From Hysterium pulicare CBS 123377 (lineage: Eukaryota > Ascomycota > Dothideomycetes > Hysteriales > Hysteriaceae): a stretch of 64,000 nucleotides of DNA. The translations under genes and the position numbers were made by a program. The stretch spans positions 186,001-250,000 of the forward strand of contig AJFK01000202.1 in NCBI GenBank assembly GCA_000467715.1, written 5' to 3'. The notes under the pieces were generated by a model. That model did no database searches. It was not told the origin of the DNA and worked only from the letters and a program-made list of their open reading frames with translations. Of the stretch, positions 1 through 64,000 are shown one piece after another (position 1 is the first letter of the stretch; every line of letters starts with the position of its first letter).

Positions 1-126
1 GTATACATTAGCACCAGAGGTCATTTTGTGTCGGTCTGGCCACCACAAAGACTTGCAGCTGCTTCCTGGGAAATCCTTCAGTACGGGTTAGTGATACACC
101 AGTACCATCCATGAACAGCGATCGTC

Positions 127-1176
127 ATGGCAACGCCTTCAGGTATCTTCATCTTTAGGAATGGATTCAAATCTACCTCCGGCTAGCCATCAAGGCCTTG
201 GTCTCCTCGTCACTCTAGACGAAGGACAGCGGACTCGATCATACGCAGGACGGCGCTTCCCGAAACCCCTGGTCTCCAAAGCCCATCAGGATCCTTTCCC
301 TTTCTCCATTCTCGCACAGATTGTTTCTCTTACTTAAGTTCGTGAAAGCATAGCTAACGTTCATTTGTAGGGCGGGCAGCCTCTCAGAAAGAACTTCCTC
401 CGTCAGTCGAGGTAGCATATTACCGAAAATGCATTGAGCTTAGAAGACGAATCAACGATATTGAGGAGAACAATGATGGGACACGGTTGCGAATCAGGCG
501 ACTCAATCGAGCCATACAGAAAATGCGACTGGAACGCGCTTTCCTTCTTGATGAACTCTCTAAGCGTATGGAATATAATGTGGACGATTCGGATCGCAGT
601 AGCAGCCCACCTCCGACGCCTACGGACAAACCTCTACGAAGTAAGCGTTCTCATCGCAAGACCACACCAACACAAGGTAGTCAACTGGGTAGTCTCGCGG
701 CTCAGCCACAATCACCAACTTCAGCCCAGCACCAACCACAGCAAATCCTGCATCCCCTGAACCCGATGTCTTCTACTCAGTCGACGCCAGACCCCAGCCG
801 TTCGGGCCCAATCTTCTTCAACCCATCTGCCAGTGCCGCCTCACCCCATGGCGTAAACGGAACTAGCCAAGCAAGTCTCCCTCCACTACATTCAGCACTT
901 CCGCCCCTGCATCCGCAGCGTTCGAACCAAGGTCACGGACTCCCTCCCCAGAGCGGAACCTACTATGACAGCACGTACGACGAGCAACGTGCACAGGATA
1001 ACGATGCCGAATACGCTAGCTCAGGTGGTCGTCGACGTGCTCATTCTGGAGCTCAACCTCCAGATGCTCGCGAGTCGACTAACGGTGATGCGCGAGATCG
1101 GGATACCGAGATGGGCGAAGCGCCGCCTACTTCTGGGGCTGGGTTTGGTGGTGGGTTCACGGCGGTGAATAGGTAG
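127..1176 (+). CDS. INO80 chromatin-remodelling complex subunit F-domain protein
   Basis: Probably a nuclear subunit of the INO80 chromatin remodeller. The N-terminal part reads VAYYRKCIELRRRINDIEEN followed by a basic helical stretch ending RLERAFLLDEL, which I recognise as the INO80F-type coiled coil. The rest (from about residue 80) is low-complexity, rich in Ser, Pro and Gln, and ends in an Asp/Arg- and Gly-rich tail at the TAG at 1174-1176. The main exon is 371-1176. I infer a 16-nt first exon (127-142, MATPS) joined across an intron at 143-370, because donor GTATCT, acceptor TTTGTAG and reading phase agree; this gives 273 aa. The C-terminal part is certain as an open frame, while the first exon is the weak point and another upstream ATG is possible. 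It is convergent with TLG2. No other domain was seen. Confidence 0.7.
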
Positions 1177-1636
1177 GGGAATGGAGGAGAGGCCCGCAGC
1201 CCATCTACCATCTACTTCTTCACTTTGCTGACTGGGCCTTCTTTCGGAGTTCTATTGTCGGCTTTGTGGCTGAGATGAACTTTTCTGAGTCTTTCCTCAG
1301 GACTAAGTTACAACATTAGGAAAAGGGTTAAGTATGCATTGGGCTATGGCGTTTTTCAATCGGAGGAAATCAGCGTGGGCGTTGTGCTTCGGGATCGTAT
1401 CATACACATGGGATACTATTGAGGGGATCAGGATGGATCGCTGAGGGTTTCTTCTTTCTACTTCCATGTAGTGTTGTCACGATCAGCATGAGAGTACAGT
1501 GAGGAAGTGCCTCGCTATCTCTGGCTCCTAGCATTCAAATCAAAATACAGGAAATACTATCGTCATCTCAAAATATGATTTCTTCTCTCATGACGGTTGT
1601 AAACTTTCTATTAGTATAATCGTACCTAATACAGAT
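1177..1636. other. Intergenic 3' region between convergent genes
   Basis: Space between the stop codons of the INO80F-type gene and TLG2. It presumably holds the two 3' untranslated regions. An AT-richer stretch near 1540-1630 could carry polyadenylation signals. No convincing coding sequence or RNA gene was seen. Confidence 0.5.
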
Positions 1637-2967
1637 CTAGAATACAAAAGGAGCATCCTCCATCTCCTGCCATAATCTCCTCTTCCTCCTATGCCAATCC
1701 CTCCTCGCTCTCGACGTTGCAACTTGCCAACTGTCATCTCCATACCCCGCGGTCCCGCGATCCAGGAGAACGCTTGCTGGTGGCTGAGCCGGGGTCTGAG
1801 GAACGTCCGGCGAACTCGATCCTTTCCGACTCAGCTTCAACCCCAGCAAGATAAACATCCCCGCAACCAAAATAATAAGAAGAAGCATAATCTTCCTCTT
1901 AATACTCCGTCGCTGATACCCCGACGCAACAGTCAACTCCTTATCCGCCGCCTTGACATCCACCGCCATGCGTTCAACATTATAATCGATGCGATCAAGC
2001 ATACTTCCCTGATCGATAACCATCGTCTGCAGTTCTTGAAAGATGTTTGCGAGTTCGATGATGCCCTGGGCGATGTCTTCAATTTCGCGCTCGCGTTGGG
2101 CTATCAGGGTGGCGTTGGGGTCGTGGTGCAGTCGCTGCTGTTTTGTTTGGAGGAGGGTGGATTGCGAGAAGGAGCGGTCGGCGTCGGATTCTTGGAGGGC
2201 GGGGTCGTTGTAGGGGTTTTGGATTGGGGTGGAGGCGCGAAAGGGGGATTGGAGACCGCCGAGGGAGCGGAGTTCTGGTGGGTGTGGTTAGCTGTGTTTG
2301 GAGATTGCCAGAGCTCGATTGCTGGAATGGCATTCTGAAGTAGATGAGAGTGTACATACTCTTGAGATATGTGGACTGTTTCTTTCTGAACATGGCGCTC
2401 ACTTCTCCGACTCTTGATGCTAGGGATATTTTGAGGTTCTGTGCCATAGTTTCTTCGCCTTTGCTGATGCTGCCTTGCTGCTTTGCGTCGCCTACCATCT
2501 TCTCTATTTTTTTGATTGCCTTTTGACAGCTTTGGAAGCCTCGCGTGATCTCCTGCGTCAACTGTTCTATTTCCTGCTCTTCTCGTTTCTTGATGTCCTC
2601 GTCATCAAAGCCGGGTAACACGTGCTTCTGATGCAGCTGTTCGAGCTTGCGGTTCTGTTTCGCTATCTCGGCGAGGTATTCTGTGACTTCGTCTTGGATA
2701 TCAAGCCACCGTGGCGGTAGCAGGTCCATCTCAATCACGGCATCGCCATCGTCTTCGAATGCGCCAGCGGACATGAGGCCCAAGCGTTCCTCCGAGATCC
2801 TGCCATTCTCACCAAAGCCATTCGATGGAGGACCACCGTATCGAGGTTTCTTTGCGGGATGGTGGGAATAGGACTGGCGATAGGAGATGAAGCTTTGAAG
2901 ATACGTCAGTAAGATGCGGCAGCTAGGATGACGATGCAACTGACAGATTAGTGCGGTCCCGCCACAT
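1637..2967 (-). CDS. TLG2: Qa-SNARE (syntaxin) Tlg2/syntaxin-16 type
   Basis: A t-SNARE for fusion at the trans-Golgi network and endosomes. Three exons were reconstructed: 2967-2945 (23 nt, MWRDRTNL), 2892-2360 and 2274-1637, giving 397 aa with all phases matching. The start MWRDRTNLFISYRQSYSHH is the typical Tlg2 N-terminal peptide, which in the family binds the Sec1/Munc18 protein Vps45. A helical Habc-like region follows (about residues 80-200), then the SNARE helix (about 240-302) with the central glutamine in NIFQELQTMV, and one C-terminal membrane segment (about 315-333, MLLLIILVAGMFILLGLKL) with a cytosolic-facing bulk, as expected of a tail-anchored SNARE. A Pro-rich, basic tail of about 60 residues follows the membrane segment, longer than in many SNAREs. 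The first intron (2893-2944) is only 52 nt with a CTGAC branch site. It is divergent from calmodulin. Confidence 0.93.
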
Positions 2968-3385
2968 AGCGCTGGCTGGGAAAATGCAGGGCTATTGTGG
3001 CATTCTTGTCGAGAAGGAGTGGGTTTGGAAATGAAACACAAGAGCTTAGAGATGTGATGGATGTTTGGCTGCAGGCTGGCATACAGTTCTGCAGAGCCGC
3101 AACAGAAGGACGTGAGCGCAGGCCAGCATTCACAGCTAATTGGCGGCCATTGGGGCTACTCCTTCAGGTGAGATTAGGGGCCACTGGGGCATGTGCGCGA
3201 GCCCCAGACAGGAAAGCGGGACAGTGCCGTCAAGTTCAGCCTTCGAAATCATTTCACCCTCAGCCCAATCCACCTCCCTCCTCTCCATCCACTCCCCATC
3301 CCGAACAACCCGCTCGACTTCTACCCTACCTTCGAACAGCGAACCTCCGACAACCGCCCCCTCCTCTCAAACGCTCTCTTCAGCG
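2968..3385. promoter_or_regulatory. Shared divergent promoter region TLG2/calmodulin
   Basis: About 420 bp separate the two start codons, so both promoters and 5' leaders lie here. The calmodulin side (about 3240-3385) is a strong pyrimidine tract rich in CTCC/CCCTCC, a common feature upstream of highly expressed fungal genes. No TATA box stands out. The promoter role is inferred from position. Confidence 0.6.
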
Positions 3386-4371
<986 letters not shown>

Positions 4372-5723
4372 AATAAGAGTGATCAAGATTGTTCATGGAG
4401 AGACGACTACATCCCCAGTGATCTGTTGGACAACCCTGGGCGATGGGCTGAAGGCATAGTCTATTAGAAGTCAATTGGTGCTTGAGGAGACTTTCATTTC
4501 GGTGTTTTCATCCTTACCGGGTTCTTGCGGAGACTGGACTATTGCGATTTCAAATATCCTCAATCCGATTATCTCCTGTGCACTTTTGTACCTGAAACCA
4601 TAGTAGAAAGTGACTACGGCTTGGATTCAAACGATAACATGACTCTTTCATACATACAACAGATTTCTCTGCGTGGAATCGAATATTAGTTTGCGGTATG
4701 ACGCGCTTGCTGTTGCATTCCAAGACTCCTTTCAGATTCCAAGGTATGTCCTTGTAATCATACTAGATGCGCTTACTAACGCATCACGTGTCGCATGACC
4801 TCTCGTCCTCTTAGGCCTCGTTGGAGACAAAGAAAAGAAAGGAAACCCCAGCGCATGCATAATCACATCAATGTTATCGCTGTAACCGAATCGTGTGCTT
4901 TGGGATAGGGCTCAAATGGAGTTTCTCACCACGAGAGCATCTGGTTCCATGCTCTAGTATCTAATCTTGAACTAGGTCTTCATGGAAAGAGGATAACTTC
5001 CTATATTTTATTGATTGGGTAAGTTCAGTTGAAGGTTTGTCTAAGTCAAGATTTTGAGTCTGCGCTGCTCCCGTTAAAGTCCATCTTCTCACTCCAGCGA
5101 TCCGCTTGCATGATTTCTCAACAGGTCAAGCGAAATCGTTCACCAAGGTTCTTTACAGCCACCATGTCATCTGTTCCCTTCGTGCCTCGGGCTTGTCCTT
5201 GAAGCTCCAGCTCCTCGCTTTGTGAGCTTGCCTTCTGAGTGCGGCCAGCTTTTCCAGATGCGGACAACAAACACACTCTACAACAAAGGGATTCAGGCCG
5301 CTTATTTGACGTCTTGATCTTCGTTGATGGGGTTTAGAGATGATTCTCAATCCCTTCTTCTCCTATTCTTCGTCTCTACGTGTGACTTGGATTCATTGGT
5401 TTAGTCAAGTTCATGCTTTTACTTTTCCTACCTATCCAACAGCAGAAGGCTAGGCGAATGAAAACCTCAACCCCTCGCTCAGGCCGGATACTCCTCTAAA
5501 ACTACGTTGCCAAGTTCAAGGCTGTACGCGGACAGCGAAAAGAGTCATTACGGGCTTAGCACGCCAACTAAACTCTGGCGATCTATTACACCTGTCGCCA
5601 ATACCTATATACTGTTAGGTGTCCGAGCCACCTATCCACACTTAAATCCGAGAGCCTTACTCTACATATATCTCGAAGACAGATTTATCGAATTCGATTA
5701 GACGATACCACCACATCGGCAAT
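4372..5723. other. Intergenic region, no gene recognised
   Basis: Holds the calmodulin 3' untranslated region at its left and the promoter of the large orphan gene at its right. Small open frames (for example 5153-5350 minus and 5507-5701 plus) show no recognisable domain or splice partner. No tRNA or repeat was found by eye. Confidence 0.5.
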
Positions 5724-8700
5724 ATGGACGCAACACCTCCTCAGGAGACCTTTTTGGAAATCATGAGGTTGGCCGGACGCCAGAGTAACTATGCATCTAG
5801 GGTCGCTGGCCTGACAACTCAGGGGAAGAATCCCAGAACTTTTGAAGCTGAAATATTAGAAGAACAAACACTGCGAGAACCTTTTACATACTGGGATTGG
5901 CATGCGCTGAGCGAGGCGGACTGGTATAAAGGGATGGACGTAAGAAAGGAGCGTCTTTGCCATGGCCGCCGACGGATACCTGCTAATCAGCTTAATGCCC
6001 ACGGCTTCTGGCTTGGAAAAGAAAGATGGGAGAGGTTCAAGTCTCGGATCAATGACCAAAATAGACATATGGTAAAAAAGATTGCTATGTCTCATTGGAT
6101 GGTTCTCGAAGATTTCCGTTGGATTGCCAGAGAGTTGCCAAATCTAATCGCATTGGACTTGAGCGACCTTGGTGAGTTCAGATTTGATGAGTTCCTCAAC
6201 TCACATGGTCCAGACCGGCAAAGAGAATGCCCCGATTGGATGGATATTGTAAAAGCATTCGAAGAAGAAGGTGATCGGTGGTGTGCTCTCGACGATGACG
6301 ACCTCAGCCATTTCACTTGTATATCCGAGAATGATGAACTCAATTACAGATTATGTCAATGGGCCTTGAACAACAAACTAGCCTCAGCGCGTATCAGCCT
6401 ACATGATTTGATCATAGCCAGACAAGCTGAACCGTTCAGCAGATCAGCAGCTATAAAAAAGCAACTCAGGAACAATGAAAAAATAATGACAGATCGTTGG
6501 AGATCTTGCGAAGAGCTTATAAAAGATCAAAAGAAAGTGAATAAAGAGCAGAGAGAGGTGTCCGAGACCCTAAAGCAAATTCTGGGCCGGAAGCTTAAAA
6601 GAACGAATATCTTTGGAAGACTGAAATGGTTAGGGGTCAGGAATTGGGCAGACGGACAATATCACAATCTACATTACGGGCCTGAACGGAGACCTAGGCG
6701 GCCGACTGATCCGACTGATGGCCGGATACCGACTCGTAGTTGGTATGGTAACGTTGCTGAGACATTCATTAGAAGTGAGTGTTTCAGGCTTCCGATTTTT
6801 CCATGACTTGCTGTCCTAATACTAATTCTTGTTACTCAGGATGTACAAGTCTCAAAACACTGTCTATTCGAGGCTCGTATGAACAAGACCGCCATATTCG
6901 TGTGGCAGGATCTGATCCGGCCGCCGAATCACGTCATCAAACTCACCAAGAGATCTGCCAGCTAATTCTCGGAATAAAAGACAATCTTGCTGATTCAGTA
7001 GAAACAATAGAATTGCGACAATCGATCGATTACATGGATATGTTCCTTACACAACTTTCATTGCGTAAGCCGACGATCAAAAACATAGGTATAGACCTTG
7101 GCGCTTGGGTGCAAAAGTTTCCCCTTGAGATTCGATCCGGTCAGCCTAGGCCACATCGCGACATGATCGGTATAGAGACATTTGAGGGCAGACAAGGGTG
7201 CCCCTTACGTCAGCATCATGACAGAAGACACAGGTATAGAAGGTACCGGGTCTCGACTCTGGCCGAAGAATTGTACAGGCTTTATTCGGATTTCCATTTG
7301 AAAGGCGTAAACATCGGGGCTATCCCAATCGAACCGGAATTTCCAAGCACTGACATTCTTACACCTTCTGTTCTAGTTCAAGGTACCAACCTAGAGGATC
7401 CTAAAAGTGGCAAGGAATTTCGCGATCTATTCGAAAAGGATAGAGATCTCGACTCCCCACGAGTGTTTCAGTGGTTGAACGATTCGCTTCAATGGCGACC
7501 TGTGTTTGATTGGGACCAATTCATGGTTACTGGCGATAGGCCAATGAGACGGAATCGGCTTCGAAGAATGATTGATCGTCAAGACACAAAGAGAGTTAAA
7601 GAGCTTCCAATGATTCATCGACGCTTCGAGGCTCTGAAGACCGCTGGCATCCCACTGCACATCTACATCGGCAATCGCAAGGAGACCACACCTGGCAACG
7701 AACCCGAGGTAGAAATGCCCATAAAAGAAGGGGACGAGGAATTGTGGGGTGGTGATGATGATGAAGCTGACAATACGGCGATCATCAAAAGAGAAGCTGA
7801 CAGTAGTCTCTACTGGGGATGGCCTCAAGATGATCAGTGGTGGAAGAGATGGCTTGAAAAGGACTTCTCTGCAAATCTAGAAACTATCGCACCTTTGGTT
7901 GACAACCTCAGTATACTCTATTACATGCGGAACCCGCTGGACACCTCAAGGCTTGCCGAAATCAACGGCGTTGATCCAGATGGCCTGCGTAGATTCAAGG
8001 AGACTTTGAAAGATGCGCCGCCTCCACGTCCTCAGAAAATGGCAAATAGGGGAGCCCTTGGGGCATCTCGGCGCAACCCCATCATAAGACTTGCAGAGGG
8101 GTGTCGTGCCGCACCAGCTACTGGTTTTGATGCCAACGATCATCCTTCTGACGATTCTGATCTTGAGGATGAGCCACCACTTGAGCCAGGAGATGATGAT
8201 CTAAGCCGGCCATCACCTCCTCTACTTCATCTTGCCCGGCGAGCAGCATATCTTCGTGAGGCAGTGGGTTGGCAACGCTTCTGGGAGCAATATGCTCTCC
8301 GTTTCGAATCGCTCACGATGCTTCGAGTCCGTATGCCCAGATGTTTTGACAAGATTTCCTCATGGCGACTTGCTAAGCTACTGAATAAGAATGAAGGTTG
8401 GTCTATGCTCGAGTATCTCGACGAGAGGCAGAAAATACAAACAGACGCGGATCGAGAGGAATACTATGATGTCGAACAGGCTCGAGACATTTATTTTAAC
8501 GAAATAGATTCGCGGGGGTACCCTTTCTTCAATTGGGACGGATATACTCCACTGCGCTTCTTATGCGTCCCGCCCAAGTCTGATCCCGTACAGTGGCCAA
8601 GCGGTAGATTTGTCAGAAGGGCCTGGGTGTGGACATCGCAAAAGGAAAAGGAGAAGGAGCAAAAGGATCCAAAATTTGCGGAAGTTCAATTCAAAAAGCG

Positions 8701-10702
8701 CTCCTTCACGGCCACAGATGCTAGTTCAACAGCGGCGGATGAAGGCGAGGCACTAGGTAAAGCATTAGAGAGAGCCGAAGCCGCCGCAGAACGAGAAGCC
8801 AACGCGTACAAGGAGCTTTTTCTAGCAATCAAGCCACCTCTAGATGTCCAGCTACGTCAAAAGTTGGAAGAAAGACGGCTCTTTGAAAATCACCGGGATG
8901 CTCATTGGCAAGCAAGGTCTAGTGGAGCAGTCAAGTATATTCTGGGTTTGCAGCAAGCAGGAAGAAGTGACGAAGAAGTATTGGACATCTTACGTCAGGA
9001 CATCCAGGGCCTGAGAGCTCGCAACGAAGAGGAATTAGGGCAGCAACCGTCCGCTTCCAGGAGAGCAGAAATGGAAGAGGACTTGTTCTGGTGGGACCAG
9101 ATTCACCAAGCTTTGACCCAGGGTACCGACCCTCTTCTTGTAGCTGATCTGGCTGACATGCGTGTCGGAAGGCGAGGCCAAATGCAGAATTGGCGGATGC
9201 CTCCATCGAGGGATAGGCTGGCTCGTATACATATCCCTACTGATCAAGAGATGGCTGTAGAACCGGAAGGTGAACCCCGGCTCGCTGAATTCGACCAAGA
9301 GTTCAGATACATGATAATTGAGGAATGCAATCGACTGAAACAACTATTGGAGAACGCATCTCCCGAGGAAGCCCCAGAGATTCGAAGAAGATGGACGTGG
9401 TTCAACTACTGTCGTCTCGCGTTTCTTTTTGGAGAAGAGAACGAACGTGACGCAACGGCCTTCGCAAATGAATGTTGTCGGAGATTAGAGCTTGAAGAGT
9501 TGGCAAGACGGGCACAGCCACTTCCCGACGATTCCTCATCTAGCGATTCCTCATCTAGCGATTCTTCTTCTAGCGATTCTTCTTCTAGCGATTCTTCTTC
9601 TGAAGAATCCTCAGAAGATGAAAGCATTCCTCCAGGAAAGGGAGAGGGCCCGACCACAACGCGACCAGATGATCAGGTTGAAGGCGAAGCTGAAGGAAGT
9701 GGTGGGACTAGACCAGGCAAAGAACCAAGCACAGAGACAGCACCTGTACCCGCCACCGCAGGGCCAAATTCTGGACCTATCAAGTCCACCACGCAGCAGC
9801 CGCCAGCCGTGAAGCCGAAAAGTAGTGAAAAGGCCCTAGGAAAGAGTACCAAGGCAGGTAGTCCGACAGAACCGCCACCAAAAGGAGGTAAGGTTAATGT
9901 GCCCGCACAACCGCCAATTGAAAATGGGAACCAAACCACACATCCTCCTCCTGGAGAAATCGGTGTTATATCCCAAGGAGGCACAGATGCAAGTTCCACG
10001 GGTCCAAGTTCAGGACCATCCACGCAGCAACCGCCAGTTGAGAGGTCGAAGACAGGCGAGAAGCCTCAAGGGAAGGTCCCCAAGGCAGGCACGAAAAAAC
10101 CGCCATCAAGAGGAAATAAGGATAAAGGGACTGCACAACCGCAAATTGAAGATGGGAATGAGACCATGGATCCTCCTGAAGCAACCCCGACTGTACCCCA
10201 AGAGGGCAATGATCCGACTGCCGCTGGTAGCGCAACGAAAGCGCCACACAAGGCCACGACGAAGGAGCGTGAGCCGACGAAGAAAGGCGGAAAGCGGGGG
10301 CGTGAGGATGAAGGAGATGGAGAAGAGGAGGAGGAAGAGGGTAGAAAGCCTAAAAAGCCAAAGAAGGATACAAGCAAGGAGAAGACACCGCCGGAGGGTG
10401 AGGGCAAGCAGCCGCCGGAAGCTGGACCAAGCGAAGGGCACCCAGGCGAAGAACATTCAGAAGTGGAGGAACAACCGCCAGCAAAGAGAGGTGGAAAGGG
10501 CGGAAGAGGCCGCGGAAGAGGAAGAGGAAGAGGGCGGGGTCGAGGTCGAGGTCGGGGAGGTAGGGGAGGCGGAGGTGGAGATGCGGGACCAAAGAAGCCT
10601 CCCAGGCCACCGAAGCCTCCACCTCCGCCGCCTGCGGGTGGTACTGTTACTCGTACGACGAGAAGTAAAGGAGGGGCAGGTTTGAGTAGAGGGCTGGATT
10701 GA
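5724..10702 (+). CDS. Large orphan protein, 1637 aa, Ser/Asp repeats and RGG-like tail
   Basis: No family recognised. Two exons (5724-6774 and 6840-10702) flank a 65-nt intron with donor GTGAGT, branch CTAATACTAAT and acceptor TTACTCAG; phases fit and the frame is otherwise open. Residues 1 to about 1240 are mixed charged sequence rich in Arg, Glu, Trp and Asp, without membrane segments; the pattern around SLKTLSIRGS suggests an F-box/leucine-rich-like surface but this is weak. Residues about 1246-1272 are Ser/Asp repeats (DSSSS units, 15-nt DNA repeats). Next come two imperfect copies of a roughly 75-residue Pro/Lys/Thr unit (DNA about 9760-9995 and 10000-10235). Then an acidic/basic mixed tract, an Arg-Gly tract (GRGRGRGRGRG, about 1569-1605), a Pro run and a basic end. 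The RG tract suggests nucleic-acid binding or condensate behaviour; this is inference. It may be lineage-restricted. Confidence 0.85.
9526..9606 (+). repeat. In-frame 15-bp tandem repeat coding DSSSS
   Basis: Five consecutive, nearly identical copies of AGCGATTCCTCATCT or its variant with TCTTCT lie inside the large orphan gene, each encoding a Ser-Asp-Ser-Ser-Ser unit. The unit length is a multiple of three, so copy changes keep the frame. It is a likely site of length polymorphism. Confidence 0.9.
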
Positions 10703-11805
10703 TTGATTGGCAGAACGTTGTTTCTTTTCATTCAGGAATATTTGGTGTTCTTATTGGACTTTTATGTACTCGTCGAGTTCGTTGAAGTTTGCCTTGTCTC
10801 TCAATCCTTTATTTAATAGTATTTTACGAAGATAAAATAAAAAAAACTAAGTTCATTTCTCTTCCATTGAAAACTCTCATAATCTCGCCTGATTCGCATT
10901 ACTATTTACTGTCCTGAACTCTGGCCTAATTCTAAGGAGCAATTGTCTTAATCTCTGAGTATCTTATTCACTAATTATTTTAGTTACTCCCTGAGTTATT
11001 TCCTATCTATTGTATATACAGATTATCTTACTTATTAATTCTCCTAGTTATTAATTCTCCTAGTTATTAATCGTCTTAATTTTTAACCGTTCCACTATAT
11101 ACGCAGGCATACCCTCAAGTTCCCACCGATGCTTCCAATATTTAACATTGAAGCCCAGGTTGAGCATCAACATCGCGACAGCTTCTCTTTCTCGGCACTT
11201 GCGACCCTTACGCTTTATATTGTGATTTTAAGGGAGTTTCTAGCTCTTAGTGAAATCGAAGATGTTCTTTGTTTGGGCTTCTGTTGCCGGTTGTGTAGGA
11301 AAAGGGAGTAGTTAACTGTGAACTTTGTTGTGTGCTCCTTCCTCTTAAATTAAAATATCACCCCTCTATTTCTACACAACTTAGCTTATCAATGCACGTC
11401 GCCTACTTATCTTGGTGGTGACTGGGTATGGTATTGACAACGGAGTTTGTTGAGAGTAAGGACTGATGGGATAGCTCAAGCGGTACAGATTTAATGAGGG
11501 AACTCTTTGAGTTATGAATGGAGGTATGTTGGCATAATGCTCGAATGCAGTTCTATTAACACATCATTCCCACAGTTTCGTTTCCCTCGAGATCCCCGGG
11601 TGTCGAAAGCAATGGAGCTACATACTCTTACTTTGCATAGCATTTCAAATGACCCGTAGCTCTCCCTCTCTCGAATTTTCGTCCATCACAATTTGAGCTG
11701 AAACTGCGATGGAATATATCGCCCGAATAGAGTGTACTTGGACGCAGCCTCTTTTCCCGTGCGTAATATGGCACTATAGCGGGCTTCGTAGTCAAAGAAA
11801 ATAGA
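10703..11805. other. AT-rich intergenic region with short repeats
   Basis: From about 10800 to 11100 the sequence turns clearly AT-rich and includes a short tandem repeat, TAGTTATTAATTCTCC, in about three copies near 11031-11075. A small open frame at 11129-11311 has no recognisable feature. The base composition contrasts with both flanking genes and could reflect old repeat-induced point mutation of a repeat copy, but no parent element can be named. The rest holds the 3' region of the small membrane-protein gene to the right. Confidence 0.5.
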
Positions 11806-12312
11806 TTAGGTATTGACATTACAAGCTTTGGAACCTTCGGGGTCGGTACGATCCAGTCTTGATACAGAAAGCTCATTCGGCTGCGGAGAACGGGGGCTTA
11901 TTGGCGGGCAGTCAAGGTTGGATGTGCGGACGAGATCATGCAGCTCGTATGATGGAAGTGAATCTACACGTGGTAATCAGACTGAGGTACTCAACACTTA
12001 GCAACGTGGCTTACTTATAGATGATTGTTGAGTTACTCTGGCTTCCGAATGTTGAGTGCCATGATGTTCGCGTCGTCGGTAATGGAGATATGCTACAACA
12101 AAAGAGGCGATTGCGACGAAGAGGGAAAGTATTCCTAGAGCAATGTTGAGACTGGCTGAACCTTGGTCGGACGTTTGTGATTCTGACGCGGTTTCGGACG
12201 GCGATGATGTGGTGCTTGTTCGTACATGGCATGATGGCGATGCATTTGAGGTAGAGTATGGAAGTGCGCTAGTTAAGGACAGCATAGAGAGGATGAAAAG
12301 AGTTGGTTCCAT
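11806..12312 (-). CDS. Small single-pass membrane protein, paralog A
   Basis: Function unknown. The N-terminus MEPTLFILSMLSLTSALP looks like a signal peptide. A short Ser/Thr-rich segment (about residues 20-52) is followed by one membrane helix, GILSLFVAIASFVVAYLHYR, and a basic patch RRREHH, predicting an outward N-terminus and a cytosolic tail. After SQSNSTIIYK-type Ser-rich sequence in other frames was discounted, I infer a phase-1 intron close to the end of the first exon (donor GTAAGC about 12009, acceptor CACGTGTAG about 11960). The second exon then encodes a Ser/Pro-rich tail ending at a TAA at 11806-11808. The same layout, intron position and phase recur in paralog B at 16664-17192, which supports both models. 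An effector, sensor or signalling adaptor are all possible. Confidence 0.65.
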
Positions 12313-12419
12313 GCTTGTAGAGAAATTGAGGAGAATTCATATGGTACTGATGCATACAAAGTGGACGAGTAACTTAGGCCTTGAATGCAGGGTGACGCAT
12401 AAAATATATCGAAACTTGG

Positions 12420-13000
12420 AGGCAAGAACAGTTATAAAGTAGAACTTACCTGGAAATGATGATTGCGCCCCAAATACTGCTAGGATCCAGAGAGTGATAT
12501 CTCGTTGCGAAAGAATCTTTTCTTGCCTCGTCCGACACATTCACTGCCATGGCTCATTTCCAGACTACCGAGAATATCAGCTAGATTGAACACTGCCAGA
12601 TGTGAGCCGCCTATGACCGTAAATGCGGCAATCATACAATTTTGGCCGAAATTGATTACGTCTGTTCTTCAATCCGGCTTGTAAAGGGATAATTCAGCTA
12701 CCAGAAGGCGGGCCCCGACTAGGTCTAGAAAGCCGCATCGTGCATGGCTTCTTGAGCCTATGGAATCTTTTCCGCTCCTAAGTTTAGGATCTCTATTCGT
12801 CAGCTGGATGAAACAATAGGTGGTGTGGCTGGGAGTGTTCCTGTCAGTGTTCACTGTGGTTCTTCAGCTTCAGCAAGGTCTCGGAGATGCCGACTTGTTT
12901 AGGCAACTCCTCCGCCACAAGGCGCTCACGCCTTGGTTCTTGGGAGTAATGGCGAAAAGTGTCAACTCCAAGACGTTAAAGCCTGAAACATGGGGTGGAA
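12420..13000 (-). other. Coding-like minus-strand segments, no model
   Basis: The minus strand upstream of paralog A has stretches that read like protein but do not join into one clear gene. Examples are a segment near 12570-12660 with INFGQN followed by a hydrophobic run MIAAFTVIGG, one near 12440-12540 with RDITLWILAVFGAQSSFPG ending at a good donor (GTAAGT), and one near 12850-12950 with RRERLVAEELPKQVG. The donor could belong to a 5'-untranslated intron of paralog A. It could also be a decayed gene or chance. Confidence 0.3.
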
Positions 13001-13379
13001 AGAATTCTTATTATTGACGCGTCCTGGCAGTGATCCGACGAGACCGAAAGATCTTGGGTGTTCCCTATTTGCGGCTGTTGGAAGCCATAACTCAGCCACG
13101 ACGTAACCGCCCTACAAAAGCCACACCGGTGTGACCGAAGCCCAGCCTCTCATTCTGTATACTACCATACGAATGAAGTATGGAATCCCATCTTATAGAA
13201 AGTGATTTGAGTCGCGTCTTGAGAATTTGGTTCATCATGTTCCACCGTTTTCCACTTGACCATCCAGTCTACATGTCAGCTTGTTTGTTCTCAAAATCTC
13301 AACGTCCATCCAAAATTGCCTGGAATCCCGATTCAGTCCAGAGGAGGTCATTATTCGAAGTAGCTTGAATAATTCGGAG

Positions 13380-14173
13380 ATGGACGTCCATACTTCATAT
13401 CACTTTGGATCAGTCGATGTCAACTGTCCTACCTTTTTATCATTTCGCCGGCATCAAAGACTGGCAATGGACGCATCGGCTGATCGTACTTGTAGCTCTA
13501 CATGGATCAATTCGCATTCTACTATCGAGGACGGCAATACCGGTCAAGGAGAGACCGAGCTCAACCTTTCCAGCTCTTTGATCCAAGCATCTTCAGTACC
13601 ACGAGATAATACAAAGGGAGACTGGCCAAGGAATACGCCTGACCCACATGATCCCACTATCAAGAGCACCGGTATGTGTACTACAGCCTCCGCATACCGT
13701 ATTTTTGTCAGTCTGACCATCTCACAGACCTCCAAAACGATGTGGGTCCACGCCACAAATGCGACCAGTGCCAAAAGACCTTCTCACGCGCTGCGATTCT
13801 ACGAGATCACATACGTACGCACACTAAAGAGCGTCCCTTCGAATGCACTACCTGCAACAAAGCTTTCATTCGCAAAAATGATTTGAGGCGGCACCAGGAG
13901 GTTCATTCGGAGAAAAAGCAATATGTCTGCAAAGGTTGTGGCAAGAGCTTTGCCCGAAAGCATTCCCTTAAAGAGCATAGAAGAAGTAAAAGAGGCCGTG
14001 ACTGCCTGTCAAAATCAGCCCCAGTTTCTCACGTCTCTCACCGCACGGGGGTTGCCCTGGACCTTCCTTTTGAAATAACGATGAATGCGAGAAAGGACCC
14101 TTTGCCGAAACCGCTCATCTTCGCCCCGCCTGACGGTGTGACGCTGGAGGAACTATTGTCGTTGTGGACGTAG
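13380..14173 (+). CDS. C2H2 zinc-finger protein, probable transcription factor
   Basis: Two exons: 13380-13671 and 13728-14173, with a 56-nt intron (donor GTATGT, acceptor TCTCACAG) and matching phase, giving about 245 aa. The C-terminal half has three tandem C2H2 fingers: HKCDQCQKTFSR with HIRTH, FECTTCNKAFIR with HQEVH, and YVCKGCGKSFAR, whose last ligands are less regular (KEH then a later Cys in GRDC). The linker between fingers 1 and 2 is the classical TKERPF type, so sequence-specific DNA binding is likely. The N-terminal half is Ser/Thr- and Asn-rich with no domain. The chosen start MDVHTS is one of three in-frame Met codons (13281, 13380, 13467). It lies between the two small membrane-protein paralogs; any regulatory link is speculation. 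Confidence 0.75.
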
Positions 14174-16663
14174 ATATTCGAATGTGCTTAGTTTGGACGC
14201 ACCATAGGTTAGAACAGAAATGCGCTGGAAGGCGGGATTGGAGAGTTAATACCTTTTCAAGGGGCTACAACATCTTTGAGTTCGTGTAGGATAGGCATTG
14301 ACCCAACGACCACATGTATTCATTGAGATAGGTCCTTTACGCATATCTATGTCCCCTCCATCTATTGATTGGGAGGCTAATGCGGAATCCTGCACGAACT
14401 ACACGGATTTCCTCCTCGCCTGGAGCTCTTTCCTCTTGCCAATCGGCTGACGTTCGGGCACACGCTCGTCTTGTCTCAACGGACAGACAAGCGCTTATGC
14501 GCGGACATGACCAAAAGAGCTATTGCTGTCGAAAGCGAATATGACACACAAGTCCTTTCGAACTTCCTCGCCTCTTAAACCACAACTTCGCATCGGACGA
14601 TAAATGCAGATTTCTGTCGAAATGCGCCGGCCGCCTCCCAATCCTTAGGCATCTCCATTCCTCTGCACGAAGGAATTCATGGCAAAACTTAGCTGCTTCC
14701 TTAAGAGTGGCATCGTTACGTTTAGCCCAGCCAAATGTGCCAAGAAAGAACTCTTCACTCTGATAGGTCATTTAATCCATCCTTTCTCGTGGGAATAGAA
14801 ACGAACCACTTTCCTCGTCATCCGAATCCTCAACCGATTTACCATCATCTTATATCAGAGCCCTGAGGATAACGCGTCCTTCTTCTCTGTTCTCCTCGCT
14901 GAAAATCCTCAGGCCATGCACCTGCAAGAACGTGAATTTGGTACCATACTTTTTCATCAACTAATCCTTCTCATCAGGGTTGTACCTATGGACACAATTC
15001 GCAGATCCGCTTGCTGATTCGACGTTCATTTCGGCTTGCGGTCTTCGTTTTTACCACCTTGCTTCTAGAACTCTGATCAAGCAGTTATTCGAAGAACCTG
15101 CAGAACTCGGTTAGGGATCATGGCGGGTCTTGCAGAAAGTTCTGGAGATGGGGAGCTTGGTCTGGCGAGCTGCGGAGGCTGATGAGGGGCATTGAGGAAT
15201 ACTTCTAGAATACATGAAGGTTTGGTTTTGCTCTATATGACGGCTAGAAGAGGAAGTCTAACAGTTAGAGCGAAGTCTCAACGGCCAGTCAAAATATCTG
15301 GCCGGTCAGAAAATTTCTCTGGCCGGTCATAAAAAAATTTTGACCATCAATACTTTCTTTAGCCATCCACTTCAGCATCTGCCTGTCACACGTGTTGCAT
15401 GTTTCCGATACGCCCTGTAACATCATCAGCGTCCCACTGACCAAGGCTGAGAGATATAACACCACACGCGTATCTTCTCATCCCGCCACAAAGCCATGAT
15501 CATTGACTCGAATGGAACCAAATCGCCTACTTCCATACACATGCACCATTGTATAAGATCAAGCTACGAGGACCTCCTCCTGGTTCTCACGTCATTTTCG
15601 AGAGGAAAGACGACCCGGGACCGAAAATATCGTATGAAGCTTCATAGGATGATTCCGAGAGACGGCGATTGGAACTGCTGGAGCGATTGGGACGGCGCTT
15701 CGTTTGGATGTCTACGTTCCAATGCCCTGGACTGCGCGGTTATACAAGCCGTAGGCAGTGGTTACGGTGGAAGGGAAGTTGTGTATTTGTTGAACCATGC
15801 ATTGTCTCGAGCAATGCTGTATTATAGTGTTAGTATTTGGACTAAGAGTCGCAAAATCCTTTCTGATGCCGTTACTGAACATACTGTATATTTGAATCCT
15901 TGTGCCAGACCCAGTCGGGACATATCGAAGCATTCATGCCACTGTTGAAAATCGATGTTGGTGTTGCTGTGGTCGTGGAAGACTTGAAGACCGTTGGCTG
16001 GCAACCAAAATCAGGGGCTAGCCTTCTTCTACCATGGAGTGCGAGTTGGAACCAAATCAAGTCAAATTTGCTGTTAGATGTGCCTGCCATATGTGCACTT
16101 GTCTTCCTTGGTACAGATGCCTCAACATAAATTTGGGAGAGTACCTGAAGCCGCTAAAGTAGTCTACCCGATCAAAATTCACTCCAGAAAGGTCGTGAGT
16201 TACATTCAACCCATGAAGACCTGACGGCGATGAAGAATTCTATCTTTGGTATGAATACGATTCTAGAATAACCTCCCGTTAGCATACTCTATCTATGAAA
16301 AGCGACATGAATCGGCAAGTTCAACGCGCATACAAGGAGCTGCGGGGCGTGCGGATATGGACTGGATGCAAAGAAATAAAGGACTAATGATGAAAAGTCA
16401 GTTTCTTGCATGGCTTGCATTTGGAAGGATATTGCTTTCCATAATATCTAAAACTTTGGTGTTTCTCTTAATCGTTTAAATACATGACAAATATAGCCGG
16501 TCTACAAGCCCAACAAGGATAGACCTCCAGAATTCTTTGATGCTTGCCTTTATGCCGAAATACCTAAGCGCACATATACAAGAAATGGTGCGGAGCTCTA
16601 GTTGGGAACAGATACAATCGATCACGCGTTGTATCCATGGGGGGCGGGGGCGGAAGAGACAGA
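14174..16663. other. Gene-poor stretch with a short tandem motif
   Basis: About 2.5 kb without a supportable gene. Open frames at 14520-14771 (minus) and 15496-15948 (plus) lack domains and clean splice partners. At about 15280-15350 a motif close to CTGGCCGGTCANAAAA is repeated three times in a row. The right part contains the 3' side of paralog B. Composition is mixed. Confidence 0.4.
15280..15350. repeat. Short tandem motif (TGGCCGGTCA)
   Basis: Three near-identical units, GGCCAGTCAAAATATC, GGCCGGTCAGAAAATT and GGCCGGTCATAAAAAA, spaced about 20 nt apart, then a fourth, weaker trace (TTTTGACCATC). They may be repeated protein-binding sites or the edge of a decayed mobile element; no gene starts close by. 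Confidence 0.55.
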
Positions 16664-17192
16664 TTATCGTTCCGCGGACTTCGAAGATTCCGCATGATTT
16701 GAAGGACTGGGAGTAGAAGACGTAGGTGACGTTGGCGACGTTACTGAGGGGGTCGTAACGTGTCTATCAAGCTCGCCATTGGACGGGATCATTGAAGATA
16801 CATCTCCTGAGTCTGGTCGATCAGCATGACACTATAAGCTTCGAAGCAGCGCACTAACTGTTATGGCTTGTTGACAAAGGGGTATCGATGTTTGAATCTG
16901 AACTTTGAGTAAGACTACTGTCGGAGACTGAAGCGGAATCGGAAACGCGACGTCGATGCCGTCGATGATAATGGAGATACCCAACAACGAAAGTTGCAAT
17001 GGCGACAAAAAGAGACAGGATCCCGAAGATGATGTTCTGGGTCAGAGAGTTGTGATCCACTTGTTCAGACTTCGACCAGATATTCGAACTGTTACTCATC
17101 CAGACACTACATGGTAACTCCAAGTCCGAAAAGGGATGTGCTAGGATGGTTGGAAGGTTGGGAAGCACTAATAGGTACAAGATGAAATCCAT
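16664..17192 (-). CDS. Small single-pass membrane protein, paralog B
   Basis: Paralog of the gene at 11806-12312. The preferred start gives MDFILYLLVLPNLPTILAHP, a good signal peptide; an upstream Met at 17225 would add 11 residues and spoil it. A short ectodomain with two Cys/Trp-containing motifs (LELPCSVW) and possible N-glycosylation at NSSN precedes the membrane helix GILSLFVAIATFVVGYLHYH and the basic RRHRRR stop-transfer patch. A phase-1 intron follows about 45 residues after the membrane segment (donor GTTAGT, acceptor GACCAG near 16823), and the second exon encodes a Thr/Ser/Pro-rich tail ending at the TAA at 16664-16666. The membrane helix is nearly identical to paralog A, while ectodomain and tail are diverged. 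Function unknown. Confidence 0.68.
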
Positions 17193-18119
17193 GTTGGTGA
17201 ACGTTGGTTGAAAACGTTCGAGCATAGTTTCAAGCTACTTGGCTCTTAGCCGGTTATATGTAGTTGCGGATGAGGAACTAGTTGAGTCCTTGCGGCGTAT
17301 GGTTGTCGTCACTCTGGTCTGGTATCTGCTTCGAAACATAGGGGCTGAGTAGTAATAGTGATGAGACCCAAAGGGACGACTGACTAGACACGAAAGAGGC
17401 GAGAGACGAATCAAGGTCCACATCTTTGACTGAGCTTGGTCAATTTTAGTAAAGACTACATCTTATTTCGCCCTACGCGTGCACTTACACGATTCGCTCA
17501 GCGTCTATTCTGTGCAGACCGCTGGACCGTGGACAAGCCGCACCTCACCGACTTGACAATAACCCCAGCAGAATTCTAATTCACGGATCTGTAGGCTGAA
17601 TGGCGTGGGGGTGCAACTGTAAGGCAGAAGTTCCGGAAGAGTGAGCCGTGACTTCCGCGCCTGCAACCACAATAGGGATATTTGCGTATCGAAGATTTGC
17701 GCTCGATGTCTTATGAGATCACTCTCCTAATCGCACTCATTACACCGGGCAACAGAAACGACCATGTAACGAGGACATAAGACAGGTTTCGAGCCCTTAA
17801 AGTTATTGTTCGTACAGTGAACGATTCGTAGGAGTTTGGTTGCTTCGAATAGGCGGAGGTGTGGTCACTGCCAATGGTTTAACATTTTTTCGGATCCTGG
17901 AAAGAGCCTGATCAAGCCACATTCGAGGAGCAACATCGAGGCCTGGTGAAAAAGATGATGTCGACATCGTAACACGAGTGATAGTAAGATATCAATGAGC
18001 TCTTGTTTAGGTATAATCATAGCAAAATCCATCCGCGCTAGAGAATATGCGGAAAGCGTACGATTTCATATTTGTAATAGATAGTCCAAAATTCGAATTC
18101 CTTTGCAGTCCTTCTGCAT
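17193..18119. other. Intergenic region, nothing recognised
   Basis: Contains the upstream region of paralog B and about 0.7 kb of sequence without domain-bearing frames. A short minus-strand frame at 17235-17423 is probably 5' leader. Confidence 0.45.
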
Positions 18120-18458
18120 TCATCTCACCGTAGCGGTGGATGAGAGTTCTAGAGTTGGTGTGTGAGGCTTCGCAGGGCCTATAATCAGGTAAGAATAGGC
18201 AGACGTTCCCGCACTTTCAGCCGCGCGTCCAAGTACCTTTGTCTCAGTCCTGCTGGCTCCACATTCTAAGCGGCTTGCAGAATTCGCTTCCCCGTCTGGT
18301 AATAAGTTATTCAAATCGTTACTGAAATATAGCATAGATATCTTACAGAGCAGGCTCTCATTCGGACGATATTGGCGAGATGAGATATTCAAAGGCAAAG
18401 AAGACAGCAACAGGTTGATGGGTTTCAGGCGCCCCACGGACCCGAGCGGCAACACCAA
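18120..18458 (-). CDS. Doubtful small gene, no homology seen
   Basis: A minus-strand frame of 112 codons begins MVLPLGSVGRLKPINLLLSS and ends at 18120. A plausible intron lies inside it (donor GTAAGA near 18348, acceptor TTACCAG near 18295) and removing it keeps the frame. No domain or convincing signal is present. It overlaps another open frame (18358-18627). Low-confidence call, recorded only because the splice signals are good. Confidence 0.25.
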   Translation of the reverse strand: MVLPLGSVGRLKPINLLLSSLPLNISSRQYRPNESLLCKISMLYFSNDLNNLLPDGEANSASRLECGASRTETKVLGRAAESAGTSAYSYLIIGPAKPHTPTLELSSTATVR

Positions 18459-19042
18459 CGGACTCTAGATCTGTCCATTTTGGAAGGACGTCGCTGGCGG
18501 TGTACTGGGGTTTGGTGGAAGTGGTGGAGTCGGCCTTCCTTTCACCGACTCTTCTGGCTTTATGTTCCCGACCAATGAGAGACTTCGTGCTGAACCTCCT
18601 ATCGAATCTGATGACGGGAGGCCTCATCTCGCCTTGCTATGAGAGTCCTGGGTGCTTAATTTTGCGAGGAGCGTGTAACTTTCTTTATGAAGTTACTCAG
18701 ATTAGCAGGAGAGGTTAGCGGGAAACAAACCTCTGACATCCAGGATGTGTTTGTGGTATATGTAGTTGGGGGTGACATATTACTTTTGTTATCCTAGCTA
18801 TTTACCTAGACATTAGGATCTTTGATAGGGGTTTGTTCAAACCATTGCTAAATCATTGCAGTAGAGAAATACCAAGTAAGGGATATATTGCAGGCTTTTT
18901 GCATATAAGGCCCCCCAGAAGTACCGTCGATCGATGCTAAACGGTCCGAACAAGCACGCCGTGTAAAAAAAAGTCAATCAGACCGCCCGTTTCCTAGCCC
19001 AGCCTTTTTGCTAGAGCCTCTGCCATCATACTCATTCTCTTC
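18459..19042. other. Intergenic, AT-richer right part
   Basis: No supportable gene. About 18730-18950 is AT-richer than its surroundings. The right end holds the 3' side of the copia-type domain gene. Confidence 0.4.
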
Positions 19043-19843
19043 TTACTCCTCAGCTTCGTCAAGCTCTCTAGCGGATTCAGGATTGCTTTGCAATTCCATC
19101 ATTTTCCGAACAACGAGACGGCCTCGAGCGTGATCTTCCTCATTCTCAATATACAACCCTAGTGCAGTAAGAAAGTTGCACTCATAACCATAGTACAGGG
19201 CAAGCCAAGATGCCTCCTCGGTCGTATAAGGAGGGTTGTTGTCAGATTCTTCGACGACACCGAGAATCTTAGGGGCGCCAGCAGAAGTAGCCTCGAAACG
19301 CTCCCAGATTTGCTTCTCCTGTTCGCTCCAGTATGTATTGATGACATAGCTTCCATCATTTACGATGACACGTGGGCCGAGGTTTGGGCCTGTTGGGGGA
19401 CCTCGTAGTTTCAGAGCAAACAAAGGTGATTTGGGGTCGAAGTAGGCGACGTTCCTTCCATTCGCATCTACAATTGTACCCCGAGAGTTCTTAGTAACCC
19501 GGGAGGTAACGACATGAGCGTCCACTATTTGGTTTCCGATAATGTTGCAGGTACTTGAAGGGCAGTGGAGAACGTTTTGGAGTCTCAATACCCCATGGTT
19601 GGCCTTTCCGGATAGTGCTGGTGATCGTTTCGTAGGGATTTCTACGCTGCCGATGCCTTTTACTTCCATATTGCTTGTCGTATACAGCGATCCCAGCTTG
19701 GACTGGAAAGGAGTATAGTCTGTAAACCAGCCTCGGTCCTTGGCTACACTGCAAGAAGTGAGTAAGGGGTGGTAAAATGGTGTCCGGTCTGTAGAGGTAC
19801 TTACTGGACGTTGGAGCTGTTCGAGACAATCCAATCCGGACAT
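19043..19843 (-). CDS. Copia TNT1-94-like beta-barrel domain protein (retrotransposon-derived, stand-alone)
   Basis: The middle of the protein (WFTDYTPFQSKLGSLY, then VKGIGSVEIPT, then LRLQNVLHCPSSTCNIIGNQ) follows the pattern of the beta-barrel, protease-like domain of Ty1/copia Pol polyproteins, known in fungi also as free-standing genes. No gag, integrase, reverse transcriptase or terminal repeats are seen around it, so it is a lone domain and not an element. The C-terminal part (about residues 170-266) is Glu-rich and has no known domain. It looks whole as an open frame and codon use is like its neighbours, consistent with old host adoption, but age cannot be judged from one copy. Function unknown. 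Confidence 0.65.
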   Translation of the reverse strand: MSGLDCLEQLQRPVSTSTDRTPFYHPLLTSCSVAKDRGWFTDYTPFQSKLGSLYTTSNMEVKGIGSVEIPTKRSPALSGKANHGVLRLQNVLHCPSSTCNIIGNQIVDAHVVTSRVTKNSRGTIVDANGRNVAYFDPKSPLFALKLRGPPTGPNLGPRVIVNDGSYVINTYWSEQEKQIWERFEATSAGAPKILGVVEESDNNPPYTTEEASWLALYYGYECNFLTALGLYIENEEDHARGRLVVRKMMELQSNPESARELDEAEE

Positions 19844-20896
19844 AGTGGGACACCCTGGTTGGAGGAAGTCATCCCGTGTCTTTGGTTGTCAGCGAGGAGC
19901 GTCGAGGGCCAATATGAAGACAAAGAAAAGATTTAGAGACCGTAGTTGTGATGTTGAGCAAATAGCTGTGGAGCAAAACACAGGCTTTTTAAGAAAGTCA
20001 GGAGTGCACTCGTATTCTTGTGAGTGTGCTAGCCCGTGAGTGGACTTATAGCACTGGAAGCTGGTGAAGACATTGAATGTATCTTGTTTGTGAAGTCAAT
20101 TCACAAGTATGGAACAAACAAATCAGCCCCAGCGGATTGAAGTATGCGGCCTGGCTGAAGTACAGGGATCTTGATTGCTCGGAAAAATGGTAGACAATTT
20201 AGAGAATTTGCTTTCTTGATGGAATGTTCTAGGAGCCGTGAAGCCTGGAAGTTCGTTTACGATTAGACAACCATATCCGGAATTCGTACTACAAAGCGTA
20301 ATTCAAGAAGACGAGATTGAGGAAATAATATCCTTATTAAGAATTTACTCATCAGCTTATGTTGATTGCACGCCTCAAGCAATGTTACAGAATTGCTGTG
20401 TAGACGTAAAATTGGTGTCTGCGACAACGACCTTGCATCCCATGAGTTACTGCCCCGTCCTTCCCACTGTGTCGATAATAGTCTCCATTCCAAACAAGAG
20501 CCTCGTTAAAGCCCGGCGAGGCTCAAATGGATAGCGATGCATGTAGGTTCGGATCCTCCGATTGGCAATTCGCAACGACGGATGACTTCGGTGCTTTACA
20601 CACCAGAATGAAGACAAAAGAAATCAGGCAAGCATGCGAAGATCCGGTGGTCGAGTGCGATAATTAGTGAAACGGACAACCTCATCTATCTCAACCTTCT
20701 TTACATTTTTCTTCTATCTTTCTATGATAGATCGCAGGCATAATTGAGGAGTTGAACCTCAGCTCTGCTCGCCGGCGCAATTCGCGTATGGCTTTCTTTC
20801 AAGCATATGCCGAAAGCCTTGTACGCCCCGATGCCCGGTATATGCCCTCCCAGAACGCCATTTACCATGCTCTTGCAAATCATGTATCTTCCATCC
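19844..20896. other. Intergenic region, nothing recognised
   Basis: About 1 kb between the copia-type domain gene and MET2 (tail). Small frames at 20238-20534 and 20263-20493 overlap on opposite strands and show no domain. Right part is the MET2 3' region. Confidence 0.45.
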
Positions 20897-22579
20897 CTAC
20901 CAGGCGGTGATGTCATCCACTTCCGCTTCACCAAATGTGCTAGTCTTCGTGATATTCATCCCTGTGTCCTCGCCTTTAAGACCTTGTAGTTTTGGACTCC
21001 GAGACATGATGTCCGGAAGAGTTTCGTTCAAAAAGCCCAATAGATGCTTGTTTACCTGTTCGAATTCAAGTAAGAATGCGTCATGACCTTCAGGAGAGTC
21101 AATAGTCTTCAGAGTCGCGTTCGGTATATGGGCTGCTAGTTCTTGCTGCTCTGCGAAGGTGAAAAGACCATCGGACTGAATACCGAGGACAAGAGTTGGC
21201 TGTTCAATCAATGATAGGGCGTGATGTAGGGCTGTAACAGGATCGAGAGATTCGGGATCAGTTCCGTCGGGATAGCGATAACGGGATAGGTCATGCGTGT
21301 CAAGTTTCCGCGTAATAGCAATATAACAATTCGCGTCGAAGCGTTTGATGAACTTTTCTCCTTGATAGCGGAGGTACGATTGCGCCGAGAAGTAGGTTGG
21401 TGTGCGCTTTTTGGGCGCTGTAAGGGAAGTTGAGCTCGCATGCTCTGCAAAGATCCCGTTCTCCGGTATCTTGGAATCTGGTGCACTTGGCGAGGTTGCG
21501 GTGTTGTGGAATTCGAGATCCGAATGCGTTGATGCCGATGGTGAAGCTGCTGAAGATAATTGGAGGGCGCTATTTGTTCGTGACGGCCGTGGAGATCGTG
21601 CATTCCTATGACCCTCGTTATGGATGGCCCAGTGTTCGTATGAAGGCGTGCTGGGGCGCTGGATTCCGTTGATATTCTGCCGCCTTGAAGGGTCCGGCGT
21701 GTTTCGTCCAAATCGTGATTCAAAAGAGTCGCGACTGCGGTAGGTTAGGAGAGCTGACATACGCGCAGCTCCCAGTCCTGTCGATGGTGGGTCCTGAAAG
21801 GTATAGTATCCATCGTCGTACTTCGGGTCGCTGTAAATGCTCTGCCTCTGGGCTTCCCCCCAGCTAATGCCCCAAGCACTGTATCGTGCCGACGTTGCAA
21901 TCGGTATGATGCTCCGAACATAGTCTTTCCCGAAATATGCAAATTCAAGGACAAGCATACCACCCATCGATCCTCCAATGACTGCTGCTATTTGTCGCAC
22001 GCCAAGGTCGTCGAGGATGAGCTTGAAAATGCTGAACCAATCAGTACGTTTCGAAGAGTAAATTGTCCGGAAGTGCTTACTTGACGTCGTCCCTCACGGT
22101 AGTAAGAGGAAATTCTGGCCCGTAAAGCTCCTGAGTAGAATCACCATCTTTGGACGTAACAGGGCTGGCACTGCCATATGGACTTCCAAGACTGTTCATG
22201 CACACAACAAAGAATCTTGAGGTATCGAACGCCTTGCCAGGACCGCCTAAGAGAGGACCCCACCAGTCCCCTACATCTGCGCTTCCAGTGAGAGCATGGC
22301 ATATGACCATTGCATTGTCCCCTTTCGGAGACAAGGTACCATATGTTTTGTATGCGACGGGAATATTGTAGAGGACTACGCCGGATTCGAGCGTGAATTG
22401 TGGAATGATGGCTATTGACTGGTCGGGAATGAGTCCAGCAAACGGGTTCTCAGGTTGCGCAGTCACCCTCTCTACAGAATTGTTAGTGAATGTTTGTAGA
22501 GTCATACACAGGCTCTGGGAAACGTACTGTACTGAAGCTGGCCATTGGCGAAATGCCCATGGTTGGTTGACTCTGCCAT
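20897..22579 (-). CDS. MET2: Homoserine O-acetyltransferase
   Basis: Transfers acetyl from acetyl-CoA to L-homoserine, the entry step to methionine synthesis by sulfhydrylation in fungi. Three exons: 22579-22528, 22471-22081 and 22031-20897, giving 525 aa in frame; introns are 56 and 49 nt. It is an alpha/beta-hydrolase fold enzyme. The nucleophile Ser is in GGSMGG (about residue 169), the acid Asp in LGIQSDGLF (about 435) and the His in SPEGHDAFLLE (about 464). Substrate-pocket motifs SYRSRDSFESRFGR-like and PYGSASP are present. Between ESRFGR and YFSAQSYLRY sits an insert of about 100 residues rich in Ser, Pro and Asn, seen in filamentous-fungal versions and probably a surface loop. The start MAESTNHGHFANGQLQY fits a cytosolic enzyme; the longer frame start further upstream reads through the first intron and is rejected. 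Confidence 0.95.
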
Positions 22580-23803
22580 GATGCCGGGCGTCATGAGCAG
22601 AATGGGCGCCGAAAACGCAGTCTTTGGGGGTTGCGAGGTGAATTGGCATGACTCTTGCGGAGGCCGTCTGTTCCATTCAAAATCTCAGACCCCACGTCGC
22701 GCTAGCAATCTATCTAGAGTCGTCGGCCAAATGACGTGCTCTGCCGAAGATCAAGCGAGCAATATGAAGGGAAGAATAAGCGATGCCGTTCTGACAAACC
22801 TGCACACTCGTCCTCCACCATCTGAGCGTTCGAGAGAGGCATCACGGCGACTTGCAGCACCAGCATTCTTGATCAATGCCATTTCATCCCTCGAAGACAT
22901 GAAGCAAATGAACTCCCGTTCGTTCGGCTGCAATCGCCTATCCGCGACCCATACTACCATGTCAAGGCCCAGGGAGCTCACACGTTATGGAAGAACAATC
23001 AAATGTGCTCGCCTGGATGATCTTGTGGCTTGGTCAGACTGTGCATACCGGATGCCTACAGTCTGTCAATACTCATTTTCAATCGTGTGTGCATCATTGC
23101 GTTTGATTCTGGGCCATTCTCAAATCCTTCGCATCTATCACAATAATTGACGGGTGCTCAAACAGTGCGTAATTGTCACTGTATCATGGCTAGTACCTAG
23201 ATTGGAAAGGACCTCCATAAAGTTGACGCAGTTCCCCAGATGAACTATCGTCAGCAGCTGAACGTCGCGGCATGGCAAACAGCAAACAGTCCTATTTTGA
23301 TATGTTTGATTTCTACTTCGGCAACCACAGCTCTATTCCTTTTCTCCAAATCTCGAATATTTTTCTTTGCAATATCATATCTCTGTCAGGTTTTGTTAAC
23401 TCTTCAATGGTGTTGAAAACTTACGCTCCGCTTCTTACCAGTATATCTCACGTCAAATAGATTTTGAGCAATCTGGTTTACGTCGACACTGGGCTCGGCC
23501 TCAGCCTAAGCAGTTTGTGTTCCACATACGCTTATATCTCAGAACGTCAAACAATGCGATTGTGCTCCTGGCACGGATTTGACAGGATGATAGATGGTCA
23601 AAGATCGCGGGCATGCACTATCGACTTTGCTCGGACTGAACTTTGACGTATCCGTTTGCGAATGAACGGCACAAATTAATTTCGTCGAGCATATAAGGGA
23701 CGGAAGTGAAGCCCGAGAGCGAACACATCAAGCCCAAATCCAAACTAAGTTGCAAGTCTAGCATTCTAAACTATTCCCAAAATTCTGAAGTTTCATTCGA
23801 AAA
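22580..23803. other. Intergenic region, nothing recognised
   Basis: MET2 promoter at the left and the leader of the Pro-rich gene at the right. Frames at 22545-23150 plus and 23272-23646 plus have no recognisable domain. TGACTC-like Gcn4/CpcA sites would be expected for MET2; one TGACTC-type match occurs in the start region (GTTGACTCTGCC), but it overlaps coding sequence. Confidence 0.4.
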
Positions 23804-24628
23804 ATGACTTGCCATGGCTGCATCAATATGAACTCTCCCACCCTCCAAAGTCCTCCATTCTCTCACAAGAACACGCTTAGCCAGCAAGGCGACTTTCCCA
23901 TCCAACCATTCCCGAGGGCTCGAAGGCCAGCCCTGGTTCCGCAGAATGCCTCCTTCACGTTAGCGGAAGCCGAAGAACTCGTTCGTCCACGTATCAACCA
24001 GCCACTCATTCCACCTCCCGATCCGAATCTGATCCATCAGCTCAACTCCCGATCGGCCTCGACATCACCCGATCTGTCACCGTCTACCTCTCCTCCCAGC
24101 CCAAAGCAGTTTTCTTCAGCCGCACAATCCGCAACGACCTTCCCTCTCCATCCCTTCTTCCGCCAACACGACACCCCGAATACACATTCTCACAACCCCC
24201 TCCCGCACACCTCCCCAATCCAACCCCACCGCCATTCCCTTCCTCCCTCCCTCCCAAAGCCAAACCACACCCGCGCCCACTACCTCAAAGCCCGCGCCCA
24301 CTACATCCGAGACCTCAAACGCCGCCACGCCCCCCCTCACACTCGCGCCCACTCGCTCCCGCACATCGACAGCCCCGCTATTCCTATCGCGGCGCCAAAG
24401 CGGAAACACAGCGCTTTCCTCCTCGACGAAGAGCGCAAGTGCTATATGGAAGATGTGGTGGTGGGGACGCCGCATCTGAGCGAGATGGTGCCGGGAGATG
24501 ATGTTACGGCGCAGTTGAATGTGGAGGAATTGAGGATGGGGGAGGCCGGGATGTTGGAGGGGGGTGTGGAGGTGGGGTTGAGAGAGGATGGGGTTGGGGG
24601 TGGGGGTGAGATGGGTGGGTCTGGGTGA
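23804..24628 (+). CDS. Pro/Ser/His-rich orphan protein, 274 aa
   Basis: Single-exon frame beginning MTCHGCINMNSPTLQSPPF. Residues about 60-200 are low-complexity Pro/Ser/His sequence with PPSP-like stretches. A more ordered-looking part follows (KRKHSAFLLDEERKCYMEDV, then GTPHLSEMVPGDDVTAQLNVEEL). The C-terminus is Gly/Glu-rich and may be less constrained. No family recognised. It could be a regulatory or disordered nuclear protein; nothing in the sequence proves it. Base use is strongly asymmetric (C-rich first part, G-rich end). Confidence 0.55.
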   Translation: MTCHGCINMNSPTLQSPPFSHKNTLSQQGDFPIQPFPRARRPALVPQNASFTLAEAEELVRPRINQPLIPPPDPNLIHQLNSRSASTSPDLSPSTSPPSPKQFSSAAQSATTFPLHPFFRQHDTPNTHSHNPLPHTSPIQPHRHSLPPSLPKPNHTRAHYLKARAHYIRDLKRRHAPPHTRAHSLPHIDSPAIPIAAPKRKHSAFLLDEERKCYMEDVVVGTPHLSEMVPGDDVTAQLNVEELRMGEAGMLEGGVEVGLREDGVGGGGEMGGSG

Positions 24629-25236
24629 TGGTGCTGTGATTTGTTTGATGGATTGTTGGGGGTTGTTTTGCGACATTGTGGCTTTTTATCTTTCTCTTCG
24701 GGCGTTCTTGATTCTGGATATTGATGGGGTTTTTGTGGGTGCTGTCAGATGTATGTACTGCGTAGAGTCGTACCTCAGAAGTTATGTATTTTTCAATAGG
24801 TAGAATATAGACGAATTTCATGAGATTGTGAAACGATGGCTGTTGTGGACCAACGCGTGTCTATGTAACAAAGTTCATGTAATACTGTATGTGTTTTGCA
24901 TAGGTGGGTTGTAAAGGCTATGGCAGCTATAAAGAAAGCAGTTCAGGGGATATATCAACGCTGAAAGAGTCCTTCGTCTATGCTTGGTGTGGACATACAC
25001 TATATCTACCTATGCTAGTGTTAGGGTAGGAGTAGAAAAGTAGAAGAGTAGAGGAGGAGCGGGTAGGGTACAACCAAGGCTCTTACAGTTGGGCCCTTAA
25101 AAATATAATAGCCTACTCTAAACATTTATCTTACAGTTCCGCTAACTTTTTTGACCTTATTCTTACGCATGTGAACGCCAATCCAAAATGCCATGCTAAT
25201 CCATCTCTCAACAGGATGCCTTCCGACATGGCAACC
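24629..25236. other. Intergenic region with purine-rich tract
   Basis: Convergent 3' regions of the Pro-rich gene and SWC2. A purine-rich tract of AGTAGA-like repeats lies at about 25020-25070, followed by an AT-rich segment. No gene. Confidence 0.45.
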
Positions 25237-27207
25237 TCATACCGCAACAATGGCCACTGCTTTTGAACTCTCACCACTAGTAACAGTAGGTTTATGATCC
25301 CCGGCCCCCTCCTTTCCCCCCCTCAAGAACCTCTCCGGCACTCCCTTCGCGGCAGTTACCGTCTCTCCACCACCAAACCCAACCAACACTTCAAACTCCC
25401 TCGACCAACCCACCGCACCCCCCACCAACCCTCTAATCCTCCCCAACTCCGCCCTCCCCCAATAACACAACCCCGTCTGCGGATCCCTATACCTAGCCTC
25501 CCTCCCAGACACCACACACCTCTCCCTCGACGGAACAGGCAACTGCGAGTTCTTAGTTGTATATTTCCCGGAGCTGTGGATGGAGGCGAAGAGAGAGGCG
25601 TCGGATTGGGACCAGGAGAAGAGGATTTGCGAGAGGGCGATTTGGACGGGTTTGTATTTTTCGCGGGTTGTGGATGTGAGGGATGTGTTGCGGGGTGGGG
25701 CGGATGGAAGATGGGAGGGCAGGGAGGGGAAGGAGGTTAGAATGACGAGGTTGCGGGTTGCTATGGAGACTTCTTTGCGTTTTGGGGGTGGTGGGGGTTG
25801 AGGAGGTAGTGAGGGCTGTGCCTGTGATTGGGATTGGGGTGGATATTGGGAGGGGTGAGTGGGTGGGAAGGGGGATGGTTGGGATGGTTGGCTGTAGGTT
25901 GATGGGTATTGAGAGGGTTGTGAGGGTTGCGTAGGTTGTGGGTTTTGGGACTCAGCGGGCTGAGTTCCTGCACTCGGCTGATTTTGGGCGATAGGATATG
26001 GGTTGGGCTGTGCGGAGGGCTCTATCTGCATCGACGCGTATTGCTCGATCCCGAAGAGAAAGCTTTCCGAAGTTTGAGGTGGTGCGAACATTATGGAGCT
26101 GGGATAAGCCATTGAATGGGAGTCCGTGGGATCGTCTTGTTGGGGATTTTGTGCTTGTGACGGCTGCGGAGCTTCAGACGGTTGTTGAGAATTCGCTGCC
26201 GTCTCTACAGCGACATCAGGACTTGTATTCAGTTCTGGCTTTATTTCTTGGGCTTCGGCGAGTGCAATTTTGCTGTTTAACTTCTTTTGGAGCTCGTCCA
26301 CCTTCGGCGCGTCCTTGCCAGTGAACTTGACTTTGTCGTCGACCCATATAGCGGGTCCACTATAGTATCGAATGAACGGTCCTTCAAGTTCACGGTTCTT
26401 CAAGGCGTCCAATTTGGCCTGCCGTTCCGCAGCTCTTCTTTCTTCCGCCTCTTCCCATCTGTGTAGACTTTTGCTGTTCTGCTTCTCGACTCTAGCAGCT
26501 TCAGCCAGCCGCTCCTCCTGCGTCATGGGCTTGGGTCTATCCTTCTCCTTGCGCTCTTCTGCGGCCTTCATCATAGCCAATGTGCTCTCCCGCTTCTTGT
26601 CCTTTGTTTTCAACCGTGCCATTGTCACTTCCTTGCTGATGACCGTTTGTCGGCGTGAGGACATACGAGTAGGACCATCTTCTGGAGTAGGTATCCATGA
26701 TGCTCTCTCTGATTTTTTCTTCGGTCGGGGGGCAGGTGTGGTTTCGGAGGGCGCAGTGGGAGGAACATCGAGTTTGACTTTCTTTCGGGCAGAAGCCGCA
26801 ATTCTAGCAGCGAATGGGTTCGTTGCAGTTTTCCGCTTCTTATTCCGTTGTTGTCTCTCCGCCTTTCTCAACTCTTTCTCGCCCGCATCCTCATCAGCAG
26901 CCTCGTCTTCATCCTCACTCGAGGACGAATCGAGGTTAAAGTCACCCTGGTCATCTGCATCATCGCCTATAAATTCCTCCTCGTTTGGAGCTTCCTCCCA
27001 ATCATCCCCCCATTGATCTTCTTCGGCTGTTTGGGCAAGGAGGGTGCTCATGCGATTGCCAGCGTTTGATCTTCGGGAGCGCGAAACGACCATGAGGTCC
27101 TCGGCGGCCTCAGGCTCTTCGCCATCCTCAGAGGCAGAATCGCTAGGGTCATCTTCTGACGCCAAGCGGTCCTGGTTCGTCATCAGATCGTCTGGGTCGG
27201 CGGACAT
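25237..27207 (-). CDS. SWC2: SWR1 chromatin complex subunit Swc2/YL1
   Basis: YL1-family subunit of the SWR1 complex, which binds H2A.Z-H2B and helps deposit it in nucleosomes. Single exon, 656 aa. An acidic N-terminal part (residues about 1-110, with runs of Asp/Glu) is followed by a basic patch and the YL1 segment, including MSSRRQTVISKEVTMARLK and RWEEAEERRAAERQAKLDAL. Then comes EGPFIRYYSGPAIWVDD, a typical Swc2 motif. A long Gln/Pro/Ser-rich linker (about 340-480) is disordered. The C-terminal YL1_C-like part is recognisable in CVVSGREARYRDPQTGLCYW. The pattern fits the family well; the Gln/Pro linker is longer than in yeast. The nearby antisense frames are shadows. Confidence 0.92.
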   Translation of the reverse strand: MSADPDDLMTNQDRLASEDDPSDSASEDGEEPEAAEDLMVVSRSRRSNAGNRMSTLLAQTAEEDQWGDDWEEAPNEEEFIGDDADDQGDFNLDSSSSEDEDEAADEDAGEKELRKAERQQRNKKRKTATNPFAARIAASARKKVKLDVPPTAPSETTPAPRPKKKSERASWIPTPEDGPTRMSSRRQTVISKEVTMARLKTKDKKRESTLAMMKAAEERKEKDRPKPMTQEERLAEAARVEKQNSKSLHRWEEAEERRAAERQAKLDALKNRELEGPFIRYYSGPAIWVDDKVKFTGKDAPKVDELQKKLNSKIALAEAQEIKPELNTSPDVAVETAANSQQPSEAPQPSQAQNPQQDDPTDSHSMAYPSSIMFAPPQTSESFLFGIEQYASMQIEPSAQPNPYPIAQNQPSAGTQPAESQNPQPTQPSQPSQYPSTYSQPSQPSPFPPTHPSQYPPQSQSQAQPSLPPQPPPPPKRKEVSIATRNLVILTSFPSLPSHLPSAPPRNTSLTSTTREKYKPVQIALSQILFSWSQSDASLFASIHSSGKYTTKNSQLPVPSRERCVVSGREARYRDPQTGLCYWGRAELGRIRGLVGGAVGWSREFEVLVGFGGGETVTAAKGVPERFLRGGKEGAGDHKPTVTSGESSKAVAIVAV

Positions 27208-29307
27208 GACGGGTGTTTGGAGGCGAGAAGGGCAGACGGCGGGAGAGGGCAGGTCCAGTCGAGATTTAAGGAAAGAAAAGGCGGTTAGGATCGAGTCTGA
27301 GGCAAAGCGAGCTTCGTCCCAAGAAGTGACGGCAGCGATCTAGGATTGCGGGAGTCCTTCCAGAAAGATTCCATGCCAGAAAGGTGGAAGTCAATGCGCA
27401 GACGATGAAAGCAGCCTAGGTCGGGTTCATGCTGTGTGAAATTTTGTGGGGAGCAGAAGCATGCATAGACTTTTGTGCTTTGAATGGTCTCCCGTCTATT
27501 TCAGAGTTGGGCGCAAGGCAGACTCGATGACTCCATGTGAAGATGCAGTCGCATGTGCTTTTGCACGACGATGTTGGCCTTGGTGTTGAAGCCGAGCCTG
27601 TACATACAATAGATACGCGCAGCGTCTAGCTATTCTGGTCATCGGGCGGGGGCCAAGACATACGGAGACGTTTCAAGCACGCGATAAACGACTCTCCCGT
27701 TGATAGGGACATGATAGGGACATGGCCCACGTCCTGGACAGCTTCGTAACCAAAACGCTACGGCAATACCTCCCCCCTACCGCAAGACATGCTACTACCC
27801 GAGTCAATTAATTATACAGCGCTGTAGATGGTGTGCAAAGGCATGACGCTGGAATCGCGGTCCTTCGTTCCTTTTTGCCTTTGGAGTCGGAATGCAGCTC
27901 AATGCCTCAGGCCTTCGCACGCTACCTGTCTCTCTCATGTATCAATCGCGAGGGATTCATGGGCTGGTCGCGGTCCAGAGACCAAAGCCACCATCGTCTT
28001 CTATAAATGCTGCCTGGTAAAGGATACGTACATGTACATACCTAGGTATACGAATCCCGTTATAGTTGCCCGCCAATGAGGATATATGTCCACGTCAGAC
28101 TGGGGCAGTAAGCAACCGGCGACGGAAACGGGCCATAGCTGGGTAGTTCGGTAGACCTGAAGCGCCTTGGATGTTTCAGAGTTGGTGATTGCTTCCAGCC
28201 CAGCATCCTCCGCTAGCCACTCACGCTCCCTGGCCGCTGGCGTCTACTCTGTGACAGGAGGGATATGGCTGTTCTTTTGCAGCAGCACCAATTCCGCTGC
28301 AAGGCCTTTCGCAGCTCCCCTATGCTGCGGTGCGGTCGAGGCTGCGATTGACTGCGCTGCCCATTCGTGAAGACTCGTAGTCCCAGCGCTGCTCTCCGGG
28401 CTGCCCTGATTGTGTGCGTTGATGTCCTTGTTCCCGCTGATGAATTGTTGCCCTGGAGCTGGCGTCGTCGTTCTAGGGGCGCTCATTTTTGGCACCCACC
28501 CCCGGCTCCACTACCGAGCTTTTTGCGTGCTGAGCTACGCTGCAGTTGTACCGCCCAAAGAACACACCTCGAACCTCACTCCTTCACTCTCCCCCTTCTT
28601 CCCACTCCCCGCCGCAATCCCATCACCCTCCCCTCGATGAGCGACCGTCTCCAGTCGTCATTCTTCTAATTCTGTTCAGTTTCTTCTCCAGGCCCATTAT
28701 TTGGCTTGTCTATTGCAACGGCTGCTGCTGTCTGTATCATAATCAAGAAAATCCCCGAGCCTTCGATACACCTTTGCCTGGCTCACGCCGCAGCATCTAG
28801 TTTCATTCCCAACTCCGTCACTCCTTGACCTACAATACTACGCTTGCGTTGAGCTATTGCCTACCTTCTGTCGTTCCGCGGCTATCTCGAACACGCCTTG
28901 CCCTCGTTGACTCCCTCCCTTCCGCCTGCTATCAAACCCATCACCTGCCCGCCATCCTTATTTGAAAGCTGGCGGCGACCGATCTGTGCTCGGCCCCTCG
29001 AACTTGCACCAGAGAATACCATAATTCTCAATCTGGTCTTCGAGGAATTCCCTTCGTCAGCAGGCCTGGGAGATAGGGGTGTCATCCTTGTACAAATACA
29101 GCCTCGATCGTAGAACTCGCAAGGTTCTGCTTTCCCATTGAGTCCGGTCTTGCTGGCAATAATCGACTGCCCTTACATTCCTTTGGCCGGTACCAACCCT
29201 ACATTTCCGCCGTTACCCTGGTTTTTGGTACGAGAGACTCGACCTCTACTATTCTTCTCTCAGCTTTACGTACCATACAGTTAAAGAGGCAGGGTCTATA
29301 ATTCATA
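27208..29307. other. Long intergenic region upstream of the Puf gene
   Basis: About 2.1 kb between the divergent SWC2 and Puf genes. No recognisable coding sequence. The right half, from about 28550, is pyrimidine-rich and probably includes a long 5' leader of the Puf gene. Several short upstream ATG frames occur. The left part is the SWC2 promoter. Confidence 0.5.
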
Positions 29308-32300
29308 ATGGCTCCGACATCTCGACCTGAGCATCACATCAATTTGAACTACCTCCCTCAGCATGCTTCGCAAGCACCTCGGTCTGGCTCTTCAACCGCT
29401 GCGACCTCGCCAATTGAGCCACCATCTGGCAGTTCCATCCGGTATCCTCTTGGGAGTGGTAGCACTTCAACTGGACTTGGAAATGCGACTGCAGGTGTGA
29501 GATTGGGAGCTGGGTCCCCGTCGCATGAATTTGGCGGCAGATTATACTCCAAACGGTTTGTCGCACAGCTGAAACGCATTATCTAATCGGCATTTTTACT
29601 AACGTTCGAGTACAGGGCTCGAGAGATCCAAGCACAAGAAGGTTTGGCTCCACAATTGTGGGGACCTCCAACAAGTGGCAACTCTACCCCTCTGCGTGAG
29701 ACCATCCCGGAGTCGCCAAACGGCGAGAGTTTCCCAGATTTCAACCAGTCCGCCCCAGAGACAACAACCCAAACTACTACCCGTAGAGCACGTGCGGGAA
29801 CTCTACCATCGCGTTTCTCTCCAGCTGGAGTACCTGGGAATCTGATGCCTTCCTCATCGCTTCTTCCGAAGACTTCTCGTCCAACGCCTTCTACTAGTCC
29901 GTTCAAACCAGGTCCAGGAACTCCGACTGAAGTGACCGGCTTTGGGCCTGCCAATTCGGCTGCAGCGAAGTCAGCCTTACTTTCACGATTGCGAGCTGGC
30001 TCCATGCCCCAACGCACCAATTTCCTCCTCCCATCGAACTCACCATTCGGTTCTTCAATCTTTTCTTCAAATTGGAGCAGCAGTCGGGACAGAAGCAGCA
30101 CTCTTGCTAGCATCCAATCTCAACCCTCGAACGGCGCGACTTCGCCATCCCAATCTTCATTCTCCAGAGATTCGCTGGCAGACACCGATGTGAGGACACT
30201 TGATTATCTCGGCCTTGTCGACACGCCTCAGCCAGCTCGTGCAACTTTGGCCCCATCCGACATCGAGCTACTCTTGGAGGGACAGAGGAACGCCATGTCA
30301 CAAAACAATCTATTGAATGCAAATAGGTTCCGATCGTACTCTGTCAACGCAAAAGAGAAGTATGCCGAAGATGATGACGAGCTTGATCAAGTTGGCTATG
30401 CTGGCAACTATAGTGGAACGCTGACACCGTCGGCTGATGCCGCAGCATATGCCATTCATGAGGCAGTACGCCAGCACAACCTTGAAGTTCAAGCGTTCGC
30501 GAACCTCGCGAGTGCAACCCGTCCTCGAGCTAGAACTGCTGGTGTCCTCGATTCACCATCGACGAGACTCATGCGAAATTACTTGCCCACTTCATCTCGT
30601 CTTGACAGCAGCCTCACAGTGGCAGACTTAAACGAAGAAGCTGAATACACTGGTCTTGCCGAAGCAGTCAAAGGTCTCCAACTCAATGGAAAGCCAAGCA
30701 CAGCCGCGGGAGGAGACGAGAATACCTTAGAGGGCCCTACGCGGGCACTTTGGCTCGGAAACATTCCATCGTCAACGACTGTCTCTTCATTGAACGTTAT
30801 CTTCAATACCTATGGTCCCATTGAGTCCACAAGAGTTTTAACACACAAAAATTGCGGCTTCGTCAACTTCGAGAATCTCGACAGCGCGATCCAAGCCAAG
30901 TCGCAGCTTAATGGCAAGGAAATCTTTCCAGGCGCCGGACCCGTTCGAATTGGGTATGCCAAAGTACCCAGTGCTTCGGCAACCCCTGGAAACAACGGAC
31001 TCTTTCCCTCGCCTAGCCCTGATCCACTTGCCAAAGGTCAGACAGACGGCAATGCACTTTCGGCCAACAATGGCAACAACCGCCAAGCAAATGGTGTCCG
31101 CACCGAGAGCGCCAATGCACCACTTACAACTCCCGAGCTACCCAACATTCGTAACGACATTGTCCAGATTGTAAAAGAGCTTGGAGCTAGCGATGAGGAA
31201 CAGATGAGAATTGCTTCGCAAGTGGAGCAAGCTATCGACTACGACAAATATATTGATGAGATCCCGCCAGTCGAAGAACCCAATCATAGTCGCGTCCATG
31301 ATGCACCACGACTCCGTGAAATCCGGAAGCGAATCGACAACAACTCATGCTCGCAGGCTGAGATCGAAGAAATTGCTATGAACATGCTGCCAGAGATCGC
31401 CGAGCTTTCATCTGACTATTTGGGAAACACCGTCGTTCAGAAGCTTTTCGAATATTGCTCGGAGCCCACCAAGGAGGCTATGTTAAGAGAAATTGCCCCT
31501 CACTTGGCCAAGATTGGTATCCACAAGAACGGAACATGGGCTGCTCAGAAGATCATTGATGTTGCAAGGACTGAGTCTTTGCAGAAGTTGGTCGTCGACG
31601 CACTTCGCCCGCATGCCATGACACTTTTCCTCGATCAATTTGGCAACTATGTTATGCAGGGCTGCCTGAGATACCAGTCCCCATTGAACGACTTCATTTT
31701 TGAAGTTATGCTTCGCCGACTTTGGGAATTGGCTCAAGGTAGATTTGGTGCTCGAGCTATGCGCGCTTGCTTGGAGAGTCATTACGCCACCAAAGATCAG
31801 CAACGTATGGTCGCTGCAACAATTGCTCTCCACAGTGTTCAGTTGGCGACCAATGCCAATGGCGCGTTGCTCCTCACTTGGTTCCTCGATACTTGTACAT
31901 TCCCGCGGCGACGAACCGTCTTGGCTCCACGTCTTGTGCCTCACCTTGTTCATTTGTGCACCCATAAGGTCGCTTACTTGACAGTTCTTAAGATCATCAA
32001 CCAGCGGAACGAGCCAGAGGCCCGGGACACTATCCTGCAAGCCTTGTTCTTCTCGCAGAACGACCAGGTATTGGAGGACATACTCGCTGATCAGAACTGT
32101 GGAGCAACTTTGATCTTCAAAGTCTTGACAACTCCATTCTTCGAGGAGAAGATGCGACCTGATGTTATTCAGAATGTGCGCAACGTCTTGCTTCGCATCA
32201 AAGCTCAACCAGCGCAAGGCTACAAACGCTTGATGGACGAGGTTAATCTATCTACTCGCGGCGGCGGACCAGGCGGTCACAGCGGTCACCGTGATGCATC

Positions 32301-32863
32301 CCAAGATTCACGACCAGGATCCAAGCAGAGCGCAGCGAATGGTCTCGGACAGAACAACATGGACAACAGGCAATTCTACCCCGGAGTTGCCCCTGCCTTT
32401 GACCCAATCGGCCTTCAGCGTACCGGCAGCATGGACTCCAACGGCTTTGAGCAATTTCCAATGAATGGCTCAAACGCGGCGATGTTCACTGCCGCACCAC
32501 TTGCAGCCATGACGCCACAGCAGGCGCAGCTTCAATACCAACAGGCCGTTCTGGCAGCCTCGAGGGCAAACTCATTCTATCCGCAAGTGAATGGCTTTCA
32601 AGGTCCTGCCTCAGGCATGGATGCGTTCCGAAATGTGTCGCCCATGGGTGCTCCTGGCTTGACGGGCTCACCAATGCTACAGCAAGCGAGCTTTGGACAA
32701 GGAATGGCTCCAGTTATGGCCCCGCAGATGTATCCATATGGGATGTACATGCAACCCCAACAGCAACAAGTCGCTGGTGGCCAGAGACGAGGACGAGTAA
32801 GTTCATTGAGTCTTGTTACCACAGCCTGCACCAGATCACATCTAACATGAAATACAGAGATGA
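29308..32863 (+). CDS. Puf-family RNA-binding protein with RRM (Jsn1/Puf1-Puf2 type)
   Basis: A post-transcriptional regulator that binds 3' untranslated regions of mRNAs; yeast relatives Jsn1 and Puf2 act on mRNAs for membrane and mitochondrial proteins. Exons: 29308-29555, 29616-32796 and 32858-32863; the last holds only AGA TGA, so the protein ends RRGRR. Total 1144 aa. An RRM lies at about residues 456-530, with RNP-like motifs LWLGNIPSS and NCGFVNFENL. Puf repeats follow at about 664-947, for example GNTVVQKLFEYC, GTWAAQKIIDVA, GNYVMQGCL and GARAMRACLES; the repeats are degenerate as in this subfamily. N-terminal 450 residues are Ser/Pro-rich; the C-terminal tail is Gln/Met/Pro-rich with QLQYQQAVLAAS-like patches. 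An RRM plus Puf combination identifies the subfamily. Confidence 0.93.
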
Positions 32864-35108
32864 TCCACACCATGGACGATCTGGCAACGTTGCTTGTATA
32901 TGGGCCTCTACTCCAACCATAGTACAAATTATGATATCCTCCTACGACTCATGCAAACAGTTTCACGGGCTATTTCAGCTGGGAATTGATCTGCTGTGAA
33001 TAGGAGCTCTACACTATATCATGTGGTGTATATGTTTCTTTTACTCCGTTGCTGTTTGAATTATGTGTCGCTCTTCAAGCCTGGGTGGCGCCAAGCCAAT
33101 CCAATTTTGTTATTGCTAGTCTCTTCATGGCGGCATGTGTGCATCAAAATCGACTACATTCTATATCCGCCTCTCATCAAAACTTGGCGTTTGATTAGGT
33201 TGCATCGGCACTGGCTGTCTGCAAGCCTGTTTCCAGTGTCCCCGAGTCTTCAAAACCACATTTTTTTTCTTTGCCCTCAGTCGCTCGTTTTCAGGTTTCC
33301 GGGCTATACACTAGAGAGAAGGGAAAGCAGGTCTACCTTTCAGTTTCACGACAACGGAAATGCTCTCCTCTACCTCTCTCTTGTCGTCATGGCGTTCATT
33401 CGTTTTGCCCAACACTCGTTTTGTCCCCCAACAAAATCTTTGGATTCGGTGCTCTCGGGATCTTCCTTTTTTCCATCAGCGACACACACTTACACTTGTT
33501 GTTCCCTTTTCATGCCCTTTTCCTCCCCTACTTTATCACCTTCTTGTATCCTACATTTGGGACCTCTTTCTGTCCCCATTTTACTCTTTTCTCATATCCT
33601 TGGCCGGTTCGGATAGGATGGTCGGATGCGGATACGGATACGGATTCGGATCGGACTGGACTGGACTGGACACATTGACGGCGGGCAATGGGAATTGATT
33701 AAAAAGGGGGTAACTCTTTAACGTGTGTTTTTGTTATTTTACGTGCCTCTTCTTTGAAAAGATGCGGGGAAATGTGGTGGGGGAACTTTTCTTCCTCGTC
33801 ATCTTGAAAGGTTTACTCTGGCCAGATGGATCCTCGTCTATCTATGCAACAGGCCGGTAGAACTGTGGCAGTGCTGGTGTGGTGAGATGATGAAACAGCA
33901 GTTGTCGGGCTAAGTGGGTAGGCCTGGGGGGTAGGATAGCATATGTAGCTTTTTTGCTAGATGATCACCTTCTTCTCTTTGGAGTATACAGAGAGGAGAA
34001 ATATAAGATTTCAAGTCTACATCTTTTGCCTATTGCACCAAGTGTTAATAGTGCTGCTCGCAGTTGATTAGCCTTCGGCCCTGTGTATCACCTGGATTAC
34101 GATAACAGCTACCGCGCAAGCCTGTTAAGTCTTCTATTTCTACATCGACTCTTCCCCTTCCCTTTCCCCGTCCTTCGCCACCTCTCCTATATCACGATTA
34201 ACCCACCGTCTCCTACGCACCTGAACTCCGTTCGTTGTGCACCAGTGCCTTTTAGAAAGGTAGATCGAGAACTTTGGTTTAGTATGAATAGTATGGATTT
34301 GGTGGGGAACTGGTAGGTAGGGTGCGTGCTTCGATGACCTTGTTTGAGAGATCTTTTGCTAGGTACTTTTGATAGCTTTTTGTAGATAGCTTTTTTTTAT
34401 GTAAGACAACTTAATGCGTATGATAGAAAGCGATGGGAAAGGTAATCATAAAGAAAAGCGAAAGGCTAGGGTTGATGCATACTGGTCATTGTGGATCTGT
34501 GGGATGGTGAGGGGAGTCGATGCATCTGAGGCGCTTGGGGCAGGTTGGCAGAGTACGAGTTGCTGGGGTTTGTGTGTTGGGAGGATGGAATTGGGGAGAG
34601 CGCTTGGGTGGATTTTTGAGGGGGCGTAGTGATGGGAGAATTTGTTGAGCTGAGTTGGAAAGATGGGAGAGAGAGATGCTTCATCACCGCGGTTGTAAAT
34701 GCGAACAGCATTGGGGAAGGTCCTCGATGGGGCAAAGTTAGGCTGGGGTGGTATGATAGAGTCCATGTAGCACCTTTTAACCGTCTGGATAACTCAGAAC
34801 ATACGCTGCCTCATTGTTCAACATGCCTCGATGAAGATAAACCATGTGCTTTGTGTAGTTCTTGGCAGAGGGATATCTTCAATTGGAAACTAAAAAGTCC
34901 ATTTCAATGCTATGCAATGGTTGGGGTCGAGCAGATAAATAGGATCTCAAACGCCATCCATCTTGACTTCCCAGCCGCAATGTTGCCTTGCAAGAAGGGT
35001 TTTAAGACGTACGTAACTGTACATGATGCCCACTGAGGTTTCTCCATGTCGAAATTCCACTCCGCAAAGCCCACATGAACCCTAGAACCACACTCATTGA
35101 GAAACCGT
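32864..35108. other. Long intergenic region with simple repeats
   Basis: About 2.2 kb between the convergent Puf and eS24 genes. Pyrimidine-rich from about 33200 to 33600. A simple repeat based on CGGATA and GGACT lies at about 33616-33672. Frames such as 32996-33616 plus and 34446-34766 minus show no domain. It may contain a long Puf 3' untranslated region. No RNA gene recognised. Confidence 0.45.
33616..33672. repeat. Simple repeat (CGGATA / GGACT)
   Basis: Tandem CGGATA-type hexamers followed by GGACT pentamers. A microsatellite with no coding role seen. Confidence 0.8.
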
Positions 35109-35652
35109 TTATTTCTTGTCCTTCTTAGCACCGCCCTTCGTCTTGGCTGTACCCCGGAATTCCTTCGCCCTGTTCTTGCGCTGCTTGCCTGTTGATCGCA
35201 AATCGAGTCAGTAAGAGGTCCCTTAAAGCCGCATCCTCTTTGAAACCAAAAACGGGAGCACATACGCTGTTGTCTGCTAGCCTTCTCAATCTTATTCGCC
35301 ATTCCGTACCGTACGAGTCTGTAGTGTGGCTCAAACTTCTTCATCGCCTCGGGTGTCTCGTAGATGAGAGCGAAGCCGGTGCTCTTGCCGCCACCATAGT
35401 GTGTCCTAAAACCAAAGACGGAGACGATTTCTTTTTGGGCCTTGTAGAGTTCGGCGAGCTTGCCACGGAGTTCGTCCTTGGAGACATTGGCGCGGTTGGG
35501 GTGGAGGACATCGCTGTTGTGGTTTTTGTTAGATTGCAGATTCTCCTCGATAGCTACAATTTGTTCTAGACTTACACAACCATCTGGCGACGGCCTAGAA
35601 GGGGGTTTCGGATGAACTTGCGCGTACGCAGAGTAACCTGCGAGTCGGCCAT
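35109..35652 (-). CDS. RPS24: 40S ribosomal protein eS24
   Basis: Small-subunit ribosomal protein. Three exons: 35652-35576, 35513-35266 and 35188-35109, all in phase, 134 aa, the usual length. The start is [20 protein letters not shown]; then [40 protein letters not shown] and the very basic tail ending KGGAKKDKK. Introns are 62 and 77 nt with clear donors GTAAGT and GTATGT. The upstream region (35653-36018) is shared with the divergent EFM3 gene. Ribosomal-protein genes in fungi often hold small nucleolar RNAs in introns; I see no C/D box pair here. Confidence 0.95.
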
Positions 35653-36018
35653 GTTGGAGAACTGGCTGTGTTGACTGAGACCAAACTGCAGCTGCTGTTA
35701 GATCCCTTCAGTTCCGAATCTAATGGCATGAGGCGTAGATTGGAGGCACATACTGAATAAAGATCAGTCCTTGAGGTCCGGAATGATCCTGCTCACTGTG
35801 TCGATGGTGGTGTTGTTGCTGTCGAAGCCGGATGTCGTCGTCAGTGGTCGTTTTTCGAGCGTCGATTTACGATAGGATGGTGCGCCGATTTCACTTGGCG
35901 CCTCGCTTGAACTGCCTGCTCCCAATCTTGTTAACTGTGGTCGTTCGGAGCAGGAGTTGCTCCCATTGATCAATGTCTCGCCAGTCCATGCACCACGCCA
36001 CACTTTTTTCATCTCATC
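35653..36018. promoter_or_regulatory. Divergent promoter eS24/EFM3
   Basis: About 366 bp between two start codons. A short pyrimidine-rich stretch near the eS24 start fits a ribosomal-protein leader. An 82-codon minus-strand frame (35764-36012) fills much of this space but has no domain and is treated as chance. Confidence 0.5.
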
Positions 36019-37252
36019 ATGAACAGCAATCCCACTATACGAGCAAAGCTGGACGTCCTACGTCGTCAGTACATGCAACTTGTGGAACTCGAGCAATTAA
36101 GATGGCCGGATAGCAAAGTGGTCAAAGACCCAAGTGTGCAGGCCTGGCTGTATGAACATCTTTTCGATCTGAATAAAATGTCTTCGCCGCCCCCGGATCG
36201 ATATCAATTAAGGGTTCTAAAGCTTCTTATATCGAAAATTGAAAACACTATTGATGATCCTGAGGAGGATGTATGATTGCCCTTCCTTCTCCCTGAAAGC
36301 ATAGGCACGGCATCTAGCAACGAGTTTCAATTGAAACGACCTCACTTTCTCTCTTCCGATTTTCTTTATTGCCATCTTGACAAGCATACGCAAACACGCG
36401 CAAATACATGTAAAAAAAGTATATACTAATCATGTTTCGTTATGTACGGATAGGAAATCTCAGATGATCTCATGTCCAGACTTTCACTACTGCTCAGCTC
36501 CAACTTACCTCCAGAATCAATATCGGCGCAGCAGAAGGCTTTTGTGACGTACTCATTTCCAGGCACGAGGACTGATGAGGATCCCGTCGGTGACAGGACG
36601 GTAACAATGCTTGAATCTCGATCGGTTATCTCGTCCTCGGGCACGACGGGTCTTCGAACCTGGGAAGCTGCGCTGCATCTCGGAGCATTCCTTACGTCTG
36701 AAAAGGGTCACGAAATGGTTCGACGCAAGACTGTGATTGAATTGGGAGCTGGGACAGGAATGTTATCCATCCTATGTGCGAAATATCTTGACGTTTCACG
36801 TATTGTAGCAACGGATGGCGACGAAGCTGTGGTCGATGCCATCAGAACCAACATTTTTCTTAATGCATTGGACTCAAATGAGTCACAGGGAGCAATTATC
36901 GGAACAGCAGCTTTGAAGTGGGGATGGTCTTTGGATGCAGCAGGTTTTGAAGAAGACTACGGTATTGAGACTCCAGACGTGCTTCTTGGTGCAGATGTCG
37001 TAAGCCTCCTCCACAAATTCTGACATGCATGATAATATTCGGCTTAAGAAAACTCTTCAGATTTACGACAAGACCGTGATTCCGTCATTGGTGTCCACCT
37101 TGAGGCAATTCTTCGAGCTGAACTCACATCTGCAAGTTTTAATTGCCGCAACAATACGCAATGAGAAGACGTTCGAGACGTTTCTGAACGCGTGTAGTGG
37201 GTCTCCCCATAATTACGATACGGCTGAACGGGAGATCAGACGTCGATGTTGA
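36019..37252 (+). CDS. EFM3: Protein-lysine N-methyltransferase EFM3/FAM86 type (eEF2)
   Basis: Seven-beta-strand SAM-dependent methyltransferase; family members trimethylate one lysine of elongation factor 2. Exons: 36019-36270, 36454-36999 and 37061-37252, all phase 0, 329 aa. The N-terminal FAM86-like helical part includes LDVLRRQYMQLVELEQLRWP. The SAM site, motif I, is VIELGAGTGMLSILCAKYL with the post-I acidic ATDGDEAVVD; TWEAALHLGAFL is the conserved motif preceding it, and the catalytic-domain motif PDVLLGADVIYDKTVIP is formed across the second intron. The C-terminal part LQVLIAATIRNEKTFETFL fits. The first intron is 183 nt, the second 61 nt with branch near GACATGC. Fungal EFM3 identity rests on domain order; substrate assignment is from family knowledge. 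Confidence 0.88.
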
Positions 37253-39011
37253 CTTGTTACTGATTTTGTGGGGTAACCTTAGAGCGAAACGGCTTTGGTT
37301 TAGAAGATATTAATTTTCAACCAGTCCCAGAGAACCTGCAGAACGGACCCTTCTATCCAACAACAACCCCGATTCAGATCTGGCGAATTACTCGGCCTCA
37401 ACAACCTCAACAACCTCAGGATCTATTTTCGTTCTGACAGGCCCATCGCGTTACTCATTAACCACGTGTTAGCGCCAATATGTGGTTACCTAACCCGAGA
37501 ATATAGCGCCTAGCCGCATGTCTGTGTTCCTTGGATTGCGCACATTATGAGCAAGCATGTCAACAGTCAAAATGCCGAGCGTCTTGGTCCCACGAAAAGT
37601 ATTGGCATGAAGTGAAACCTCGAATAGAGTGCAAAAATTGGAGAATACGTTTTCGTACATACTCGGCTAGAGAGCCAAATGGGTGCTCACGAATCCCAAG
37701 CTTCGGACCATGATGGTGGGCCAGCCTTTCTTTCCGACTGGTGAAGGTGACAGGATGCACCAAGACGTGTGGGCATCGGTCTGCATTCGGAACGATGTAG
37801 TCATGAAGCTGCTTCGGAAACGAGTTATAGAATTGAGAGGCTGCTGAAACCCAACGAAAAAAAACTTGCAGAATGCGGTGATGGATAACTAGAATGACGA
37901 TTTCTATGTTTGCGTCTCTTTTAGTACTGTATACACAGGTGTAGTGGCACTTCCGCGAACCATAGTACCAGGACGTGGACGTGGACCCTGTGCTTCCGGC
38001 GTAGCACCGTGGGACTGTCACGATGGTGATTCGTGGACACAGACGATTATGCAGAACACCGTGTTGGTCAGGCACCAGGAAAACAGTACGCGACAAGCTT
38101 CGGCTTCATACAGAAGCCAGCAATCGCGCCGGTAAAACGGATATTGGATCCAGCAGCGGTTGGCAGGCGAATGGCAGACTCGTACTCGTCAGTGGAGAGT
38201 GGCGGGGTGGTGCTTTCATATGAGTCCGCGATTCGGCGATGATGCGATGAGCGATAGCGATGGCTCCATATCTTTCGCAATTTTTCCCTGCCTACGAGCA
38301 AAGGAGCTTATCATCGACTATTTATCGCAGGAATCGCCCCTCATCTAAATGCTGGCTGTCTAGATCGTGACTCTGCGTCTGGGGCTGGCATACATATTCA
38401 GCCATCTTCTCTCCTCCTCTCTGCTTGACCAAACCTGTGTCTCATATCTCTGCAGTTTGCGGAGTACACGATCCGCAACAAGCCGCATTCCACCAGGAAA
38501 CCTTCGGCTTTTGTTTCAAGCGAGCGAAGCTTATCATTTCAGCATCCTGGACGATCATCCACCGTTTCGTACAGCTGCAGTGCACCTTGCTCGAAGTATC
38601 GGCCCGCTGGCTGTGGTTGTCGCGTCCTTCATCAATCGTGAGTAAATATCTCTTAGGGACCAGGCTCTTCTGTGCTATGTTCTCGACGCACGTCGTCCAA
38701 CTCGGACGCCAGCCATGAGGCTGATGGCGCAATCAGTTTGGATCAAAGTGCCGCCGTTCCTGGCTAATTTCTTCGGCCGCAGGGGATCGCGATAAGGACC
38801 TCAAACAAAGCAGCATTATCAGCATTCAGCCCATTGAGCATTCTGCGGCAGTGTCACCGCTCCCGCCCTTGTCCCCCAGCATCTGTCTTTGTTCCTTGCT
38901 GGCAACATCATTTCCATCCAGCCTGTAGAGACGCACGCTATTGCTCACGGTGCACCAAGCCCAACTATCGAGTCAGGCAATAAATATCTCACCGTCTTTC
39001 CAATCCTCCCA
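37253..39011. other. Intergenic region, no gene recognised
   Basis: About 1.75 kb. The minus-strand frame 37560-38096 (178 codons) is Cys/His/Arg-rich without domain and is probably chance. The right part (from about 38360) is likely promoter and leader of the ECL1-type gene. No tRNA or repeat seen. Confidence 0.4.
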
Positions 39012-40034
39012 ATGGCAACTCACGCCCGTCCGACCAACCACCCTAAAAGGCCTCTGCCGGCCCACGCTCGTCCTTCGAAACCTGCCCCTCTATCAAAACG
39101 TCCCAACTCCAGCAAGGGCGGGTCAAAAGCCGCGCAGCTTAAAGAGGAGGAACTCGAGGACGAGGAAGTAATGGCCACGAGTTTCTTGCAGTACTGGTAT
39201 GTCGGAGCAGATATATATTTGAGTGTCGAGTCATAGCTAATTTTTTGATAGCACTACCTGCGAGAAGCAAATCGTTGTTCCAAACAATTCGGTGTTATAC
39301 TGCTCGGAGAAGTACGTTTTTGCTTCACGCCCCATGTTATACACAGCTCATATGCTAACATGGAGTTGGATAGCTGTCGAAAGAAAGACGACGAGAAAGT
39401 CCTCTCATACAGCGTAGAGAACTCACCACCGCCAACTCCATTCTCCAACTTCTCCTTCGAAGACATGACCTTCCGAGACATTGTGCCCCCTCGCTCTCCC
39501 ACTGCGACCAAGTCGCAAAGGTCTTCGTGCGCATTTTCAGAATTCTCCTCCGATGACAATGCTGTTTCTGGAGACGAGAAGCTGAGAAGGGATTCGGAGG
39601 CGTCCAGGTACCTTCGACAATTCCAATCCGCCACCACGCCGGCTGAGACAACTGTACGACCGACGCGGCCTCGCTACAATCGCGCCTCAACATCGCAAGC
39701 CGCATTCAGCGCCGCTCCCTCCCTTTCGCACACGCCCGCATCCGCAGTCTCATTCTCAATGCCGTATACCCCATCCACCAGACCGCTCCCGCGCCGAACA
39801 AATCCACATTCTTCGTGGTATGGGTCGAAATCTATAGATCTTGTCACACCTTTCTCAACTGCCACCGCACCTTCCAGTCCCCACCAATATTCGCTGAAGA
39901 GCAACGCTGTTTCTAGAACGTCGACTGGCGCAGTCGAGGGAGAGATCCTCTATCAGAAGTCACCTATACCTTCCGCCTCTCCCGCCAACGGCAGTCTGAA
40001 ACGCCTCTTCTCCTCGACCCCTCGCTGGGGTTAA
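39012..40034 (+). CDS. ECL1-type zinc-binding protein (life-span/stress factor family)
   Basis: Small cytosolic or nuclear protein of the ECL1 family, known in yeasts for effects on chronological life span and zinc or sulfur stress. Exons: 39012-39196, 39252-39311 and 39374-40034, phases matching, 301 aa. The signature zinc knuckle spans the three exons: CTTCEKQI, then SVLYCSENCRKKDD, i.e. CxxC followed by YCSxxCR. The start is MATHARPTNHPKRPL; an upstream in-frame ATG at 38889 would add 41 residues and looks less likely. The remainder is Ser/Thr/Pro-rich with SPT-like phosphorylatable clusters and ends LKRLFSSTPRWG. Both introns are 55-62 nt. Confidence 0.88.
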
Positions 40035-41204
40035 ACCTTTTACCATTCCCAGCCATAAAAGTTTCATTATAATACCTCTTTTGGGATCTTTTACATTTTT
40101 GGGCGTTCAACTAGAAAGGACACACATGTAAATGCCGGGCTATGCCGGCGTAGCTACTCTGGGGAGCTGGGTTACCATGTTGCGAGACATCACCGGCGTC
40201 AGGGAGAGGCGTGTTGTTTATATTTTCGGGTTAGAGTTTTCTTTGAATTTGCAATATACCATACGGCGAGAGCCTCAGCATTATGAATGGAGTATGACTT
40301 TTCTTATTATCCAGGTAGACCACAGAGAAAATCATATGAGAGGCTTTCGAATCCTCCATGTTTGTGTACCATATGTTAAACTTGATACGGAATCTCTGGT
40401 AATCAGCCATACCTGCCATGGTGCAAGTGAGCGGTGCACTTCGAAGAGCATGTTTCTTGATAGGTTCTGATTGGAGTTGCGAATTGAAACTTGCATGAGT
40501 AACTCTATGCTCTCTTCAAAGAGTACAAAGATCGGAAAAAGAGAATGTGACTTTGGGTTGTTTACGGTTTAAGGGCGACACGCTAAAAAGCCGTGAATTG
40601 AATTAGTGCAACGGACGCGTCGCCAAGCGGAACCCCTTGTCAAGGCCTTAGGGATGATTTCCAAGCTTCCTTTCATCACTCATGGAAAGATAGTTAGCCA
40701 CGTCCATTTCCCATTCATCAAACGAACTCGTTCGTTTTATCGTTCACCGTATCGTTCGAAAACTAGAATGATTCTAAACTATTCAAGGCTATCTCTCTCC
40801 GAAAGAAATTTGTGTGGTGAGCTTTGGGGTACTCACGGCTTCTACTGACAGTATTCGAAAATGCTCACTACGAAATTTCGACTCCTCGTGGTCGAAGCGT
40901 TGAAGAAGGCACATCAAATTGAGGAGATTTGAACATCGGCCTGGCGACTCGGCCTATGGGAACTTGTTTCAAGTGCTTGCTTGCCTCACCATTATCTTTC
41001 GTCTCCAAGCTTGTCGAGTCTCCGTCATTGGCCGCCCTGCATATTCCTAATGAGCCTTTTCAGCCTTACAGGAAGGCTGTGACAAAAGTCTTTTTTCTTC
41101 ATGATCATATCGTTTTCTTTCAATGTCTCTCTAGTGAACGATCCTCTTTTCCTCTTTTGCCATGCAAACAACTATACAGTAACGCGTGTCGTTGGTGCGA
41201 CAAG
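40035..41204. other. Intergenic region before the HeLo-ankyrin pair
   Basis: ECL1-type 3' region at the left, then sequence without domain-bearing frames. Marks the entry into the accessory stretch at 41-48 kb. Short frames at 40132-40470 and 40606-40848 are not supported. Confidence 0.4.
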
Positions 41205-43945
41205 ATGACTGACCCTTTATCTGCCTTTGGAGCCACTGCCAGTGCTGTTCAGCTGGCAGATGCGGCTTTGCGTGTGAGCGTCGAGGCTTATCGCTTCCTC
41301 TCAGCTGCGAAAAACGCCGGAAAGGACGTTAAGGCTTTGAGAGATTGTGAGTAGCAATCCCATATCCTGCGCCTACGCGGATCACTCAGCCTCATCTTTG
41401 TATCATTGGCTCGCATTTTGCATGAGTCTTTGTCTCCGTCAAATCTTGTCATCGTGCCACGCATATAAGTGATTATTGTAGAGTTATTTTTGAAGGCTTA
41501 GCAAGCGCGCTCACAGTCCCCCCAGGTTTACTCGATGTTGAAGCCAATGTTCGCAGCTTGCGCAATTACATCGATGAATTTTCTAAGTCGAAAAACGCTA
41601 CTGAAGAGTTCGAGGTCTTGCCGGAGGTTATCACCAGAACAGTCATTAACTTTCGAGATGATCTCAATTTACTTCGCTCAATTTTACCAAACTTATACAT
41701 TAGCCTTACCAGGAAGTTCAAGTGGGCGTACGACAAAAAGAAGGTCGAGGAAATAATGAAAAGACTCACTCAACGAAAAGTTGATGTCACTCTTGCCCTT
41801 ACTATCTTGGGGAGGTGTGTATCATTCCCAAAGCTTTGTTATTGAGATTGGATTTTCTCCTAAACATGACCACAGGTATCACGATATATGTAGCCGTCGC
41901 GACAATCAAACGCTCTATAGCACGCTCACCAAAGCGCATGAGACTACGTCTGCGCAACTTGAAGCCCTTCAACAGTCGATATTTGGGAAACTTGATGTGA
42001 TCAAGGAGACTACTAAGAGAGATTGCGAAAGGCATCAACGGACACGATCGATCCAAATGCTAAAGCCAAGCACTAACGCTCGAGTGTCTGACCAACCAGC
42101 TTTACTTCGAAAGCTTGATGATATGGAGCACAAGCTTAATGACATGAGCAACACCATCACATGCGTCAAATCTACTACGCTTGTATCCGCATCCAATGCG
42201 GATCATTTAGCAAGAATGTTGAGGGCTGAACTATTGCGTGTGCTTCAACCCATCGTCGAGGATCAGTTCACCAAGTCTGAGCTTGGCAATGAAGTAAACA
42301 ATCGCCACATGATGGAGATAGCCGAACGCGTTAGCAGTCATGTAGGCCAACAAGCCACGTTACAGGATATCTTCAAAGAAAGCTCCGAGGTCGACGTGCA
42401 ACAGGATTCGGGAACAGGCCCCCAAGCATCAGACTATCCTGAAGCTATCCATAGTTCACATCATAACAATCAGGGAGGCCGGGAGAGCACACCGATCGCA
42501 TCGGAACTCACATCAGATTCGATGTGCACTACAGGCTCGCCTTTCCGAACTTTCAGAGTCTTCCGCAAGCGCTGGCTTCTAGAATGGCGCATAGGCCACC
42601 TTGAAATCGAGGTAGAAACAGTCCGTAGAAGGACAACGTATCTGCCCAAGAACAGCTCCGACTTCACCATAAAGCTGACATTTAGGCCACGATTGGCCTG
42701 TTTGGCGATTCATGGAATGTCAATAGTGTATACCACGGCACCAAACCAACGAGGGTATCATCAATTTGGCCCGCTGATTTCTACTTTCCCAATTATTTCT
42801 TATAACAATCCCATCTGGAAAGCTATACAGCATGGAGATCTGGAACAAATTCGATCATTGTTTGCACAGGGTGCTGCTAGTCCACGATGTCAGAATGAGC
42901 ACGGTACAACGCTTCTCCATGTACGTATTTCGCCCTACCGAAGGACTTTGCTATATCGCTTTCCATGTTTCCCGCCGCGTTTGCCTTCTAATTACGCCTT
43001 GAAGGCAATCTAGGTTCAAGTATATGAGGAGCTAATATACATATTCTGTTTAGTGGGCGGTATTTCAAGGACGTAAAAGCGTCTGTAAATACTTTATCGA
43101 ATTGGGCATCGACCCTTACCAAAAAACCTTGTATGCAACAACACCCTTATGCGTCAAGCTACTAACGGAAGATTAGAACCGGTGTAGACGTCTTTGACTC
43201 GCTTTTCCTCGCAGCATTCATACCGTCCTCTAAATTCGCGGAATTTGGGACCCCACTTGACCCTCTACAATTCATTGAGGAAGCCGGTGGTAACATATCC
43301 GAAATCTACAAAAAGTATATTGATATCGGAGACAGAGTCACGATTTTCAGTTATGATATGAGAACGCCTTCTATTCATATAGACGTCGATATGTTGAGGC
43401 AATTAGCCCAATTCACTCATAGCAAAGAGGTGGACATGTGGACTGTGATCGACCGCACACATTATCCACCGCTAAAGTTTCCATGTACCGATTCGCACAA
43501 GTCACTACAATCACTCTTGCAGGCTGGCCTTGATCCAAACTTCTTAGGAGGACAGTTCAACAGACCACTCCTCCTCAGGGCTTTGAACGGAATTGCGAAC
43601 GCGAAAAGGTATCCGGAAAAGATGGAAGGGGAGCTTCCGCTCTGGGCTCTGCTCGAAACACTTATCAAAGCCGGCGCGGACATCTTCTACATGCATTGTA
43701 CGGAGCGTGAAATCAGTACCCCTACTGATTGTGCAAGGGGCTGGGGAGTCGAACATGAATGGTGTAGGGCTTTGCGAGTGTGCGGTTATGATCCTTGCCA
43801 AGTCTACTATGAAGATTCTCGCCGCATCATCGAGCAAATTGGGCTGTACTGTGCGACGAGAACGGGAGTTGATGTGGGTCCACTGACACCACCGTCAGGT
43901 CAAGGACTTAGACGTAGAGTTGGGAGACGCTTAGATGATCCTTGA
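41205..43945 (+). CDS. HeLo/STAND-N domain plus ankyrin-like protein, copy 1 (773 aa)
   Basis: Exons: 41205-41346, 41526-41814, 41876-42920, 43054-43130 and 43177-43945; phases consistent, no stops. Residues 1 to about 140 begin MTDPLSAFGATASAVQLADA and look like the fungal N-terminal domain of STAND proteins (HeLo-like), a helical bundle that in relatives triggers membrane damage and cell death. A helical, coiled-coil-like linker follows (about 145-330). At about 368-492 lies a block I do not recognise, including RIGHLEIEVE, SIVYTTAPNQRGYHQFGPL and STFPIISYNNPIW, whose last part GAASPRCQNEHGTTLLH is the start of an ankyrin repeat. More ankyrin-like units follow (YFIELGIDPYQ; LLQAGLDPNFLGG; LIKAGADI). 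No P-loop NTPase is present. Acceptor of intron 1 could also be 9 nt upstream (41517). Copy 2 lies 815 bp downstream in the same direction. Confidence 0.85.
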
Positions 43946-44760
43946 ATGTCAATATACCAATCCGCACTCACGTCGTGATTGAAGGCACATAGCTCATTGC
44001 TTCGTCATGGTATAGCACCCGAATTCGGGCGGAAGATAAGAAGTTCATCTTTATCGAAATGCAGCACTCCAACCCTGCTTTAAAAAGCTTAAATGGCCTA
44101 TGTAAACTCTTAGCATCTGATTTTATAAGGGTAGACAGAGTTAACTATTCTTCTACTTCGTCAAAGTTATTACAGGCAGACTCCTAGGTTAGAACGGATA
44201 CCATCACGTGCACGTGCCTGTTAAGAATCTCCCTATCCGCTCCGTGACTTGTCACCACATACCTGAAACCCTTTGCTTGAAGAACAACAACTTCCCGCAG
44301 GAAAAGATCCCAAGTTTATCAAAATAGCGATAAATCTACATGTGCATGGTCTACTTACAGAGTTACTTTCAGCACAGCACTTCGAAATCAGCGTAAACCA
44401 ACGAGAACTCAACTCAAAATCAAAGCAACACCGTTACATCCTTCAAAGAAATCAACCGTAAATGAGAGCTTTAAATACAATCACCGCTTACGCGTGGTTG
44501 AGCTTAATCAAACTCTTTTTCAAGAAATCAGCCTAGGCTCCTTTCATCTTCTTCATTGGTTACCATGACGCAGACACTGACATCCCGAAAGGCTGCATTT
44601 CAGCCTTGCAGCCAAGTAAGCAGGCTGTGCAAAACCTTGCTTCTTTCAATTTATTATGACTCTCTGTTCTCCATCAACTTCTGTATCGTGTCACATTCAA
44701 ACCATTTTCAGTTTTAGTTTAATCTTTCTAGAGTCCTGGCTGTTACACGAATATTGAGCG
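43946..44760. other. Spacer between the two HeLo-ankyrin genes
   Basis: AT-rich, with no supportable gene. It holds the 3' region of copy 1 and the promoter of copy 2. A short frame at 44273-44461 lacks features. Confidence 0.45.
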
Positions 44761-47747
44761 ATGGCTGACCCAGTGACTGCTTTCGGTGCCGCGGCCAGTG
44801 CTATCCAGCTTGCAGACGTAGCCTTGCGTGCAAGTCGGGAAGCCTATAGCTTTCTTTGTGCGGTGAAGGATGCGAAGAAGGACGTTCAGGCATTGAGAAA
44901 CTGTGAGTAGCAGCTGTTTAATCTCAGCTTTCAGCTCATTGAGCTCAATTATCAAGATGCTGACATCCTTTCCAGCTTTACGGGTTGCCGAATCGAATCT
45001 ACGCAGCCTTCGGAATTACATCGCTGAGTTCAGCAAGTCAAAGAACGCTACGGAAGAATTTGAGGTTCTACCGGAAGCCATTACAGCAGCTCTCATAAAC
45101 TTCCGAGACGATATTGATCTTTTGAACACTATCCTTCCACAAGATCTATCTATTGGTCTCGCTCAGAAGTTTAGATGGGTGTTTGAGAAGAAACAAATGA
45201 GGGAAGCGATCAAAAGATTTGACCAGCGGAAGATTGATCTCATCCTCGCTCTAAGTACTGTAGGGGAGTAAGTATGACCGGTTTTCTCTGACGTATTAAC
45301 CAAAAGCTTTCCATCACCGCTAAACTTTGTAACAGCCTCCATAGTCTTCGCGGCCGTCGTGATCTTCAAAATCTCCACTCAGAGCTCAACAAGGCCAACC
45401 AAACAACTCTAGTACAGCATGCAACTTTTGAGCAAACGATATCTGAGGACCTTAACGCAGTTGTAGAAGGCCTTGGCAGGTATCAGGCAGACCAAGATCA
45501 GCAATTACGATCACTAAAGCAGAGCACTGACATACTTACGAACAACCAGTCAACGCTACTTCATGGCCTTGATGGAATTAATAGTACACTTAATACCGTC
45601 AATAATAACCTTCTGAGTATCACGTCGACAACCAGTGTATCTGCATGGAATCCAGATCACCTGTCAAGGATTTTTCGAGCTGAGATGCGTAGGGTAGTCA
45701 AACCCCTTATAGAGGATCATTTTACTAAGTCGGAGATGCGAAACGAGGCTGCTCTACGTCAAATGAATGATATGATAGAACGTATCAGTGAAGACTTGGG
45801 GCGACAAGCAACAGTTGACGATGCCTTCTCATCTAGATTCAAGCCAAGGGCTGAAACATGTCAAGAGGGGAAGGAAGAGCATTCACAACCCTTAGGAGAC
45901 AACTCTTTGCCGGACGATATGGATTTACCAAGTTCTAGTTGCTCTAGATCCACGCAGTCCTCCTCAACTAACATGATTCCCTGCCCTCGCGCTCGAATCC
46001 GCGACGTCAAAAGTTTCCAGAAGCTCTGGCACTTTAAATGGAGCATTGGCGACCTTGAGGTTGAGATCCAAAGAATCCATCGAAGAGGGTTTTCATCTTG
46101 CGACTACTGCAATTTCTCTTTACGGATTTGCTTCCGGCCACGCCAGACATTACTTTGCGTACCCGGCATTTCAATTTGCTATACTACGGCACCGGATCAG
46201 AAAGGATACTACCAGCTCGCTCCAATGCTTTCGACCTTCCCGATAATTTCCGTTGAAGACCCCATATGGGATGCCGTAGAAGATGGAAATCTGACTGGCA
46301 TGCAACTAATGTTTGCACGTGGGTTGGCGAGTCCACGATGTCAAGACGAAGATGGTACGACACTCCTCCATGTAGGTATTCTACTTCGTACTACTTGTAG
46401 AATCGAAGTATTGTAATGATACCGTCACCTACTGTGGGTGTCATTATTCGTCGTAGTACGGACGTCTGTGACCGCATAAGTCTGGCCAGATCCTATCCTA
46501 TATGCTACTTTCCGAGTAAACTCAAGTATGGCAACTTGTATTAGCATCTGACACCGAGTCAAAAGCGGTCTTGTAAGCGGGTAGCAAAGGTGGGAAGCGC
46601 AGACCTAGTCTCCAGAAACGACGAATTTTGACACCTCGTGTGATTATACATCAATTTAATCACAGTGAAATCCACGTCCGCATGGGAAGGGGAATCTTCA
46701 TTGTTGATTGTCATCTTTCAGAGCTGATCTTTACTGTGTCAGTTCGCTGCATTCATTGGGAACTTCGAAGTTTACAAATATTTGCTTTCTTTGGGAGTTG
46801 ATCCCTACCAACGGGATTTGTGAGTAACTCCTTGCAGCACGTGTTTATAAATATGCTTATCATAATACAGGCGCGAAGATGATGTATTTGCAACCTTTTT
46901 TCTCGGGCTGATTTTCTTCACATTAGGATACGACCATAGTTGGCCATCCCCCCAAAACCCAACCACATACTGGAAGCGGATGGTGGAGGAAATGGGTGAA
47001 GACATACACGATACTTATGAGGATGTGGTCCAAGTAACGCACTTAAGGGTGGGTCCGAAAGGTATTCCAATTAAAATAAATGTTGGCAGGCTCACTGAAC
47101 TGGTCGAGTATGCCGGTTCTAAAGGTATAGACCTCTGGTGTCTTATCATCAATATGTGGTCTCGGAGATTAATGACCCCATGTAATGATGCTCAGAAGGC
47201 TCTTCTATCAATGCTTACAGCTGGTCTCGATCCGAATAACTTATGTGGACCTTACAATAGGCCACTCCTCATTCAGGCCCTAGGCCGTATAACAATCGCC
47301 AAGAAGGAGTTGCGAGATAGGAAACTGGAGGGCACCGGTGCGGAAAGCGTGGGTCCAGGAAATGTAGATTCAGTGAGTGTGGATTCAGAAATTATGGACT
47401 CAGAAAGTGAGGATGGACCTGCTCCAATTTGGTGCATAGTTGAGACGTTGATCCGGGCAGGAGCGGACATCGATCATATCGAGAACGTCGAGGGTATAAC
47501 TTCTTGGAATGAGGTTAGAACTCCTACTTGGTATGCGATAAGTTGGAATGTCCAAGAGGAGTGGTGTACCGCATTACAAGCTTGCGGATATGACCCGGTC
47601 GAAGTGTACGAGGAGGACGAACGACGCCGTATCGATTACATGAAACTCCAGGGCGCAAAGAGAAGTGGAGTCGATGTCGAAGTCTTGGGGGCTCCGTCAG
47701 CTTTGGGTCTGAAATACAGAAGCAGTCGACAGTTAGAGGATGATTAA
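44761..47747 (+). CDS. HeLo/STAND-N domain plus ankyrin-like protein, copy 2 (807 aa)
   Basis: Tandem paralog of copy 1. Exons: 44761-44902, 44976-45267, 45336-46371, 46743-46819 and 46871-47747. First exon (142 nt) and fourth exon (77 nt) have exactly the lengths of copy 1, and all phases agree. N-terminus MADPVTAFGAAASAIQLADV is the HeLo-like domain; the helix YIAEFSKSKNATEEFEVLPE matches copy 1 almost residue for residue. The linker is Gln/Asn/Ser-rich and diverged. The shared unknown block is at about 369-490 (SICYTTAPDQKGYYQLAPM, STFPIIS, SPRCQDEDGTTLLH), followed by ankyrin-like units (YLLSLGVDPYQ, MLTAGLDPNNLCG, LIRAGADI). An acidic Asp/Ser/Glu insert (about residues 672-695, DNA 47340-47412) separates two of them. 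Intron 3 is 371 nt against 133 nt in copy 1. Confidence 0.85.
46372..46742 (+). other. Enlarged intron 3 of HeLo-ankyrin copy 2
   Basis: Donor GTAGGT at 46372 and acceptor GTGTCAG ending at 46742 enclose 371 nt, nearly three times the equivalent intron of copy 1 (42921-43053). No terminal inverted repeat or target duplication is obvious, so an insertion origin is only possible. Confidence 0.6.
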
Positions 47748-47814
47748 CGGGCCAGATGCTGAACCCAGAGTGTTCATTGTATCTACTTTTCCTCAGTCAA
47801 CTTCTTATAGTCTC

Positions 47815-49475
47815 TTAATTTTGACATCCAGCGACAACGTCATCAGCATGTCGCCCACTTCTATCGTCTACCGCTACTCTCAGCTCTCTGCTATCATCAA
47901 TGTCTTCGGTGTTGATACGCCCAATGGCCTTGCCAAGCTCAATTCTTTCATGACTGACTCCCCGACCATTCTCAGCCCTCGATTCTTCAGCATCCGCATC
48001 CAGATCCTGTGAAACCGGCACAAACTGCGCTCTTCGAGTTCGTTGCTTATCCACTCGTCTCCGCCAAGGCTTGTATAGCAATACACTAAGTCCGCCAAAA
48101 AGAACGAAAGATCCGCAAATCGCGCCACCTAAACGTATATCAGCCCACCAGTCCCCCAAAGAGCTCCCAACAAGAGAAATGCCTTCAACTTACCAACAAC
48201 ATCCCACCTCTCCCCCAACCTCTCAACCCCCTCCCAAAACGCTCCCCTCGGCTCCGCCACATTCAGAATCAAATTCAAAAACTGCACAACCCCAATAACA
48301 ACCGCCACAACAACCGTCACAACCGTCAACACAATACTATAGTAGCAAATGGCAATCGGATCCCTAGCCAACTGCGTCGAAGTATAAAGACTCATCATCA
48401 GCGCTCCATCCGCCGTATCCAACAAACACATACCCACGGTAAAAAGCACCGGAAAGATCAAAATCAACCAAATACTCGTGCCCCGCGCCGCCTGGATAGA
48501 ACTCATCCCCAATAGTGCGATCTCGCTAGATGTGTCGAAGCCTAGACCGAATAATATGCCTAGGGGATACATTTTCCATGGTCGATCTATTAATCTGAAT
48601 AGCCGCTTGAAGATCTGGAATAGGCATCCTCCGCCTTGTATCTTGAATTCTTCGTTTTCGGTCCCGGGAGCGCAGGCAAGCAGTTTGCGCATTTGGCGCA
48701 CGAGTTTGTAGAGGATGTAGATGTTCATGAGACCCAGGAGGAGGAGGAAGGTTGCGGAGACGGAGGTGCCGATTATGCTGCCTATGCGGGAAAAGGAGGA
48801 GAATTTGTGGGAAATGGCGCTGGCGGTGCCGGCGACGACTAGGGAGGTTATTACGACGATTCTGGGGAGGCGAGGGCGTTAGTCTGGGGTTGGTGGTTGG
48901 GAGGATGGGGGAGAGCTACGTGGAGTGGCCGAGGGAGAAGAACATGCCGACTGTGACGGGGCGTTGGCCAGATGCTATTAGACGGCGGGTCATGAGGTCG
49001 ATTGCCTGAGGGCTTGGTTTAGTGTTTTTGCATGGTTCTGTGGTTGCTATGGAGAACATACGGAGATGTGGTCAGCATCTAATGCATGTCGTAGGCCAAG
49101 TGTGTAGGATAATATCGCGGTGGAAATAAGTGCGCTGCGTAAGTGTCAGTTGGCATGCCACCTAGTATCTTCCTAGACATTCGGCTCCTTACCCGTGGAA
49201 ATGCTGAAACCATACCTTATGATCAGCTTATGTACCTTCATAGTTGCTTCCCATGATGATTAGGGATCGCATACCAAAACTATGCCTACAGCAGCCCAAA
49301 CAAGGATATTCACAAAGGCAATTGTTAGGATGATAGCTACAGCCGGAAAAGGCAATTTACTAAGATACGGAACACGTCCATGGTAACCAGCCGCTTTCGT
49401 AGAGAAGGCCTTAAAGAACGTAGGTTTGGTGCCGTCTGCAGTATCCGTAGTGGAAGGTGGAAAGAGATCCGCCAT
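47815..49475 (-). CDS. NicO-type high-affinity nickel (cobalt) transporter
   Basis: Membrane importer of Ni2+ (NiCoT/NixA-HoxN family), in fungi supplying nickel to urease. The key metal motif RHALDADHISAIDL is formed across an intron: first part near 49075-49095, second part near 49010. A second signature is FFSLGHST, and LGFDTSSEIALLG is the third family motif; several hydrophobic helices (for example AVAIILTIAFVNILVW and SIVLTVVTVVVAVVIGVVQF) fit the usual seven or eight. The preferred start is MADLFPPSTT at 49475. I infer several introns, one leaving a very short exon near 49198-49220; its exact ends are uncertain. The last exon ends at 47815 with a long charged cytosolic tail (RRRVDKQRTRRAQF onwards). 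It runs in the same direction as CEM1, upstream. Confidence 0.85.
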
Positions 49476-49797
49476 AGCGATAGAGGTATCAAAGGGTGCA
49501 GCACTGGAAAAGGAGCATCACGGACAGAGCTACCTGAATTCGATAAGAAAAGAGAGGCAGCGAGAAATGTGATCATATCATAATGAATGTGCAGAAACCA
49601 GCTCAAATTGTCGTCCCAGGAGATATTCATAGTGGGGGTTTTTGAGCTGTCCGGCATGACGCTAAGAGATCGTTATCTCTTGGGTCTGGCGGGGTAGCTC
49701 CGGTAGAGCTGTTGCAAGCTAACGGTAGTTGACAGCAATTGGGTAATTCTTTGTTGTGCTGAGCTATCTGGTTGATAAGTGATGCTGTTATTGATAT
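49476..49797. promoter_or_regulatory. NicO promoter and CEM1 3' region
   Basis: About 320 bp between the CEM1 stop and the NicO start, both on the minus strand. No clear motif. Role inferred from position. Confidence 0.4.
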
Positions 49798-51447
49798 TTG
49801 CTAAAGCACAGGCTGGCGTTTGTGCCTCCGAATCCAAAACTGTTGGATAAAGCCACGTTGAGCGGCTTCTGCTGAGCTGTATGAGCGACGTAATTGCAAT
49901 TGAATTCTGCGGATGGATCGCCGGGCTTATCGAGATTGAGCGTTGGCGGAAGGGTGTTCTGGGTGTTGTCAAAACTAGTGGAAATGTACGTGTAGCGGAC
50001 GAACTCACGTGATGTAGAGCGAGAACAGTGAAGATCGCTTCCACTGACCCAGCAGCACCTAGAAGGTGCCCAATTGCGCCTTTCGTACTACTGACATTGA
50101 TATCGGATGCTTTGCTCTTACCATTCTCCCCCAGGAGAAGATCTTTAATCGCCCGATTCTCTGCAGCATCTCCAAGAGCAGTAGAAGTTGCATGGGCGTT
50201 GATGTAGTCGACTGCACTAGGTTGGAGGCCAGCATGTCGCAAGGCATGTTTCATTGCTAGGAATGGACCATGGCCATCTTCTCGTGGTGCAGTCATGTGG
50301 TAGGCATCGGAAGAAAGGCCATATCCTTTTACTTCTGCGTAGATGCGTGCACCTCGGGATTTGGCATGTTCCAGTTCCTGTGAATTTAAGTTAGCTTTCA
50401 CGCAGATATTTAGTTTGAAGAACAAGCGTGTACTTCAAGAACAGCGACTCCAGCACCTTCTCCGATCACAAATCCAGCCCTGTCCCGATCAAATGGTCTT
50501 GAAGCAAGGTGTGGCCGATCATTCCAATCCGTTGCCAGACTCCTCGCTCGGGAAAACCCGGCGATGGCAAGAGGATGGATGCAAGATTCCGCCCCTCCCG
50601 CTACCATCACGTCCGCATCGCCATACATGATGAGGCGGGCTGCATCTCCAATGCTGTGTGCGCCGGTAGTACAAGCTGTGGTGGCTGCATGATTAGGACC
50701 CTATATGTTCTGTGAGGAACCGAAATCTGAACTAAATGGAGGAGGGGACACAAACTTTGAAGCCGTATCTCATGGATACGTGTCCGGCGGCTAGGTTGAT
50801 AAGGAGGCGAGGGACGAACAAGGGCGAGACTTTTCGGTAGCCCTGGTGGGATCATTGGTGAAAGCACGTGATGGATCATTAGGGTACTTACGCCTTTCTC
50901 GAATGCTACTGTCGTCTCATAGACGTCGTCGAGACTTCCGATACCTGAGCCCATATAAACTCCCTGGGTCTCTAGTTAAGGAAAAGCCAAGTGCATCATT
51001 GGAATTCAATCATACCGTAGCTTCTAGATCCTCTTCTTTCGTAGGTTGCCATTCAGCATCTTTGAGAGCTTCTTGAGAGGCTACCATGGCGTACTGTGCG
51101 AACTTTGCCATCCTCCGTTCATCCTGATATTTCATCAGCAACCCATTCTAGAATTATCATCTCTTCCAAGCTTGCAACTCACCCCAGGATTCAGCCATTC
51201 TTTCGGATTCCATTTTCCATCGTCTTTTTTCCCTTCTGGAACCAATGCAGCAATTTGGCTTGGAAGAGCTGCAAATTGAGGACTTCTATCCTTGATGGAA
51301 ACAACTCCGCAATGGCCGTCAAGGAGACGTTTCCATGAACGGCGCACGCCTGTAAGAATCAGTAGGATGTGGAAGACAAGGTTGAGGAAACGCACCTATT
51401 CCGAGAGGTGTTACGGCGCCTAGGCCTGTTACTACCACTCTGCGCAT
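49798..51447 (-). CDS. CEM1: Mitochondrial beta-ketoacyl-ACP synthase
   Basis: Condensing enzyme of mitochondrial type II fatty-acid synthesis (FabF family), needed for lipoic acid precursors and respiration. Starts [20 protein letters not shown] at 51447 (first exon 51447-51396). About eight exons are inferred from good splice signals and family continuity. The nucleophile Cys is in [17 protein letters not shown]; the catalytic His residues are in [11 protein letters not shown] and [10 protein letters not shown], with the conserved Lys in SSTKGAIG; the C-terminal glycine motif is [11 protein letters not shown]. It ends CFSKYQ. I see no long mitochondrial presequence; the Arg-rich start is the usual compact form, so targeting is assumed from the family. 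Interruptions in the single frames are introns, not mutations. Confidence 0.9.
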
Positions 51448-52337
51448 GGCATGTTTTGATGATGGAGGATGCTGTTTGGGAGAGGGTGATCAAAAGTGAG
51501 CTAAGCCATGCTCGAGCCACATGTGGCTTTCTAGCGCGATATGCCTGACGGATGTGATCTCCGTTAATTTTAACATTACACTTGATATCAATCTCTGGTT
51601 TCAACTCAAAGGTACAGGAATCCTTCAAGTGCTTTCAATACGTCTTAGATTGTCTCTAGCCTGCAACAGAGTCGACATAGGCAATAGATCGAGCAAATAC
51701 AAACGAGTCATTTCTACCACATACTTGTTAAGCCAACAGAACCTATCGTAGAAGTCATAAAGCATCATCAGAAGAGACAAAAGTACTTTTCTTCTCCCCA
51801 TTTCGCCCAGCACCCAGAAGAGAAAAAGGCCTATTAGAAGAAAAAGAACTCTACTACTCCCAAAATCCCCCAAAGGAATCTAAAAGTACAAAGTAATTTT
51901 CCTTGCAAGAACCTCTTAAACCACGTAGTACAAACAAAAACAAGGAGGGTGGGGGCAGAGAAAAAGAAGGGTGTGATAGGTGCCCATTTGCCCTGATGTA
52001 GTAGAGAAGATGCTATACTAAGTCAAGATGACATAAGATTCCACGTAAAAGACTCCCCATGGTCCCATCATTTCCCAGAACCTGCCGGGAAGACATTAAA
52101 AAAAGGAACAGTTTCTGTTACCACTTTTCCTCCCGCAATGCAACGACAAGACGCAGAGAAAAGAAATAAAGAATGCCCCCAAACGTCTAGCAGGGTGAGA
52201 TGATAGGATAGGTAAATCTGCCAACGTTCCTACACAAACTCCAAAGCAGCAAAGTGAAAGGTTTGCTTGGCTGAAACCAACGATGGCTCAACCAAAAAGA
52301 AATCCACCAGCATGCTTTTGAGGGACTGTTGACTTGA
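51448..52337. other. Intergenic region with purine-rich tract
   Basis: Upstream of CEM1 on one side and 3' of the two-RRM gene on the other. A-rich and AGAAA-rich from about 51770 to 52170. No coding sequence supported. Confidence 0.45.
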
Positions 52338-53625
52338 CTAGGCAGTAGCCTCGACAGCAGGAGTCTCTGCCGTGCCCTCAGCGCCAGCCTCCTCGCCCTC
52401 GATGTGGCCATCATCCTCCTTTCCGGGAGAGTCAATGGCGACCTTGACGGCGATCTCGCGGCCCTCGACTTCCTTTCCGTTCATCTCGGCGCATGCCTTC
52501 TGTTGCATCTCCTCCGACCCGAGGGTGACGAAACCAAAACCGCGACCTTTGCGAGGCTCATTGCGAGCTTGCAGTTTCTTGACCATGAATCGTGGGATTG
52601 GGCGAAGCGCGATCTTGGCTGACGATGGCTCATACTCCTTGAAGATTTCGATGAGCTGTGTAATATGTTAGCGAGATGATTCATGCGAACGGCGAGTTAC
52701 CAGACTTACTTTGTCCTCCTTCAGGTCATACGGGAGATTGGCAACCATGACCTTGGTCTTAGAAGGAACACCATCTTCTGGTGGGCCACGCTGCTTGCGC
52801 TCACGTTGAACGTGAGGCTTTCCGGATTTAGTAGGGTTAACCGTAGTGGTACCCTCAGCTCCCTTCTCAGCTGTGAGTGATTCGTTCGTAGTTTCTGTGA
52901 GAGGAATAACTTGGCCGGGTACATTCGTAGGCGCGCTTTCGGCAGGGGCAGCAGCTTCCCCTTCAGCGTTTTCGCCGCCTTCGCCTCCCTCCTTGTTCTT
53001 GAACAGCGTGTCAGTGGGATACAACTCCTTGCATAGGCCGGAGCAGACTTACAGCACGGCCGCCACGTCCAGCACGACCACCACGGCCTCGGCCACGGCC
53101 TCGACCTCGGGTAGATTGCCTACGACGATGCTCAGTCCCATTGGTACCTTCTGCGCCGCTGCCCGTACCCTCTCCGTGAGCTTCAGGTGTACGAGCAAGC
53201 TGGATAGACACTTTGCGCTCGAGTATAGCCTTGCCATTCAGCTCGGCGATGGCGCGCTCGGCCTCAGATGGGGTAGATAGAGCAACGAAGGCATATCCGA
53301 CGGGACGAGAAGTACGAGGGTTGGTGGGGATAGAGGTGGATTCGCTGCAGAAAACCCATTCAATTAGCCGCAAATTCATAACGCGGGTGAAACTCCGAGG
53401 GTGAACTTACACGAGGTAGTCCTTGAAAAACTCCTTCAACTCCCCCTCGGTGGTCGCGTACGCGAGGTTCCCAATGTAGAGTCTCCTACCCTCAGCGGCA
53501 CTGGCAATGACTGCCTCGTTCTCGGCAGCATTGACGGACTTGTCGGCACCGGAGGTACCTTCAGCAGTGTCGTTGATGGTGGTGTTTGCCATCTGGGCGG
53601 TAACACTTTCGACAGGAGCGGACAT
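52338..53625 (-). CDS. Two-RRM RNA-binding protein with RGG tract
   Basis: Four exons: 53625-53411, 53344-53053, 52997-52710 and 52655-52338, phases matching, 370 aa. RRM1 (about residues 47-125) has RNP2 RRLYIGNLAY and RNP1-like VGYAFVALST; a short Arg-Gly tract RGRGRGRGRGGRAGRGGRA (about 150-168) follows. A Glu/Ala/Thr-rich linker separates RRM2 (about 245-345) with VMVANLPYD and RGFGFVTLGS. The start used is MSAPVESVTAQ; the frame also holds an ATG 10 codons upstream. It resembles fungal hnRNP-like or ribonucleoprotein-type factors, without a clear named ortholog. Probably nuclear/cytoplasmic mRNA handling. The intron splitting RRM1 lies directly after KEFFKDYLV. Confidence 0.85.
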
Positions 53626-54562
53626 GATGATTGAAGTTTTGTGATTTGATGACACGAGATTTTACTAGTCAATAGAGTACTTCTGAAGAAAAGAAGTACC
53701 GGGAACCGTGCTGAAAAGTTGAGGAAACTTTGGTGTCCTGGTAGAGCCTAGCGGTAAGGTCTGCCTGTGAACAGTTTTGTTGATTTTAGAAGATGGAAAT
53801 TGTCAAGACCGCCTGGAGGGTGGAACTTATTGAAGAGAGGGAGTTGTGATGGGTAGCTAGGTGCCCGAAGAGTATGAAAGTACAGCGAGGTTGATGAGAT
53901 CGAGTTGGATTGTTCTCTGTTGTTGTCTGGGGTGTAGGAAAAGGAGCAGCCAAGGCAAGCTCAAGAGAAATATTTGAGGGTATAAGGCTAGGCCCGAAGA
54001 GGCAGTCTACGCGAACTGAAGGGGGAAGGACAGCCTTGCCCTGGTGGAAAGCATCGTCTGCGCATCCATCACCGAGCGAGAGCCATTCACCCTCAGACTG
54101 TGCGAGACAACATCCGCCATTGGTTCTTGTCGTTTCGCATGCGTGACATCTGGGAGGTGCAAGTCATAGGGGCCATAGCTCTCGGCCATTCATCCACATC
54201 CAGCATCCCTTGACGTGTTTCTCAGGCATTTTAGTCGACACCACGCCGAGGCACAAGACGCTAGAAGCTCGATGGAAGCCGCCACGCAATGCTAATCGCC
54301 ACGACATCGCAGTCACAATGCAGAATCCATCATTGCAAAGGCTAGCAATGGCAGTACCTGCGCCTTGGGATGCCCGGCATGGAAACTGAACATGTTCACT
54401 TGTATCTGCGAGCATTCCACCCAAGGTGAAACTGCATTGTGAAGACCACACTAGGGCTGCAAAATCCAGCCCTCAGTATTGCCTTCCTCGATTTCATTGG
54501 AAGAAAGCACCCTCGTTCTTAGCCAGGCTTTATCCCTTGCTTGGAGACCGCTTCCTGACAAT
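53626..54562. promoter_or_regulatory. Divergent promoter region, RRM gene and TAH18
   Basis: About 940 bp between the two divergent start codons. No supportable gene; frames such as 54164-54451 minus lack domains. Left end contains a probable 5' leader of the RRM gene. Role from position. Confidence 0.45.
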
Positions 54563-56873
54563 ATGGAAAGCGCTGTACCTGAGCGTAGGGCCCTTGTACT
54601 CTATGGTTCTGAAACAGGAAATGCCCAGGACGTCGCTGAAGAGCTGGCTAGAATATCGGAACGGTTGCGTTTCGATACCCTAGTATCTGAACTAAACTTG
54701 ATCAATCTTGTATGTAGCCGAAGCCATCCATACTACAGGTCTCATCTGAACCAAGTACCTAGAAAAATCTTTTGCAATACTCTGTTGTTCTCATTGCTAT
54801 TTCAACTACCGGTCAAGGAGACCTTCCATCGAACGCTCAAGCTTTCTGGAAGTCATTGAGGAGTACACGCTTGCGACCTGGATGCTTACGGCATGTCAGA
54901 TTTGCGTCCTTTGGTCTTGGAGACACATCATATCCAAAGTGGGTCTTCCGCCTGTCGACGAGTCACGGGCTAACAGAGTCGAAGGTTCAACTGGGCTCAC
55001 CGAAAACTCTATAATCGTCTTATACAACTAGGTGCACAGCCCATATGTGATCGTGGAGAGAGCGACGAACAGCATCCTGAAGGGTAAGTCACCCCTTCTC
55101 CTCGATGAACTTCCAATCTCTACGCACGATGTAGATGTATACCGAGAGCATTGCTAGGTGGTGTACTAACCGCTTTTTTATGCCACCAGTGTTGACGGAA
55201 GCTTCTTGCCCTGGTCGACCAAGCTACGCCAACGTCTCCTAGAAGAGTATCCCCTTGCAGGTGATGTCGAGCCAATTCCGGATGACGTCCTGTTGGACCC
55301 TAAGTGGCTACTCGAGTTCGAGAACACGAACAGCCAAGCCGCCTCTCTACCTGTATCCGATAATATCAGCCGACACAACCGGTCAGATGATGTAAACAGC
55401 GAGACCTCAAAATCAGATGTTCCACCATCTGACCTGCTAGACATTCCACGCTCCCTAACCGCGAAGGTACTTTCAAATGATAGAGTGACTCCATCTAAGC
55501 ACTGGCAAGATGTGCGGCACTTGGTCCTCTCCACAACATATCAGCCATACAATCCTGGAGACGTCCTAACAATATATCCAAAGAATTTCCCCTCTGATGT
55601 TCATGAGTTTTTGAAGATCATGCATTGGCTTCCTATTGCTGACGTACCTCTCAAACTCGCTTCGCAATCTTCGTCCAACCCCAATAATGCATTCCTCCCT
55701 CTTCCGAATCTATTGTCCACTACGAGGATTACCCTTCGAAATCTCCTGACGAATCACCTTGACATCATGTCCATTCCTCGACGCTCTTTCTTCTCTCAAC
55801 TCGCTCACTTCACTGCCGATGAGTTCCATCGTGAGCGTTTACTGGAGTTCACCAACCCAGAGTACATTGATGAATTGTACGACTATACTACAAGGCCACG
55901 AAGAAGTATCTTAGAGGTCCTCCAGGAGTTTGAGAGCGTACAAATACCCTGGCAGAGAGCGTGCTCACTTATTCCGGCCATTCGAGGACGACAGTTCAGC
56001 ATTGCGAGCGCCATACCTCCACGGCTCGAACATCAAAATAATGGCCAGACCGGCAATCCAGCAGAGACCGGCAATGAAAGCATAGGGAAAGTTGGTGACC
56101 ATCAAACACGTATTGAGCTATTGATTGCCATAGTAAAGTATCGTACAGTCATCAAGCGCATCAGGCAGGGTGTCTGCACACGTTACATCGCTTCCTTGCA
56201 ACCTGGGCAAGACATAACCGTCACCCTTCACAAGGGTGGGCTGGGTGTCGCGAGATCAGAGACAAATAAGCCCGTGGTCATGGTTGGACCAGGCACCGGT
56301 ATTGCTCCTATGCGGTCCTTGATCTACCAGCGAAAATACTGGCGCGAAGAACTTCGGCAGCAGACGGAAAGGCAAGATGATATAAGCGCAGCTGCAGCCG
56401 CAAGAGATGTCTTGTTCTTTGGGTGCCGGAACGCTGAAGCCGATTTCTTCTTCAAAGAAGAGTGGGAGGTCTTGAAGAGAGAAGGCGTTCCATTGGACGT
56501 CTTCCCTGCATTTTCAAGAGACCAGGTATGTCCATATCTTCTTCTTACCTAAGTAATATCTGGCTGATTCTGTTTGCAGAGACAAAAAGTCTATGTCCAA
56601 GACCTTGTGCGTGCTCAAAGTGCCAGGGTCTATGACGCTCTAGCGAATCGAGAAGGTTTAGTATACATTTGCGGGTACGTTGAGACTCTTCTCAAATTAG
56701 TTTCTGACCTAGCTAAGTCCGCGCTCTACAGATCCTCAGGTAAAATGCCTCAAGCCGTTCGCGAAGCACTCATTGAAGCCTTTCAAACCCATGGTAGCAT
56801 GAATCGGGATGAAGCAGAAGCATATCTGGTGGGCATGGAGAAGAGCGGACGCTACAAGCAGGAGACTTGGTAG
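54563..56873 (+). CDS. TAH18: NADPH-dependent diflavin reductase (Tah18/NDOR1)
   Basis: Electron donor (NADPH to FAD to FMN) to the Fe-S protein Dre2 in cytosolic iron-sulfur assembly. Six exons: 54563-54709, 54763-54938, 54985-55083, 55190-56525, 56580-56674 and 56732-56873, giving 664 aa in phase. Flavodoxin domain (1 to about 150): ALVLYGSETGNAQDVAEELA, LIAISTTGQGDLP and SFGLGDTSYPKFNW. The FAD-binding domain (about 200-470) includes KHWQDVRHLVLS, RRSFFSQLAHF and RQFSIASAIPPR. The NADPH domain has VMVGPGTGIAPMRSLI and FFGCRNAEADFFFKEEW, and the C-terminus has YICGSSGKMPQAV and MEKSGRYKQETW. The FAD-domain motif YRTVIKRIRQGVCTRYIAS fits ferredoxin-reductase-type flavoproteins. Introns are 46-106 nt. 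All landmarks of an active enzyme are present. Confidence 0.93.
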
Positions 56874-57368
56874 TCAATGATCCTGCATTTCGATTATGGA
56901 CATCTTGTGAATATATAGACGGCATGAACCAGTTTTGGACAATTAGAGGCGCAAAGATAGAGCGAGAGAGAGTCTGGGAACGAGACTTCCAACACCCAAA
57001 TAAAAGATAACGATCCAAAAATCATATTGAGGTCATTCTTAGGTCGTTGTCCACTACCTTTAAATCAGTCGGTTCGCTGGCTCATGTGTGGGCAGGTAAT
57101 GTTGCTCACCGATCCGATTTTCAGCCGGGATCGACGCGTTTTGCAAAAACCTTCCCGATAAAGTAATACTTGGCATTTGTCGGAGGGGTGAGTTGAACCG
57201 AGGAGGCAAAGCCGAGCTTAACCTTGCCCGTCGTCCTTGACGTGAGCTTCTACAACTTCACACCTTTTCAAACCCATTGTGTTATGATTCCCGATCCGAA
57301 TTGTTATTGAATTTTTCTGTCTTATCCGCTTGATTGATTTGAAAAGGCCCGTGGAGTGAGATTGCGGG
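56874..57368. other. Intergenic region TAH18/ETF-beta
   Basis: 3' region of TAH18 and promoter/leader of the ETF-beta gene. No gene recognised. Confidence 0.45.
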
Positions 57369-58286
57369 ATGTCCGGGCTCAGGATATTGGTGCCCGTGAA
57401 GCGGGTCATTGACTATGCTGTAAGAAATATCTTTTTTCTTTCAATGCTTTCTTGGACGTCTCTATAGCAATGGAGATCACCAATGGATGCTTCAGTATAC
57501 CTACGTCTCGGAAAACTATAAGGTTGTTCCGCTACACCCGAATCCATAGCTCACATGCCAATCTTGCAGGTCAAACCACGAGTCAACCGCGCCAACACAG
57601 CCGTCGAGAAGCAAGGCGTAAAACACAGCATGAACCCCTTCGACGAACTCTCCATCGAAGAAGCCGTCCGATTACGTGAGCGCAAAGTCCCAGTAGAAGA
57701 AATCGTCGCATTCAGCGCCGGACCCGCAAAAGCACAGGATGTTCTAAGGACAGCAATGGCTATGGGTGCGGACCGAGGCATTCATGTTCAGATGGAAGAG
57801 GGAAAGGAGGATTTGGAGCCGTTGAGTGTTGCGAAGCTGTTGAAACAGGTCGTGGAGCAGAATAAGAGTAATATGGTTATACTGGGGAAGCAATCGATTG
57901 ATGATGATGCGAATCAGACGGGACAGATGCTTGCTGGACTACTCAATTGGCCGCAGGCTACGCAGGCATCTAAGGTCACGATTGAGAAGGACGACGTCAC
58001 CGTTGTGCGGGAAGTGGATGGAGGTGTCGAGACGCTGAAAGCGAAGCTACCGATCATTATCACTACGGATTTAAGATTGAATGAGCCGAGATATGCGAGC
58101 TTGCCGAATATCATGAAGGCAAAGAAGAAGCCATTGGATAAGAAGAAGCTTTCCGACTTTGAGGCCGATACAACACCACGATTAAAGACTGTCAAGGTCA
58201 CGGAGCCACCTCAAAGGAAGGCCGGCGTCAAGGTTGAGGACGTTGATGGTATGATTAGCAAGCTGAAGGAGTTAGGAGCTTTGTGA
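57369..58286 (+). CDS. Electron transfer flavoprotein beta subunit
   Basis: Mitochondrial matrix subunit of ETF, which passes electrons from acyl-CoA dehydrogenases to the ubiquinone pool. Two exons: 57369-57419 (MSGLRILVPVKRVIDYA) and 57570-58286, with a 150-nt intron, 255 aa, the normal length. ETF-beta landmarks: ILVPVKRV at the start, VKHSMNPFDELSIEEAVRLR, AFSAGPAKAQDVLRTAMAMGADR, LGKQSIDDDANQTGQMLAGLL (nucleotide site), VTIEKDDVTVVREVDGG and LPIIITTDLRLNEPRYASLPN. C-terminal KLKEL end. Beta subunits typically lack a long presequence. Located between TAH18 and CBP3, all same strand. Confidence 0.95.
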
Positions 58287-58577
58287 AGCGCTGTGGGATA
58301 GTGTCAAATTATTTCCTGTATATATGCATTTGGACGGGATAGAAATTTCAACCGCATCAATGTGTCAAAAGGAATTCATTTCTCCAACATTCGACCTGTT
58401 TATCTTTATTTACCATCATGTTATAAAGTTGCTTTCAGATCGACGGATTTGCAGTCTAGATATTTTAACCCGATTCCGAAAGAGGAAGAATGGTGAGATC
58501 ATGGATCCCGAAAAACGCGACTCGCGATATTTTGAACAGCTGCATTCACGACTAACACCCCCGTCGCAACAACACCA
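58287..58577. other. Short intergenic region
   Basis: Space between ETF-beta and CBP3, 291 bp. Likely 3' region and promoter; no feature seen. Confidence 0.4.
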
Positions 58578-59679
58578 ATGGCTTCGCATTACACATGTAG
58601 AGCATGCCTGAGTGCTCTAACGAAACCATCATCTTTATTACCTATAGTAAGCTCGATTTTCGCTTTTCAAAGTGCTGTGCTGAATCTTCAAGGCTCGTCG
58701 AGTAGCCCGGAGAACCTCCGTCTACCGCCCGAATACATCTCTACGATGCCTCTCCTCAAACCCTCAACAAGTTAATCGCTCTAAAGATGTGCCTCCATCT
58801 CGTAAAACCGAGTCCATATTAGATAAAACATCTCCCGTACCCGATACCACTCCACAGCCTTTACCTGCATCTTCGGAACAACCTACTTCATCCACAGTAG
58901 TACGTCTGGCGGAACAGCTACGGAAACATGCATCGGGAACGACAGAAACATATGTCGCATATGGAGTCACAGAGGCACTGTATCAAGAAATTCTACGGAA
59001 TTGCAACTACTCGATTCCAGACTCGATAAAGAAAGACGGTCAAGCTCCCAAGAACGAAGCCGGAGAAGATGTAGGCTTGGGGACTGGGTGGTGGTTTGAA
59101 AGTACGTATAATCACTACGAACGTCGCCTTTGTTATATCTGTTCTTGTCATTCGAAGGCAAAGGACTAACTGAGCGTCACAGCTCTCGGCTTAACCCCGA
59201 CCTTAAACACCTGGGCCCAGATCACCTTCCTACACATGTACATGCTCACAGTCCGCTTCCGCGTATTCCCCGCCTCCCACCAACAAACCTGGCACCAACA
59301 CCTCATCGACCACTTCTTCTACGACGCCGAAGACCGTATGGCGAAATACCACGGCATGGTTGCGCGAGGCGTGCGACAGAAATACCTGAAAGATCTCTTC
59401 GAGCAATGGCGGGGACTTCTACTCGCTTACGACGAGGGCTTAGTTAAGGGAGATACTTTCTGGGCTGCTGCTGTGTGGCGGAATGTTTTCAAGGGTGATG
59501 AGAAGGCCGATGTGAAGGCTATTGCGGAGATTGTGGGGTGGATGAGACGCGAGATTCAGAGATTAGATTCGGCGAATGATAATGCTGTTACGAGCGGGAA
59601 GTGGAAGTTTACGGGGAATCCGGGGGAGGAGAGGGGGACTGTTATGTTGCAGAGTAAGCTCATGAAGGAGAAGGTATAA
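58578..59679 (+). CDS. CBP3: Ubiquinol-cytochrome c chaperone Cbp3 (UQCC1)
   Basis: Mitochondrial factor that, with Cbp6, binds the ribosomal tunnel exit and newly made cytochrome b for complex III assembly. Three exons: 58578-58646, 58693-59101 and 59183-59679, in phase, 324 aa. The N-terminus MASHYTCRACLSALTKPSS and the following Arg-rich ARRVARRTSVYRPNTS, with no acidic residues, is a good presequence. The Cbp3 core is GTTETYVAYGVTEALYQEI, LGLTPTLNTWAQITFLHMYM, HFFYDAEDRMAKYHGMVARG and LKDLFEQWRGLLLAYDEGL, ending in the usual WAAAVWRNVF segment. Introns are 46 and 81 nt. Landmarks match the family across the whole length. Confidence 0.93.
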
Positions 59680-60131
59680 GGGGTTGAAGTCGGCCTCAAG
59701 CGGGAATCGTCTTCATCTACATGTTCATTTTCATAATGTTACTGTACTGTGCAATAATGTACCAAAAGGTTTGGCGTTCTGGCCAAACTATCCAAGCAGG
59801 GTAGAAGGACATATTGGCATTTCCGGGTTGTCTTTGTAGATTTCGTGTATCATACAAGCTCTACTCTTGTAATTGGAATTAAGGTCATTTATGGAAGCTT
59901 GATTCTTAACTGCCCAAAAAAGTCATTTGCAAAAATATAGATTCTTTTGTGGTCAAGCAGTTCGCAAAGCTTTGTGCGATTTGCAAATGGCAATATGTAA
60001 GTCCAATCATTAGTCAGCCACCCGCGGTTTTCCGATTCATTGGACCTCATCCGCATATCATTCACTCAAAATACTCGGGGTTGCTCTCGCACCCCAAAAA
60101 ATAGCTATATCTCTGTCGAGTACCCCAAAAG
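59680..60131. other. Intergenic region CBP3/guanylyltransferase
   Basis: 3' region of CBP3 and promoter of the capping gene. AT-richer stretch at about 59840-59960. No gene recognised. Confidence 0.45.
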
Positions 60132-61409
60132 ATGCATTTTCACGCTCCGCCCCAAATACCAGGCCAACAGCTGTCCCACCAGGAAGCTGAGCCCCTTCGC
60201 AAAACCGTATCAGAGCTCCTCGAGCGCGACAACAGGCGGTTCCCCGGAGCGCAACCCGTCAGTTTCGCGCGCCACCACCTCCTCGAGCTCCAGCGTTCTG
60301 AATACTTCATGTGCGAGAAGACAGATGGGATACGATGTCTCCTCTTCCTTCACTATATAGAGAGAGGGCCGGTCGGCTTCGATCCTGTCACCTACCTCAT
60401 CGACCGCAAGAACAACTACTATCAAGTCGAGCCGCCGCTTCGATTCCCCTATTATCAGTACCCGAATGACCCGGATAAGTTTCTCTTTGGGACTATTTTG
60501 GATGGAGAGCTGGTTCATGATAAAGTGCCTGGACAGCCGAAACCGCGACTTATATTTTACGTTTTCGATTGCCTTACGATCGATAATCAGAACTACACTC
60601 AAAAGACACTGGACCGGCGGTTGGGGTACCTGTCTGAGCAAATATTCAAGCCGTACGAGGTTTACAGGGCTAGGGTTCCACCGGAGCTGCTTGCGCAGGA
60701 ACCGTTCCGAGTCAAACAGAAGCAGGTGCATTCGCCATACCATATCGTCGACATGTTTAGACATATTCTTCCGAACCTGCCGCATGGGAATGATGGGTTA
60801 GTCTTTACGTGCAAGAATACGCCGTATAAGTTTGGCACAGACGAACATATCCTGAAATGGAAGCCACCGCAAGAAAACACCATCGACTTCAAGCTTCGAC
60901 TTGGCGAATTCCCGTTGTTTGACCCGGAGGACGGAGAGGACGGATTGATCCCAGACTACGATGCCATGCCAGACAAATTCATGCTCCTAGTCCAACACAA
61001 CCAAAACCTATACAAGCCCTTCGAGCACGATCTCTACGTCACAGAGCAAGATTGGGAGACCTTGAAGAAACTAGAACAAAAACTAGACGGGCGCATAATC
61101 GAATGTTTCAGAGACGAGCAGGGTCGATGGAGGTATAAGCGGGAGGAGGACGGCACGCCGAGATGGAGAGACGACAAGAAAGACGCAAATCATATCAGTA
61201 CCGTATTGAGCGTGCTAGACAGCATCGAAGACCCCGTCACCGAGCAAGATTTGGTTGCCACAGAAGGCAAGATCAAGGACGCCGTTACCAATATGCGGAA
61301 TAACGAACGGGTAATGAAGGAGCGCAAAATGAGGGAAATGGAGCAGCGAGAACAGATGGATCGGGAGGCGAAAAAGAGGAAGTTATCGGAGATGAATGGA
61401 GGTCATTAG
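60132..61409 (+). CDS. CEG1: mRNA-capping enzyme guanylyltransferase (alpha subunit)
   Basis: Nuclear enzyme that transfers GMP to the 5' diphosphate end of nascent mRNA. Single exon, 425 aa. The nucleotidyl-transferase lysine is K63 in CEKTDGIRCLLFLHY (motif I, KxDG). Further motifs: III in FGTILDGELV, IIIa in RLIFYVFDCLTIDN, IV in GNDGLVFTCKNTPYKFGTDEHILKWK (V: LKWKP), and the OB-fold C-terminal part with GRIIECFRDEQGRWRYKREE (VI: WRYKREEDGTPRWRDDK). A charged C-terminal coil rich in Arg/Glu/Met closes the protein. No triphosphatase domain is present, as expected in fungi where that activity is a separate beta subunit. The start is MHFHAPPQIPGQQLS; a short upstream exon cannot be excluded. 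Confidence 0.95.
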   Translation: MHFHAPPQIPGQQLSHQEAEPLRKTVSELLERDNRRFPGAQPVSFARHHLLELQRSEYFMCEKTDGIRCLLFLHYIERGPVGFDPVTYLIDRKNNYYQVEPPLRFPYYQYPNDPDKFLFGTILDGELVHDKVPGQPKPRLIFYVFDCLTIDNQNYTQKTLDRRLGYLSEQIFKPYEVYRARVPPELLAQEPFRVKQKQVHSPYHIVDMFRHILPNLPHGNDGLVFTCKNTPYKFGTDEHILKWKPPQENTIDFKLRLGEFPLFDPEDGEDGLIPDYDAMPDKFMLLVQHNQNLYKPFEHDLYVTEQDWETLKKLEQKLDGRIIECFRDEQGRWRYKREEDGTPRWRDDKKDANHISTVLSVLDSIEDPVTEQDLVATEGKIKDAVTNMRNNERVMKERKMREMEQREQMDREAKKRKLSEMNGGH

Positions 61410-62034
61410 ACTTCCTTCCCCTCGACTGCGGCGTTATTCGGTATTTCGGACTTTTTGGGACAGCCTGGTTGCTGGATATTCTGATGGGGAAAATTTCCTG
61501 GCGCTGGTTGGACATGGTTTACATGATACCCGGGACCTGAAAAGAGTAGCGTCTCTATGTTTGGTCCGTGTTAATATTTTTGAAAGTCAAGGATAGCAAA
61601 TCGAATCGCTTATTATCGAAGCCTTCCGTCCACAATACCTATCCCCCATTTCTATTCTCCATTTCTTAGATATCACCTATGTTCCTCTTGGGTTTATCCG
61701 ATCAATCGCCATGTCCAGTACCTCCTCTCTCTTCCACTTCAACAAAAGTTTTAACGTATCCTTATCCCTAGAACTACTCCGGAAGCCAGAAGAATCGCGG
61801 ATGTAACTCATGCATATCTTGCAGGGAGAAAATACACCAGCAGCTGAGAAAAGTATCAAGAATCTTACGTACGATTGGCTGGTACGTAGGACCTTGCAAT
61901 GTACAAAAGGTTGGAGTAGAACTTGAGGAGAGGCTTGGTCTGAATTGGTGCTCATCCATTGGTAGAAACCACGCGATTGATATCTTTCCGCCTGACCTTC
62001 AAGATGATAAGCCAGTTGCTAATACGTCCGCCCC
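61410..62034. other. Intergenic region, nothing recognised
   Basis: About 600 bp. Small minus-strand frames at 61677-61955 and 61774-61959 overlap in different frames and have no domain. No gene supported. Confidence 0.4.
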
Positions 62035-63674
62035 ATGAGCACCTCCTCCATTGCCACTACGCCAGAAAGGCATCCCACCAAGACTCCTGGTCGTCATCAG
62101 GAGAAACCAGTATCAGCACCGGTGATTCCTAGAACGACTAGTCGTCCTCAAATTGCCCGCCGTCCTCTTGCCAGTCCGCATACATCGGCTTCTCCCGCAA
62201 CTCTCTTGGAAAAGGAGGCTCAGCGAACCTGTGGACACCACTGCTCTTCTACATCCTACGGCCGAGGACAAGCTGAACAAATTATTGAAGGAAACCGTGG
62301 ATTCTGGAGACCTGGAGAAAGTGCAAGCGTCATCGAAGCTAGGGCAGACGTCAACGCCAACAAAAGCCATCCTTTGCGTATCGCGGAGACGTGCACATGC
62401 TAGAACTTCTGCTTCTCCATGGTGCCGATGTCAATCTACCCAATGAATATCAAAAGACAGCGTTACACCTTGTTGCAGCAGTGCTGAACATCATAGTAAC
62501 TATAATACTTATTAAGTACCAAGCCTACCCCAATGCGATTTCCTCTAGTGGAACCAGCCCTCTCTATGTCGCATGCTCTTCACAAGCGCTACATCTACCA
62601 TGCCATTATCTTCATCTCCTAATTACGAAATTCCAAAACTCTATTGAAAAAATGTATTGGAAGAATCTTTTGGGAATAGCTATCAGAAAAGGTTATCCGA
62701 AAAAGCTATCAACAGCAACAAAGCGAAAACTGACAACACCCAAGCTAGAGTAGAACACAGGAGTCGCATTTAACTTGATATTCAGAGGCGGGAGGAAAGG
62801 AGTCAGAGGGTAGTAATGATCAGGTTTACTTTTCAACAATAGTGATGACGATAAGGGTCATTAACAGCCTTGCAGTTCATAAACTTCCACATACTCACAC
62901 CGCTCCCTTCTTTCCTTCTCCAAGCTCCCTTCCTCCAGTCCAAAATTTATATAAACCTTTCCTCCGAGGGAGCGCAGTGACGAGCTCCCTCGGCACCTGA
63001 TCGACAGCGTCGCGGATAGATATCAACCTCCAAACACATAAGGAAGCCACGCCAACTGCAGGAATTCACCACTACAGAATGATTCAGATGCTGGTTGTTG
63101 CAGGTGCAGATATCAACGCCGACGGCGAAACACCACTTCACAGAGCATGTTATCGGAAACCTAGTATTGAAGCGGTACAAGTCCTGTCTGCTGGACCGGG
63201 GGAGCAAAAATGAATATAAAAACGAGAAATAGCCAGGATACTTGGTGTTTTTAGGCGAGCTACGCCATTGCATGTTTGTGCTGCGTTTGATGTCGACAAT
63301 GGGGCTAAGTTGGTAATTGAAAAGGGCGCTGATTGTACATCGAGGAATGCGGTTGGTCGGTTATACGCCGTTTGACGTGGCATTGTTGGAAAAGAAATCT
63401 GGCGGTTGCAGCTTTGTTGCCGCGCATGGTATAGGTGATGTGATTTATTTGCAAAGGGGAAGACAGGGATATTACTTTCCGTGCAGTGGCTTCGCTTTGT
63501 CAACTTTGAATACTTGCCATCATGTCTGGGTTTGGGTCTGGTCAAGATTGGAGCTTCGATATACCCTTAATTTATTGTATGTACTCTATCAAATTGATTG
63601 TTCCATCATCCTTGGCCCTGCAGCCTCGAAGTAGAAGATGTCAGTCCTGCTGAAATTGCCTGGAGTTCCTAATT
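62035..63674 (+). pseudogene. Decayed ankyrin-repeat gene
   Basis: Ankyrin-repeat pieces appear in several forward frames in a row: ARADVNANKSHPLRIA near 62340, MLELLLLHGADVNLPNE near 62393, AVNAISSSGTSPLYVACSS-like near 62520, MLVVAGADINADGETPLHRA near 63088, RATPLHVCAAFDV near 63255, LVIEKGADCTSRNAVG near 63310, and YTPFDVALLEKKSGG near 63363. The neighbours shift frame at about 62325-62345, 62385-62395 and 63345-63360, and stops occur inside. The N-terminal part (62035-62330) is Ser/Pro/Thr-rich with no domain. I read this as one former gene of the ankyrin class, broken by at least two or three frameshifts; some breaks could be small introns I cannot place, for example one ending at 63245 (GTTTTTAG). 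The tail near 63630-63670 reads DVSPAEIAWSS then a stop. Confidence 0.6.
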
Positions 63675-63805
63675 GAAACCGTTTCCCAAGCCTATACCAA
63701 GAATATCATGATACTGACATACTCCGCGAGCACTCTACCCATTGAAGTTGATAGAGAGAGTGGAATTATCGCAGAGGAAGCGAACATGGCCGACTACCAT
63801 GCTCA

Positions 63806-64000
63806 TCAGTACGAAAGTAGAACGAAGCAAGATGGGGTAACTGCTAGTCATCACTTATGAAGTAAGCCGCAAACCCAGTACTTACGATAGTAATTATCCG
63901 CATCACCTCCACACGCCTCATTGATATAAGTATTGTAACCTTCCACACACACCTCAGGCGAAAGACCCCTCTCTCCCATTCCGCACTCGCTCCCAATATG
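63806..64000 (-). CDS. Partial small Cys-rich protein gene at right edge
   Basis: Minus-strand reading from the window edge: HIGSECGMGERGLSPEVCVE, then GYNTYINEACGGDADNYY, a donor GTAAGT near 63886, and a second short exon ending at a TGA at 63806-63808 with TPSCFVLLSY. The 5' part lies outside the window. Several Cys residues and Gly-rich stretches suggest a small secreted or surface protein, but without the N-terminus this is inference. The family is not recognised. Confidence 0.4.

What the first reader, a model, noticed from the sequence alone, without database searches (positions are those of the whole stretch)
41205..47747. Tandem pair of NTPase-less HeLo/STAND-N plus ankyrin-like proteins
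Both genes fuse a domain of the type normally found at the N-terminus of fungal NLR-like STAND proteins to ankyrin-type repeats without a NACHT or NB-ARC NTPase. Exon 1 is 142 nt and exon 4 is 77 nt in both genes and all intron phases agree, so this is a local duplication with both copies open. They could be truncated immune-type receptors, decoys, or helpers whose N-domain is released by another trigger. Sequence of domains is seen; the cell-death role is knowledge of HeLo-type relatives; the partnership is inference.
Basis: partly seen in the sequence, partly recalled or inferred. Interest (0 to 1): 0.8.

Follow-up and report, generated by a model that had tools for sequence, protein, structure and literature searches.

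The report
NLR-like fungal gene pair lacking NTPase
Two neighbouring fungal genes encode proteins that join the kind of front end found on fungal immune-type receptors to ankyrin repeats but lack the usual ATP-driven switch; they are old duplicates in a larger family of such genes, so the arrangement is real but not unique.

Summary
Two five-exon genes (41205-43945, 773 aa; 44761-47747, 807 aa) share intron phases, a 142-nt first exon, a 77-nt fourth exon and 42% protein identity. Neither has an NTPase hit, nor does the window. Ankyrin repeats are significant. The N-domain misses Pfam's cut-offs, but its profile matches the HeLo-like (PF17111) N-domains of the same genome with 98.8% probability over 137 columns; reversed and shuffled controls reach 2.8%. 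It is not a classical HeLo domain. Its two best single matches sit on NACHT-ankyrin receptors, with an NTPase-less one close behind. A recent truncation is unlikely: synonymous sites are saturated, and at least seven further genes here show the layout. In seven of eight genes examined, pair included, one intron splits the first ankyrin repeat at the same place. PigL, which names PF17111, is itself called an ankyrin-repeat protein. I read the pair as members of a standing family of NTPase-less HeLo-like/ankyrin proteins, probably receptor-related scaffolds or executors. A cell-death role is untested.

The parts
41205..43945 (+). Gene 1: exons 41205-41346, 41526-41814, 41876-42920, 43054-43130, 43177-43945; 773 aa
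   Evidence: splice consensus and agreement with gene 2
44761..47747 (+). Gene 2: exons 44761-44902, 44976-45267, 45336-46371, 46743-46819, 46871-47747; 807 aa
   Evidence: splice consensus and agreement with gene 1
41205..41812 (+). Gene 1 HeLo-like N-domain, residues 1-143 (intron 1 inside)
   Evidence: Profile-profile match to PF17111 set; coordinates
44761..45265 (+). Gene 2 HeLo-like N-domain, residues 1-144 (intron 1 inside)
   Evidence: coordinates
42543..42800 (+). Gene 1 middle module, residues 367-452, no Pfam name
   Evidence: 48% identical in gene 2 with the ankyrin part included; also seen in C372 and two C355 genes; coordinates
45997..46251 (+). Gene 2 middle module, residues 366-450, no Pfam name
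42807..43125 (+). Gene 1 clear ankyrin repeats, residues 455-516 (intron 3 inside)
   Evidence: Pfam Ank_4 E 2.1e-9; coordinates
46258..46814 (+). Gene 2 clear ankyrin repeats, residues 453-514 (intron 3 inside)
   Evidence: Pfam Ank_4 E 8.5e-8; coordinates
42921..43053 (+). Gene 1 intron 3, phase 0, splits the first ankyrin repeat after TLLH
46372..46742 (+). Gene 2 intron 3, phase 0, same position
43177..43945 (+). Gene 1 last exon, perhaps degenerate ankyrin repeats
   Evidence: No Pfam hit; weak PDB matches of the joint profile
46871..47747 (+). Gene 2 last exon, perhaps degenerate ankyrin repeats

Best explanation
The two genes are old tandem duplicates in a standing family of fungal proteins built as HeLo-like N-domain, helical linker, short conserved module and ankyrin repeats, with no STAND NTPase. 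Shown here: the domain order, the class of the N-domain, the lack of an NTPase match, constraint on both copies, and further genes of this layout in the same genome. Inferred: the ankyrin part binds a cellular or foreign partner, the helical linker lets copies associate, and clustering exposes the HeLo-like bundle, which acts at membranes or recruits other HeLo-like proteins. Clustering would stand in for the ATP-driven switch of an NLR. Whether the two copies act together is not decided by anything here.
For: N-domain profile against the genome's PF17111 set: 98.8% over 137 columns, controls 2.8% or less. The two best of 27 single N-domains, 92.8% each, belong to NACHT-ankyrin receptors C408 and C36. 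The N-domain is the most conserved part of the pair: identity 62.8%, dN 0.249, against 0.422-0.602 elsewhere. The start of exon 3 is modelled as a long helix (block pLDDT 59-83). At least seven more genes show the layout, with a common intron position. From print: HeLo and HeLo-like domains are membrane-targeting, cell-death-inducing bundles in tested cases (PMC12881547, passages).
Against: An NTPase-less N-domain (C581, L041) scores 91.4%, almost as high as the two receptors, and five other NTPase-linked N-domains score 34.5% or less. The first helix of the pair is less hydrophobic than 22 of 26 (gene 2) or 23 of 26 (gene 1, gene 2 left out) others compared. PigL disruption left pigment production unchanged (PMC8241920, passages); no cell-death role is reported in those passages. 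No receptor gene in the window. The only structure models are poor.
Confidence: 0.42

Rival explanations
1. Plain ankyrin scaffold or regulatory proteins: the HeLo-like bundle is only a dimerisation or adaptor module and the proteins have no role in immunity or cell death.
For: By, 19 of 25 PF17111 matches in this genome have no NPHP3_N match within 2 kb downstream. PigL, an ankyrin repeat protein, has no discernible function in its cluster (PMC8241920, passages). The pair sits among housekeeping-type genes. First helix of modest hydrophobicity.
Against: Two of the three best single matches of the N-domain are receptor N-domains; the N-domain is the most conserved part.
Confidence: 0.35
2. Executors or adaptors that are switched on by a separate NLR through a contact between HeLo-like N-domains or through the ankyrins.
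For: NLR-activated HeLo and HeLo-like executors are known (passages). This genome has many NLR-type NTPases (58 NPHP3_N matches), and two receptors carry the N-domains most like the pair's.
Against: The known systems pair neighbouring genes and use amyloid motifs. No NTPase match lies in the window. I noticed no such motif by eye and ran no motif search.
Confidence: 0.13
3. Truncated or decaying receptors that lost their NTPase.
For: N-domain and ankyrins resemble those of NACHT-ankyrin receptors of the same genome.
Against: Both frames open, synonymous sites saturated while dN is 0.465; conserved module and exon pattern, and other genes of the layout.
Confidence: 0.05

Closest known systems
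PigL of Monascus (ankyrin repeat protein; Pfam's copy names PF17111 'PigL_N' after it)
   Same: HeLo-like-class N-domain by Pfam's name, and ankyrin repeats (PMC8241920, passages). That PigL lacks an NTPase is inferred from its description.
   Different: It lies in a pigment gene cluster; the pair does not appear to.
HeLo-like - NACHT - ankyrin NLRs (C36 and C408 of this genome)
   Same: Same class of N-domain (92.8% each) and ankyrin repeats
   Different: They have an NPHP3_N/NACHT-type NTPase and, in C36, ankyrins read in one long open frame; the pair has a linker and module instead
HELLP and HET-S, NLR-activated HeLo-like and HeLo executors
   Same: Related helical-bundle class for HELLP (HeLo-like; passages)
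   Different: They carry C-terminal amyloid motifs and lie beside an NLR gene; the pair has ankyrins and no NLR in the window
Protease-repeat proteins that act with fungal gasdermins
   Same: An effector domain can be fused directly to ankyrin, WD40 or TPR repeats (PMC12881547, passages)
   Different: The effector domain there is a protease, not a helical bundle

Membership tests
HeLo-like N-domain (PF17111) | Direct match to the Pfam model over its cut-off | tested here: not met
   PigL_N E 0.019, 14.8 bits against a cut-off of 27.2; pair not listed
HeLo-like N-domain (PF17111) | Homology to the family over the domain's length | tested here: met
   Profile-profile 98.8%, 137 columns; controls 2.8% or less; 97.9% for the pair alone
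HeLo-like N-domain (PF17111) | Four-helix-bundle fold and membrane or cell-death activity | not testable with these tools
   The N-domain is spread over two exons and was not folded; no bench assay
Classical HeLo (PF14479) | Match to the HeLo family | tested here: not met
   E 0.013, 15.8 bits against 23.2 (gene 1 only); profile-profile 20.2% over 25 columns against 6 of 8 genomic HeLo matches
Fungal NLR (STAND receptor) | NACHT or NB-ARC NTPase | tested here: not met
   No NTPase family among Pfam matches of either protein; no match in the window
Fungal NLR (STAND receptor) | C-terminal superstructure-forming repeats | tested here: met
   Ankyrin, E 2.1e-9 and 8.5e-8
NLR-activated HeLo-like executor (HELLP type) | Neighbouring NLR gene | tested here: not met
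   No NTPase match in the 64-kb window
NLR-activated HeLo-like executor (HELLP type) | C-terminal amyloid signalling motif | not tested
   No motif search was run
PigL-type HeLo-like/ankyrin protein | PF17111-class N-domain plus ankyrin repeats | tested here: met
PigL-type HeLo-like/ankyrin protein | Sequence similarity to PigL itself | not tested
   PigL's sequence was not in any collection used

The most novel reading that the evidence does not exclude
A lineage of fungal sensor-executors in which a receptor-type HeLo-like bundle is fused, through a helical linker and a conserved unnamed module, to ankyrin repeats, so that clustering and not ATP hydrolysis is the switch. It would be a third layout beside NLRs and NLR-activated executors, kept as a multigene family with its own exon signature.
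Probability: 0.25. Interest if true: 0.65.

Novelty: new member of a known kind. Interest (0 to 1): 0.36.

Why it matters
Surveys of fungal NLRs start from the NTPase (for example PMC12258605, passages), so proteins of this layout fall outside them. In this genome 19 of 25 PF17111 matches have no NPHP3_N match within 2 kb downstream. If such proteins can give the same output, the fungal non-self repertoire is undercounted and the NTPase is not needed for every HeLo-like sensor. If they cannot, they show that the domain has ordinary uses and should not by itself be read as immunity.

Tried and rejected
Classical HeLo: weak and partial. SesA: no match in the window. Other sub-threshold Pfam matches of the N-domain (PMEI in gene 1, Glyco_transf_88 in gene 2 and others) were dropped as chance, because neither of the two named occurs in both copies. 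PDB profile matches of the PF17111 set (chemoreceptor E 0.00032, viral spike, designed coils, MLKL E 0.039, MLA10 E 0.089; 140 matches to E 10, 60 shown) and of the pair-plus-C372 profile (a designed PPR protein at E 3.2e-9, viral fusion proteins) were not used: helical or repetitive targets, no HeLo entry among those shown. MakB, a helical toxin component, appears at E 0.36 and is chance-level. The models of gene 2 exon 3 (mean pLDDT 45.6) and of its middle module (42.3) were too poor, so no fold search was run. A recent duplication was rejected. The upstream regions share only short matches (best E 0.24).

Rows left out or chosen: the PF17111 alignment A4 used 13 of the 25 matches and A5 6 of the 8 HeLo matches (two with in-frame stops left out), both chosen by me. 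One search used all 25, cut at 150 residues, plus C36 and C30. One search used 28 N-termini: the pair, C372, C36, C30 and 23 of the 25 (two whose extracted piece did not begin with M left out). In one search the filter itself asked for an ankyrin-like continuation, which favours the reading; four of eight genes (gene 1, C138, C30, C32) showed a further passing acceptor, and C372 only one that does not look like ankyrin. The C138 donor is GC, not GT.

Full report
What is there. Two genes on the + strand have five exons each, with first exons of 142 nt, fourth exons of 77 nt, intron phases 1, 2, 0, 2 and GT-AG ends. The proteins, 773 and 807 aa, are 42% identical in BLASTP. The models rest on splice consensus and agreement between the copies; no transcript was available.

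Domains. Pfam finds ankyrin repeats in both (Ank_4 E 2.1e-9 and 8.5e-8), no NTPase, and only sub-threshold N-terminal matches: PigL_N E 0.019 in gene 2, HeLo E 0.013 in gene 1. The pair is also absent from the genome's lists of PF17111 and HeLo matches. [quoted passage not shown] As a profile, the pair plus one relative (C372) matches a profile of 13 of the genome's 25 PF17111 matches with probability 98.8 and E 4e-17 over 137 columns; the pair alone gives 97.9. Reversed profiles give 2.7 and 2.8, eight column shuffles 0.1-0.3. Against six of eight classical HeLo matches the probability is 20.2 over 25 columns; the PF17111 and HeLo sets compare no better with each other (14.1). So the N-domain is HeLo-like, not HeLo.

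Relation to receptors. All 25 PF17111 matches plus the N-domains of C36 and C30 were compared singly with the pair's profile. The best two, 92.8 each, are C408 (L037) and C36, both with an NPHP3_N-type NTPase and ankyrins. An N-domain without an adjacent NTPase, C581 (L041), follows at 91.4, then C289 (L045, 84.6), C30 (73.7) and C138 (L024, 71.7), also without one. Seven of the 27 are NTPase-linked; the other five of these score 34.5 or less. So the link is to two particular receptors, not to receptors as a class. Comparing, 6 of 25 PF17111 matches have an NPHP3_N match within 2 kb downstream on the same strand and 19 do not.

Not a recent truncation. Between the copies synonymous differences are saturated (pS 0.775 overall), dN is 0.465 overall and 0.249 in the N-domain. 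Identity over aligned residues is 62.8% in the N-domain, 39.5% in the linker, 47.4% in the middle module plus ankyrin and 42.2% in the C-terminal part. The layout recurs in C372, two C355 genes, C138, C30 and C32, read as DNA, and in C22, placed by coordinates only (PF17111 match at 50648-50950, module and ankyrin match at 51901-52257). No NPHP3_N, NACHT or NB-ARC match falls in these gene stretches; those searches read exon by exon at E 0.001. The nearest is about 10 kb downstream of the C372 gene. In eight genes, pair included, a donor begins directly after the TLLH-type motif of the first ankyrin repeat: GT in seven, GC in C138. In seven of the eight an in-phase continuation of the repeat follows an acceptor; C372 is the miss, and four genes also had another acceptor that passed the filter. 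The middle module without its ankyrin part is recognised in C372, C355a and C355b (47.7, 41.7, 67.7; the best shuffle 3.8) but not in C138, C30 or C32 (0.6 or less). Kinship with those three therefore rests on N-domain class, repeat position and intron.

C-terminus and structure. The last exons have no Pfam match alone; their profile has four weak PDB matches at E 0.021-0.051, two named as ankyrin proteins, one of a designed series that I recall as ankyrin-based, and one design of unknown kind. AlphaFold models of gene 2 exon 3 and of its middle module are poor (means 45.6 and 42.3); the one usable feature is a helix at the start of exon 3 (first five blocks 59-83).

Surroundings. Of ten window frames searched, nine matched Pfam and none is NLR-like: NicO nickel transporter, ketoacyl synthase, FAD/NAD oxidoreductase, ETF, mRNA capping enzyme, an alpha/beta hydrolase, YL1, ribosomal S24e and Ecl1. 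On this contig the nearest NPHP3_N match is at 85325 and the nearest HeLo match at 119922, about 140 and 107 kb from the pair.

How it may work. Inference: ankyrins bind a partner, the linker favours association, and the HeLo-like bundle gives the output. Support is the closeness to two receptor N-domains and the conservation of the N-domain. Against it: a first helix less hydrophobic than most compared, no neighbouring receptor, and PigL, an ankyrin repeat protein whose disruption left pigment production unchanged (PMC8241920, passages). A plain scaffold role is almost as likely.

Known or new. I searched the library for PF17111 or its names, PF17111 with ankyrin and NLR, HeLo with ankyrin, HeLo-like with phrases for a missing NACHT, ankyrin families in filamentous fungi and PigL. 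None of the papers listed there is, by title and abstract start, about an NTPase-less HeLo-like/ankyrin family; the listings were cut at 15 or 20 rows. I saw passages of nine papers, none in full, and most subscription journals are absent. PigL indicates that the layout already exists as an annotated protein. I file the pair as a new member of a known kind.

Noticed in passing
L067 (C289:11100-17100), reverse strand: A PF17111-class N-domain frame is followed by a frame that matches the G-protein alpha subunit family (E 3.4e-31). Whether they form one gene was not settled.
   Followed up: partly
L069 (C287:19100-25100), forward strand: A PF17111-class N-domain frame is followed by a leucine-rich-repeat frame (LRR_8 E 9.2e-16). 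One study found no LRR in fungal NLRs (PMC4986451, passages); whether this is one gene was not settled.
   Followed up: partly
L050 and L051 (C355, about 138 kb and 156 kb): Two further genes of the HeLo-like/ankyrin layout lie about 18 kb apart on opposite strands, 57% identical over the searched stretch: perhaps a second local duplication.
   Followed up: partly
C372:55371-55901, + strand (L071): An NPHP3_N match lies about 10 kb downstream of the C372 relative on the same strand.
   Followed up: no
C346:4707-5171, + strand: A stretch 32% identical to the C30 N-domain (E 7.8e-15) with stops inside the matched frame, near another PF17111 match at C346:325-627.
   Followed up: no
window 6779-10699, + strand: A single stop-to-stop frame of 1307 codons, not searched; the 386-codon frame before it (5646-6803) has no Pfam match.
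   Followed up: no
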